Positions 1 to 64,000 of a stretch of 64,000 nucleotides of DNA are shown here, in pieces. The stretch comes from Cristatella mucedo (taxonomy: Eukaryota > Bryozoa > Phylactolaemata > Cristatellidae). Within the stretch, counting starts at the first letter, position 1; each line of letters opens with the position of its first letter. Made by a program: the position numbers and the translations under genes. The notes under the pieces were generated by a model that was not told where the DNA came from, did not search any database, and worked only from the letters and a program-made list of their open reading frames with translations. The stretch covers positions 2,316,001 to 2,380,000 of the forward strand of contig WPIO01000055.1 in NCBI GenBank assembly GCA_009760855.2, read 5' to 3'.

Positions 1-565
1 TTTGTGACATCCCATCTCGACTTCTGCAAATCACTGCTTTCTGGTCTACCAGCCTGTGCAATCAGGTGCTTACAGCTGGTGGAAAACACTGCAGCTAAGT
101 TTGTCTGTCGTGAGCGTCGCATTTGTGCATCATACCACTTCTCGCCGACCTGCACTGGCTTTCAATCAAGCAGCATGTCAAAATCAAGATTCGTCACTCA
201 CTTTTGGGTTTTGTTCATTTTCTGGCTTCAGCCTACCTATCAGAGCTACTACCCAACTAAGGTAGGCATCGTACCACCCACATTTCTGACTCGAACCGCT
301 TAGCTATAGTTCGAAGAACCTCAAATCCTCCGGAGACGATACCTTTAGTTAGTATGCTCGCAAAGCCAGCAACACACTCCTGACTAACTTCACGACATCC
401 CCCGACTTGGTGACATTTAAAAAGAACCTAACAATGCACCTGTTTTTCACAGCATGTGCTGGGTCCTTGTGATTTGTCTTATGTGTGTTTATTCGTGCTG
501 ACACTGTTCATGTTACCTCTAACAATATTATGCTTGCTGACATCCTGTTGTTACCAGTAACCATT
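1..565 (+). mobile_element. L2-A LINE, 3' part, cut by window start
   Basis: This is the C-terminal end of a LINE ORF2 (text of the type HLDFC.SLLSGLPACAIR.LQLV) followed by the L2-A 3' UTR. It matches the better copies at 29.2-30.7 kb and 46.9-47.9 kb. The reading frame shifts after about residue 40, so the copy is dead. The match fades at about 565 before the hairpin and TTA tail. The 5' end lies outside the window. Confidence 0.85.
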
Positions 566-1228
566 TGTATAGCACCATCAAAAATGCATCTCTTTCTACG
601 TACTTTACATATATGCTATAAAAAAGGCAAGTCAAAACGATTAGTGATAAGATACATAGTGTCAGCCCACAGTAGCACACAAAGGACAATTCATGTGGGC
701 TCAGCAAATGCTGTGACGAAAGGTGCATCGTAGATGTACACTTTAAGGGAAGTAAGTGAATCGGAAGCAAAGGAAGGTTTGAGAGGTGGAGGATTAAATG
801 GTGGCTATAGCTAAATGATCCCGGTAACAAATTTGTCCTGCTTCGGCTAGGTAAACGGTGGCAGAGGAGTCACCTCCAGCGTTCATGCCACATCCAGTGG
901 ACACTATAAATAGCCTGCTTCAGGAATCGGACCCACTCGGGAAGTGAAGCTCAATCGTGAAGTACGAGCACCTTACCACTGTGCGAAGGCCCCCCCCCCC
1001 CCGCAGCTGCTCTGTGCTTGCTTATATCGTGAGTGGGCTCCTTTTGAAGCATGATTTAGAAATCAATAGCTTTAAAGCTGACCCCTTCTGGCGCTCCACA
1101 ATATCTGCGGTCATCAGTCGAAGCACTGCATTCGAGACCAGCTGGCTGACCTGCCCCTCTCCCGAACCATTCAGGAGGGGCAGGTCAGCTGCACATGGAC
1201 ACTTGCGGTGCGACGCAAAACAGCCAAA
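566..1228. other. no recognised feature
   Basis: I see no gene or known repeat here. A run of ten C lies near 990. The open frames in this stretch show no recognisable domain. Confidence 0.4.
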
Positions 1229-1320
1229 GCACGTGACACCGGTGCACGTGACACTCGGCTAGCGATTGGCACGTGACACTAGGCGAGCGATTGGCACGTG
1301 ACACTAGGCAAGAGGCGATT
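1229..1320. repeat. ~25-bp minisatellite carrying four CACGTG E-boxes
   Basis: CACGTG occurs at 1,230, 1,245, 1,270 and 1,295, each followed by AC. The last copies sit in a 25-bp unit that also contains GCGATTGG. CACGTGAC is the palindromic E-box core bound by bHLH-zip factors of the USF/MITF/TFE type. The copies arise from tandem duplication, so they may be incidental. Confidence 0.7.
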
Positions 1321-1661
1321 GGCACATACACTTTCCTCTGCGACTCCTTGAAACCTGTGATGGAAGCTTCAATTTCCTCCATAATGATCTTTATCTTCTC
1401 CAAGACTAAAACGCCATTCCGACAATAGGAGCTATTGAAGGGACGATGCTTCACTTCGAAGCCATGAAACAGCGCATGGAGCACGGCTGCCCTGCGGCCG
1501 AAGGGGGAATGGATGTCACCAGAGCTGCAGCAGCAAGTTCTGAACGATCGGCTGCCGATGTTAATAATCGCATCCGCACAAACCGCTCCGGCCATTGCCA
1601 CGGCAACGGTTCATCGGAATGCAAAGCTTGATAGAATAAAATGTGGGAGGAGTATTCAATC

Positions 1662-1848
1662 AGAGAGACAGACTGATAGACAGAGAGACAGACAGAGAGA
1701 GAGAGAGAAAGAGGGGGAGAGAAAGAGAGAGAGGGACAGAGACAGAAAGACACAGACAGACAGACATACAGAAACATAAAGAGAGAGAGAGAGACCGAGA
1801 CAGAAAGGGGGAGAGAAAGAGAGAGACAGAGACAAAGACAGAGGCCTG
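1662..1848. repeat. imperfect (GA)n/(GACA)n microsatellite
   Basis: A purine-rich tract with interspersed GACAGA units. The Ser/Leu-repeat open frames across it are artefacts of the repeat. Confidence 0.9.
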
Positions 1849-1994
1849 GCCTCACTCCATTTGAAGGGCACTCAAACTCAGGCAATGCATCACTGCTTGA
1901 GTAAAACTACTTCTGAGCACTCCCTGTGTAACGACGGCTAACGCTCCCTTCTCCTTCTTTCTAATCAGAATGCATGCTGTCCAGCAGTTGCCAT

Positions 1995-1995
1995 G

Positions 1996-2071
<76 letters not shown>
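1995..2071. repeat. (TA)n microsatellite next to an L2-B 3' end
   Basis: About 38 TA units with one TG interruption. The tract ends about 10 bp from the 3' terminus of the minus-strand L2-B copy, whose tail is TACAT/ATA rich. It probably grew from that tail. Confidence 0.9.
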
Positions 2072-2073
<2 letters not shown>

Positions 2074-2081
2074 GTATCTCC

Positions 2082-3120
2082 GTCTGTAACTTCACAAAGT
2101 CATAAAGGGTATTACGCAGGAGAGTTTTGTATAGCACACTCACAGCCTAAGCGGCTTTCGGTACGCATTCGGTAGCCAACAGACTTCGTCTCACGCAACA
2201 AAGAGAAAGTGGGAAGCATAGCAGAGTCAGGAGAGCAGTTGAGGTAGTGAGTAGCATGAAAGTAGCAGCTCAGGACCGCAGAAAAGGATGTGCCATAGTC
2301 GGCAGTAGGAGAGTAGTTGTTGTTGCATAAGAATTGTGGAAGCGAGTTCCACAGTCTAAGACCTGCAGAGCTAAAGCTTATGTCGCCAACGGTCTTTAAG
2401 CGGAGGAATGGAACAGCTAATTTATTGTTCACACAGGACCTGAGGGCGCGAACAGGCTGAAACTGATGCAGCAGTTCAACTAGGTATGAAGGAGCCAAGC
2501 CGTGGCGGGCCTTGTGGGTCAGCATAAGAACTTTGCTCGGTATCCGTTGCTCAACCGGCATTCACCCTAGCTCTTTCAGCAAATGAGACATGTGCTCAAA
2601 CCTCTGGGACTTGAAGACTAGCCTTGCAGCCATATTCTTAGTCAACTGCAGTGACCTAGTTGCTTTCTTTGGTAGCCCAGCCAAAAGGGATATATTATAA
2701 TCAAGCCGAGACAGAATTAAGTAGCTAGTTAAATCTTTTGCAAGCCACTGTGGAAGACGGCTCCTAATCTTGGATAGAGATCGGACGTGATGGCTAGCTG
2801 TAGAAGCAGTCTTCTGAATGAAGCTTTTAAAATTGAGGCAGCTGTCGAAAACGACACGTACATTTCGAGCATGTGGGGATGGTCGCACAACAGCACCACC
2901 AAATCGAAGAGCAAAGCCTTTTAATCCAGCCACACGCTTAGGGTGTCCTATGAGCAGCAGTTCGGTTTTATCGTCATTTAGTTTCAAGAAGTTTTCCGAC
3001 ATTCAGGATCGAATGTCTGCAAGGCAAGCATTCAGTTTGTCAGTTGCTGCAGCAGATTCCGACGGTTTGAATGACAAATACAGCCGGGTATCGTCAGCAT
3101 AAAAGTGATATCCTATTCCA
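2082..3120 (-). mobile_element. L2-B LINE copy, 5'-truncated
   Basis: Read on the minus strand, this encodes the end of the reverse transcriptase and the C-terminal region of a CR1/L2-type ORF2: [20 protein letters not shown], then [16 protein letters not shown], then WNSLPQFLCN. One frame change lies near 2,562. The YADD region is lost beyond about 3,110. Its 3' end runs into the (TA)n tract. It is a dead copy, close in sequence to the copy at 15.9-17.7 kb. Confidence 0.9.
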
Positions 3121-3636
3121 CATATATACATGTATGTATATATATTAGACTATCAAGCCTCCTGAGATTTTACTAGCCACCGTACGACACCGATTGCCAA
3201 TCGACGAAGATAATCTACGGCTGGCTGATTTAGACTCGGTGCTCGGGCATGTCAAGTTTTTAAAACAGATCCAGCTTCGGCGGTAGGGCTGTGTCATTGC
3301 CAGATGTTCAAATGATGCACAGAGCAAAGATCATCTCAGCATCTGATTGAAGCATTCCCAGATTGTAGCATTGCGACAGCAGTGAGAATTGAAAGCCAGA
3401 AGACAATTACATTGCTAGTCCCCCTACACATTGTAAACCGTAGTAGCTACACTGTAAACAACAGCAGCATTCAGCCAAACCACAAGCATGCTGTACTAGT
3501 GCCGTTTTTATGTTCTGATGGCAGCGATTACGTTCGTTTATTGCAAAGTTTCACCTTCCTCTAAGACCCACAGTGATTTACTCGGCGGATCTCAAGCCAC
3601 GTCCCACTCATGCATGCAGATGCGGCACACACTCGT

Positions 3637-3691
<55 letters not shown>

Positions 3692-4310
3692 GACCTCTTT
3701 GCTAACGTTCTGGCAGCACTGAATGCAATGGGCAATACAATTCAGTCTGGGACAGCGAGATGGTTCCACAGCAGATATAGCAGCATTACTGCAGCACATA
3801 GATCACACAGCTGGCTGCGAATGCAGACACTTGTAAAATCTAGCAATGCATATGAATTTTAATGCATTAAAAAGCGTACAAACATCGATTGCATGATGCT
3901 GGCTGCACTTATAATGACTAATAATAGCTAAGTATAAATAAACACTAACTACAGTAACACACCGGAATACAGCAATTTAGCAGATTCAGCAGATCCATCT
4001 GCTAAACAGAATAACTAAAAACTAAATGCAATAACACCGACTGAATTTGGGGCTCTGAACGACGCCTGCTCCGTGCCATCGATCTAGCTCAGTGGCACGG
4101 AGCATTCGCACAAGTCAACATTGCAGGGCAAGATGGGCACGCTGACCGCATACGAATGGATAAAGGATGCATGCACACAGGGTCTCTGCTTGCCGCACGA
4201 TCCAATGCTGCACAGTGGCAAGCGAGTGAGCTACGTTGCTCGATGACAACGCGATCCGAGGAGGGGCCGAGCGCGAGCGCAAGAAGAGAGCACAAAGCTC
4301 GAATACTTAC
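3121..4310. other. non-coding stretch with a (CA)n tract
   Basis: A (CA)n microsatellite lies at 3,637-3,692. The rest shows no recognised gene or repeat. It may be intron or 3' flank of the minus-strand gene whose exons lie at 8.8-4.3 kb. Confidence 0.4.
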
Positions 4311-4443
4311 ACTGAGGCGACGGAGAAGCCACGTGGCGCAGCTCGCCGTGAAAGCTGCCGACGAGGACCTTCAGGTGAGACAGCTCTTTCTTAATCTTGA
4401 GCTCTACAACGTCGACAAACATGCCCCAAAAGCTGCTCGTGAG
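4311..4443 (-). CDS. candidate internal exon, minus-strand gene
   Basis: On the minus strand a 133-bp segment is bordered by a pyrimidine-rich AG acceptor (at 4,444-4,445, after TTGCCTTCAG) and a canonical GTAAGT donor (4,310-4,305). Only one frame is open. It gives 44 residues beginning LTSSFWGMF and including VELKIKKELSHLKVLVG, which looks like an amphipathic helix. It starts in phase 0. The exon at 5,712 ends in phase 1, so the two cannot join directly and an unseen exon would be needed between them. It could be a later exon of the same gene or an unrelated false positive. Reading frames of protein-like composition also occur on the plus strand around it. Confidence 0.4.
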
Positions 4444-5370
4444 CTAAAACTGAAGGCAACACAAATGACGCCAATGACCCCCCAAGCAGCTTTCCAAGCA
4501 GCAGCAGCAGCTGTCGGGGAAGTCAGTGCAGTTCTGCAGTGAGACAAACGGAACGTCATGGATGCTGATTTTCAGTCTCAAGGATGACAAGCAGGCAGAT
4601 GTGCTCACCAAACTCCACGGGACACGAACGAGTAAGCAGAAGCCGAGCTAACGAGCGAGCACACCCTAATTGCCTAGAAAGCAAGGCGCCAAGCGAGAGC
4701 GCCGACGCCAATCCAAGAAGGTTCAAGGCCGGTCACAACTAAATCGACCCGTTCACTCTGCCTCAAGTAGACCAACGGTGGCTATTAAAGCATCGCATCA
4801 AACGTCCACATCGGCGACAAAGACTTTCCCGCTCGCTCAAGTGTTCAATGAAAGCCACTTCGGAGCTTTGGCTGCAGTTTTTCATCAGCCGAGTCCTTCT
4901 GTCAGCAGGCAGCAGGTGCTACTCGCGGTTGTGAAGAACAGCCAATGCAGGTACCGTTTTGTTTGGTCGGCTAGAAAACCGATCGGCATCCACTCCGAGA
5001 AGATCGAGCACCTTCCGGGCGAAACGCACAACGCGCATGGCGGCGGGCCGAGCACGCAGTGATGGGAGCAGCGGCCTCTACAGCAGCACGCAGAAACACA
5101 CACAGTAACACAGTCAACTTTTCGGGTAGCACGGAGCATCTGGTTTGCCATCGGCTCTGCTCTGTTGCATACTGCAATGGCACGAACAGTGCTCGCATGC
5201 ACGAATGAACACAAGCACACGCTCCACAAAAGCCTGCAGGAGTCTGCAACCAGAGCAGTCCCGCAAACAGTCGTGAGGTCAAAGCTGACGTGTATGCGCA
5301 CATGGATTACTGGCGATATTTTCTAGAAAGTTTGCAGTGGTCTTGCAAAAGAGCAGGATAGTGTGATGTC
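4444..5370. other. unresolved stretch, possible missing exons
   Basis: Open frames of 60-138 codons exist on both strands (for example 4,670-5,062 plus and 4,885-5,301 minus). None has a recognisable domain, and none has splice sites that fit the neighbouring exon phases. I could not choose between them. Confidence 0.3.
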
Positions 5371-5450
5371 CATTGACTAATAACATAAAAGTAATTATCA
5401 GTTGATTTTACAGCCTTGTTAACATGGTAGCAGAAGAGCCGAGGCGGCTA
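5371..5450 (-). mobile_element. SINE1 3'-end fragment (variant tail)
   Basis: On the minus strand it carries GCTCTTCTGCTACCATGTT, then a GGCTGTAAAATCAACTGAT-like end and an ATTACTTTTATG tail. The same variant tail, including the following GTCAATGGAC, recurs at 53,024-53,100. Confidence 0.6.
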
Positions 5451-5711
5451 GCACCGATGCTTGCAGTGGGAAATAAACGATTGCTGAGTGTAAAGCTAAA
5501 AACCGCGACACGGGTAGTGAGGCGCATGCACCGTACCCTAGGACTAAGACCCGGAGACTCAGAGTCATAACATAAGGAATGCAGACTCAGAGTAATATGA
5601 CATAACGAATGCAGACTGACATGACATAACGAATGCAGGCGATACACGATCGGCCGACCATGGGCAGAAAAAGAATGGAGCTCATCAAGCAATCAAGACC
5701 TCACGACTCAC

Positions 5712-5827
5712 TGTCAGCCTTGAACTCAGAAAGCTGCAACTTTTCCAGTTCCTGCAACTCGGCGTAGTCTTTGCGATCAGCTTTGCGGTACAGGGAAATG
5801 TCCTTTTCTTTGTTCATACTTTGAATT
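5712..5827 (-). CDS. coiled-coil-like protein, coding exon 2
   Basis: The exon runs from an AG acceptor (GGATTGCAG, AG at 5,829-5,828) to a GTGAGT donor (5,711-5,706). Its first base completes the codon begun by the two spare bases of the upstream coding exon (8,752), so the junction is in phase and gives a Lys. It encodes IQSMNKEKDISLY followed by a charged helical stretch that includes DYAELQELEKLQLSEFKAD, and ends with one spare base. The alternating Leu and charged residues suggest a coiled coil. I do not recognise the family. Confidence 0.7.
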
Positions 5828-8751
5828 CTGCAATCCGATAGTAAAGTGCATGCAAATTAAAGTGAACAGGGTCAGTGATGCTCGTGTCCAGCTGGACAAA
5901 GAAGCACGGCAGAAACGCACAATACATATAAAGCCAGAACATCGGGCCACCAGCAATGCGTACGAGCATGCAGTAAAAGGTGCAGTGCAGCAAGGAGATC
6001 GCATCGGTAGCAAGAACTGGGCACACGCACATCTGTTGTGCAGCATCAGCAGAGCGCAGCTGTGTGTAGGCACGGTGAGCTAGCCTGGGAGCAAGCTCAG
6101 CACCACAATCGTAACTTATCTGACGCCTTCAGCACTCAATTTCGTGCACAGACTGACTCATTGTCTCTTGTGGCTCATGTGCATGGCCCTATTCATATCA
6201 AGGGTCACACACTCGACCAGATTTTCTCATGCAACTGCACTTTGACATCACCGATTATTACCAATTCCTGCTTATCTGATCACATGCAGATCTCATTCAA
6301 TCTACAGTGTGTGCCCGCCTCTTCCTCTAAAAATAACCTGTGAATCGCGAAACCTCAAGACCCTTGACATCGATGCTGTCCGTGCGAGAATATCTCCTTC
6401 ACCTCTGCTGCTCAGTCATCCCTCCGATCTGTCATCATTGGTAGACAGCTACAACACGACACTAGCTGACACGCTCGACGAGTTTGCACCTCTGACCAAG
6501 CGCACTGTGCACCCTCGCCCAGACGGCCTATGGTTTACCACAGACATTAAACTAGCCAGGTCGACAATGCGCAAGCTTGAAAAAGCATACAAAAGATCAG
6601 GACTGACTGTCCATCGACAGGCATATGAAGATTACTGTAGGTCGTGCCAATCGATCCTAGCAAAGGCCAAGTCTAGCTTCTATACAATAATTTTTGAATC
6701 ACAGATGCACAATCCAAAAATGCTGATGCCTACGATCAATCATCTCCTCAACCGCTCCCAGATTAGCTCCTTACCAGGTGTTACTTGTGATGATCTAGCC
6801 GATCGCTTCTCTCGATTCTTTGTGCAGAAGATAGACAAGATCAGGGAGTCCATCCCTTCGATGACAACATCCCAGTATAATGCTGTTCCCCGATTCCTGG
6901 CTGCACCTCAATGTCTGCATTTAAGCAGGTCACTAGTGATCTCGTCCTGAAGTTCATATCCCAATCAAAGAAGACAACAAGTCCTCTGGACCCTATTCCC
7001 ACTGTCCTGCTCTTACGTTGCATTGATCTGCTGCTACAATGCATAACTAACATCATTAATATGTCATCAGCCTCAGGTGATGTCCCAGCACCTTTCACAA
7101 AAGCTGTAGTCAGGCCACTTCTCAAGAAAGCGACACTAGACCAAGAGAACTTGAGCAACTACCGCCCAGTCTCCCTTCTGCCATTCCTATCAAAGACACT
7201 GGAACGGGTCGTGGTGGACCAGCTGAACTCATATATCGAAACTTCAAACCTTGCTGGTAAGTTCCAGTCTGACTTTAGAGCAAATCACTCCACTGAGTCA
7301 GCATTGCTTAGGGGATACAACGACGTACTTAGGAAAGCAGACATGGGTAGAGTGTCTCTGCTTGTTTTGCTCGATCTTTTGGCAGCTTTTGATACCACCG
7401 ATCACAAAGTTCTTCTAGAGCGCCTCTCATCTCGCCTGGGCATCACTGGCACTGCTCTGCAATGATTCAGGTCGTATCTCAGTGGGAGACTCCAGAGTAT
7501 TGACGTGAATGGACAAAAATCATCCGAGGTACCTCTGAAATATGGAGTACCTCAGGGGGCCGTGCTAGGTTCGGTTCTCTTCACGGTTTATACTCTCCCT
7601 CTTGCTGATGTGATTGCCAAGCACAATCTAGGCTTTCACTTCTATGCGGATGACACTCAGTTGTACCTTTGCTTTGATCCCTCCCAGCCTTCGAGCACCT
7701 CGAATTCTCTCAACTTACTTGCTGCATGTATTGATGACATCCGCACATGGATGGCAGCAAATTTTCTAAAACTAAACGATGATAAAACTAACTTACTAGA
7801 TATGGGCAAACCCAGTGTGATTCAGAAATTGGAAAGGCTGAAGCTCAAAATTGGCTCTGCCAGCATATCTCTTGTTGAATCAGCTCGAAATCTAGGTGTC
7901 AGGTTCCAAAGTGAACTCTCGTTAGACGACCACATCAGCTCCACAATCAAGTCTGCCTACTTTCAGCTTCATAACATTGCTAAAGTTCGGGCTTGTTTAG
8001 ATAAGGATACCATGTCTAAGCAGGTCCATGCATTTGTGACACCTTAACTTCTGTAACTCACTGCTTGCTGGTCTACCGGCATGTGCAATCAAGCGATTAC
8101 AGCTGGTGCAAAACTCCGCAGCTAGGCTTGTCTGTCGTGAGCGTCACAATTGCCACATCACACCACTTCTCGCCGATCTGCACTGGCTACCAGTCAAGTA
8201 ACGGATCGACTTCAAGGTTTTGTTGCTCCCTTGTAGGTCACTTCATGCTTTGGCTCCAGCCTATCTCTCAGATCTACTCCACCAGGCCAAGCATCGTACC
8301 ACCTGCTTTTCGGAATCCAACAGTTTACCAATACCTCGTACAAACCTCAAATCCTTTGGAGACCGTGCACTGAGTTCGTATGCTCCCAAAGCCTGGAACT
8401 CCCTCTCGACTTGCGTCTGAAAATCCCCTGACTTGACCACATTTAAAAAGAACTTAAAACACACCTATTTAGGACAGCATTTAGTGGGTCCCTGTGATTC
8501 GTCCTTGATGTGCTTATGTGTGCTGACACTGTGCATGCTGCCACTAGCCACATGTGCATGCTGACCCTGAGCATGTCACCCCTAACCATGTTATTCATGT
8601 TGTTTATCAAGCATGATATTACTCACCGTGTCAATCGTGTTTCCCTTTGCAGCAAATGTAAAGCGCCTAGAAAGAGACTTAGTTCTCCGAGGGCGCTTTA
8701 TCAAGTGCATTATTATTATCATTATCGTAGCTAGCACTCGCTCACACTTAC
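5828..8751 (-). other. intron of the coiled-coil gene
   Basis: This interval is defined by the GTAAGT donor at 8,751 and the AG acceptor at 5,829-5,828 on the minus strand. Nearly all of it is an antisense L2-A insertion. The rest is unremarkable. Confidence 0.65.
6100..8740 (+). mobile_element. L2-A LINE, longest copy, degraded
   Basis: This is the longest L2-A copy here. It holds the end of the endonuclease (…GHTLDQIFS…SDHMQISF, about 6,125-6,305), the linker and the reverse transcriptase. The RT catalytic motif FYADD has YADD codons at 7,643-7,654. Next come the C-terminal HLDFCNSLL-like region (frame-disrupted), the 3' UTR, the terminal hairpin and a TTA tail. The frame is broken several times. 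A Trp codon present in the copy at 29.4 kb is TGA at 7,463-7,465. The 5' end is lost in the endonuclease. It lies antisense inside an intron of the coiled-coil gene. Confidence 0.93.
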
Positions 8752-8855
8752 TTCACCTCCAGCTGGTGGACCTCTTTGATTAAGCTGACCTTCTTAGACT
8801 CGTGTGACCCTGCCTGAGCGCCAGGCGGAGCCACGGCCGAAGCCTCGGAAGCCAT
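8752..8855 (-). CDS. coiled-coil-like protein, first coding exon
   Basis: The ATG at 8,855-8,853 lies directly after a TTTTTTCAG acceptor, so a non-coding or upstream-coding exon must precede it. The exon encodes 34 residues: an Ala/Pro/Gly/Ser-rich start (MASEASAVAPPGAQAG) and then SHESKKVSLIKEVHQLEV. It ends with AA before a canonical GTAAGT donor (8,751-8,746). The two spare bases join the first base of the 5,827-5,712 exon as AAA (Lys). The combined product begins with a disordered N-terminus followed by a charged helix rich in Leu, Lys and Glu. I do not recognise the family. The splice fit is the main evidence. Confidence 0.7.
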
Positions 8856-9055
8856 CTGAAAAAATTAAAGAAACTTGGCGATCCGAACCAGCAGGTACCA
8901 AGGTCCAAGGTAAAATGAATAAAACAGCGAACCTAAAAAAATTTCTCAGCGACTGAGCCGCACTGACTATCCGAGCCAGATCATGAAAGCTGGCTAGCCA
9001 AGGACAAATGGCTAAAAACTTTCGACTCCACAGAAGCCGACCGAGTGTGTTAAGC

Positions 9056-9232
9056 ATACTAGCTGATTTAACCGTTTTCCTTGTATGGCGACAGAAGAGC
9101 CTTTACGGCTATCACCACCGCTTGCAGCCAGCGGCGATAAAGTATCGCCCACAGCAGGATTCGAACCCACGACCTCGGGGCCGAGGTCGTAAAAAGCAAC
9201 AGCCTTACTGAGTGTGCCATCACGGCTCTAAG
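9056..9232 (-). mobile_element. SINE1, tRNA-derived
   Basis: On the minus strand it has a pol III-type A-box region, a B box (GGGTTCGAATCC), a conserved body (CACTGCAAGCGGTGGTGATAG type) and the 3' end AAGGCTCTTCTGTCGC…GGCTGTTTAATCAGCTA. It matches copies at 11.0, 15.1, 20.4 and 61.8 kb. Confidence 0.85.
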
Positions 9233-9339
9233 CACTGTGCTACTAGGACTACTAGGACTACTAGGTCGACTGTGCTACTACCGACTACCAGGAGGCCATT
9301 TCAGGAGGTCAAGAAGGCGCACACTACGTCAGAAGAAGT

Positions 9340-9380
9340 GGGAGTGGGCGTGGTGGAGTGGGCGTGGTGGAGTGGGCGTG
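9340..9380. repeat. 14-15-bp tandem repeat
   Basis: Three copies of a GTGGAGTGGGCGTG unit. A shorter CTACTAGGA triplication lies just upstream, near 9,240. Confidence 0.8.
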
Positions 9381-9814
9381 ACCAGAGGAGCAGACAAACA
9401 GGTGCAACAGCGATGCACAGACGCTCGCGGCAATTAAAGGGGTAGACATTTATCATCCATCCCAGGTCAGGAGCTTCTGTTTCATACAAGTGCCTGACTT
9501 CAGCTCTAAAAATAAACACGGGCCACAGCCTGAGCTGCAACCACCAGCAATGAAGGGGAACAAAATCACTGTCGATTCAATTAGGCCGAATCCAAAAAAA
9601 CTAGCTAGGGGGCGTTAGGCCAGACTGGAGTGCTAGCTGGGCTGTATCTGGTCTGAAGGCCGGAGTTTGCCGACCTCTGTCTGGGCTAGATGGTCTCCAA
9701 TCAAGCAGTGCTTTTGTGCCACCTGACATGACCCAAGCCTCAGCAATGGACTAAGATCTCATTCGATGAGCTCAAAACAAATGCTCACTGCTTATCAGTT
9801 CTATCATGATCGTG

Positions 9815-9893
9815 CTTCCTTGCAGAAATTGTAAAAAGCTTAGAAAGAGATCGAGCTCTCTGAGGGCACTTTATCAAATTTATTATTACTATA
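9815..9893 (+). mobile_element. L2-A 3'-end fragment
   Basis: Only the last ~80 bp of L2-A: the terminal hairpin region (AAAGAGATCGAGCTCTCTGAGG) and the TTATCAAATTTATTATT tail. Confidence 0.8.
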
Positions 9894-10159
9894 ATCACCA
9901 GGCCGGCAGATCCAGCCGCGCTCATCGAGCTCATCGAGCCAGCAGCTACAGCGCTACAGCTTCGAGCACCGTGGGGGAGGGAGGGAGCCCTGAAACACTC
10001 GGAAACAGTCCTATGCAAACAATAGCACAACAACAAGGCACAACAAACAACAGAAGCAAACAACAACCGGGCAAGCCAGCCGCTTGGCGATTGCAAGCTC
10101 CGATGGCCAAGCCAGATCTGGCGGACAGTGGATGCCAGATGGACAGACGATGCACTTAC

Positions 10160-10330
10160 GGATGCCAGCATCGTCGTCACAGTTCGTCGACGGTGCTGCT
10201 GAATCGAAGCGAGTGAGCATGCGGCCGCAAACGATTCGTGCAGGCGAGAGTGCCGGCGCAGGTGGGAGATCAGCGAAGGGACGCTCTCAGGCGACACCGA
10301 CACCCGGAAGTTTTCAGACACAAATTGGGA
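10160..10330 (-). other. possible upstream exon of the coiled-coil gene
   Basis: On the minus strand a canonical GTAAGT donor (10,159-10,154) follows GCTGGCATCC. If it is spliced to the acceptor at 8,856, the sequence runs in phase into the ATG at 8,855. The exon could be 5' UTR or could extend the protein upstream, since its frame is open. Its 5' border is unknown, and the end given is arbitrary. Confidence 0.35.
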
Positions 10331-10369
10331 TCACATCGTCGGCAGCTGTGTGACAGTTGTGTGCAAGGT

Positions 10370-10805
10370 ATTGGCGTGAAAGCCGCGGGCATTTACCGCA
10401 GTACACCCAGCCGAGTGAGCGTATTGTGTGTGGTGTTCGCCGATGCAGCTCTGCTGCACTGCCTGAATGCGTACCTCTAAGAGTCAGGGACTGTAGCAGG
10501 CTCTTTCTTGGAGCCAATGGCTAAGCAGGCGCTACCCTTTCCCCCGACCCGGATCGTGGGCTTTGCTCGCTTTATCCAATGACTCCTGCCTCGGCGGGAT
10601 GAGTCACAGGTATCGACTCTTTTTTTGTGCTGACAAAAATTGCGTTTGGGCAGATTATTTATGAGAGGCTAGATCGACAGCTTTGTCACGGCTCCCTAAA
10701 AAAAAATACGACCATTCGAGGCTTATCGCAACAAAGAGAGCCGAGGCGAGTGGCGGCAAAGTAAAAAAAAAAGAAAACTGCACACATTAGCTGACTCGTC
10801 TGTCT
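10370..10805. other. no recognised feature
   Basis: There are short A-runs near 10,700-10,775 and no gene or known repeat. Confidence 0.4.
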
Positions 10806-10810
10806 CATCT

Positions 10811-10930
10811 ATGCGGCGGCAAAGGAGCCCAAACGGCCATCAAGCCTTCCGGTTTCCAGTCCAGCAGTGAGCAATAAAGGATTGCCCACTGCTGGACTGG
10901 AAGGACTCAAATCCTCGACCCGGGCAGAGC
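10811..10930 (-). mobile_element. SINE1-like fragment with a hairpin
   Basis: It resembles the middle of SINE1 in minus orientation (AATAAAGGATTGCCCACTGC, then a degenerate B box). Inside it, 10,857-10,870 and 10,888-10,901 are 14-bp perfect inverted arms (CCAGTCCAGCAGTG). A plus-strand SINE1 follows ~100 bp downstream, making an inverted pair. Confidence 0.55.
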
Positions 10931-11030
10931 TAAGTGCAGAGCGCCGTCCCTGCATCCCTGGCCGCCAAATGACCCGGCGACGCCCAAATAGGTCAGTACT
11001 GCCGGCAGTACTGGTGGCAGGGGCAGTACG

Positions 11031-11194
11031 AGGTAAGGCGGCTGCTTTCATGACCTCGGTCGCGAGGGTTCGATTCCTGCGGTGGGCGATCCTTCATCGC
11101 CACTGCAAGCGGTGGTGACAGCCGTTAAGGCTCTTCTGTCGCTATACTAAAAGAGGCTGTTTAATCGGCTAGGATTTATTTATTTATTTATTTA
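11031..11194 (+). mobile_element. SINE1, 5'-truncated, (ATTT)n tail
   Basis: It contains GAGGTAAGGCGG, a B box (GGTTCGATTCC), the conserved body and the 3' end AGAGGCTGTTTAATCGGCTA followed by GGATTTATTTATTTATTT. Confidence 0.85.
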
Positions 11195-11950
11195 CTGGGC
11201 GTGAGCCTTCATGTGCCTTTTCTCTGTGAGCCAGTCAGCCCCGGAAGCAGCCCGCTCAGCAGAGATATGCAGCTTGGCAATGCTGGCGAGACTACGCGGG
11301 ATTTAGGTCGTCGCATCGTCGTCACAAAATACTCAATCCGTGACAAGAAGCCACGAAAGGTGACAGCTGTAGCGGGCCATCCATCCATTTGGAGACGCCA
11401 GAGCAAGGGGGCGGAGCCCAACAGGTGATTCGCAGAGCCATTCTATTAAAAAGCCTCGTTGCTAGGAAGGTGACCTCGCGGCTTGCATTTTGCTTGGCCC
11501 TCTCGGTCGTTTTTCTTTGCAATGGAACGCGGCACATTCTAGAGCAACCGACGAGTGACCGCTCAAGCTGCGTCTGTCTACACTGGCAAGCGTTTGCAGT
11601 CGAGATCTTACGAGCTTGCCTGGAGTGTGAGCTAGCATCGAACTTTTCATGTCTAGACCCGTGCGACAGCTCAGAGTCGAGACTAGCCTCGTTGTCGGGC
11701 AGTGGCTGGTACATTTGCTCTCATTTGGCAACAAGAGAGATCTCGGAAGTTCGGAGGTCGTAAATTTTCTCGTTGGTCAGCACACTGAAATGGAGCGGCG
11801 GTGCAGAGCCACGGACACTGCTGCTGCTGCTGCTGCTGCTGCATCTGCTGCTGCATTTATAAGCTTATATACAAGTCATCGACAATTCAGCAGCTATTTT
11901 TCTATAGGCAGCTCTCTCTATAAATAGCAGTCATAAAGACTGGTCTCCTC
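11195..11950. other. no recognised gene; short (CTG)n
   Basis: There are eight CTG units at 11,819-11,843. Open frames on both strands have no recognisable domain. Confidence 0.4.
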
Positions 11951-11952
11951 AA

Positions 11953-12000
11953 GCACCGCTCTGGTTATCAAGGTGCTCGCCCCGACCGAGCAAGCAACAG
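11953..12000 (+). mobile_element. SINE2 5' fragment
   Basis: CAAGGTGCTCGCCCCGACCG matches the A-box end of SINE2 at 59.05 kb. The rest of the SINE is missing. Confidence 0.5.
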
Positions 12001-12029
12001 AGCTAGCCATTTTTACGATAAAAACCACC

Positions 12030-15000
12030 TGGCATTAGAAAGGGGTCGGCGTTTTACAATAAGCCGACAAAACCGCGAAGGACAAAAGCACGCCGACAAA
12101 TTCGCTCCCGCAATAATTTTAAACAACGCTCGTTTGAATAGATAGTCACAATAAAGTATTTACTAGAGAAAATGAATACAAAATATAACTAGCATCGCAT
12201 AATGTATGCCATCTTTCAAATATTTTTGAAACCGTATAGATATCTACGAAAAGTTAATGTAGCCTAATAATGTGGGCCTATTTGTTTATTAGACGCTAAG
12301 TTTGCGTTCTATTCCTTGAAGGTAATCTCCCACTAGGGCTGTACCGAGGTGAGTATTTGATGACGCGAGCACAAATATTCGGATCCCACGAATAACTGCG
12401 ATACAGCTGCCATTTCCACAATAAACATCATAACGACGCGGTTTCAATTCAAAGTTATACAGAATGCAATTTCGCTTTCGCGTTCTCAAGCTACGACCTC
12501 AAATGACTCGGATCGGCCTGCTTACTCGCACATTCGAATGGCGGTAAAGCAGCCATTTAAAAAAAAACTAAGCAACATTGGTTTATAGAGAACAGTATGC
12601 CAAGTCTACGCCACTAAATTTCGTGGGATTGCACACATTCACACTCTCCTGCTTCGGCCTCCGACGGCCCGGCCCAAATGGCAGCCAAAAGCATTTGAAT
12701 TACGATAAAGCTGCCGCTTCCGTATAAGTGCTTTGCACAATCACGGTTCTGACTCCAAACTATAGACAGTAGTGCTCTACGTCTATCTACCATATTTCAT
12801 GCAAGATTGGGCTTTCGCGTTTTTTATGCCATGGCCTCCAGTGGCCCAGCCCAGATGGCAACCCTAAATAATGGAGAACGGCGATACAGCTGCCATCTCC
12901 ACGATATCCGTTTCGCAAGTGAAGTTTCGATTGCACAATGTGATATAGCTGCCATTTCCGCAAAGAACTTTTCGCGGCAAGTGAAGTTTTGCTTGCAGAT
13001 TATGGAAAACAGTGTCCCAGGTTTATCCACCAGATATCATGAGAGGAAAACAGTATCCCAGGTTTAACCACCAGGTATCATGAGATTGCACTAGCGCGTT
13101 CTCACTCTAAGGCCTCCGATGGCCCGGTTCTAAAGGCAGCCCAAAACATTCAAACGGTAATAAAGCTGCCATTTCCACAAAACTTTTTGCGAAACTGCGG
13201 TTTTGATTCCAAACTATAGAAAATCGTATTCTAGGTTGACCCATCGAATTTCGCTTGCACATTCTCAGGCTATAACCTCCAATGGCCCGGCCCAAATAGC
13301 GGTCCAACATAGACTAACTGCGATACAGCTGCTATTTCCACAAAAGGCTTCGCACAATGGCAGTTTCGATTTCAAATGATACATAACCGTGCTCCATGTT
13401 AACCCATCAAATTTCATGCAATTTCGCTTTCGCGTCGGCATGCTATGGCAACCAGTGGCCCGGGCCAGCCAGCCTACCTACATAACCAAACTGCGATAGA
13501 GCTGCCATTTACACAATAGGCGTCGCGAAGCTGCGGTTCTCATTCCGCATTTTAGACAGCAGTGTCTCGGGTTTAATAACTAAATTTCATATCGTAGTGC
13601 ATGGGCTTTCCTATGCTATGGTCTCCGATAGCCCGGGCCAGCCAGTTTCCCTGCATATTTCAACTGTGATACAGCTGCACTTTCTACAATAAGCTAATGA
13701 GCAACATTGCGTTTGATTGCAAGTTACAGAAAACAGCGTTCCGGGTTTTTTCATGAATTTCGCATGCTCATTCTCACAAAATGGCCTCCAATGGCCCGGG
13801 CCAGCCAGGCTCCCTACATAATCGAACTATAATACAGCTGCCGCTACCACAGTAAGCTACGGTTTTGATACCACTTTGCAGAAAATCATGCTACGGATTT
13901 GCCGATCAAATGTCACGGCATTTCGCATGGGCGTTCTCATGCTATGGCCTCCAATGACCCGGACCAGCCAGCCTCCCAATATATTCCAACTGAAATACAG
14001 CTGCCATTTCCACAATGGGCATAGCGTAATTAGTGTTTTCATTCCACAGTAGAGAAAACGGTGGTGCGGGCTCACACTCAAAATTTCGTGCCATTTCGCA
14101 TCCGCGTTCTGAAGCAATGGCCTCCAATAGGCCGGGCCGCCGTGCAATTTCGAACTGCGACACACAGCTGCCATTGCCACAATAGGCTTCGCGAAACGTC
14201 GGTTTTGATTCCGCCATATAGACAAAGCCGTAATCTGGGTAGATCAAGCAAATTTATTGGCGTTTCGCATGGGATCGCTCACGCAATGCCTCCAATGGCC
14301 CGGACCAGCCAGCCTCCGCACATAATCGAACTGCGATACAGTTCCTATTTCCACAATAAGAAAATAAGTGTCGAGCGCCTGGGGTTTTGACTTAAATGTA
14401 TAGCAAACAGTGGTCCAGGTTTACTGACCAAATTTCACGCTATAGTCCAAGCCCGTTCTCATGCAATGGCCTCCAATGGTCCCGCCCCCATCCGCCCGCT
14501 CCGCATTTTCGAACTGCGATGCTTCTACTGCTACTCATGCTGTAGAGAAAGCGTGACCAAATGATAAGTAAAAAATAGTATTCGCAATGATACCAATCAC
14601 GACATTGTTAGATGTGACATGCACAGGGTCAACATATAAAAATACGGTTTCTTTCAATAGGCGTCGTAAAATCAGTTTTAATTGCTTATTATGGAAAACA
14701 GGGTTACGGGTTTACACACCAAATTGCGTGCCATTGCGCTATAGCGGTACGTTGCTTTGGCTTCCGATGGTCCGGACCATTGGAGGCCATAGAATTTGAA
14801 CACGCCTGTCCAATGTCAGGAAAATAGGTGGACAAACCCGAAACACCTTCGCTATAACGCGGGCAAAAAACCGCAGTGTTACAACACCTATTGTAGAAGT
14901 GGCGGCTGCATCGCAGTTTGAATATTTTAGGTGGCTGACTGGTCCGGGTCATTTTAAGCCGCAACATGAGAACGCGGTCGCATGAAATTTTTAGGGTGAG

Positions 15001-15895
15001 CCCACAACACCGTTTTCTGTACACTGAAATAAAAAAAAGCACTAGTAAAGCGTCTAGTGTGGCAATTGCAGCTGCATCGCGGTTGGAATGCGTAGGGAGG
15101 CTGGCTGACCAGGGCAATTAATAATAAATAAATAAATAAATGCTAGCTGATTTAACAGCCTCTTTTGTATAGCGACAGAAGAGCCTTCACGGCTATCACC
15201 ACCGCTTGCAGTGGCGATAAAGGATCGCCCACTGCAGGATTCGAGCCCACGACCGCGGGCCGAGGTCGTGAAAAGCAACCGCCTTACCTAGTGAGCCATT
15301 ACGGCTCAGTAATTGGAGGCCTATAGCGTAAGGAACCCCTTGCGAAATGCCGTAGAATTTGGTTGGTAAACCCGGAAAACGGTTTTCTGTAAATTAGTAT
15401 CAAAACCGCAATTGCGAAACGCTTACTGTCGAAAAAGCAGCTATATCGCGGTTCAATTATATTGGAAGGCGGCTGGCTGACCCAGGCCATTGGAGGCCAT
15501 TGCATAAGAACGCCCACGCGAAATATGCAATGAAATTTGATTGGTAAGCCCGGAAAAATGTTTCCTATTGTGTGGTATCGAAACAGTAGTTTGAGGCCGT
15601 CTATTGTGGAAATGCCAGCTGTTTCACAGTTCAAAAATGTGGGGAGGCTAACAGGCCTGGGCGTCGGAGGCCATAGCGTGAGATGGCACGAGCAAACTCG
15701 CATGGAATTTGGTGAGTTAAACTGGACAATTGCTTTCCATGATTTGCAACCCAAGCCACAGCAGCGAGAAGCTAGTTATTGAAACTGAAGCAGAACTATT
15801 GCAGTTTGACAACATAGGGATTAGCCATTTGGACCGGGCCATCAGAGTCCGCAGTCAGAGAACGTGCAAGGGCAGCCCTTGAAATTTGGTCGGTA
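12030..15895. mobile_element. satellite-carrying element, copy 1
   Basis: The left end (about 12,030-12,400) is non-repetitive and matches the right end of copy 2 (54,515-54,860) in inverse orientation, including ATTTTCTCTAGTAAAT and TAGTGGGAGATTACCTTCAA. Next come about eleven degenerate ~170-bp units in plus orientation, with the GGCCTCCAATGGCCCGGGCC landmark at about 12,656, 12,830, 13,110, 13,270, 13,444, 13,617, 13,779, 13,942, 14,116, 14,285 and 14,464. Six or seven units follow in minus orientation to about 15,890. The orientation switches at the palindrome GGTCCGGACC (14,769-14,778). A SINE1 interrupts one minus unit, and an L2-B adjoins the right edge. No protein is encoded. The layout recalls bivalve 'pearl' elements and Helentron-derived non-autonomous elements, but the link is only by analogy. 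Confidence 0.7.
15118..15307 (-). mobile_element. SINE1 inserted in the ~170-bp repeat array
   Basis: A complete minus-strand SINE1 with an (ATTT)n tail. It splits a repeat unit at GGCAATT/AATTGG, leaving AATT on both sides as a possible short target duplication. It is younger than the array unit it interrupts. Confidence 0.85.
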
Positions 15896-17735
15896 ATAAT
15901 ACTATAATGTAATGTATCTTCGTCTGTAACTCCACAACGCCATAAAAACTAAGTGGGTGTTACGCAGGAGAGTTTTGTACAGCACACTCACAGCCTAAGC
16001 GGCTTTCGGTACGCATTCGGTAGCCAACACACTTCGTCTCACGCAACAAAGAGAAAGTGGGAAGCATAGCAGAGTCAGGAGAGCAGTTGAGGTAGTGAGT
16101 AGCATGGAAGTAGCAGATCAGGACCACTGAAAAGGATGAGCCATAGTCGGCAGCAGGAGAGTAGTTGTCGTTGCATAAGAATTGTGGAAGCGAATTCCAC
16201 GGTCTAGGACCTGCAGAGCTAAAGCTTCTGTCGCCACAGGTCTTTACGCAGAGGAATGGAACAGCTAATTTATTGTTCACACAGGACCTCAGGGCACGAA
16301 CAGGCTGAAACTAGTGCAGCAGTTCAGTTAGGTACAAAGGAGCCCAGCCGTGGCGGGCCTTGTGGGTCAGCGTAAGAACTTCGCTTTGTATCCGTTGCTC
16401 AACCGGCATCCATCCTAGCTCTTTCAGCAGTGGAGACACTTGCTCAAACCTCTGGGACTTGAAGACTAGCCTTGCAGCCATATTCATAGCTAGATGCAGT
16501 GGCCTAGTTGCTTTCTTTGGTAGCCCAGCCAAAAGGGAATTATTATAATCAAGCCGAGACAGAACTAAGGAGTTAATTAAATTGTTTGCAAGCCACTGTG
16601 GAATAGAGCTCCCAATCTTGGATAGGGATCGGATGTGATGGCTAGCTGTAGAGGCAGTCTTCTGAATGAAGCTTTTGAAATTGAGGCAGCTGTCGAACGC
16701 GACACCTAGATTACAAGCACGTGGTGAAGGTCGCACAATAGCATCACCTATTAGAACAGCAAAGCCTTTTAATCCAGCCACACGCTTAGGGTGTCCTATG
16801 AGCAGCAGTTCGGTTTTATCGTCATTTAATTTCAGGAAGTTTTCCGACATCCAGGATCGAATATCGGCAAGGCAAGCATTCAGTTTGTCAGTTGCTGCAT
16901 CAGATTCCGACGTTTTGAATGACAAACACAACTGAGTATCGTCAGCATAGGAGTTATATCCTATTCCATGGGCCTTAATCACTTTTCCCAGAGGTTGTGT
17001 ATAAATGGAGAACAGCAAGGGACCAAGTACAGACCCTTGAGGGACTCCACAGGTGACCGTCTCGTGTGTGAGAAATGACCCTCACACGACATGGATTGAA
17101 CACGATCAGACAAGTACGATGTAAACCATGCCTGTGCCTCGTCTGGCAGACCGATCGTTGTTCTCAATCGTTCAAGTAGAACATCGTGATCAATGGTGTC
17201 GAAGGCGGCTGACAGATCTAGCAGAGCTAGGGCAGTGACATTCCCGTCGTCGTTGCCACGTAGAATGTCATTGTTAACACGGAGGAGAGCAGTTTCAGTG
17301 GAGTGATGCCTCTTGAACCCTGATTGAAATTTTTCTGACATTTCATTCTTTTCAATATGTTCAACCAGTTGCTTAGCAGCAATATTTTCAAGAATCTTTG
17401 ACAAGAAAGGAAGAAGGGAAACTGGGCGATGTTTGCAAGGACCTCTGTATCTAATCCAGGCTTTTTAAGAATGGGCCTAACGATTGCCGATTTGAAGGAC
17501 TTGGGGATGACCCCTTTTCCCAAAGAAGCATTACAAATCTCGGTTATGGCAGGGCTAAGTTGGTGTGCCAGTGAAGACCACAGCGATGATGGTATACCAA
17601 TGCTCGCAGTGTCAAGGCACCGCATTGTCGCTGCTCGATCAATCGCCATCTGGGGACTTATCGCAGACGATAAAGTGCTCCAGCTACTAGAGACCCTTCC
17701 TTTGCGGTGCGGCTGTTTCAAAAGCTGGGTAAAGA
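15896..17735 (-). mobile_element. L2-B LINE, longest copy
   Basis: On the minus strand it encodes the end of the linker and the RT palm (ALLDLSAAFDTIDHDVLLERL at about 17,170-17,235). Then come the YADD catalytic motif ([11 protein letters not shown]), [34 protein letters not shown] and the C-terminal WNSLPQFLCN region. Frameshifts near 17,400 and 17,050, and a break near 16,300, show it is inactive. Its 3' terminus is GGAGTTACAGACGAAGATAC, followed by a short ATTACATTATA tail. The family belongs with CR1/L2 elements by its RT and C-terminal motifs. Confidence 0.92.
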
Positions 17736-18080
17736 ATTACAGTCGAGGTACAATCTACGAAACTACGGTAACATCTTCATCTGCGGCCTGCACTGTGGCG
17801 CTTTCTCTAGTAGTATTTTACAGTGACAGTATTTTATTATTTTATTTTATTTTATCTACAGTATTTTACATTTTATTTCTTCTTTTTCTCTTTAGTATTT
17901 TACAGTGACTATACAGCCACGTGATTCGGCTACGAACTCTTGCTGTTCGTACTCCACCCTGCTTTCTGAGGCCGGCGCTCGGAGCCATGGCGGCACGAAC
18001 TTCCGGCCGCCTTCCTTGCTACAGGGCTCTGCGGCGAAAGCACAGAAAAAGAGATGAAAAAAAGAGAAAATGCAGAAAAA
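17736..18080. other. AT-rich spacer
   Basis: TTTTATTTTA-type runs (17,830-17,900) and no recognised gene. Confidence 0.4.
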
Positions 18081-18494
<414 letters not shown>

Positions 18495-18631
18495 TGGAAG
18501 TCGCTGTCCATACGATGAGCTTCTAGACAGGTAAGGCTGGCAGCCCGACAAAGAGGTGGTGGAGTAAACCCATGAGAACAAACCCGTGAGAACAAAGATC
18601 ACAATAACCCACCAATCACAAAGACCCCCTT

Positions 18632-18680
18632 AAGGCTCTTCTGCTGCTATACAAATGAGACTGTTAAATCAGGACAGGCA
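18632..18680 (+). mobile_element. SINE1 3'-end fragment
   Basis: AAGGCTCTTCTGCTGCTATA…GACTGTTAAATCAG matches the SINE1 terminus. Confidence 0.6.
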
Positions 18681-18704
18681 AGCCTCTTGCCAAAGGCAGC
18701 TTTC

Positions 18705-18875
18705 GCCAACGCGGGATAATAATAATAAATATACACTTGATAAAACGCCCTCAGAGAACTCAATTCCTGTCGAGGCGCTTTACATTTGCTGCAAATGGAA
18801 ACGCGATTGAATGGTGAGTAATGTCATGCTTGATAAACAACTTGAACAACATGGTTATGGGTGACATGCACAGAG
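18705..18875 (-). mobile_element. L2-A 3'-end fragment
   Basis: ATAATAATAAATATACACTTG, the terminal hairpin, and about 90 bp of L2-A 3' UTR read on the minus strand. It is 5'-truncated. Confidence 0.85.
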
Positions 18876-19587
18876 GATCACGTGCTCCCTCTGCTCATTG
18901 CATAATTTTAACGCAATTTCTACTCTTACAGCAATCATCCCGTCCTGCTTTAAACACGGTGCTACAGAGTGCCCGGTGAGCCCTCGGGGCAATCAAATTC
19001 CTTTGAGACACCGAGCAAAAGCTAGCCAATCAGCAAGTTTTCGCCGTATTTCAAAGTATATCAGTCTTCTTCGCAGCTTTCAAGGTCGGCGCGCCGGCCC
19101 AAACGACGAAACGACGGAAGCGGAAGGAGAGGAGCGCGGTAAGAGACGCTTGAGCAGCGCTGCAGCACTCGCAGTGTGCTCGAGCCCGTTGAGCTGCCAG
19201 CGCAAAGCAATCGAGGACTCAATAATTCAGCGACTAAAAGTCGACCGATAGAAATGCGGCGACGCACTGTGCTTGCACGAGAGCGATTCGCATCAGAAGA
19301 AGATAAGCCGAGATTTCACCGTCAAAGCGCCGGCGCTAAATGTCCTAAATATGTCTCAAGCATGTCTCGCCAGCAGGCACTACTCACTGGCCTGCCAGTA
19401 TCGCCGACAACCGGACGACGCGCCGCAGCCGCCATGCTGGATCTAAGGACACCCACCTGCGTTGCTCCCCGATAAAAAGGAATAAAAACTAAATCAAATG
19501 TGCGTTAAAAACCCCCAAAAATAAATATTTATATTTTAACGAAAATTGTATTTCTTTTTTCTTTATCGCCTGATTGATTTCGTTACG

Positions 19588-19625
19588 ACGATTTCAGGTG
19601 CCCCCTTGAGCGGACACATTGGATA
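19588..19625 (+). promoter_or_regulatory. FBXO33 5' leader with possible 3' splice site
   Basis: GATTTCAG ending at 19,597, with a T-rich tract upstream, would make a good acceptor 28 bp before the FBXO33 ATG. The gene may therefore have a non-coding first exon further upstream. I see no clear TATA box. Confidence 0.35.
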
Positions 19626-27308
<7,683 letters not shown>

Positions 27309-28034
27309 CAGGAAGGAGGCGCGTGCCTCGAAAGGACGGGGCGCCGCCGTCGGCCCCTCCCGCCGCCGCCACAAGCCGTAGTAGCCTCGTCGTCTTCTCA
27401 TGGCATTTGTGTCGCCGGCGTTCGTCCCTGCTTCCTCGCGCAGCCGGTGCCAGCCGAGCACGTGACGTGACTGCGTGTAAAGCAGACTCGCTGTATGCCT
27501 ACCAGCCAGCCAGCCTGCTCAAGAGGCGTCGTAAGGCCACTGGGGTGATGCACGCACGTTTGCCGTGTCGGCTCGGCTTCCGTTCCGGCTTCGCCAGTGA
27601 GCCGTGCATTCCCTTTCGAGGACATCGGGCGTTTTCCATCCACTTCCGGTGCTTCATCTCAAAGACTGATCCGATCCTTGCCCGGCCTCTCTCCCTCTCT
27701 CTCGAGCCTTCGATCCAGCGCAATGCAGCCGCCACGAGTGCATGCATGGGCACGCCTACATTCTTGGCTGTGGGCAGTTCGTTTTCGTTATGTATCTATA
27801 TATGTTCGTTGGCCTTTTTCTCTCAGCAGTCCTCTTTTAGTAACAGCTGCCGCTGCAGGACATGGAAGCCAAAGCTTAGAACAGGGACCGCGCCGCAGCA
27901 GCGCCCGAGGGGTCCGAGTCGCCTGCCTGCCTGTCTGCCTGTCTGCCTGCCTGCCTGTCTGTCTGCCTGCCTGTCTGTCTGCCTGCCTGTCTGTCTGCCT
28001 GCCTGCCTGTCTGCCTGCCTGCCTGCCTGTCTGC

Positions 28035-28069
<35 letters not shown>

Positions 28070-29230
28070 CCTGTCTGTCTGTCGATGCCATGCAGCTGCC
28101 GACAGCTGGCGGTGGCGCTCGGCTGGCTCGGCCACGCCACTCCCCGTAGTGCCACGACGAGTGGGACGATCGTGTGTGTGCTGCCGCCGGTGGCGCTGAT
28201 TCGGCTGCCGAGCTTGCATCGTCTTCTTGCCATCCACAGTGGAGTCTGGCCCTGTGGCCGACCCTGTGACGTCACGTTCACACAATTGAACCAGCCGTTG
28301 TCTGATCTGGCCGGTTCTTCGTGCTCTGCCGTCCATCCGGTCGCTGTCTAGTCGGCGTGTCTAGTCGCTCCCCAAGGCTAGTCGCTTGGCTGTGTCTCTT
28401 AGTCCTCGGTCGAAACTGGTAGCTTCATGCTCGACCACAATTCTTTGGCTATTTGCCCGCGCCGGACGATTGGCTAGCAGTTACATGACTTGATTTAGCC
28501 TGCTCTCGCAGCAATCGATGCTCAGTTGCTCGTGTCCTTCCTGCCACTGATCACGAGAACCTGGGCGTGGCGGCTTGTCGCTTATCTGGCCAGCTCCGTC
28601 GCTAGGCATTGTCGGCGCATTCCCATTTGGTTTGGCTCTCGAGGCGATCGCAGCTGCGCAAGAGCGCTGGCCCACGCTTGGGGAAATTCGGAAAAGGTCA
28701 GAGGGCGACACCAGAGGGCGCTCGATGCGCGGCGTGCTCGGGCGGCGGCCAAACGTTCGTTGTGTCTACTTTGTCTGCGACTGTGAGCAGTGTGCTCTGC
28801 TGCTGCCGAGCTCTTGTGCGTTTTTTGTACAATTAAGTGGCAACGTTATTGTGTCTTAATATATCCGGTCGCTGGTGGAGATTGAGAAGAACAGCTCCCG
28901 GTCTTTGCAGCAAATAGCGCTGGCATGGTGAGCCCACGGGAGCCTGTCGATGGCACGGCTGCACGTGCCGACCTCTCTTACTGAGCGTTGTAAACTGCGA
29001 GCGACTGTGGCCAGCCAGCACTAGCAAGTGCAGAATTAGTTGTGCTGCCTCGGAGCCGTGTTGGCGCAAGGTGCGTTCGGCGGCTGCCATTACTGTTTCG
29101 AGCACGATGCCAGCTGCATTTTTGCGTGGAGAAAGTGGGCATTCAGATCGTTGCCCGATGACTGGGAACGGAAATGCCCGCGGTGGTGCGACGGGTAGTG
29201 TCACCAGACTCCATGTCCTCCATCAAAGTG
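27309..29230. other. FBXO33 3' flank, no further gene recognised
   Basis: It contains the CTGC/CTGT repeat at 27,921-28,082 and a CRE-like TGACGTCA at 28,267-28,274. No clear AATAAA was seen close to the stop codon. The 430-codon plus frame here overlaps FBXO33 exon 5 in another frame and is a shadow. Confidence 0.4.
27921..28082. repeat. (CTGC/CTGT)n tetranucleotide repeat
   Basis: About 40 units mixing CTGC and CTGT, 610 bp past the FBXO33 stop, possibly in its 3' UTR. Confidence 0.95.
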
Positions 29231-29232
29231 AA

Positions 29233-30675
29233 AGTCAGCATTGCTTAGGGTATACAACGATCAACTTAGGAATGCAGACATGGGTAGAGTGGCTTTACTT
29301 TTTTTGCTCGATCTTTCGGTAGCTTTTGACACCATCGATCACAGAGTTCTTCTAGAGCGCCTCTCATCTCGCCTGGGCATCACTGGCACTGCTCTGCAGT
29401 GGTTCAGGTCCTATCTCAGTGGGGGACTCCAGAGTATTGACGTGAATGGACAAAGATTATCTGAAGTACCTCTGAAATATGGAGTACCTCAGGGCTCCGT
29501 GCTAGGTCCGGTTCTTTTCACGGTTTATACTCTCCCTCTTGCTGATGTGATTGCCAAGCACAATCTAGGCTTTCACTTCTATGCGGATGACACTCAGTTA
29601 TACCTTTGCTTTGATCCCTCCCAGCCTTCGAGCACCTCGAATTCTCTCAACTCACTTGCTGCATGCATTGAAGGCATTCGCACATGGATGGCAGCAAATT
29701 TTCTAAAACTAAACGATGATAAAACTAACTTACTAGTTATGGGCAAACCCAGTGTGATTCAGAAATTGGAAAGGCTGAAGCTCAAAATTGGCTCTGCCAG
29801 CATATCTCCAGTCGAATCAGCTCAAAATCTAGGTGTCATATTCCAAAGCGACCTCTCGTTAGACGACAATATCAGCTCCACGGTCAAATCTGCCTATTTT
29901 CAGCTTCATAATATTACTAAATTTCGGGCTTGTTTAGATAAGGATACCACGTCCAAGTTGGTCCATGCATTCGTGACATCTCGTCTCGACTTCTGCAACT
30001 CACTGCTTAGTGGCCTACCAGCATGTGTGATCAGGCGATTGCAGCTGGTGCAAAACTCCGCAGCTAGGCTTGTCTGTCGTGAGCGTCGCAGTTGCCACAT
30101 TACTCCACTTCTCGCCGACCTGCACTGGCTACCAGTCAAGCAAAGGATTGACTTCAAGGTTTTGTCACTCACTTTTAGGTCACTTATTCTTTGGCTCCAG
30201 TCTGTCTCTCCGACATACTCCCCCGTCAGGCCAAGCATCGTACGACCCGCTTTTCGGAATCCAACAGTCTAGAAATACCTCGTACAAACCTTAAATCCTT
30301 TGGAGACCGTGCATTTAGTTCGTATGCTCCCAAAGCCTGGAACTCCCTCCCGACCTGCGTCAGAACATCCCCTGACCTGACCACATTTAAAAGGAACTTA
30401 AAAACACCTATTTAGGACAGCATTTAGTGGGTCCCTGTGATTCGCCCTTCACGTGCTTATGCGTGCTGACACTGTGCATGCTGCCACTAACCACATTTGC
30501 ATGCTGACCCTGTGCATGTCACCCCTAACCATATTATTCATCTCGTTTGTTTTTCAAGCATGATTTTACTTACCATTCAATTGCATTTCACTTTGCAGCA
30601 AATGTAAAGCGCCTAGAAAGAGATTAAGTTCTCTGAGGGCGCTTTATCAAGTACATTATTATTATTATTATTAAA
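29233..30675 (+). mobile_element. L2-A LINE, 5'-truncated, well preserved
   Basis: An uninterrupted 343-codon frame (29,241-30,272) covers the RT from the palm (LFLLDLSVAFDTIDHRVLLE) through YADD (29,580-29,591), [29 protein letters not shown] and ADLHWLPVKQRIDFKVL. A one-base deletion near 30,180 shifts the end (NSLEIPRTNLKSFGDRA continues in another frame). The 3' UTR follows, with a terminal hairpin (AAAGCGCC 30,606-30,613 pairing with GGCGCTTT 30,638-30,645) and (TTA)n. The element lacks the endonuclease half. Confidence 0.95.
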
Positions 30676-30689
30676 GTAGGAACCATATT

Positions 30690-30905
30690 TGCTGTGTCAA
30701 GAAGGCAGTCGAGGAAGTAGCCGTTCTGGATGGCTGGATAGGATGTGCCACAATCGTAAGCAGGAGAGATGTCGTTGCATAAAAATTGTGACCCCAGCAT
30801 TTTCTGGGTTATGCAAAGAAAAAGCCTCCTTTAAGTGAAGATATGGAACGGCTGATAGCTAAAACACGACACTCGTCGTTGAGTGCTTGCTTCATGTGGT
30901 TAAAC
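30690..30905 (-). mobile_element. degenerate L2-B fragment
   Basis: GGATGTGCCACAATCGTAAG, GAGATGTCGTTGCATAAAAA and neighbouring words match L2-B around 2,260-2,400 with many changes. Confidence 0.6.
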
Positions 30906-30959
30906 CGACTGTACGTCCTGGCTTAGCCTGCTGTTTACTGCAGACATTAAATCAGCTTT

Positions 30960-31180
30960 CACTATTTAAGCACAAGCTAGAGATAGCATGCAAGCGATCA
31001 GTATTGACATACAAGGACTATGTCATTCAATGGACACACATCGACTGGCAAACGAGGACCATTGTAGATGGTACCAATCCATCCTGGCCAAGGCCAAGTC
31101 TAGCCTATGTAGGAACACAATGGAATGATGGGTGCATAATTAAAAAATGCCGATGCCGGCCATCTCCTGAATTGCACCCA
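30960..31180 (+). mobile_element. degenerate L2-A linker fragment
   Basis: CCATCCTGGCCAAGGCCAAG and the surrounding words parallel the L2-A linker at 6,590-6,700 (the SILAKAKS region). It is heavily mutated. Confidence 0.5.
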
Positions 31181-31199
31181 GGTTGGTAAAGTAAAGAAT

Positions 31200-31262
31200 A
31201 AGTTTGGCTGATTCAAAAGCCTTGTTTGTAGAGTTGCTGATGACTCTTTGTGGCTATCACTC
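31200..31262 (-). mobile_element. degenerate SINE1 3' end
   Basis: GGCTGATTCAAAAGCC…GTGGCTATCACTCGCTTG corresponds to the minus-strand SINE1 end. It abuts a plus-strand SINE2. Confidence 0.5.
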
Positions 31263-31392
31263 GCTTGGCTCAGGGCTAGTGTGCTTGGCATTTGACTACT
31301 GAGGTCGTGGGCTCGAGCCCTGTGGCATATGGAAAGCGTCTGAATAGAGATTAGGCTCTGTCATGGCGCTATACAAATGAGTTATAGTAGAT
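31262..31392 (+). mobile_element. SINE2, tRNA-derived with L2-like tail
   Basis: B box GGGCTCGAGCCC, then AAAGCGTCTGAATAGAGATT…GGCGCTATACAAATGA. The last 50 bp mimic the L2-A terminal hairpin. Confidence 0.75.
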
Positions 31393-31404
31393 CGCAGAGC
31401 CCAT

Positions 31405-31480
31405 CCCCAAGGTAAAGCATCTAGAAAGAGATTGAGTTTTCTGAGGGCGCTTTATAAAGGGCATTATTATTAACATTGTT
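31405..31480 (+). mobile_element. L2-A 3'-end fragment
   Basis: Terminal hairpin (AAAGAGATTGAGTTTTCTGAGG) and ATTATTATT tail only. Confidence 0.8.
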
Positions 31481-31487
31481 ATTTGAC

Positions 31488-31489
<2 letters not shown>

Positions 31490-31558
<69 letters not shown>
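31490..31558. repeat. (TC)n microsatellite
   Basis: About 34 TC units, directly after an L2-A tail. Confidence 0.95.
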
Positions 31559-31562
<4 letters not shown>

Positions 31563-31639
31563 ACTCACTCTCTCTCTCTCTCTACCTCCACGTCTACCTT
31601 CAAGTTAGCCACTTTTGATTTCATCTCCCAAGTTTAATC

Positions 31640-31810
31640 ACGATCTATGAAGGCAACTAGCCCTTAGGAGCCCATACTCACTGTTCACCTTCTGAGACGA
31701 ATAGGTCTGCTGCTAAGTGGTACTAGTAAAATAATAAATGTCTCCTGAGCCTGGGATTCTTGCATCCTTTAAAAAACGATGTTCTTAACCCACTCTTTGA
31801 GGGTAAAGAA
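31640..31810 (+). mobile_element. degenerate L2-A RT fragment
   Basis: It matches L2-A around 6,990-7,130 (GGTCTGCTGCTAA…ATAATAAATGTCTCCTGAGC) at low identity. Confidence 0.5.
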
Positions 31811-32559
31811 ATGCAGAGATAATAGAAGATTGGTTCAACAACCAAATACTATTTAGGGTTACTTTCAAAAGACAACCCTAATAAAAAAACTAAGTTCTTA
31901 CGAACATTGCATTCGGAAACCGATACAGCTGAGACCTGTTTAAAGCATATCCTGTTGTTATTTGACCATAGTGCATAAGAAGTCATGTGCCTATGGACAT
32001 CTTAAGGCTTACCGCTTCAAGCTCATGGCTTGTTGCCATGCTGCCTTACTCCCGGCGCCCTACCGGCCAACGTTTTGGCACCAAAGTGAAACGGCTTCAG
32101 CTTGGCCGACTGCTAGTGACCTGCTCGAATCACTTATACGGTTGCAATGCTCCGATGCGCCTACCGCCCTTCTGGCCTCCATGTCCACACCTAAGCGGCC
32201 GAGGCTGTAGCTTCGTCAACTGCTAGTGATCGCCCTATCATGTATGATCGTGCGTGCCTATAATCGTCTCGCTACTGTCGTTCGAATGCGTTCATGGTTG
32301 CCGACACTGCTGCCAGGGTTCGTGAATTGGGCATCTTGCGTCAAAAGCCACTCGAAGGAAGCACCCAGGCAAGAGCGGAAAAAAGTAGTCATACATCCAA
32401 AGCAATACTGATTCGGTGGAGTGATACACTCTAAAACCAGACTTGAACTTTCGTACTCGCAAGGTTTAAAGTTTCAATGCAGGAGTTTAGTTGGTCTGCC
32501 ACTACTCATTCCAATGTCTTTGATATGAATGACATTAGCGAGACGGTGCAAGTTGCTCA

Positions 32560-33090
32560 AATTCTCTTGGTCTTAAATAGTGGTTTAATTACAACCTTTT
32601 TGAAAGGTGAAGAGACAAGGACTAAGGGTAAAGAATATTTTATTGTGGTGTCATGCATGGCAGCATCAGATTTATGCATCGTGAACCCAGATATGATATG
32701 AATCCAACTATGTACCCGTGAGCCCAGATAAGAACCCAGACAAAGCTGAATTACAGTATGCCAGTGAAGACGGAGCAATAGTGCTAGGTAACACAGCCCC
32801 TGATCTTGGAAATGGATTGAACGCGATAACCAACAGTAGAAGCAGCCTTCTTAATGAAACTTTGAACGTCTAACAGCCATCAAAGAGGACACTTGAATTC
32901 CAAGCGCGATGGATGACCATCGCACAAGTACACCACCAATTCGAGGAGCTGCCTCCCGGCCCGGCCGTAAGCGAAGTGTGGCCTACGAGTATGAGTTCGG
33001 TTTTGACATCGTTTAGTTTGTGGAAATTAGCCAACAGCCAGAAGTGAGTGTCTGCAGTGCAGCCATTCATTCAATCGGTCACCAAAAAGA
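32560..33090 (-). mobile_element. degenerate, rearranged L2-B fragment
   Basis: The minus strand retains FHKLNDVKTELILVGH (compare [16 protein letters not shown]) and the AGCAGCCTTCTTAATGAA segment. Parts from further upstream in L2-B lie at 32,560-32,790. It has no intact frame. Confidence 0.65.
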
Positions 33091-34755
33091 GAACTCTGAT
33101 TGTTTCAACCAGTGGCGGGGGGGGGGCAGGGGGGCTTGCGATCCCTCCTCTATATCGGGATCGGGCCGTGTGCTCTATTCTGTGTAGCTCGGGGAGGGAG
33201 GTCCTTCCTCTGTAGCGGGAGGGGGCAGGGGCGTTTCCTCCATCCTCTGTAGCGGGGACGCTTTGGTCGCTCCCTGTTCTCACGAACCCCCAACCGTCAC
33301 CAATGACGAAATTCTGCTTTACTTCTATTCGATAAGCAATCGCCCAATTCGTCTTGAAAAAACTACGACTGCGAGCTAAACTGTTCATTCCTTGCGGAGC
33401 TTACCGCCGAGCTGAAACTACTGAGCCGAAGACAAATGTCGTCCCAGCTTGAAGCTGAAGTGAGACAGAATTGGTGGCAGAGGCATAGGCATGCTTGAGC
33501 CAAGGAGTGGCCAGACCTTGACCCTTCCACGATCGCCTGGTTTTACGAAGGCTGAAGGGCGTCTCAGAGCGAGACCGTCCATTTCCGGTCATTGCAAGGC
33601 GCCTATCAATGTCTGTAGGCACTTGCTTGGTCTCGATGCTGCCGTTTTGAGCGTTAGATGCAGCGGCTCTTGAGTTCCAGCAGGGAGACCCGAAAGTACC
33701 GAGCGGAAGTAATCAGTCGTGCTAGGGAGCTAGCGATTCAAGCAGCCCAATGCCCGTGGGGATAAAGCCAAACTTTGAGCAATTGTCTTTGGCTGGAGAT
33801 GAGACTGAGCCGTCAGTCTTAACGATGCGCTTTTCCAAAATAGGTTGACAGTAACTTGATTCACTCGTCATTCAGACGAATGCTCTATTCTGAAAAAATT
33901 TCACGTAATATCGAACGGTTGAGTACAGTAATGCTCGATTTACATGCTATCGCATTTACTATTCGACACTTGAATGCATAAGCAGGTAGTTTCAGGATGT
34001 AAACGATGAAGAGTTGGTTCTTGCCGCCATTCTGCTTATAGATTTTCAGAATAAATGGATGTATTCAATAATAGCATTTAATTTATTTTCAAATTCCAGT
34101 GAGTAAGAGATATCTGTTTTCATCAGACTAGGAGATTGTCGGAAATTAACCAACTAATGGCTGGTAAGCATTTAACAGAGATGCCTGAACCCGAGGGAAC
34201 AAATGAAGATACAGCCGAATGCCGTCTGCATAAAATAAAACCAAATGCTCCCAATTAAACAGAGAATGCAGGTAGAGACCATCAAGGAAGACACCGCTAT
34301 GCTATGCCCAAAGGTTAGATTAAAAAAGTAGTGTCTGGTATAGTCTCGCAAGCCCCGCCCGCCCGCCCGCCCAGTGCATGAAAAGGGTGGGTCGACTCAC
34401 TCATACTTGAATTTCTATACGGCGTCTTCACTCGGATTTTGGCTGACCTTACCTCTCTCTCGAAAAACACTCGATGTTTATAGACCAAAGCCGTAACAGG
34501 CAATTGCTAGAGGACGGAGAGTCAGGCCAGAGTGATCGCAAAATGTAACTCAGTAGGTAGAAGCTACAGGTGAAACGCATGTGCAACTTAGCAGTGATAC
34601 TGTTGATAAGCTATAACGCTGAAAAATCCAGCAATAATTAACATAAAACCCTGATTAACTATCGATCGGTTATAGAGCGGTGGCCACTGGATGGGGGCAG
34701 GTTCCGGAACACAGCTGTTCCATTCATGCGTGTTCTCGCTGCTAGCGATTCTGCG
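33091..34755. other. no recognised gene (upstream of ARFRP1)
   Basis: There are G-rich direct repeats near 33,115-33,260. On the minus strand at ~34,395 a GTGAGT donor follows a short open frame (34,503-34,396). This could be a divergent transcript starting near the ARFRP1 promoter, but the support is thin. Confidence 0.35.
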
Positions 34756-35364
34756 ATGTTTGCGTTATTTTCGGGTCTGTGGAAGTATCTGTTCCAAAAA
34801 GAAGAATACTACGTCCTAATTCTTGGCCTAGATAATGCAGGGAAAACTACGTATCTGGAACAGACGAAGACCAAGTTTAATAAGCATTACAAAGGTACGA
34901 ACCTATCCAAAATAACGGCCACTGTAGGCCTCAACATTGGTGAGGTTGCCATCGGAAGGCTTCGACTGAATTTTTGGGACCTTGGCGGACAGGAGGAGCT
35001 GCAGTCTTTGTGGGACAAGTACTATGCCGAATGTCATGCTATAATCTATATAATAGACAGCGCAGACGGTAACAGAGTCCAAGAGTCTAAGAACGTATTC
35101 GACAAAATGATCGGGAATGATCACCTGCAGGGCGTGCCGCTCTTAGTAGTCGCGAATAAGCACGACATTCCAGATTGTCAGACCGTTCCACAAATAAAGA
35201 CGATTTTCAATACGGCCTCGCATCGGATCGGCAGGCGAGATTGCAGCGTCATGTCGGCCAGTGCCCTCCATGGAGACGGCATTCAGGAAGGCATCGACTG
35301 GGTCGTCAGGTGCGTCCAGAGGAACAAAGTTGAGCGGCCGCCAGCACAGACAGACATTAGCTGA
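34756..35364 (+). CDS. ARFRP1: ADP-ribosylation factor-related protein 1, intronless
   Basis: An ARF-family small GTPase of 202 residues (the human protein has 201). G1 is GLDNAGKT (24-31), the switch I Thr is in TVGLN (56-60), G3 is WDLGGQE (74-80), G4 is NKHD (134-137), and G5 is in the SASALHGDG region. GRRDC and the C-terminal RPPAQTDIS are typical of ARFRP1. The frame opens ten codons earlier, but Met-Phe at 34,756 matches the family start. Position 2 is Phe, not the Gly needed for myristoylation; ARFRP1/yeast Arl3 instead uses N-terminal Met acetylation and Sys1. It acts at the trans-Golgi, upstream of ARL1 and golgin recruitment. The whole gene is one exon, whereas vertebrate ARFRP1 has several, so intron loss or a functional retrocopy is likely. 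No poly(A) tract remains. Confidence 0.95.
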   Translation: MFALFSGLWKYLFQKEEYYVLILGLDNAGKTTYLEQTKTKFNKHYKGTNLSKITATVGLNIGEVAIGRLRLNFWDLGGQEELQSLWDKYYAECHAIIYIIDSADGNRVQESKNVFDKMIGNDHLQGVPLLVVANKHDIPDCQTVPQIKTIFNTASHRIGRRDCSVMSASALHGDGIQEGIDWVVRCVQRNKVERPPAQTDIS

Positions 35365-37049
35365 ACAATCCACAGAAAGCGATGCTTGGATCGCAGCCCT
35401 ATTTCTATGCCAGCTCAACCTGACTGGCGGTCTGGTTTTCGCGCAGAGGCAGCTGCAAAGCACTCCAAGGGCTCCAAGCCAGGGGCTGGACATAGCACTT
35501 GTGCAAACTCTGAACGGCTTTGCGTAGTGCGCGCGCAGGACAAGTAGGGACTTCGTGACGCTCTGGGGCGTGGCAGTTCGTATTTTGTTGACCATTCAAA
35601 CTCAGTGCTCTCAGACCACTGACATTGCTGGCCCAAGCGATGCCGGTTGGTTACTGACTATCGATTTTCCTGGATTCACGACTATGGATAATTTAATGTA
35701 TATGCCTATAGAATGCCACCTGCTCATCAACGATCCACACTGGAATGTCGGTATGCTTGCACGCCTCCTGGCATGTTCATTTGCTAGTCCTCCTCAACCT
35801 TGTGTGCCAACCTGGCCGTCCAGATGGGGTCAGGTTTAACGCCGAAGTGAGGCTGCATTTGCACTGAAGTAGGCTGTCGTTTTGCCTGCTCGATGCTGTC
35901 CTGTCTACGTCCACCGGTATTCTTAAGAAAGTAGGCCACCACTTAGTGCTTTTTGTTCAGTGGCCCATGCATGCATGCCGTGCTCCCAGTTTGCTAGCTT
36001 GCTGCTCCCTCTCTGGCAGCACGGATAACCTGTCACAATGGTGCTGCATTGGCTCCGGATCCTCGTGCAATTGCCTCAGCCTCGTCTGGTTGCACTCGCT
36101 GCCGTGCTTTGTTTGTTTAAAGTCTTCCCAGCACTACTGTGACTACGGAGTAAAAGAGTTGTTGGAGCAATCGCTGTGTGCTGCTGACGTCATGTATTAC
36201 TGCCAAGTACTGTTCGCAAGCAGTTGGTCAACGACAGTCGTGAAAGCTATGTGGGGAGGTACAGGGTGCACAGGTATATTCAGTACGAAGGCCATATGTG
36301 CACCTATGTATGCGTGAACAGGTGTATGCATATGAATATTCCTTCCATGCTGTGTAGCTGTGTAGCCTGTTTTGCAGCTATTGGCTGAGATGATCGGCTT
36401 GTGCCAGCTGTAGGAGCGTTTGCATTGGACAATGATGATTCAGTTCAGGGCTCATGAGGTACTCCTTGGTAGCTTAATTCCTTGGGTAGCCAGGTAATAA
36501 TAACGAGACACTGGCACCCTAAGAAAACTAAATCACTCTTCTAGGCACTTCACACGTACTGCAAAGGAAGCATGTTAATTGGTTAGCAATGACATACACG
36601 CACACTCAAAGTAGCTCGAACCTACTTGCTTGATTTGAAGTTCAGAATTTGGCCGCTCTGCTTGCCACTCCCCTTTGACGGGAGTGGCAGTAGCGAGACT
36701 GGACGGAAGCTTGTCTGTATTGCTAGTCCAACCTGTGGTGGTTGGCTGAAGAGGAGGAAACTCTCAAGGTTCATGCTCGCTGCCAGCAGGAGTCGGCATC
36801 AAATATGGCAGCCTAGTCCCGGGGTGGTTTGCAGACTGCTGCCGTGTAGCTCCACAGAGACTGGAGTCGGGCAGTGGCGGCTTGGTCAACGCTTCAGTGC
36901 ACAGGCAAGCCAGTAAGCACTGGCGGCACATCTCGGCATCCTTACTGCACTGATTCGTAAATATGTCTCGTCCCTGCGGTGCCTGATAGCTGCACGCTCC
37001 TTGAATCGTTAAAATGTATTAAGTATAGTATTCCTGTATTCCTTTAAAT
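35365..37049. other. ARFRP1 3' flank, no recognised gene
   Basis: A 9-bp inverted repeat GCCACTCCC/GGGAGTGGC lies near 36,664-36,688. No domain-bearing frame was seen. Confidence 0.4.
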
Positions 37050-37175
37050 ATAATCATAATAATATTATTATTATTATAAAATATTTTTTATTCGTATTGC
37101 AGCCTATGAGAACTGAAGCCTCTATTCGGGCGCTTCACATGCTGCCACGGGGCTCGAGCCCGCGAGCGCCGCAGG
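37050..37175 (-). mobile_element. SINE2 3' part
   Basis: AATAATATTATTATTATTAT tail, then CCTCTATTCGGGCGCTTCAC and GGGGCTCGAGCCC, the minus-strand SINE2 end and B box. The hairpin segment is partly deleted. Confidence 0.6.
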
Positions 37176-38420
37176 GCTGGGGAGAGTGTGTCGCCTGGAG
37201 GGAGGTATTTTGCTTTGTCGTCACTAAAGGCGGAAAGTGAGCTCTCAGTGAGCACTTGAAGGAGCCTCGCCCAGCTGTCGCCGCTCGTGTCCCCACTGTC
37301 CGTGGTTCCGTGGCAAGACAAGTTGCGCGAGCTGATCTCAGGTCGGCTCGAGCAGTCGCTGCCCTTTGTGTCTTTTGTGCGGCTCGTCCACTTTCCTCTG
37401 CCCCTGGTGTGTAGCCAAGATTTAACCAGGATGGGGCCCGATCCTAGGTCTCGCCGGAGGCAGGCAATGGCGCGAAGTCCGATAGGGGCGAGTTGGGCTG
37501 CCGACAAGCCGTCAGTGAGCGTTCTGGGGTCGGTCCCTTTGGGAGGCGGTGCAGGGCCGATTGCCCCAATTCCACTTGTATTGGTCTCTGCCAGCAGTCG
37601 GTCCCGATGTGCTTGCCTCGCCATGAAACGATGCGATAACCACGTGGCGCAGCCACGAAACAGACGCGATCCATTCTGCGAGGGCTTCAGCATTCATTTG
37701 ATCACACAGTGTGTGCTGCAGCTGTATGCTCGTCGTGGCCATCTTTCTTTTGATTAGTGTCGTACTTGGCCAGCCAGTGCTTGTGGTCTGGTCGAGCTTT
37801 CTGGCATTGCCGTCGACTGTAGTGTTCAGTCACCTTCTCAGCGTCCTAGTCATTCAGAGCTCTAGCCCAGCAGCATCAACCATTTTGCTGTGGCAACCTG
37901 TGTCACTAATTGAAAACCCAGCCATGTTGCCGGCATAACATCTAAGCCTCTACTGCAGGCAAGCACGTATGCTGGCTCTCAGCGATCTCTGAACCCCAGC
38001 TCACAGCAATTCCGAAGTAAGCAGCCTCCCAACTGCATGTCAGTGCCACCAAGCTAGCATCACGTGAACTTTTTTCTCTTAATGGATCACTGCGACCAGC
38101 TGTCTGTACTCGTATGGCATTCCAAGCCCATTTGAAGTACACGGTTTGACGTAGCGACTGTTTTGCCTCGGCCAGACCAACTTGCCGAGTCGGACTAAAT
38201 GAGTACTCGGAATCTCAGTGCTGGCTCCTTACGTACTAGCTACGACGAATAGTTGCAGAAAACGAGCTTATTTTTGGTCTATGACCTGGGTCTTCGAAGC
38301 TAGGGCGTCCATAATTATACAACCAGAGGCGAAGTTACCGTGCGGCGGACTCCGGTTTCCATGTCTCTAATCTGTAGACTTTTTCTTGGAGCAGCAATAT
38401 GATACTGCTTATGATTCTAC
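37176..38420. other. no recognised gene; one open frame of unknown meaning
   Basis: A 156-codon plus frame at 37,287-37,757 begins near VVPWQDKLRELISGRLEQSL and looks protein-like for ~50 residues. It has no recognised family, and an overlapping minus frame is just as long. I do not call it a gene. Confidence 0.25.
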
Positions 38421-38429
38421 TTTCTCAGA

Positions 38430-38660
38430 TCTTGTGAACTTGTTTACGTCTCATGTCTTCAGTCTAGCGCTAGCTGCTGGCCACAGTCAATTATTGTAAT
38501 GCCTCTTGTAGTCATCGCCTGCTCACCCTTCCACCGTCAAACTACAGTGTGCTCGGATTGCAGGCTACCACTCGCAATTCCTTTAGCGACTTCTGTCTCA
38601 AGACGTCAGCTACAAAAAGCCGAATGCAGTCATTTCGCATCCACATCCACAAGCTGCTTC
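38430..38660 (+). mobile_element. possible very old L2-type C-terminal fragment
   Basis: The order VNYCNA…HRLLTLPPS…LGLQATTRNS resembles the [11 protein letters not shown]…LQ.VQNSAAR block of L2 ORF2. Identity is low. Confidence 0.3.
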
Positions 38661-39125
38661 TTCGGCATGCGAAGGTAGATTAGATCTCTCGATGTTTAAC
38701 TATGCTGCTGCTGAGTATACTGAATTGTTTTCTCGGTCTATGTAATTTGCACTGTATTCATACGTGGCTGGTGATGACATTGATACGATCCGGCGAGTTG
38801 AGTTGTTGACTCCTTAGGAGCTTGCGTTATACTGAGAAAACTACTTCTCCCAAGCTCAAACGTTTAGTAAGAGCTACACGTGACGTTAACCAACGCAACC
38901 CAAGATCACGAACCTCAGATGAAGTTCGATGGCCCAACAATAAAGAGGTGGAAATTTTACATGTTGCTACGTTCTGTTGGCCTGGCATACCGAGTGGGTT
39001 GCCACTATCTGTGTTCGCAGTCATCATGCTCGCTTTCCTAATCTTCCCGATTTCTACCGCAAGTTTCTTTACCAGCGTTACTTTGCTTGTCTGCAGGAGC
39101 TAGCAGAAGGCAGCTCCTGCAGCTC

Positions 39126-39315
39126 CACGAGTGCTCTTCCCTTGCACATCGAGAGTGCTCTCCCCTTGCACACCGAGAGTGCTCTCCCCTTGCACATCGA
39201 GAGTGCTCTCCCCTTGCACATCGAGTGCTCTCCCCTTGCACATCGAGAGTGCTCTCCCCTTGCACATCGAGAGTTCTCTCCCCTTGCACATTGAGAGTAC
39301 TCTCCCCTTGCATCA
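39126..39315. repeat. 24-bp minisatellite, about eight units
   Basis: The unit is GAGAGTGCTCTCCCCTTGCA plus CATC. Most copies are 24 bp, with one 20-bp copy. Because 24 is a multiple of 3, all frames stay open and give an eight-residue peptide repeat on each strand. Confidence 0.95.
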
Positions 39316-39506
39316 CCTCTATGCCTGCTTGCAAGCCTGCCACGAGTGACCGCATCTTGACGTTCATCTCTCGATTACTACTGACTACTATTACTACTGA
39401 TAACTGATAACTGATTACTACTGACTACTGACTGACTCGAGACTACTGACATTCTAGATGCACTGTTCTCCTTCTGCCATGTATAGGTTCGCTGCTGCCA
39501 TGCATC

Positions 39507-41175
39507 ACTAACATTAAAAGATGTCCTTGGTGCCTTGTCCCTGCACCTTCCAAAAAGGTTGCTGTTATGGCCACTCATTAGGAATGCAAAACTAGAACAG
39601 CTATTTTGCCCACTCTCCCTATTGCCTTTCCTATAGAAGACACTGGTACCAGTAGTGGCAGACCAGCTAAAATTCTATGTCATAACTTCAAACCAAGTCT
39701 GTAAGTCCAGTCAGCTTTCAGAGCTAATCTCTCCACTGAGTCAGTATTGCCTCTGGTGTATTATGACCTTCTCAGGAATGCAGGCTTAGTAAGGTCTCTC
39801 TAGTTGCTGCACTGGATCATTTAGCAACGTTTGATGCTATTCATTGCCTAATACTTCTGGAGAGCCTCTCATTTCCTTGCATTAGCTCTGCTATGCAACG
39901 ATTCTAGTCCTTCCTCACTGGGAGACTCCGGAGCCTGAATTTAAACTGGCAGCCGTCATCCGAGAAGCCTCTTAAGTACGAGGGTACCCCCGAGGCTCTG
40001 TGCTTGATCAACTTTTTTTTTACAATTTGTACTATCCTTCTTGTTAATGTAATCGCAAAGCACAACATATGCTTTCATTTCTATGCAGAAGACACACAAC
40101 TGTGCCTGTGCTACGATCTCTCTCAGCCATTCAGCACGTCAAACTCTCAGATACCTTGCTGTGTATTGTTGACACTTGCACTTGGATGGCAGCAAACCGG
40201 CTCATATTGAGTAACGATAAAAACCAATGTACTAGCTGTGGGCAAACCTAGTGTGAGTCAGAAATAGGAAAACGTATCCCTAAAAATGGGCTCTGCCAGC
40301 ACATCTCCGGTAGCATCGGCACGAGTCATTTGAGTAACGTAACCTTTGGCTAGCCGGCCATTGATCGCCTACTTTCAGCTAGGTAACATTGGAACAATTT
40401 GGTTTTTAATAATAATAATAATAATAATGCACTTGATAAAGCGCCCTCAGAGAACTCAATCTCTCTCTAGGCGCTTTACATTTTACTTAGACAGGGACAC
40501 CGCGTCCTAGTTGGTCCATGCATTTCTTACATCTTGTCGACTTTTGTAATTCACTACTGGCTGGACTGCCAGCTTGTGCAAGACCACACTTACAGTTGGT
40601 CCAAAACTCGGCAACCAGACGTGACTGTCGAAACTGGCATGTTACATCGATTCTCACTGACCTGCACTTGCACCCACTCAAGCAGTGCGTCCACTTCAAG
40701 GTTGTATCGCTCACTTATAGGTCCTTATATTTTTCCGATCCAGCCTACGCATCAAAACTACAGCAGGTACATCCCAATCAGGCCTGGCATCGTACCGCCG
40801 GCTCTTCTGACTCAAGTCGTGTAGCTGTGCCTCGAACCGATCTCAAATTGTGTGAAGACAGTGCCTTTAGTTCGAGTACTGCCAAAGTCTGGAACTCGCT
40901 CGTCGCGACTAACTTAACGAGTTGCCTTGACCTGACGGCATTTCAACAAAAGCTGAAAAACGCACCTCTTAATGTTTTAAACGTTCTTTACAGCATTTGC
41001 AGTGACCTCGTGATCGTGTCCTTGTCGCGCTCATTCGAGTTAACCGCTGTCAGTGCTGCATGCTAGCGCGAGCCGCTTCTTCTTCTACTTCTAGCCGCTT
41101 CTTCTAAAGGATACGTAAAGTGCCGCAAAGAGGGAGATTTAGCTCCCTGAGCGTGCTATACATACGTATGTTATC
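39507..41175 (+). mobile_element. old L2-A-related LINE copy
   Basis: It follows L2-A from the RT fingers (CTGTCCCTGCACCTTCC…, compare 7,080) through palm and YADD-equivalent FYAEDTQLCLCYD (Asp to Glu change, ~40,078), NRLILSNDKN, then [15 protein letters not shown] and WNSL. It ends in the terminal stem and CATACGTATGTTATC. It has many stops and indels. It may be a separate subfamily. Confidence 0.85.
40408..40490 (-). mobile_element. L2-A 3' tail inserted in the old LINE
   Basis: TAATAATAATAATAATAATG plus the terminal hairpin, ending at CTTTACATTT. About 80 bp in opposite orientation interrupts the host LINE between GGTTTT and TTAGACAGGG. Confidence 0.85.
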
Positions 41176-42424
41176 ATTTACACTATTTTATTGTCGTCGT
41201 CGGGAACTGGACCAGATTACCACTGCGCCCGAGAAATCTTGGCGCGTGGAGACTCGTTGCGGCGACCGTCCAATTACAATCGCAACCATTCGGACATCGA
41301 AAGTATACATTTAGTAGTCCTTTAGGTTTACGCGAAGTCGTTTAATTTAAACGCATGGGTAGCTTCAAAGATACAAATCCTGGCGGGAATTGAAGCCTGC
41401 CTCGTGCCAAGTTCTCGACTTTTTCTCGACCAATCCTGGAAATTTGTGCAGATCTCAAGTCGATTTCGGGGTTTCGTCCGCCCGTCAAAATCTGGCTGCA
41501 CGAATTATGCCGTAGGCAGAGCGGGTTTCGACGAAACGTACGTCAACCAACAGGAAGAAGCATCACCCACTGTCCCACGGTGCAAGTGGACGAAGCCATG
41601 ACTTCGGCGGTAGCGGCGGGGAACTAGACTTCGATCTCGAGAGGCGTGGCTAAAGACCAGGGAATTCTCTTGAAAATCTACTCGAAGAAGCTCTGCAATA
41701 CCTCAAAAATTTACCGTTATTTCAACTTATGTTCATGGTAGCTGCTCACTTTGGCTATCGGCTTGACTCTGTAACAAAGTTTTTGTGCTTGCTGCGTGCC
41801 AAAGACGCGCCACCAGGAAGCCTCTTAAACGGACTACGAAGGAATTCGCGCTCCGAAGCTGTGACAACTCTGGCGCTGCAAGTCAAGGGCCTCTTTAAGC
41901 CGGTCTGAAAATAACTTATATATTTATTATTTTATAACATGCATTGTAGTAATCATCTATTGCTATTTATTTATTAGCAGCAGCCCTAAAAATAGGATCC
42001 GATTGGGGGGAAAAAGCCTGTGCCAACCGACGCTGAACGGGATCGAGCTCACCGACGACGGAGGTGAAGCACAAGGTGAAATGAAAGCACTCGCGCGCAC
42101 TCGGCTCGTAAGGAGGCCGCTCGGACGCTGCGGCTGACTTTTTAGCCCACTTGAGCGGTCGTAACTTCCGGAGAAGCAGCTGCCGCGCTCTCTCCTGCCG
42201 CTTGTAGCCGCTAGATTTCCTATTCAATAATGTGCTTACTAAATTTTCTTAGGCGCTATAGCCCCTCCTCAGGAGTCGCCGCGGCGGCGTCCGCCCGGCA
42301 TATGCCGTGCTTCCGTGTGAGGAGCCAAAGGCTCCATAACCAATAGGCTCATACTCGGTCACCTGCACACATCGTTGCTACTCCTCGCCCGCGCCACCGC
42401 CGAACGACGAATCATTACGACGCC
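41176..42424. other. no recognised gene
   Basis: An 86-codon minus frame (42,227-41,967) and an overlapping plus frame are both open and of protein-like composition. There is no family match I can see. Confidence 0.3.
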
Positions 42425-42590
42425 GGTTTGGCCCAGCGTTAAGGTGCTCGTCTCGACCAGCGTCAAGACTAGCGTATTTGACGCCTGAGGTCGTGGGCTC
42501 GAGCCTCGCGGTGTACGCGAAGCGCCTGAATAGAGATCGAGTTCTCTTGTGGCGCTATGCGACGAATGAATTAGTTTATTATTATTACGA
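42425..42590 (+). mobile_element. SINE2, best-preserved copy
   Basis: GCCCAGCGTTAAGGTGCTCG, B box GGGCTCGAGCC, then a 3' domain with AGCGCC (42,520-42,525) pairing with GGCGCT (42,551-42,556) around AGAGATCGAGTTCTCT, and a TTATTATTA tail. The 3' 60 bp closely match the L2-A end. Confidence 0.85.
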
Positions 42591-44300
42591 TACTTGCGCG
42601 ACCCGCTGCGGACACTCGCGCTATTGCGGCACTCGCTACGGCTAGCGCCCGATGTGCGGGCGACGCTGCTTAGCAGTTCACGCTGCCTGAACGAGCTAGA
42701 TTTCGTAGCGACTTTTTAAACCCGACAGTAACCAAGGCAACAGAACGTCGCGGAGACGGAGCTCTGGAGGCGGTGCCGAACGGAGCGGTTGCCAGCGTCG
42801 GCGTCCTTGACTGGTGCGCCAGTTTCCCGCTGCCCGCCCTCTCGCGGCGAGCGCATCCTCGGGGCTTCGTTGCAGACGGCCGCGTCGCCCAGGAAGACGC
42901 TGCGCCGATAAAAAGAGGGGGCTCGACCCGCGCGAGGTCACCCGTTGGGTCACTGCACTCGGGACAGTGCACACACGCCACCTCCTTCCAGCGGTCCAAG
43001 CCACTCCTCAGCGCCTCACTGGTCCCCGCCGTCGTCGGTGATTCGTTGCGTCTGTCCGTCCGTGCGGCGGCTCTGGCGGAAGAGGCCCGCGCGCCCCTCT
43101 GACGCGTTAATTGACACTCGAACTGAAGCGACGGCTCGCGCGTCAGCTACCGCAACGCTCGTCTCGCGGCGAGCACTTAAGAGAGCGGCGGCGGCGGCGG
43201 CGCCGCCGCTCTCTTAAGTGCTCCGCGTAAGCTACCGAGCGCGTCGCGAGCGCGACGCAGCCCGCCGAGAGCTCGTCCCGTCGCAGCGCGCACGCGGCTG
43301 TACGAGCGTGAAGACGCCACTCCGTCGGCAGCGCCCCGCCCGCGTTCCTCGCCGCCGCAGCGTCGCGGCGTCGACGCGAAGGGCGAGGCTGGCGAACGCG
43401 GCGAGACGGCCCGACGCAACGGCGCTCGCCGACTCTCGCTAGGAAGCTAATCTCGCTAGGAGGCTAATCTCGCTGCGTCACTACTAAACGACTACTTTGC
43501 GAGCGGCGATAAGGCGCCGCAGTCGTCAGCCGGGGCGGCGGTCGTCGTTCCGGCGGCCGCCGCGCTTCTGATCGATTCTCAACTTATTGACGACGGCGAC
43601 AGACGGTGGCGCCAGAGCAGACGATAAGAGAAAGAGAGAGACGGAGGGGTCAGTCGACTCCGTCCAATCCGCCGTCGCGATTAGACGTCGTGCTCCTCCG
43701 CAATCGTTCCGGCTTCTGAAAAGCGGCAGCGGTGCACTTTATGAACCGCTCGCATTTGGAGCGGAACTACCTCCCCCCCCCCGCCGATCGGCGAGCCGAC
43801 AGCGAGCCTCGCTCTCGAGCGAGCGGTAGCGAAAAAAGAGCCGAGACGCAGCGCTAGCTGCAAGGCGGCGCTGGACGCTGTTGCACACGTGACTTCGAAC
43901 GCGAACCCGTGAGAGCTACTCGAATTCGTTGCGCCGGCGGCCGCCGCAGCGTCGGGTCGTCGTCGCACGGCAGTTTACGAACAATAGGAGGTTTTCGGCA
44001 TAAATCGTGGAAAAAACTCGATTGTGAGAGCGTGAGAGCTTTGCTAAGAGTGAGGCTTTGCGCATGAGTCGGAGAGACAACGAGTCAAGCCATGGTATTC
44101 GCAGAGGTTCATTTGGAATGAAAGTCGAAATGAAAGTGGAAGCCGCCGGAAGTCCGAGTCGCCGGAAAGTGACGGCTTGCGAAGCGCTGAATAGCAGTGA
44201 GGTCGGAAAAATCCTAAATAATGTAAATATAAATAAAATAAATATGAAAAAATAAAATCCCTAAATAAAGCAAGTTGGGTCGTAAACAGACGTAATTACA
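42591..44300. other. GC-rich island, coding status unresolved
   Basis: High CpG and GC content with open frames of 60-110 codons on all frames and none with a recognisable domain. Possibly a promoter/CpG-island-like region. Short AT-rich sequence resumes after about 44,200. Confidence 0.35.
43171..43223. repeat. perfect 23-bp-arm hairpin
   Basis: 43,171-43,193 (GAGCACTTAAGAGAGCGGCG plus GCG) is exactly complementary to 43,201-43,223, with the 7-base loop GCGGCGG. Confidence 0.95.
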
Positions 44301-44310
44301 AAAAATATTG

Positions 44311-45165
44311 GTAATAATAAAAATACACCTGATAGCGCGCCCTCAGAGAACTCAATCTCTTTCTAGGCACTTAACAATTGCTGCAAAGGAAACACGATTG
44401 AATGGTGAGTGGTAGCATCCTTGATAAACAGCATGAATAAAATGGTTAGGGGTGACATGCACAGGGTCAGCATGCAAGTTTGGTTAGTGGCAGCATGCAC
44501 AGTGTCAGCACGCATAAGCAGTTGAAGGACGAATCACAGGGACCCACTAAATGCTGACCTAAATAGGTGCGTTTTTAAATGTGGTCAAGTCAGGGAATGT
44601 CGTGACGCAAGTCGGGAGTGAGGCTCCAGACTTTGGAAGCATACGAACTAAATGCACGGCCTCCAAAGCATTTGGGGTTTGTACGAGGTATAGGTAAACA
44701 GTTAGATTCCGAAAAGTGGATGGTACAATGCTTAGCCTGGTAGGGCAGAAGATCTGAGAGATAGGCTGGAGCCAAAGAATGAAGGGACCTAAAAGTGAGC
44801 GACAGAACCTTGAAGTCGATCCGCTGCTTGACTGGTAGCCCGTGCAGGTCGGCAAGAAGCGGTATTGTGTAGCAGCAGCGATGCTTACGACAGACATGCC
44901 TAGCTGCAGAGTTTTGCACCAGCTGTAAGCGCCTGAGTGCACAGGCCGGTAGACCAGCAAGCAGTGAGTTACAGAAGTCAAGACGGGATGTTACAAATGC
45001 ATGGACCAACTTAAATATGGTATCCTTATCTAAAAAAGCCCAAATTTTAGCAATGCTATGTAGCTGAAAGTAGGCAGACTTGACTGTGGAGCTGACGTGG
45101 TCGTCTAACAAAAGGTCACTTTGGAACATGACACCTAGATTTCGCGAAGATTCAATTATCATATC
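44311..45165 (-). mobile_element. L2-A LINE, 5'-truncated
   Basis: The minus strand carries a 190-codon open frame with [38 protein letters not shown] and DLHGLPVKQRIDFKVLSLTF, then the 3' UTR, terminal hairpin and tail. A frame change lies near the C-terminus. Confidence 0.95.
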
Positions 45166-45387
45166 ACAGGAGGACCTGGAAAAAGAGGAGGCGACAGATT
45201 ACTGCCACCACAACGCAACTCGAGGTTGCATTGACTGAGCGAACGAAATTCGAAGGGCTACTTTGGAGAGGGCTGCAAACGGCTTCAGATCGAGGGCACG
45301 GTCGCAAGTCAGCTGACAGGTCTGCTGGCTGCACCGAGCCTCAGCCCAGACGCGAGTGCGGCAGTGGTCTACGCAGTGGTCTAGTTC

Positions 45388-45432
45388 CGACGTTGGGACG
45401 GGCGACTTCGGACGTCGCCCGTCCCAACGTCG
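45388..45432. repeat. perfect 19-bp-arm hairpin
   Basis: 45,388-45,406 (CGACGTTGGGACGGGCGAC) pairs exactly with 45,414-45,432. The loop is 7 bases, TTCGGAC. Confidence 0.95.
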
Positions 45433-45989
45433 CTGCTGAGTCGCTCGGCCATCAGGCAGCGACCGGGCACGATCCGGTTGCCGCGGCGAGCACACGCGCG
45501 CTTAGAGTAAAAGCTCCGCTCGCGAGCGGCGGGCGGCGCTCGGGGTGAAGAGTGCCGCCCGCGTCACGCGCCTCGGCCACCGCGGCCGCTCGCACGTCAG
45601 CGGCGGCGGCGGCTGGTAGATCCGGTTGCTGAGGCGGCCGCTGCGGCCGAAATCCCCGAGACGACCGTCGATACGACAGCGAACGAGCGCTGCAGCTGAG
45701 CTATAGGTCGGGAGACGACCGCAATCGCAATCCGCTGGCGCGCAGATCGCGCGGCGGCAGCAACGGTAGCGACGGCGGCTCCGTCAGCGGCGTTACCTCG
45801 TCGTCGCTCGAACCTCGCTCTGGCCAGCCTCACGAACTCCGGCTCCTCGTCCGTCTGCTCTCTCGCAGTGGCAGTGGCAGGGTCCGCGAGCCGGGCGGCT
45901 GCGAAAGGACACCGCCGTGTGCTGCGAGTCTCGCGACTTTCGGCTTCGCGGCGCGCGTCAGCGTCGCTCCTGCGGCCAGCGGCGAAAGA

Positions 45990-45990
<1 letters not shown>

Positions 45991-46061
<71 letters not shown>
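45991..46061. repeat. (CT)n microsatellite
   Basis: About 35 CT units inside a GC-rich island. Confidence 0.95.
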
Positions 46062-46064
<3 letters not shown>

Positions 46065-46121
46065 AGCGCCGCCGCCGTCGATCCGTAGGCGGCGGCAGCA
46101 GCAGCAGCGGCCGCGCTACCG

Positions 46122-46209
46122 AGAGAGAGTTCAAAGTTCCGAGGCAGAGAGTTCAAAGTTCCGAGGCAGAGAGTTCAAAGTTCCGAGGCAGAGAGTTCAA
46201 AGTTCCGAA
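46122..46209. repeat. 22-bp tandem repeat, four units
   Basis: The unit is GAGGCAGAGAGTTCAAAGTT plus CC, nearly identical between copies. Confidence 0.95.
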
Positions 46210-46883
46210 GCAGAAGACCAAAGACCATTGGCCACCCTCGCAGCGCGCGGATGCCGATCGGCCGCGGCGCCGGCGGTTCGCTCGGCGCGTGCGCTGCTTA
46301 CCCGCCGACTGCGACCGTCGGACCGTCGCGGCCTTCTTGGTGGCCTGAGGAGAGGAGCGAAGGCGAGTCGCGTGAGAGCGGGGCGAGCGTGTGCTCCGCC
46401 GCTCGCGCGCGCCGCGAGCCTGGACGCCGCCGCACGGCGAAGCTTCAGAGCCGTCGAGGGAAAGTGGGAGCAAAATCGGCGCATTTCAGTGGGAGCAGAG
46501 ACGCACGCGCCGCGATCGCGCGCATTTCGCACGCGCGATCCTGGCTTTTCTGGCAGTCGATCAATGATCTTGCATCGCCACCTATCGGGCTCGTTTCGCG
46601 CTGCCACCCAGCAAGCGGCAATGCGAGGGAGCCTGAACCGCAGCGGGAAGCGGAAGCGGCGCAGACTCTCCGTCGCACTCGCCGATCAATCGTGTCGCGT
46701 CGCGTCGAATTCCGCCGATCGGGCCGCCGGAACCGAGCTCCGCACCGGCCCGGCCCGTCCCCTCAGTGGGAGCACCGACGACGAGCGAGCGGACTGCGAG
46801 CGTCGGTCCCGCTCCGATCAGCCGCCCCAAGGTAATCGCAGCGCCGAAAAAGGAGCGGCGTCGCCGCGCGCGCTCCCGCCCCT

Positions 46884-46897
46884 CATTATAAATAGAT
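46884..46897. repeat. target-site duplication, left copy
   Basis: CATTATAAATAGAT, identical to 47,931-47,944, flanks the L2-A copy between them. Confidence 0.9.
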
Positions 46898-47930
46898 CAT
46901 TAATAATAATAATAACAATAACAATGCACTTGATAAAGCGCCCTCAGAGAACTCAATCTCTCTCTAGGCGCTTTACATTTGCTGCAAAGGGAAATGCAAT
47001 TGAATGGTGAGTAAAATCATGCTTGAAAAACAAACGAAATGAATAATATGGTTAGGGGTGACATGCACAGGGTCAGCATGCAAATGTGGTTAGTGGCAGC
47101 ATGCACAGTGTCAGCACTCATAAGCACATCAAGGACAAATCACAGGGACCCACTAAATGCTGTCCTAAATAGGTGTGTTTTTAGGTTCCTTTTAAATGTG
47201 GTCAGGTCAGGGGATGTTCTGACGCAGGTCGGGAGGGAGTTCCAGGCTTTGGGAGCATACGAACTAAATGTACGGTCTCCAAAGGATTTAAGGTTTGTAC
47301 GAGGTATTTCTAGACTGTTGGATTCCGAAAAGCGGGTCGTACGATGCTTGGCCTGATGGGGGAATATGTCGGAGAGACAGACTGGAGCCATAGAATGAAG
47401 GGACCTAAAAGTGTGCGACAAAACCTTGAAGTCAATCTGTCGCTTGTCTGGTAGCCAGTGCAGGTCCGCGAGAAGTGGAGTAATGTGGCAACTGCGACGC
47501 TCACGACAGACAAGCCTAGCTGCAGAGTTTTGCACCAGCTGCAATCGCCTGATCGCACATGCTGGAAGGCCAGTAAGCAGTGAGTTGCAGAAGTCGAGAC
47601 GAGATGTCACGAATGCATGGACCAACTTGGACGTGGTATCCTTATCTAAACAAGCCCGAAATTTAGCAATATTATGAAGCTGAAAATTGGCAGATTTGAC
47701 TGTGGAGCTGATATGGTCGTCTAACGAGAGGTCGCTTTGGAATATGACACCTAGATTTCGAGCTGATTCGACAGGAGATACGCTCGCAGAGCCAATTTTG
47801 AGCGTCAGCCTTTCCAATTTCTGAATCACACTGGGTTTGCCCATAACTAGTAAGTTAGTTTTGTCATCGTTTAGTTTTAGAAAATTTGCTGCCATCCATG
47901 TGCGGATGTCATCAATGCATGCTAAATAGA
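46898..47930 (-). mobile_element. L2-A LINE, 5'-truncated, young, with 14-bp TSD
   Basis: The minus strand has an uninterrupted 251-codon frame (47,895-47,140) from [19 protein letters not shown] to the native C-terminus FKRNLKTHLFRTAFSGSL, then the 3' UTR, terminal hairpin and a TTATTATTA tail. CATTATAAATAGAT is repeated exactly on both sides. It lacks YADD and everything upstream. It is the best-preserved 3' half in the window. Confidence 0.97.
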
Positions 47931-47944
47931 CATTATAAATAGAT
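47931..47944. repeat. target-site duplication, right copy
   Basis: CATTATAAATAGAT, the 5'-side partner of 46,884-46,897 for the minus-strand L2-A. Confidence 0.9.
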
Positions 47945-48060
47945 TAGATAGTCAGCGGCCACGACATTTCCTCGCGAGCCGCGAGCGAGCGCTCAGAGCC
48001 GCGCGCGCGCAGAGCCGCGCTCTCACCGCTACTTCCTGCTGCTCCTCCTCGGGCTCCGCC

Positions 48061-48098
48061 GCCGACGCCGCGCTGCGGCGGCGGAGCGCGGCGTCGGC
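48061..48098. repeat. 14-bp-arm GC-rich hairpin
   Basis: GCCGACGCCGCGCT at 48,061-48,074 pairs with 48,085-48,098 around GCGGCGGCGG. Confidence 0.85.
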
Positions 48099-49391
48099 CG
48101 CCGATCCTCGCGGCGGCGGAGCGGTGCGGAGGTGCGCCGCCGCCGCCTCTCCCGGAGCGCCGCCAGCGGCGGCAGGATGACGGCCCGCAGCTGCCAAGAA
48201 AGCGAAGCGGTTCGCAGAGCTTCGCTCCGGAAGGAAGGTGACGCGGCGGCCGCGGCGAGAGGGCGGCCAATGTTCGTTTCTCTGCTCCGGGCTGTACCGC
48301 GGGCAGGCCAACTCCGCTCCGCGTCCCTGTGCTTACAGGACACTCTGAGCTCGAAGTTGGAAAATCAGATTTTAAGGCGGCGAGCGGTAAAGGCTGCAGC
48401 GGACATGTTGCACGCTACCGGTAATGACGTTAGTGAAACGTGGCCGCGCAGAGAAACGCTGCAGCTATAGCATGAGCGCTCAGTGGGCGTCGTAGCAAGT
48501 AGGAAGCGGAAGACTTGGAGCGAGACTGCCGTCTAAACCTCTCACAAACCGGAAGACCCAAGTAAGACTCGAGTATGTAGGAAGCAGGTAGGGAGTAAGA
48601 CTCGCCGTCTAAACCAGGCTTCAAGCTACGAGGTGGCCCTAACGGCAGCTGAATCTAACATTGGCGTGGCGCTTTACTTTGAATACAAGTGGGTTCTACG
48701 CCATTGCGACAGTCGTCCAGTCGCCTTTGCGGCTCAGTTACTTCGTCGTATGCGTCGTTTTCCCTCTGCGGCTGTCGAATAGATTTCACTACACTACGGA
48801 ACGGATGTAAACTGTTTATAATAAGTTAAGTGTCTGGTCTCTCTTCAATTTCTGCCGCGCTCGGGTGCCATCGGAAAACCCGCGATCACTGTCTCCGCTC
48901 CTACAACTCGTTAGCCGTTCATTGACGAATGCTTAACCGTGCGCCGCGCGACGTCGGTCGGTCGGTCGGCCCACACTCGTCTGCTCGCTGCGACAGCGAG
49001 GCTCCCTGCGCTTGCGGCCTAAGGGCGTCAGTCAGTGCCGAAGAAGCCCTCACAGCGAGCTCGCATCGCGCTCGCAGCGCAGCGTCGAGAACGCGGATCG
49101 CGGAATCACGCGGCGACGAGAGGCGGCGCCGCGGCGCTCGTCCCGACGCACCTCCGTTGGCGACCGGAACATCAGGCGCCTCCGGGCGCCGTTGAGCGGC
49201 AGCGGTAGCAGCAGCCTCCGCGGCGCCGCCTGGCGGGCTCGCCTGAGCGGCTCGCGGCGGCGCTCCGCTCCTCCCCCTCCTCATCATCGCCGCCGCCGCC
49301 GCCTCCTCCTCGGGTTGCTGAGCTGCAGCAGCCTCCGCGGCGCCGTCTGCCGCCCGCCGCTGCGGCGGCGGCGGCGGCGGCTCCTCGTCGG

Positions 49392-49430
49392 CGCCGACGC
49401 TCGACGTCGTTGCGACGTCGAGCGTCGGCG
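49392..49430. repeat. perfect 18-bp-arm hairpin
   Basis: CGCCGACGCTCGACGTCG at 49,392-49,409 pairs exactly with 49,413-49,430. The spacer is TTG. Confidence 0.95.
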
Positions 49431-49546
49431 GCGGTCGGCTTAGGTCCTTTAGGGACACCTGCGGTCTGCTCGGCGGAGCGGCGACGTCCAGAGCGGGCGT
49501 GCTGCCGTAGGCTTCTGCAGAAGAGCGCAGCGCGCAGCTGACTGCG

Positions 49547-49599
49547 CTAGGAGCCGTGCAGCTCGCCGTCGTCGCCGGCGGCAAAGCGATGCGAGCGGA
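49547..49599 (-). CDS. candidate terminal exon of the disordered protein
   Basis: The minus strand has a strong acceptor (ATCCTCTGCATCCTCTCAG, AG at 49,601-49,600). Joined to the single spare base of the exon ending at 51,093, it reads VRSHRFAAGDDGELHGS and then TAG. If it is joined in phase 0 instead, the frame stays open for more than 200 Ala/Pro-rich codons. The phase match favours the short ending. Confidence 0.35.
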
Positions 49600-49812
49600 C
49601 TGAGAGGATGCAGAGGATTAAAAGCGTCCGGCTGGCGCTGTCGCGTAGCTCAGTGGGCGGAGCCCGACCGGCGACGCGCGACCGCGGCGGCGCGAAACGG
49701 GCGCGGCGAGCTGGATTCGCGCGCGGCGGCGCGGAACGGCGCGCGGTCGTCCCGCTCGCGCGGGATTAGTGAGACCGACTCCCGCCATCGAGCGATAATT
49801 AGGCGGTCGACG

Positions 49813-49819
49813 CGAGAGA

Positions 49820-49889
<70 letters not shown>
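49813..49889. repeat. (GA)n microsatellite
   Basis: About 38 GA units between GC-rich sequences. Confidence 0.95.
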
Positions 49890-49894
<5 letters not shown>

Positions 49895-50319
49895 GCCGCG
49901 CCGCCGCCGCTGCGGTCAGACCTCCATTAAGTCCCCCGCCCGCGGCCGCTAGTCTCGGCGACCGCTCGTGCAGTTGGACGGTCGATACGCGCGCGTCGAG
50001 TGTTTGCTGGCGCGCGGCGCGTGATTCACCGCGGTCATCTCGCAGGACGCCTCCTGCGGTGGCGACAAAGCCCGCCGGCTGTCAAGATTTTTTGTAAAGC
50101 CCAGCTCCGCCGAGAGCCGTTGCGTCCGCCGCCCGAGCGCGCAGCGAAGCGAGGCGGCGCCGGCCGTTTTCTCGTCGCTGAGAACCAGCGCTCCTACCGA
50201 CGCCTCCGCCGCTCGCTCGGTTGCTCTCGCTACGAGAAGAGCGCTCGCAGCCGTGCGGAGCGGAGCTTGGCGGAAGGCTCGCCAGCGCCGACGCTGAAGC
50301 AACCGCAGCAGACGCGAGG

Positions 50320-50356
50320 CGGAAGCGACCGCAGCAGCGCGAGCGCGGTCGCTTCC
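50320..50356. repeat. perfect 13-bp-arm hairpin
   Basis: CGGAAGCGACCGC at 50,320-50,332 pairs with GCGGTCGCTTCCG at 50,344-50,356. Confidence 0.9.
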
Positions 50357-51092
50357 GAGCGGGCCATCGATCCGCGTTGGCTGACGGCAGCGAGTCCGCG
50401 GCGAGCCGGACGTGGCTTTTACCCTTCGATCTCTTGGATTTGGCGCGCGTTTCCACCGGGCGCCGCATGCGGCAAGCTCGCCAGGCGAGACCCTAGCTAA
50501 CTGCAAGTCGACGGCAGCTTCCGGCGTCGCTTCGAGCAGCTTGCGGCGTCGGCTTCGAGCTTGCGGCGTCGCACGCCAGCGAGCACCATCGAGCACCGAG
50601 CAGCACTTGCGCATGAGGGGGGCGCGACAGACGAGGTCGAGGTCGCGTTTTCGTCGTACCGACGGCTCTAGCCGTCGGCTCGACGCGTCCATTTCGTCGT
50701 TCGTCCTTCCTCTCGCGAATTCTGCACCGGCGTACGGGGGACGTCGCCTCCATCCCGTCTGCTCTCCCCCTCCGCCCCCGCAGGCGGCGGCTCCTACTCT
50801 GTCGATCGATAGTTATTGAATTGAAGCTCCCGAAGTTCGAGCGGCCGTCTCGTTTGCGGGACTTGACCCGCCGCGGCTCGCTGCTCGACGCTCGGAGCGG
50901 GCGCTGGGCAGCGCGCGAGCGCCGCAGCTCCGACGCTCGAGACGCTTGCGGCCAAAACGCGAACCCTCGGCGCTGCACTGCGCTGCGCTGCGCCGCCGCG
51001 AAGCCCAGAGCTCCGCTCTCTTCGCGCCCGCCTCCTCCTCCCTTTGACGAGCATCGCCGCACCGGTACCGACGACGCGCTACCCGCACTCAC

Positions 51093-53034
51093 CGTTCCGG
51101 TCCTTGAACATGCGGCTCAGCCGCCGCGATTTGTCCGCCGCCACCAGAATCCAGCTCGGTATGGCCGCCGCCGCTGCAATGCCGCGCGATGGACCGACGG
51201 GAGACGCTACCGCCGCCGCCGCCGGCAGAGATCGTCGCTCCGCCGCCGGCGCAGTCGCTCGCCACGACGTCGGCGGCAGCGGCGGCATCCGCGGCGACGG
51301 TTGCGGCGACCACGGAGCGACCGACTTGGCCTGCCTCACGTTGTCGACGGACAGCGATCGCGGAGCGGGCCGCGCCGCCGCGGCCCACAGCGTCGGCGCA
51401 CGCGGCGCGGCGGTGGCGCCCGGCGTCTCGTCGTCGTCAGAGCGATCGACTGGCCAATACTCGCTCGTCGGGCGCCGCGCTTCGAAAGCCGCGCGCGGCG
51501 GCGGCGGCGGCCGTGCTTCGTGGCCTGCGGCGGCGGCCGCGCCGCCGCCCGGCGGCATCCGCCTCTCAGCTGAGGCGAGGCGACTCCTCAAGAAGTTGAC
51601 GGGCGTCTCCTCCGGCCGCGAAACGTCCGCCGCGTCGACGAAGACGTCGCCTGCCGGACTCGCCGGCGGCGTTGACAGCTGCGCGTCGACGCCGCCGCTC
51701 CGTCCGCCGGCATCTGCGTCGCAGCCTTCAGCAGCGCTCTGCCTCGCTTCCGTTCGCCGCGCGAACCCGTCGCCAGATGCCGATGATCGATCAGCGGCGT
51801 CGACGCCGCCGCCGCCGTCGAGTGCACCGCTCGCGAAACGTCGCCCGATCGCCGCCGCGCCGCCGGCTTCGTCGCCTGGCTCGCGCATGTTTGCCCGGGC
51901 TGGCTCCGCGGCGTCGCCACTCGTCGTCTCCGATCGGAGAGAGCGGTCATGCCCGAGGTCACCGGGCGGGGCCGGTCGACCGCCATCGACGCGACGTCCG
52001 GCGGCCGCGGCGGAAGGCGCACCGAATCCGCGTCCGGCGGCCGCGTCCGGCGACCGCGCGCGCAGGTTCGCGGTCGATCCGCGCTCAGCGATCCGCAGGT
52101 GCGGATGCGGATGTGCGGAGGCTCCGCGGAACGGCTGCAGAGTCGTCGCTGGCGAGGCCTCGCCGCCGCCGCCGACGCCGCTTGCGCAGAGCAGCGGTTG
52201 TGAAGCGTACATCGACCGACGTCCGTCGGAGGCCGCCGCGGCAGCCGAGCCGTAGCCGTACAGTCGCAGGCTGTGCTTCCTGCGCGGCGGCGCGAGCGGC
52301 AACGGCGTCCAGTGCTGCAGCGAGACGACGCTCGTCGCCATCGCCGGTCCGTCGGCGGCGGAGGCGGCAGCCTCGCTCTGTACCCACTCGGCCGCCATGC
52401 GCGCTGCTGCCTTCGCCGACGCCGCGCGGCCAGTGCGCACGGGCGCTCGCGGTGCGCTCGCCGCGCCCTCTAGCGATTGGCGGCTGCTCGCGTCGGCTTC
52501 TCTTTGTCGTTCGCTTCGCCCGATTTTATCCGCCGATTCCCCAGGGCGTTGCAGCTCCGAAGCGTCATCGCCGCCGCCGCCGCCGCCGCCGTCGGCCGCG
52601 AGCAGCGGACGCCGGGCGCTCGCTTCGCCGCCGCTTCCGGCCCGGCTCGACGTCACCGCCTCCGCCGCAGCCACAGCGCGCGATTCGACGCTCGCCCAAG
52701 AGGCGCGGCGGCGGCGGCGGTCCAGACTCAGCTCCGACGAGGCGACGGCGGCAGCGAGCGGCGGTCCTATCGGCGCCAGGAGATCGGCGGCGTGCGACGG
52801 CGCCGAAGCGGCGGCGGCAGGCAGCTCGCGGCTCGGCGTCGCTGCCGCGGCGGCGGGATCGCGCCGGACGCCGGGCGGCGACGCTCGCGACGCCTCCGAG
52901 CGGTGTCGGCGCTCGGTCGTGACGTCGTCGCCTCTCGCACCGCCGCGGCCGCCGCGCTCGAAGCCGTCGCGTTCATTCCGAGCTTCGCCCGCGTCGCTCC
53001 TCGCGCTAGCAACTTCCTGACGTCCATTGACCAA
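51093..53034 (-). CDS. long Ala/Pro/Ser-rich (disordered) coding exon, unknown protein
   Basis: On the minus strand 647 codons are open, ending …SRRLSRMFKDRN plus one base, directly before a canonical GTGAGT donor (51,092-51,087). The sequence is Ala/Arg/Ser/Pro-rich and probably disordered. It has patches that look selected rather than random: SLQHWTPLPLAPPRRKHSL, SVAPWSPQPSPRMPPLPPTS, FVDAADVSRPEETPVNFLRS, and a basic end. A possible acceptor (TTTACTTTTACGTAG) lies at 53,036-53,035, but this end is SINE-derived, so the true upstream border may differ. Shorter plus frames of 403 and 416 codons overlap it; in such GC-rich DNA this alone proves nothing. I do not recognise the protein; scaffold- or GEF/GAP-type proteins often carry such regions. 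Confidence 0.45.
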
Positions 53035-53100
53035 CTACGTAAAAGTAAATGTCAGCTGATTTAACAACCTCACTTACATGGTGCGCGAAGTGGGCGGGGA
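53024..53100 (-). mobile_element. SINE1 3'-end fragment at the exon border
   Basis: The minus strand reads CACCATGTAAGTGAGG…GTTAAATCAGCTGACATTTA, then CTTTTACGTAG and GTCAATGGAC. It matches the SINE1 variant at 5,371-5,450, including the tail and the next ten bases. It contains both a GTAAGT and an AG 43 bases apart. Confidence 0.65.
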
Positions 53101-53339
53101 TGATCACGAGCCTCCAAAACTCACCTAACTACGCTACTTGAAAGAGAGGAATCGACATCTCTACATCAATCGATCTCTACATCAATCAATCTCCACATCA
53201 ATCAATCTCTTCATCTTGAGGAGAATACTGTAGGCAGCTGCTCCGTAGGGAGGTGGAGCCAGTGGTGGGGGCCAGTGGCTGGCAAACCGAGATTGATGAA
53301 TCTCAATCACGAATTTCTGAATCCGGTTTGAAAGTACTA

Positions 53340-53398
53340 TACACACGCACGCACGCACGCATGCATGCACACACACGCATGCACACACACGCACGCAT

Positions 53399-53447
<49 letters not shown>

Positions 53448-53448
53448 A
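53340..53448. repeat. (CACG/CA)n and (TA)n microsatellite
   Basis: Mixed ACGC/ATGC/CA units to 53,430, then TA. It lies just left of the second satellite-carrying element. Confidence 0.9.
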
Positions 53449-53529
53449 ACATACGTATGTAGGCACAGTAGCAAAAGCGCACAAAACAAAAGCGAGCAAT
53501 GCTAGCAACCCCAAAAAATGCTTCCACAA

Positions 53530-54860
53530 AAATGCATTCATTTTCATAGCAGCTCAAGGGCGTTCTTATGCAACGGTCTCCGACGGCCTGGGCTAGCCAG
53601 CCTCCCTACATATTCCTCCCTACATATAGCCAGCCTCCCTCCATACTTCGATACAGATTCCATTTCCATAAAAAAAACTTCACAGCTGGGGTTTTTATAT
53701 TAATTTTCAGAAAACCGTTTTCCGATTTTACCAACCGCATTTCACGGCATAGCGCAAGGCTTTCTAAAGCCTTGCGCTATGCCGAGGTATGCTACGAGGG
53801 CTATGGCCACCAATGGCCAGGCCCTCGTAGACAATATACCATAACAATACACCGTATTAGCGCAATCGCATTGAATTTGATGCGTAAACCGAAACACTGT
53901 TTTCCATAATTAGCAATCAAAACCGCAGCCCGATTATTTAGCACTGCCATCTGGGCCGGGTCACAGGAGGCCACTGGAGGCCGGGCCACTGGAGGCCATG
54001 GCGACATGGAGGCCATGGATGTCGCGAAAGCGTAATCGCAGGAAATCAAGTTGGTACTCGTGGAGCACTGTTGTCTGTAATTTGGAATAAAAACCGTCGT
54101 TGTGAGAAGCTTTTTGTGAAGACATCAGCTTTATTGTAATTCCCATGTTTTTGGCTGCCATTTGGGATGGACCATCGGAGGCCACAGCATGAGAATGCGT
54201 CAGGATAATCGTATGAAATTTGGTGGCGCCAACGGCATACTATTCTAAATAATTTGGAATCGGGTTCCGCAGTTGCGCAAAGTTTTTTTTTAAATGGCAC
54301 CTGTATCCCCGTTCGAATGTATAAGTACGTTTACCGACAGACCCGGGGCCATTTGAGGCCATTGCACGAGAAAGCGCTAGCGTAATTGCTTGAAATTGAT
54401 TGGTTACCTGTAAAATAATTCTGTATAATTTGGAATCAAACCGCAGTGTTCTGATATTTATTGTGGAAATGGCAGGTGTATCACAGTATGTCGCAGTTAA
54501 TCGTGTCACCCGAATGTTTGTGCTCGCGTCATCAACAACCTACTTAGAAACAGACCTAGTGGGAGATTACCTTCAAGAAATAGCACAAATCCTGAGCATC
54601 TAGCTTAAAAATTGGCTAAAAATGTTAGCTATATTAACTCTTTTTATACAACTGCATCATTTCAAAGTATATTTAAAGCTGACATATATTATTAAGTGAT
54701 GTGAGCTATACTATATATTTATTTTCTCTAGTAAATGCGCCGATTATAAATATATATTTAAACCAGCATTCGTTAAAATGATTTTCTTCGCTCTTTTTTC
54801 GGCGCGATGTCGTCCTGCGATATATTGTCGGGTGACCGTGCGCGTATTTATCAGACCTTT
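53530..54860. mobile_element. satellite-carrying element, copy 2 (inverse orientation)
   Basis: Units in plus orientation begin at ~53,540 (GTCTCCGACGGCCTGGGC). They meet minus-orientation units at a palindrome with 19-bp perfect arms (53,745-53,763 and 53,766-53,784). The minus units run to ~54,500 with landmarks near 53,945, 54,158 and 54,336. Then comes the single-copy end 54,515-54,860, which is the inverse complement of the left end of copy 1 (GTGCTCGCGTCATCA, TAGTGGGAGATTACCTTCAA, TTTTCTCTAGTAAAT). So both copies read end, units in one sense, palindromic switch, units in the other sense. It is shorter than copy 1 and has no coding capacity. Confidence 0.7.
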
Positions 54861-55355
54861 GTAGAATATACGTATACATGTCTTAAAGCTAAAAAGAGTT
54901 AACACAATCGATCCTTTCCACGTGCTTTAAGAGACTGCGCGACTCGGGTATGACGAAATTCTTTGCCGGGGGCGGGGGGGGGCATCGCGCGTTACGAGTC
55001 TTGCTCTTCCGTAGACCCAAACTCAAAGCTTCGCCCACTCTTGCTATTCGCGCTAAATGCTTTCGTTGAAATACGCACAATACGTTGAATTTGCACAGCG
55101 GCTGCATCTACAAAAAACTTCCTGTGAGCATCCGGTAGCCGCTGCAACATTCACTCGAAGAAACCGACGTCTCTTGCATTTCGAGCTTTCACTTTCGAAA
55201 AAGCACGTGTGCGTTTTATACGCAAACGTCGCCGCTCCTTTAATCGTGGGGGTGCCTATTCAAGCTCATCGAGCAGGGAGATATTTCGCAGCTTTGCACC
55301 AGTCGAACGAAGCTAGCTCCGCGATCGATCTTATCACGCAGTTCTGTCCCCGAGT
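54861..55355. other. no recognised feature
   Basis: A G-rich run lies near 54,957-54,982. No gene was seen. Confidence 0.4.
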
Positions 55356-55512
55356 CTCAGCGCAGGGGTAAGGTGCTCGCTCTCCACGACCCAGGTAGTG
55401 GGTTCGACTCCTGTAGTGGTTCCTTTCCACTGCAGGCGCTGACGCGAAGGCTCTTCTGCTGCTACAGAAATGAGGCTGTTAACTGTTAAATCAGCTTAAT
55501 TTTTTTTTGCTT
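55356..55512 (+). mobile_element. SINE1 variant, tRNA-derived
   Basis: GTAAGGTGCTCG A-box region, B box GGGTTCGACTCC, then GAAGGCTCTTCTGCTGCTAC and GAGGCTGTTAAC…TAAATCAGCTTAA, with a T-rich tail. The front resembles SINE2 and the end SINE1, so it may be a recombinant. Confidence 0.8.
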
Positions 55513-55978
55513 TTTTTTTCATTAGCTAAAAAGGGGCGCGTAATATTCCGGTTCATCGAAAAGAAGAGCTACAAACGCCTTATTTGCTTCAATACCACGT
55601 CATCCACAGGTCAAAATTGTTGTGCTGGAACACGTGCTCGAACACGCTCTGAGCTCAACTGTTCTACAATAGTAGCTCTCACAGAGCCAGTGCAGAGTCG
55701 CGTCCGGGTTAGACAATCTGGATGGGCCGCCGAAAGCCGGCGACACGTGCGACAGCTAGCTGGCTCCGCAGGCTAGCGCGGTCCGGCGCTACAGACTACC
55801 GCTAGGCGGCGCTTTTGGCCACCGCCGGCAAGGGCTGCAGTCTAGAGGTATCACATATGCTAATTTGCGGTCTTTGCACTTTGAGCTCCCTTCTCCCGGG
55901 GCGGGGCACGTTCGCATTTATCACCGCGGTCGTGTCGCGCGGGAGTGTGGAGGCATTCATGTCGCGCGGAAGTGTAAA

Positions 55979-56085
55979 AATAATAATAATAATAATAATA
56001 ATGCACTTGATAAAGGACCCTCAGAGAACTCAATCGCTTTCTAGGCGCTTTACATTTGCTGCAAAGGGAAACGCGATTGAAGTGT
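55979..56085 (-). mobile_element. L2-A 3'-end fragment
   Basis: AATAATAATAATAATAATAA, the terminal hairpin, and AAAGGGAAACGCGATTGAA. Only ~105 bp. Confidence 0.85.
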
Positions 56086-57180
56086 GAAGGCATTCTGACG
56101 TCATGTCGCTTGAATAACCTTTTCAAGTTCAGACAGAGCTCGAGTAGCAGGATGCTCGGTCGAAAAGGTGCTCTTGCGAGACTCACTGCCTGCCAAATAC
56201 TAACAAGATCGAGTCACGTGTAGGAAAATTCAACCGAAACGAATGAACGGCACTTCCAAAATAAATCGGTTTTCATATTTCAGCACACGTTCGAACGCTA
56301 ATCTTGGAAATACCTAATACGCCGTCGCTATTGACGAACTAAAATCCGTCAGCTAGATTTAAATTACTCGCAGCTATTTAAAGTACATATTTTTGCCATA
56401 GTGTGCAATTAAATAGCACGGCCGCTATAAACGTGACAAAAACAGGGGTGAATTGAAGAATTACAGAATTTCATTATATATTCGCGGTAAAATCTCGGGA
56501 AGCTAACAAAGCTGTCGCGCCGAGTACTTCTAAATCTGCTAGCTCATTTCGGAGACTGACAGCATCAAAGCGGCACGCGCCACCGCCTTTCCTCCGTCCG
56601 CGGCCAGTCCGTGGCTCGCGTCGTGTGCGTCTGCTTCGGCAGCGCGAGGCAAACTCGAGTCGAATCGCAGCTCGGACCTGCGGAGCTGCGAGCCAACAAC
56701 AAAGCTGCCGCCGCCGCCGCCGCCGCCGCGCGATCCCGCCGCCGAGCCGGCGATTAGATTCTGCTCATCGGAAATAGTGACCTGAATTCGCGTCGCTCGC
56801 TGTGGCGACGCGGCTTCCGTCATCGGATGGGCGGTTTGCAAGACGCCTAATTTACCAACACGTTCGAATGACGCCTATCTATCGTCGGCTGTGGCACTGC
56901 GGTGGGTCCATCGCGTACCTGACTGCAAATTCCCAATCACTTCCGGTTGCTGGTGTGCACACCCACATGAAGTCTGGGCGAGATGAAGAAGCGGCGGAGA
57001 AGTTTGGACGGATGACGAAGGAATTGCGATCGAGGGTTGTATCTTACTACTGCAGCTCTTGCCTTGCATGCACTACATAAGCAGACTCCCACCCCGCGAT
57101 GCCCATTTCCGTGGAATTAACCGTTGAGTTCGAGAATTAATGCCTAATTTATTTATTGAAACTTTGGCGTCGCGCTTTGT
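56086..57180. other. mostly unrecognised; one possible short coding stretch
   Basis: On the minus strand an ATG at 56,823 opens a 94-codon frame (MTEAASPQRATRIQVTISDE…, a Gly run, …LMLSVSEMS) to 56,539. It has a plausible acceptor (GAATTCAG) inside. No family was recognised. Treat it as a hypothesis only. Confidence 0.25.
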
Positions 57181-57182
57181 AT

Positions 57183-57657
57183 GTATGTATCTCCGTCAGT
57201 AACTCCACAAAGTCATAAAGACCATGTGGGTGTTACGCAGGAGAGTTTTGTATAGCGCACTCACAGCCTAAGCGGCTTTCGGTACGCATTCGGTAGCCAA
57301 CAGACTTCGTCTCACGCAACAAAGAGAAAGTTGGAAGCATAGCAGAGTCAGGAGAGCAGTTGAGGTAGTGAGTAGCATGGAAGTAGCAGTTCAGGACCGC
57401 TGAAAAAGATGTGCCATAGCCGGCAGTTGGAGAGTAATTGTCGTTGCATAAGAATTGTGGAAGCGAGTTCCACAGTCTAAGACCTGCAGAGCTAAAGCTT
57501 CTGTCGCCAACTCCAACGGTCTTTAAGCGGAGGAATGGGACAGCTAATTTATTGTTCACACAGGACCTGAGGGCGCGAACAGGCTGAAACTGATGCAGCA
57601 GTTCAACTAGGTATGAAGGAGCCAAGCCGTGGCGGGCCTTGTGGGTCAGCGTAAGGA
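57183..57657 (-). mobile_element. L2-B LINE, 3' part
   Basis: A 130-codon minus frame (HQFQPVRALRSCVNNKLAV…WNSLPQFLCNDNYS…) plus the 3' end, with a TACATACATA tail. Close to the 2.1-kb copy. Confidence 0.93.
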
Positions 57658-57749
57658 CTGCCGAGACATTATTCGCGGTTCATGAACAGCGATGACTGGG
57701 AACCGGTTACGTCGCAATCTACGGTTAGCCGGCATAGAAAGCTGTCATT

Positions 57750-58035
57750 ATAAGACGACCAAATCAGCTCCGCAGTCAAGTCTACCTACTTTCAGCTACA
57801 TAAAATTGCTAACATTCGGGCTTGTTTAGACAGAGATAGCCACATTTAAAATTGGTCCATGCATTGTTGCCATCTCGTCTCGACGTCTGTAACTCATCGT
57901 CATTGAGCATTCTATCACTAACGATTCAATCACACTTCCCTTGCAGCAAATACGAACTGCCAAGGAAAAGATCTCGAGTTCTCTGAGGAGGCTATAACAA
58001 ATATATTATTACTATTATTATTATTATTATTATTA
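57750..58035 (+). mobile_element. L2-A LINE with internal deletion
   Basis: It starts at CAGCTCCGCAGTCAAGTC (LDDHISSTVKSAYFQLH region) and reaches TCGACGTCTGTAACTC. It then jumps to the 3' UTR (ACGATTCAATC), a decayed hairpin and (TTA)n. Confidence 0.85.
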
Positions 58036-58211
58036 AAGCGCAAGTTATGTGCTCTATATTCGGCTTGCTCGGCTCCGATCGGCTCCGATCGTCGATTCGT
58101 TCTAGGCTTGCTGAGGCAGACAGTTGAGCTCTGATCTGGGCGTCGTACGATGGTTTTGCTGATCTAGGGCTGCTGTTGCTGCTGGACACCCGTAGCCCTC
58201 CACGGCTCTCC

Positions 58212-58428
58212 AATTATTGGCTATGCTATGGATTCAACTGCTCTCATGACTCTGCTACGCTTCCCACTTTCTCTTTATTGCGTGAGATGAAGTCTGTTGG
58301 CTACCGAATGCGTACCGAAAGCCGCTCAGGCTGTGAGTGCGCTATACAAAGCTCTCCTGCGTAACACTTACACGGTCTCCATGGCTTCGTGGAGTTACAG
58401 ATGGAGATACATTACAATACATATGTAC
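58212..58428 (+). mobile_element. L2-B 3'-end fragment
   Basis: It encodes …NCSHDSATLPTFSLLRE.KSVGYRMRTESRSGCECAIQSSPA, then the L2-B end TGGAGTTACAGATGGAGATA and an ACATTACAATACATA tail. Confidence 0.92.
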
Positions 58429-58429
58429 T

Positions 58430-59044
58430 TGTAAAAGTAAGGTGTTGGCGCTCTCTATTTCTACCCTTTTCCGTTACCGTCAGCGTATGTGCGAGCACCG
58501 TCTGTGCTGCGCCTACGAGCAGCTAGCCCTGTACCCTGCCCTAGGAGACTCAGGCATCGCCCGTGTTCGTCGCGTCTGGCCAGTAGCACCCGTAACGTGC
58601 GGCACGTAGCGGCACGAAGGCAGAGGCGCGGCTACGGCGAGCCACTGCAGCATGTTTGAAGCATTAACCATAGAAGCCCGTTACGTGTATTTCCGCTCGA
58701 TTTCCCCTTTGCAAACCTAAATGCACTTCTTGCCCAATTGATAAACTGCTCTGCACGCTGCCACAAACCAGCTCATCCGGACGCTTAATATTCGTACTTG
58801 TTGCCACCGCGTTTAAAGTCGGGCTGCCGGAAGCCTGGGCCGGAAGCTGCTTTCGATGCGCACGCGCACAGAGAGCATCTACTCGGCGACCAATGCTCGG
58901 CGACCAATGCACTGACAGACAGTTCTGCCCAGAAAGGATCCCAATTTGGGAATCGGAAATTAGAGTCGGAGCTCCGTAGACGGAACGTAGGTTGACTGCA
59001 ATCGGAACCTCTCATCGGATGATCACAGTCAAGGTCGCTTGACG
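58430..59044. other. no recognised feature
   Basis: A CTCGGCGACCAATG tandem duplication lies near 58,880-58,910. No gene. Confidence 0.4.
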
Positions 59045-59185
59045 AGCTGGTGTGACCCAGTGGTTTAGGTGCTCGCCCCGACCGAGGTCGTGGGTTCGAG
59101 CCGTGAGGCGTATGTGAAGCACCTGAATAGAGCGTAAGTTCTCATAAAGTGTTAGACAAATGAATTATTATTATTAATATTTTTA
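59045..59185 (+). mobile_element. SINE2
   Basis: TAGGTGCTCGCCCCGACCGA, B box GGGTTCGAGCC, AAGCACCTGAATAGAG, then a decayed L2-like hairpin and an AATTATTATTATTAATATTT tail. Confidence 0.8.
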
Positions 59186-59579
59186 AGGTCACGCGCTTCA
59201 ACCGAAGCCTTTCGGGGTTGAACTTTGAGCACTCACTGTTTGTCCAAGCAGCCACCAAGGTCACGGACTTCAAAGGTCACTGCAAGGCCACTGACCTCTC
59301 ATCGCCGTGAGGTTCACGCTTGCTGAGCTTCCTACTTACCCACCCCCCACCCACCCCATTGTTCAGTGTCCGGCCCATTCACGAGCGGTAGACATTCGAG
59401 GCGCGCGGCGTAAGCGAGGGGAAGTCGGGTCGGCGGAAGTCGGGAAAGCTAGCGGAAGTCGGGTCGGCGGAAGGACCGCAAGGAAATTACGACGGCGGAC
59501 AACAGGCGGCCAAATGCTTACTCTGCGGTAGCCGGGCGCGTACAGTTAAGTTCAGTGGGTAGGTAGGGATACGGACACC

Positions 59580-60290
59580 CCCCCCCGGACTTTTCTCCCC
59601 TGGGGTAGGACATTTCCTCCCCCCCAGTATGGAAATGTGATATAAACTTGATATAAACTTATATATACTTGATATATACTTGATATAAACTGCTCTTCTT
59701 TGCCGTGCAGTACACTTCATCATCATCATCGAACAAATTGCTCTATTTTTTATAAGTTAGTGGTTGTGTGTAAAAATTGCGTGTTTGTAATAGAATGTAT
59801 ACTAATAATTAATAATATGATATTTTTAACGTCTAATACGTCTTATTATCCCTTACTTTGTCTCATATTTTGGGTAATACGGGTGTAGTGGTGACTAAAT
59901 AGGGTGTTGTTTTACGTCCAGAGGGTTTTAATAATGTTAAAACCGAATTAGAGGGTCGTGAACAGGTTTTCTATGCTCTAGTTAAGAAAATATCCGATTT
60001 GTAAATAAAAAATCGTACTTCGCGGAAGTTCAACTATCACGGCCGAGTCCGGAACCGATTAACCGCGATAAACGAGGGACGACTGTATGTATCTGTTTTA
60101 ATAATAATAATAATAATAATGCACTTAATAAAGCGCCCCAGAGAACTCAATCTCTTTCTAGGTGCTTTCTTAGTTATACATTTATCAACATAGGGGGAAA
60201 TGTCCTACCCCGCGGAGAATGTCCGGGGGGGGGGAAATGTCCTAGGGTTCACCGGGGGGGGGGAATGTCTGGGGGGGACGTCTTGTGGAG
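59580..60290. mobile_element. inverted-repeat-bounded AT-rich segment (possible DNA transposon)
   Basis: GGGGTAGGACATTTCC at 59,602-59,617 reappears as its exact complement at 60,196-60,211. The flanks continue as CCGGAC…CTCC on both sides, with G/C runs. Inside, GGAACCGATTAACCGCGATA followed by AACGAGGGACGACTGTA (60,050-60,087) resembles the end of a pogo/Tigger-type transposon. Its partner end is not seen. The segment also holds an L2-A tail. It encodes nothing. Confidence 0.45.
60098..60172 (-). mobile_element. L2-A 3'-end fragment
   Basis: TAATAATAATAATAATAATG and the terminal hairpin only, about 75 bp. Confidence 0.85.
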
Positions 60291-60571
60291 AAAGTCTCCT
60301 ACAACCGGGTGGGTGGGTGGTTGGCGGAGGCATTTCGGCTGCGAACGAATAGCAGGGAGGGGCAGCGTCCGTGGAACGGCGAGCTACGGTGAGCTGTCAC
60401 GTGACCAGACTAGCCTCGCCCGAGGCGGCGGCGGCGGGGGGGGGGGCGAGCCGTTGCCGCTTGCTTACCGCATCGAGGTGGCTAGGGACGGCAGCATTCA
60501 TGATCGGCTGCTGCGCCTCCACAGCGAGAGGGCGCACCACTGCTTCCGGTTCGCCGCTGTCTCCTGCGCAC
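60265..60571 (+). CDS. low-confidence exon candidate, plus strand
   Basis: The frame ends YRIEVARDGSIHDRLLRLHS…RFAAVSCA plus one base before GTAAGG (donor at 60,572). The last 35 residues look like a folded-domain fragment. The upstream border is unclear (Gly run, no good acceptor). A minus-strand candidate lies 150 bp away, and both are unlikely to be real. Confidence 0.25.
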
Positions 60572-60721
60572 GTAAGGTTTCGTGGCTCGTACGCCACTCG
60601 AAAAAGCGCCACCGCTCCCGCTCCCACCCCCCCCCCGAGCAGCCGAGCTGCGAGTCCGAGCTGCGAGTCCGCTCCTAAGCGCGCGCGCGCGCTTTCGAGC
60701 GGCGGCTGCGGCGGCACTTAC

Positions 60722-60850
60722 GCAGTCCTTGCCCGCCGTCGTGTGCTTCGAGCAGCTTCGAATTTCCCTCGTCGTCGTGCAGGCTCGGGCTCAGGCCTGA
60801 GGCTCTGGCGGGCCGCCTGCGCGGCGCCGCCGCAGCGCGACGTCGCGCGC
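60722..60850 (-). CDS. low-confidence exon candidate, minus strand
   Basis: The minus frame …RASGLSPSLHDDEGNSKLLEAHDGGQGL plus one base ends at a canonical GTAAGT donor (60,721-60,716). The acceptor is uncertain; further upstream the frame runs into the TA/GA repeat. It could be an exon of the same gene as 53,034-51,093, but it ends in phase 1 while that exon starts in phase 0. Confidence 0.25.
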
Positions 60851-60913
60851 AGGCGGCCTTGTCCTTGCTCGCCTCCGCCGGAAGAAGCTTCGCGCGCTGC
60901 CGGCGCAAGAGAG

Positions 60914-60987
<74 letters not shown>
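60914..60987. repeat. (TA)n(GA)n microsatellite
   Basis: About 12 TA then 24 GA units. Confidence 0.95.
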
Positions 60988-60990
<3 letters not shown>

Positions 60991-60999
60991 CGTGAGCCA

Positions 61000-61755
61000 G
61001 CGCCCGCCCACCCCGCCCCGCCCCGCCGGCTGGCGACTACGGTCGCCGCTTGGCAAGACCTTGCACGAGAAGCTGCACATTCGAATGGACGAGCGAGCGC
61101 TTCGCTGAAATAATGCAGCAGCAGCGCCCTGCTCGCCGTGACCTTGTGACCCGACTCGCAGCGACCTTGCACTTCTAAACAGAGGCGGATGCGCAGCGAT
61201 CCTAATCAGTTCGTTGCACGTCACCGTTCCCATCAGTTCGTTGCACACCGTTGACCATCGATCCTCGACTAGAGGAAGACGTCTAATTAATGTGTGGCCA
61301 GCGACTTCGGCGCGGACGCCGCCAGCGACAGTCGCGGCTTACCAGACTAGTCGCGTGACAGGGGCGCGGTGGGTGGTCGCTGCAGCTCCGTCCACTCTGC
61401 TCAGTCTGAGAGCTCCGGTGTGCCAGCGGACTGTCGAAGCTGACCTCTGCGCATTTCCATTAGATTTCTTTGCTAATATTCGCGATCGCTCACGGCTGCA
61501 AATGAACCTTCATCAGCGTGTTGCTCCGCATACCCTACCGACCGCTGTACCGCCGCCTGCGCTCAACTTTGAGGCTATGGCCAAGATGAAACTCAAACTC
61601 AGATCGATTATAATCGATCTGAATTTGATATTCCTCTTGGCCGGATAAAAGACAAATTGAGCAGATGCTTAGAAGTATATACATCCGCTCGATTAGGCTT
61701 TCTTTTGGCTTGCTGCAGAGTCGTAATAATAGTCATCATCATCATAATCATCATG
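61000..61755. other. no recognised gene
   Basis: A 144-codon plus frame at 61,214-61,648 has no recognisable domain and no splice context. Near 61,600 AGATCGATTATAATCGATCT is a 20-bp perfect palindrome. Confidence 0.35.
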
Positions 61756-61759
61756 CGTC

Positions 61760-61799
61760 ATGCGTTTGATGTAGAGCCCTCAGAGAGCTCAATTTCTTT
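61760..61799 (-). mobile_element. L2-A tail fragment interrupted by SINE1
   Basis: GCGTTTGATGTAGAGCCCTC and AGAGAGCTCAATTTCTTT match the minus-strand L2-A hairpin, then stop at the SINE1 start. Confidence 0.65.
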
Positions 61800-61962
61800 G
61801 ATGGCACACTAGGTAAGGCGGTTGCTTTCGCGACCTCGGTCCCGAGGTCGTGGGTTCGATTCCTGCAGTGGGCGATTCTTTATCGCCACTGCAAGCGGTT
61901 GTGATAGCCGTAAAGGCTCTTCTGTCGCTATACAAAAAGAGGCTGTTTAATCAGCTAATAAT
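61800..61962 (+). mobile_element. SINE1, near-complete
   Basis: GATGGCACACTAGGTAAGGC, B box GGTTCGATTCC, conserved body and 3' end. Its expected AGGATTTATTTATTTA tail is found only at 62,585-62,604, beyond an L2-A insertion. Confidence 0.9.
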
Positions 61963-62580
61963 AATAATAATAATATTGCACTTGATAAAGCGCCCTCAGA
62001 GAACTTAATCTCTTTCTAGGCGCTTTACATTTGCTGCAAAGTGATACGCAATAGAATAGTAAGTAAAATCATGCTTGAAAAACAAACAAAATGAATAACA
62101 TGGTTAGGGGTTACATGCACTGGGTCAGCATGCAAATGTGGTTAGTGGCAGCATGAACAGTGTCAGCACGCATAAGCACATTGAGGACGAATCACAAGGA
62201 CCCACTAAATGCTGTCCTAAATAGGTATGTTTTTAAGTTTCTTTTAAATGTGGTCAGGTCAGGGGATGTTCTGATGCAGGTCGGGAGGGAGTTCCAGGCT
62301 GTGGGAGCATACGAGCTAAATGCACGGTCTCCAAAGGATTTAAGGTTTGTACGAGGTATTTCTAGACTGTTGGATTCCGAAAAGCGAGTGGTACGATGCT
62401 TTGCCTGATGGGGTAGTATATCTGAAAGATAGGCTGGAGCCATAGAATGAAGAGACCTAAAAGTGAGCGACAAAACCTTGAAGTCAATCCGTTGCTTGAC
62501 TGGTAACCAGTGCAGGTCGGCGAGAAGTGGAGTAATGTGGCAACTGCGACGCTCACGACAGACAAGCCTAGCTGCAGAAT
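61962..62580 (-). mobile_element. L2-A LINE, 5'-truncated, inserted in the SINE1 tail
   Basis: TTA tail, hairpin, 3' UTR and a minus frame that includes FRSLHSMAPAYLSDIL and NSLEIPRTNLKSFGDRAFSS with native end FKRNLKTYLFRTAFSGSL. Truncated upstream at the SAARLVC region. Confidence 0.93.
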
Positions 62581-62606
62581 ATGCAGATAGGATTTATTTA
62601 TTTAGC

Positions 62607-62985
62607 CACTTCGCATCGTCGTTAAGACGATTCTATTTTTTCTAAAAAAAAATTTAGCGGTCGCCATGGTTACAAAAGAGCTTCCGAGGAGAGAGCGGCG
62701 AGCATAGAGCGACCGAGCGGCGCCGAGCAGAACTCTCGGAGCGGGCCTCGAGCGCACGCCCTACAGGCAGACAGCAGCCGATCAGCGCCGGGCTGCCGCG
62801 CTGGGCTCGCAAAGACTCTCCCATAAATGAGAGCTTTTCTGTGCTTTTCTCGCGACGCTGCAGTGCAGCGGCGCTTCTGCAGGTCAACTTTGACCGCCTG
62901 TCACTCGTGGGTCCGCTGAGCGGCGGCGAAGTAAATTGCGACACACCGAACTAAGGTTCGACATCTGCACAGGCAGCTGAAAGCT
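62607..62985. other. GC-rich island, left part
   Basis: Open frames in several directions, none recognised. It begins right after the SINE1 tail. Confidence 0.35.
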
Positions 62986-63089
<104 letters not shown>

Positions 63090-63104
63090 CTGGCGCCGCC
63101 ACCT

Positions 63105-63150
63105 TCAGAACTCGATCTCTTTCTGGGCACTTTAGATTTGCTGAAAGAAC
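63105..63150 (-). mobile_element. L2-A tail fragment
   Basis: CAGAACTCGATCTCTTTCTG and GGCACTTTAGATTTGCTGAA match the L2-A hairpin/3' UTR on the minus strand. Confidence 0.6.
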
Positions 63151-63178
63151 CCGCTGAGTCAGGACCGCTGATTGCGGG

Positions 63179-63223
63179 GCGCGCTCGTCTCGCTCGGAGC
63201 CACAGCGAGCGAGACGGGCGCGC
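63179..63223. repeat. 18-bp-arm hairpin, one mismatch
   Basis: GCGCGCTCGTCTCGCTCG at 63,179-63,196 pairs with 63,206-63,223, apart from one position. Confidence 0.85.
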
Positions 63224-63337
63224 TTGACGCTTTGGTCGCCAAACTTTCGGCTCGCGACGGCGCGTCGCGAGCGAGCGAGCACGTGGAGCTGCCGAGCTAT
63301 TCGGCACGCCGACGCCGGAAGGACGCGCATCGCCTAC

Positions 63338-63628
63338 CGTGAGCACGGAGAAATCCAGCGGCTCCGCGTCGGCGGCGGCAGCAGGTCGTCCGCCGCCGCC
63401 GCTGAAGTCGCCGCTGAAGCCGCCGCGGTCCGGGCGCTCCGACTCCGCTCGATCTTGTGCGGCCTCCGCTGCCGGCGCGCCCGTCCCTATCCAGGACGCG
63501 CGCGGCCGCTCGGCCCCCGCGCGGCTGATGACGTCACCGCCGCCATCGCGGAAGGTGCGCTCCTGAAGAGAGCGCGATAAGCAGCCATCGGAGCGGCGCC
63601 GCCGCCGCAGCGGCGCCATCGGTGGCAT
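63338..63628 (-). CDS. low-confidence first-exon candidate, minus strand
   Basis: From ATG at 63,628 the minus frame runs MPPMAPLRRRRRSDGC…AEPLDFSVLT to GTAGGC (donor at 63,337), in phase 0. The long minus exon at 53,034 also starts in phase 0, so they could belong together across ~10 kb. PLDFS resembles the PxDLS motif that binds the CtBP corepressor. It is Arg/Ala-rich and GC-driven, so it may not be real. Confidence 0.25.
63529..63536. promoter_or_regulatory. consensus CRE, TGACGTCA
   Basis: A perfect cAMP-response-element palindrome inside a CpG-rich stretch, as is common in CpG-island promoters. It lies within the candidate minus first exon. Confidence 0.4.
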
Positions 63629-63639
63629 CGCTGCGCACG

Positions 63640-64000
63640 CCGCAGACAGACAGACGAGACGAGAGAGAGCGGCGGCGGCGGCGTAAGCGGCGGCCGTGAC
63701 AGCGATCGGAGAGCGGGCGTAGCGTCGGCGGCGGTGCGCTCCGCACGGCTAGACGCCGCCCGCGCGGGGCCGAGTAGCGCGACGCCGCCGAAGCGTTGTC
63801 GCCGCCTGAGCGGGTAACGGCGCGAGGAGGCAATTCTGGTCGCCGCAGACGCCCTCGTACCCCAGCCCCACCCCAAAACCGGCCGTCCCGCACCAGCTCG
63901 GGCGAGGCTGGACGTGAAGTCGAAAGGCGAGCTACGTATAATGCCGGCTGCTTGCGGATGTCGCCATCAATCAATATACAATACAATAATACAATATAAT
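63640..64000. other. GC-rich island, right part, cut by window end
   Basis: CpG-dense sequence with several overlapping open frames. None is recognised. It turns AT-rich after about 63,960. Confidence 0.35.

Follow-up and report, generated by a model that had tools for sequence, protein, structure and literature searches.

How do arrays of ~170-bp units, each running in two senses from a palindromic switch, come to lie twice in the 64,000-nucleotide stretch of Cristatella mucedo DNA analyzed here (contig WPIO01000055.1, forward strand; hereafter the window)? Our results make it highly probable that each array is the inner member of a nested pair of DNA transposons, a foldback inside a Mutator-like element (MULE), and that the two have spread as one unit. 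Directly observed were the anatomy, a 9-bp repeat, a reading frame that continues across the joined flanks, natural MULE copies lacking the insert, the scattered distribution of the pair, and borders of the foldback against other flanks. LE and RE denote the left and right ends of the MULE.

Both copies display the design given in the preliminary description, a single-copy end followed by ~170-bp units that reverse their sense at a palindromic switch, and the end of copy 1 aligns as expected with the reverse complement of copy 2 (12064 to 12851 against 53979 to 54831; 67.8% over 864 columns, E = 2.8e-82). Upstream of ~12060 the similarity between the two ends is at most weak. The LE of copy 1 (12058 to 12371, plus strand), delimited with the LE profile, consists of terminal minirepeats with a GACAAAAG core followed by what is left of the transposase gene's 3' side; comparison by eye with GGTAACCCGACAAAAG in other copies set the outer edge of the LE. 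Then come the LE-side copy of the 9-bp target site (12372 to 12380, plus strand; CAAATATTC here versus CAAACATTC in the family consensus) and the inner foldback (12381 to 15902, plus strand), whose left terminus is GGATCCCACGAATAACTGCGATACAGC and whose right terminus is lost, the 3' end of a LINE at about 15903 to 15907 cutting off the right side. The foldback holds plus-sense 170-bp units (12394 to 14746, plus strand; 16 matches to an nhmmer unit profile, or 14 units after two matches are merged and the partial one at 14468 to 14529 is omitted), a palindromic center aligned by eye (14747 to 14794, with GGTCCGGACC at 14769 to 14778), and five minus-sense units (14795 to 15850, minus strand) with a SINE-like insert among them (15123 to 15308).

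Copy 2 faces copy 1 in the opposite orientation, ~41 kb away. Its LE (54521 to 54837, minus strand), identified by alignment to copy 1 and by the LE profile, is followed by the LE-side 9-bp target-site copy (54512 to 54520, minus strand; CAAACATTC) and by an internally deleted foldback (53535 to 54511, minus strand) with minus-sense units at 54489 to 53857 (4 matches), a switch at ~53803 to 53830, a plus-sense unit at 53575 to 53770, and part of the next unit. Beside the switch lies a perfect palindrome (53745 to 53784) with 19-bp arms and a 2-bp loop. A remnant of the right terminus of the outer MULE (53470 to 53534, minus strand), with minirepeats and a GCTAGCAACCCC motif, resembles the right end of locus L026 (83% over 36 bp, E = 3e-5); its extent was set by eye, and the RE profile stays below threshold there. 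A microsatellite adjoins copy 2.

The unit profile, 170 positions long, has matches within the window only in the two copies, and it gave zero matches in three windows shuffled in 3-base blocks. A 17-base motif of the unit also occurs in two IMG/VR contigs; nothing was found in phage records. Units within copy 1 are on average 62% identical (highest pair, 75.6%). Between the copies, units at equivalent positions are the most alike (first with first, 73%; second with second, 70%, next best 69%; third with third, 75%; last before the switch, 82%), so both derive from one array that had already diversified. A near-palindrome of ~40 bp around GGTCCGGACC can be aligned by eye in 15 of the 16 copies compared, the exceptions to its regular form being L011 (degraded), L029 (left half missing), copy 2 (an added hairpin), and L030 (a misfit). 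The arms mirror each other: in a sample of 135 units from 15 of 22 loci, the consensus of the first unit (15 loci) is 98% identical to that of the last (7 loci), the second and second-last units are 92% identical, and other pairs are 76 to 90% identical.

Long inverted arms of tandem repeats with a palindromic center between them are a foldback trait, and both ends of the inner element carry the same terminus, GGGTCCCACGAATAAC. The two-sense array with a palindromic center, which the preliminary description did not recognize from pearl or Helentron-derived elements, is already known from foldbacks, including Tetris and Galileo. Tetris, a nonautonomous foldback of Drosophila virilis, is described in the excerpted source with a flanking domain, ~220-bp tandem repeats, an inverted second arm, target duplications of 8 to 10 bp, and repeats that seed satellite arrays (PMC4079207), and by that description it resembles the window family in its external flank, tandem repeats, inverted arm, target duplication, and satellite seeding. 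However, its flanking domain is part of its own terminal inverted repeats (PMC4079207), whereas here LE and RE differ and belong to a host MULE of which uninterrupted copies exist. A simple Tetris-like foldback, bounded on either side by one and the same unique flank, was rejected because RE and LE are not alike. Galileo, of the P superfamily, is described as having long inverted ends that are internally repetitive and resemble Foldback, but its transposase is of the P type (excerpts of PMC4168063 and PMC3573991).

The outer element is probably a short, dead, nonautonomous MULE of the FLYWCH/Phantom-Muta kind, ~1 kb long when uninterrupted. The N-terminal half of its transposase is gone, a middle fragment is kept, and the frame is broken. 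The RE, ~640 bp long and common to the full copies, contains an open reading frame that matches a MULE+FLYWCH transposase of the same genome (43% over 116 amino acids, E = 4e-29), and this relative clears the Pfam cutoffs for both MULE and FLYWCH; the direct Pfam MULE match of the RE frame is weak (E = 0.13, below the cutoff), and the FLYWCH part is absent from the outer-MULE copies read. The family consensus of the frame has an in-frame stop, RE copies show no third-codon-position excess, and the copies examined are old and noncoding. The LE and RE termini are inverted relative to each other, with profile matches on opposite strands, and are built, as judged by eye, of ~15-bp GACAAAAG minirepeats. 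Ends of the same kind, inverted and with short subterminal repeats, occur in the relatives L031 and L032. Every one of the 22 loci read at length, 2 within the window and 20 outside it, is matched by the LE profile.

Outer target duplications of the 8- to 10-bp type are decayed and significant only jointly (permutation P = 0.001 for 12 elements and P = 0.0035 for the 10 elements of the window family), under a scoring with weighted transitions and small shifts that was fixed after the flanks had been looked at; several elements have no visible duplication, and none was seen in the relative L032 or in copy 2. Among the 152 matches listed in a limited search, judged by identity and frame length with long frames retrieved for L031 and L032 only, no intact transposase with these ends was found. 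No long transposase frame was seen either in L012, L015, L018, L019, and L025, five loci whose array is incomplete or absent. Several of these five contain reverse-transcriptase-like frames, and L012 and L018 represent a single stretch that was duplicated.

Muta1 and Muta5, MULEs of Aedes aegypti that are assigned to the Phantom family (excerpt of PMC6446971), are described with FLYWCH transposases of 416 to 554 amino acids, target duplications of 8 to 9 bp, terminal repeats containing subterminal tandem repeats of 12 to 15 bp, and many nonautonomous derivatives with foreign internal sequence (PMC5225508). The outer MULE is like them in its subterminal tandem repeats, its 8- to 10-bp-type duplications, and its nonautonomous forms with a foreign interior, but as described in the excerpted account, Muta1 and Muta5 have no 170-bp inverted satellite cargo (PMC5225508). 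Tm1 Mutator/Foldback elements of Meloidogyne have a Phantom-type transposase, a ~14-bp redundant motif in composite ends, and 9-bp target duplications; their repeats are short and terminal, and unlike in the window family, a nested 170-bp two-sense array is not part of the excerpted description (PMC3169594).

The foldback sits within the transposase remnant of the MULE, between two copies of the 9-bp repeat. At the inner borders GGGTCCCACGAA stands in mirror image, and the consensus flanks, CAAACATTC and CAAAAATTC, agree at 8 of 9 positions, for which the chance at a fixed place is 1.1e-4. Agreement in single composite loci is 7/9 (L014, L016, L017, and L026) or 5/9 (L029 and L030), and the border is shifted or eroded in L020, L027, and L028. 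When the flanks are joined with one copy of the repeat, a continuous reading frame is restored, and the relative transposase aligns without a gap at the junction (40% over 151 amino acids). Natural uninterrupted MULE copies are clear at L025, L065, and L066 and probable at L056, and L066 contains the predicted target site, GAATGTTTG, exactly once and no array. The array could instead be integral to the MULE. On this reading a second element is not needed, and the MULE's own internal repeats would have grown and inverted where they lay, in the manner of foldback-like terminal repeats. Units do follow the LE at nearly every place scored (39 of 40), and in aphid Phantom elements, as listed in the source excerpt, a minisatellite follows the transposase ORF (PMC6446971). 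Against this stand the 9-bp border repeat, the gap-free alignment across the joined flanks, the uninterrupted L025, L065, and L066, and the foldback borders that lack MULE ends at other sites; L066, with a single target site and no array, already contradicts an integral array, which we regard as very improbable. The stop codon of the RE frame does not discriminate pre-insertion copies, since L016 has the same TGG state as L025. L024 was considered as a composite inserted in an array, which ends near unit position 35 and resumes at 30, but no target duplication was seen, and the reading was rejected.

Across the genome, LE sequence was matched at all 40 scored places, which were drawn from 162 first-look candidates and lie on many contigs and both strands; the query was copy 1's own LE, so the search favors the composite lineage. 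Since units follow at 39 of 40 LE places examined and the array is present at 17 of 20 other RE loci, foldback and MULE spread as a unit. This upholds the earlier proposal of a dispersed mobile element rather than a local satellite expansion; the end was neither confined to two loci nor set in homologous flanks. The window copies face each other ~41 kb apart, as a segmental duplication or an inverted local duplication of one satellite locus might leave them, but the 40 LE places on many contigs contradict such an origin, and the flanks beyond both copies' ends have in common only an 89-bp dispersed repeat, ~2 kb out from copy 1 and ~1 kb out from copy 2, and a 30-bp match; we give it almost no credence. 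End and array, taken together in the preliminary description as one element, proved to be two, a MULE and a foldback inserted in it, and the suggested likeness to Helentron-derived or pearl elements is a poor fit to a family with a MULE remnant and a 9-bp-type duplication. Helentron-type HINE/pearl elements are not known to make a target duplication. The ~170-bp units and dispersed short satellite-like arrays inside mobile elements do recall the tandem cores of oyster Cg_HINE/pearl elements (excerpt of PMC7492417), and the microsatellite beside copy 2 would suit a Helentron-derived element (HINE) or a bivalve pearl element. However, HINE ends are described as Helentron type, with subterminal inverted repeats and a 3' palindrome (PMC7492417), whereas the window family has inverted termini, a 9-bp-type duplication, a MULE transposase remnant, and two-sense arrays with mirror ends, and we regard membership in either group as extremely improbable.

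The foldback also occurs outside the MULE. Candidate places for its terminus number 1288 in the genome. Six borders at its terminus have flanks that are neither LE nor RE (L085, L078, L090, L091, L092, and L097), with 20 to 25 of 27 terminus bases matched, where random 300-mers never reached 20 in 2,000 trials; one non-MULE border adjoins LINE-like sequence, and L103 has a further border with another flank. The C665 copy, the only stand-alone foldback with both ends known, has both termini, no MULE ends, and no clear target duplication (~4/9 by eye). These sites probably represent insertions of the foldback by itself. L089/L099 is bordered by a MULE end at one side but by unrelated sequence at the other, which indicates that array recombination also moves borders. 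Alternatively, a separate foldback might have spread solely as MULE cargo, the arrays without MULE ends being broken copies of the pair. This account would draw on such recombination (L089, with a MULE end on one side only), on the lack of a clear target duplication at C665, and on the best 40 foldback-border places, of which 18 adjoin a listed LE or RE at no more than 250 bp and another 7 lie within 6.5 kb of one. It is nonetheless unlikely, given the six borders with differing flanks, one of them beside LINE-like sequence, the two termini of C665 without a MULE end, and the excess of unit candidates (1729) over LE candidates (162), a count in which one array can figure repeatedly.

Under the nested-pair reading, a foldback with arms of 170-bp units, a palindromic center, and like termini would have inserted once into a MULE transposase remnant, duplicating 9 bp. 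Thereafter a MULE transposase supplied in trans would have used the outer ends to amplify the pair, which now numbers tens of copies at least, and the foldback would also have come to occupy other sites of its own. The mover of the pair was presumably a Phantom-type transposase, and the 9-bp repeat suggests that the foldback's own transposase was also of the MULE type. A less likely possibility is that the foldback parasitizes the same Phantom-type transposase and jumped into a relative of its helper, so that one enzyme moved both, with the 170-bp units serving as putative additional binding sites by which the arrays stay long.

The spread of a foldback array as MULE cargo is new here: our literature search, which covered titles and abstract openings, found no case in which foldbacks or satellites had spread in nested or composite form, although such a case may still be in print. 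The arrays in the window are an old, well-documented example of the scattering of satellite-like DNA. Their readable insertion site and the natural uninterrupted copies show one concrete route by which satellite-like arrays disperse, a foldback riding a DNA transposon as cargo. Units at equivalent positions can be paired between copies, so the timing of array growth, loss, and inversion relative to transposition can be read from this family, whereas homogenization of arrays normally hides it. Such two-sense arrays, scattered over many sites, may in addition serve as substrates for inversions and other rearrangements.

The two opposite-facing composites in the window (copy 1, 12058-15902; copy 2, internally deleted, 53470-54837), in which a foldback appears to lie within a MULE of the Phantom/Muta type, had been described from the outset as sharing a non-repetitive end, and alignment bears this out: 12064-12851 matches the reverse complement of 53979-54831 at 67.8% identity over 864 columns. 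In copy 1, a 170-position unit profile matched 16 times in plus sense and 5 times in minus sense; copy 2 has 4 minus-sense matches and a single plus-sense one. There were none elsewhere in the window and none in three block-shuffled control windows. The units of copy 1 show a mean identity of 62% among themselves (top pair, 75.6%), and between the copies the best matches are the units at equivalent positions (73, 70, 75, and 82%, the 70% of the second unit being closely followed by a runner-up at 69%). Both copies thus derive from one ancestral array that had by then diversified and bore the sense switch. The array middle is missing from copy 2.

The array of copy 1 holds an inserted SINE-like repeat (15123-15308), which by eye we take to be tRNA-like, and repeats 85 to 92% identical to it lie at 11028-11192, 20356-20543, 9056-9228, and 61801-61957. 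A LINE on the minus strand (15903-17736) abuts the array with its 3' end at 15903, and similar LINE 3' ends are found at 2062, 57181, and 58419. Further reverse-transcriptase-like frames were seen by eye at 6246-8047, 29232-30272, 44590-45198, and 47140-47943; Pfam RVT_1 supports the reverse transcriptase of the LINE family in the two stretches on which the profile was run (29232-30269 and 16311-17078). The window also carries an uninterrupted 240-aa frame for an ARF-family GTPase (34642-35364; Pfam Arf, 7.3e-46), presumably ARFRP1 or ARL, an F-box frame (19578-20114; Pfam F-box-like, 1.7e-9), and two perfect inverted repeats with 7-bp loops, unrelated to the nested elements, at 43171-43223 (23-bp arms) and 45388-45432 (19-bp arms).

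Dispersal of the end sequence, proposed in the preliminary description, is borne out in the 572-Mb assembly (688 contigs) that contains the window. Searching with copy 1's own left end (LE), a query biased towards the lineage of copy 1, gave 162 first-look candidates, and all 40 places scored matched, on many contigs and both strands. These 40 were inspected with 9 kb each (20 loci), with 0.7 kb each (18 loci), or as the window copies (2). The LE runs into units, sometimes just part of one, in 39 of them, the sole exception being L025. A change of sense is present in 16 of the 22 loci inspected at length, and all but one of those 16 have, when aligned by eye, a common near-palindrome of ~40 bp at the centre; it is degraded in L011, lacks its left half in L029, and has an extra hairpin in copy 2, while L030 does not fit. 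The two-sense array is real in both window copies, and its design, which the preliminary description did not know from Helentron-derived or pearl elements, is that of foldback elements. Drosophila FB elements share it. It is likewise known from Tetris (PMC4079207) and Galileo.

Full copies have in common a far end of ~640 bp (RE) that is distinct from the LE and not its copy. Inverted similarity between the two is limited to the outermost 60 to 130 bp, and their termini consist, by eye, of ~15-bp repeats with the core GACAAAAG. A transposase fragment lies inside the RE on the inward-reading strand, with one in-frame stop in its consensus. Its direct Pfam match to the MULE domain is weak (E = 0.13), and it is 43% identical over 116 aa (E = 4e-29) to the protein of L031, a MULE relative in the same genome whose MULE (2.5e-14) and FLYWCH (1.5e-8) domains exceed their Pfam cut-offs. 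L031 and a second relative, L032, are ~90% identical; their open frames span 453 and 435 aa, respectively (the L032 tail being out of frame by eye), and both have inverted ends of palindromic GGACAAAATGTCC minirepeats. Muta MULEs of Aedes have 12- to 15-bp subterminal tandem repeats, FLYWCH transposases, and 8- to 9-bp target duplications (PMC5225508), and the Tm1 family resembles this design (PMC3169594). A candidate 9-bp target duplication was seen at L031 and none in the flanks of L032. Among 12 elements (10 of the window family and the 2 relatives), the 9-mers at the two outer ends were more alike than permuted pairs (P = 0.001; P = 0.0035 for the 10 window-family elements alone), under a scoring fixed only after the flanks had been inspected, and several of the 12 show no duplication in their flanks. 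The RE-protein search also listed C518:731529-731828 (494-aa frame, 54% identity) and C550:5295426-5295689 (233-aa frame, 61% identity), both with stops, which are possibly fuller relatives of the window family.

Unit types by position were built from 135 units at 15 loci. The consensus of the first unit after the LE (15 loci) is 98% identical to that of the last before the RE (7 loci), the second units from either array end are 92% identical, and the remaining pairs are 76 to 90% identical; the foldback arms are thus mirror images. The terminus GGGTCCCACGAATAACTGCGATACAGC is present at both outer array ends, and the consensus bases immediately outside it are CAAACATTC next to the LE and CAAAAATTC next to the RE. 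These 9-mers are identical at 8 of 9 positions (chance at a fixed position, 1.1e-4). In single loci the identity is 7/9 (L014, L016, L017, and L026) or 5/9 (L029 and L030), and the border is shifted or eroded in L020, L027, and L028. When the consensus flanks are joined with one 9-mer kept, the L031 transposase spans them ungapped at the join (40%, 151 aa, 105 bits); unjoined, the alignment is gapped and scores 99 bits. The gain in score is small, and the weight of the comparison lies in the continuous reading frame.

Uninterrupted copies occur naturally. L025 can be aligned to the joined sequence across the junction, with the 9-bp site once (6/9 identity). For a sample independent of the LE, 20 additional RE loci from 152 listed were read inward: 17 reach units (L057 and L067 only beyond other inserted sequence), and the remaining 3 lack them. 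L066 has the exact predicted site, GAATGTTTG (complement of CAAACATTC), once, with the junction open into the LE. The site of L065 differs by one change, and this locus also continues into the LE. That of L056 differs by two, and the LE follows only after ~240 bp of other sequence, by eye a longer transposase tail; L056 is a probable rather than a clear uninterrupted copy. In larger stretches around these three (L071 to L073), transposase similarity is limited to L031 residues 234 to 363, so the MULE that received the foldback had probably been shortened before the insertion.

The foldback is also found outside the MULE. The unit consensus gave 1,729 candidate places versus 162 for the LE, unconfirmed candidates among which a single array can be counted repeatedly. 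Twelve inspected array loci have an LE or RE in 4 cases and neither in 8, in 3 of which the array extends to the edge of the stretch. Of 14 outer borders, 7 combine the terminus with a non-LE, non-RE flank, 2 have the RE, and 5 are unclear. At those seven the terminus matches at 20 to 25 of 27 bases, and 0 of 2,000 random 300-mers reached 20; six remain when L089, with an LE on its opposite side, is set aside as recombinant. L103 is an additional such border (20/27), and L085 adjoins LINE-like sequence. The far sides of L090, L092, and L097 show no LE, RE, or far terminus in the stretches inspected. On contig C665 both termini are present, with LE or RE on neither side and no clear target duplication in the flanks. 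Of the best 40 foldback-border places, 18 are in contact with an LE or RE among the matches listed, another 7 have one within 6.5 kb, and 15 have none in these lists, which are incomplete. One side of the L089/L099 array (C55:2219700-2222630) bears the MULE left end; at the other, the foldback terminus directly adjoins unrelated flanking sequence. This array is possibly a product of recombination between arrays. In L104 (positions 200-490, contig C99), two arrays stand back to back at one common terminus, the reverse of the usual head-to-head centre.

Mean identities to the consensus are 84% for the LE (22 loci), 82% for the RE (12 loci), and 76.5% for the units (20 loci), and RE substitutions show no third-codon-position excess (16, 12, and 14% at positions one to three). 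These values point to an old family that has drifted as noncoding DNA. Our literature search found, in the portions of the sources consulted, no precedent for a MULE carrying a foldback alongside uninterrupted sister copies. In our reading, the foldback entered a short Phantom-type MULE a single time, and the MULE afterwards carried it to many places, with a transposase presumably supplied in trans.
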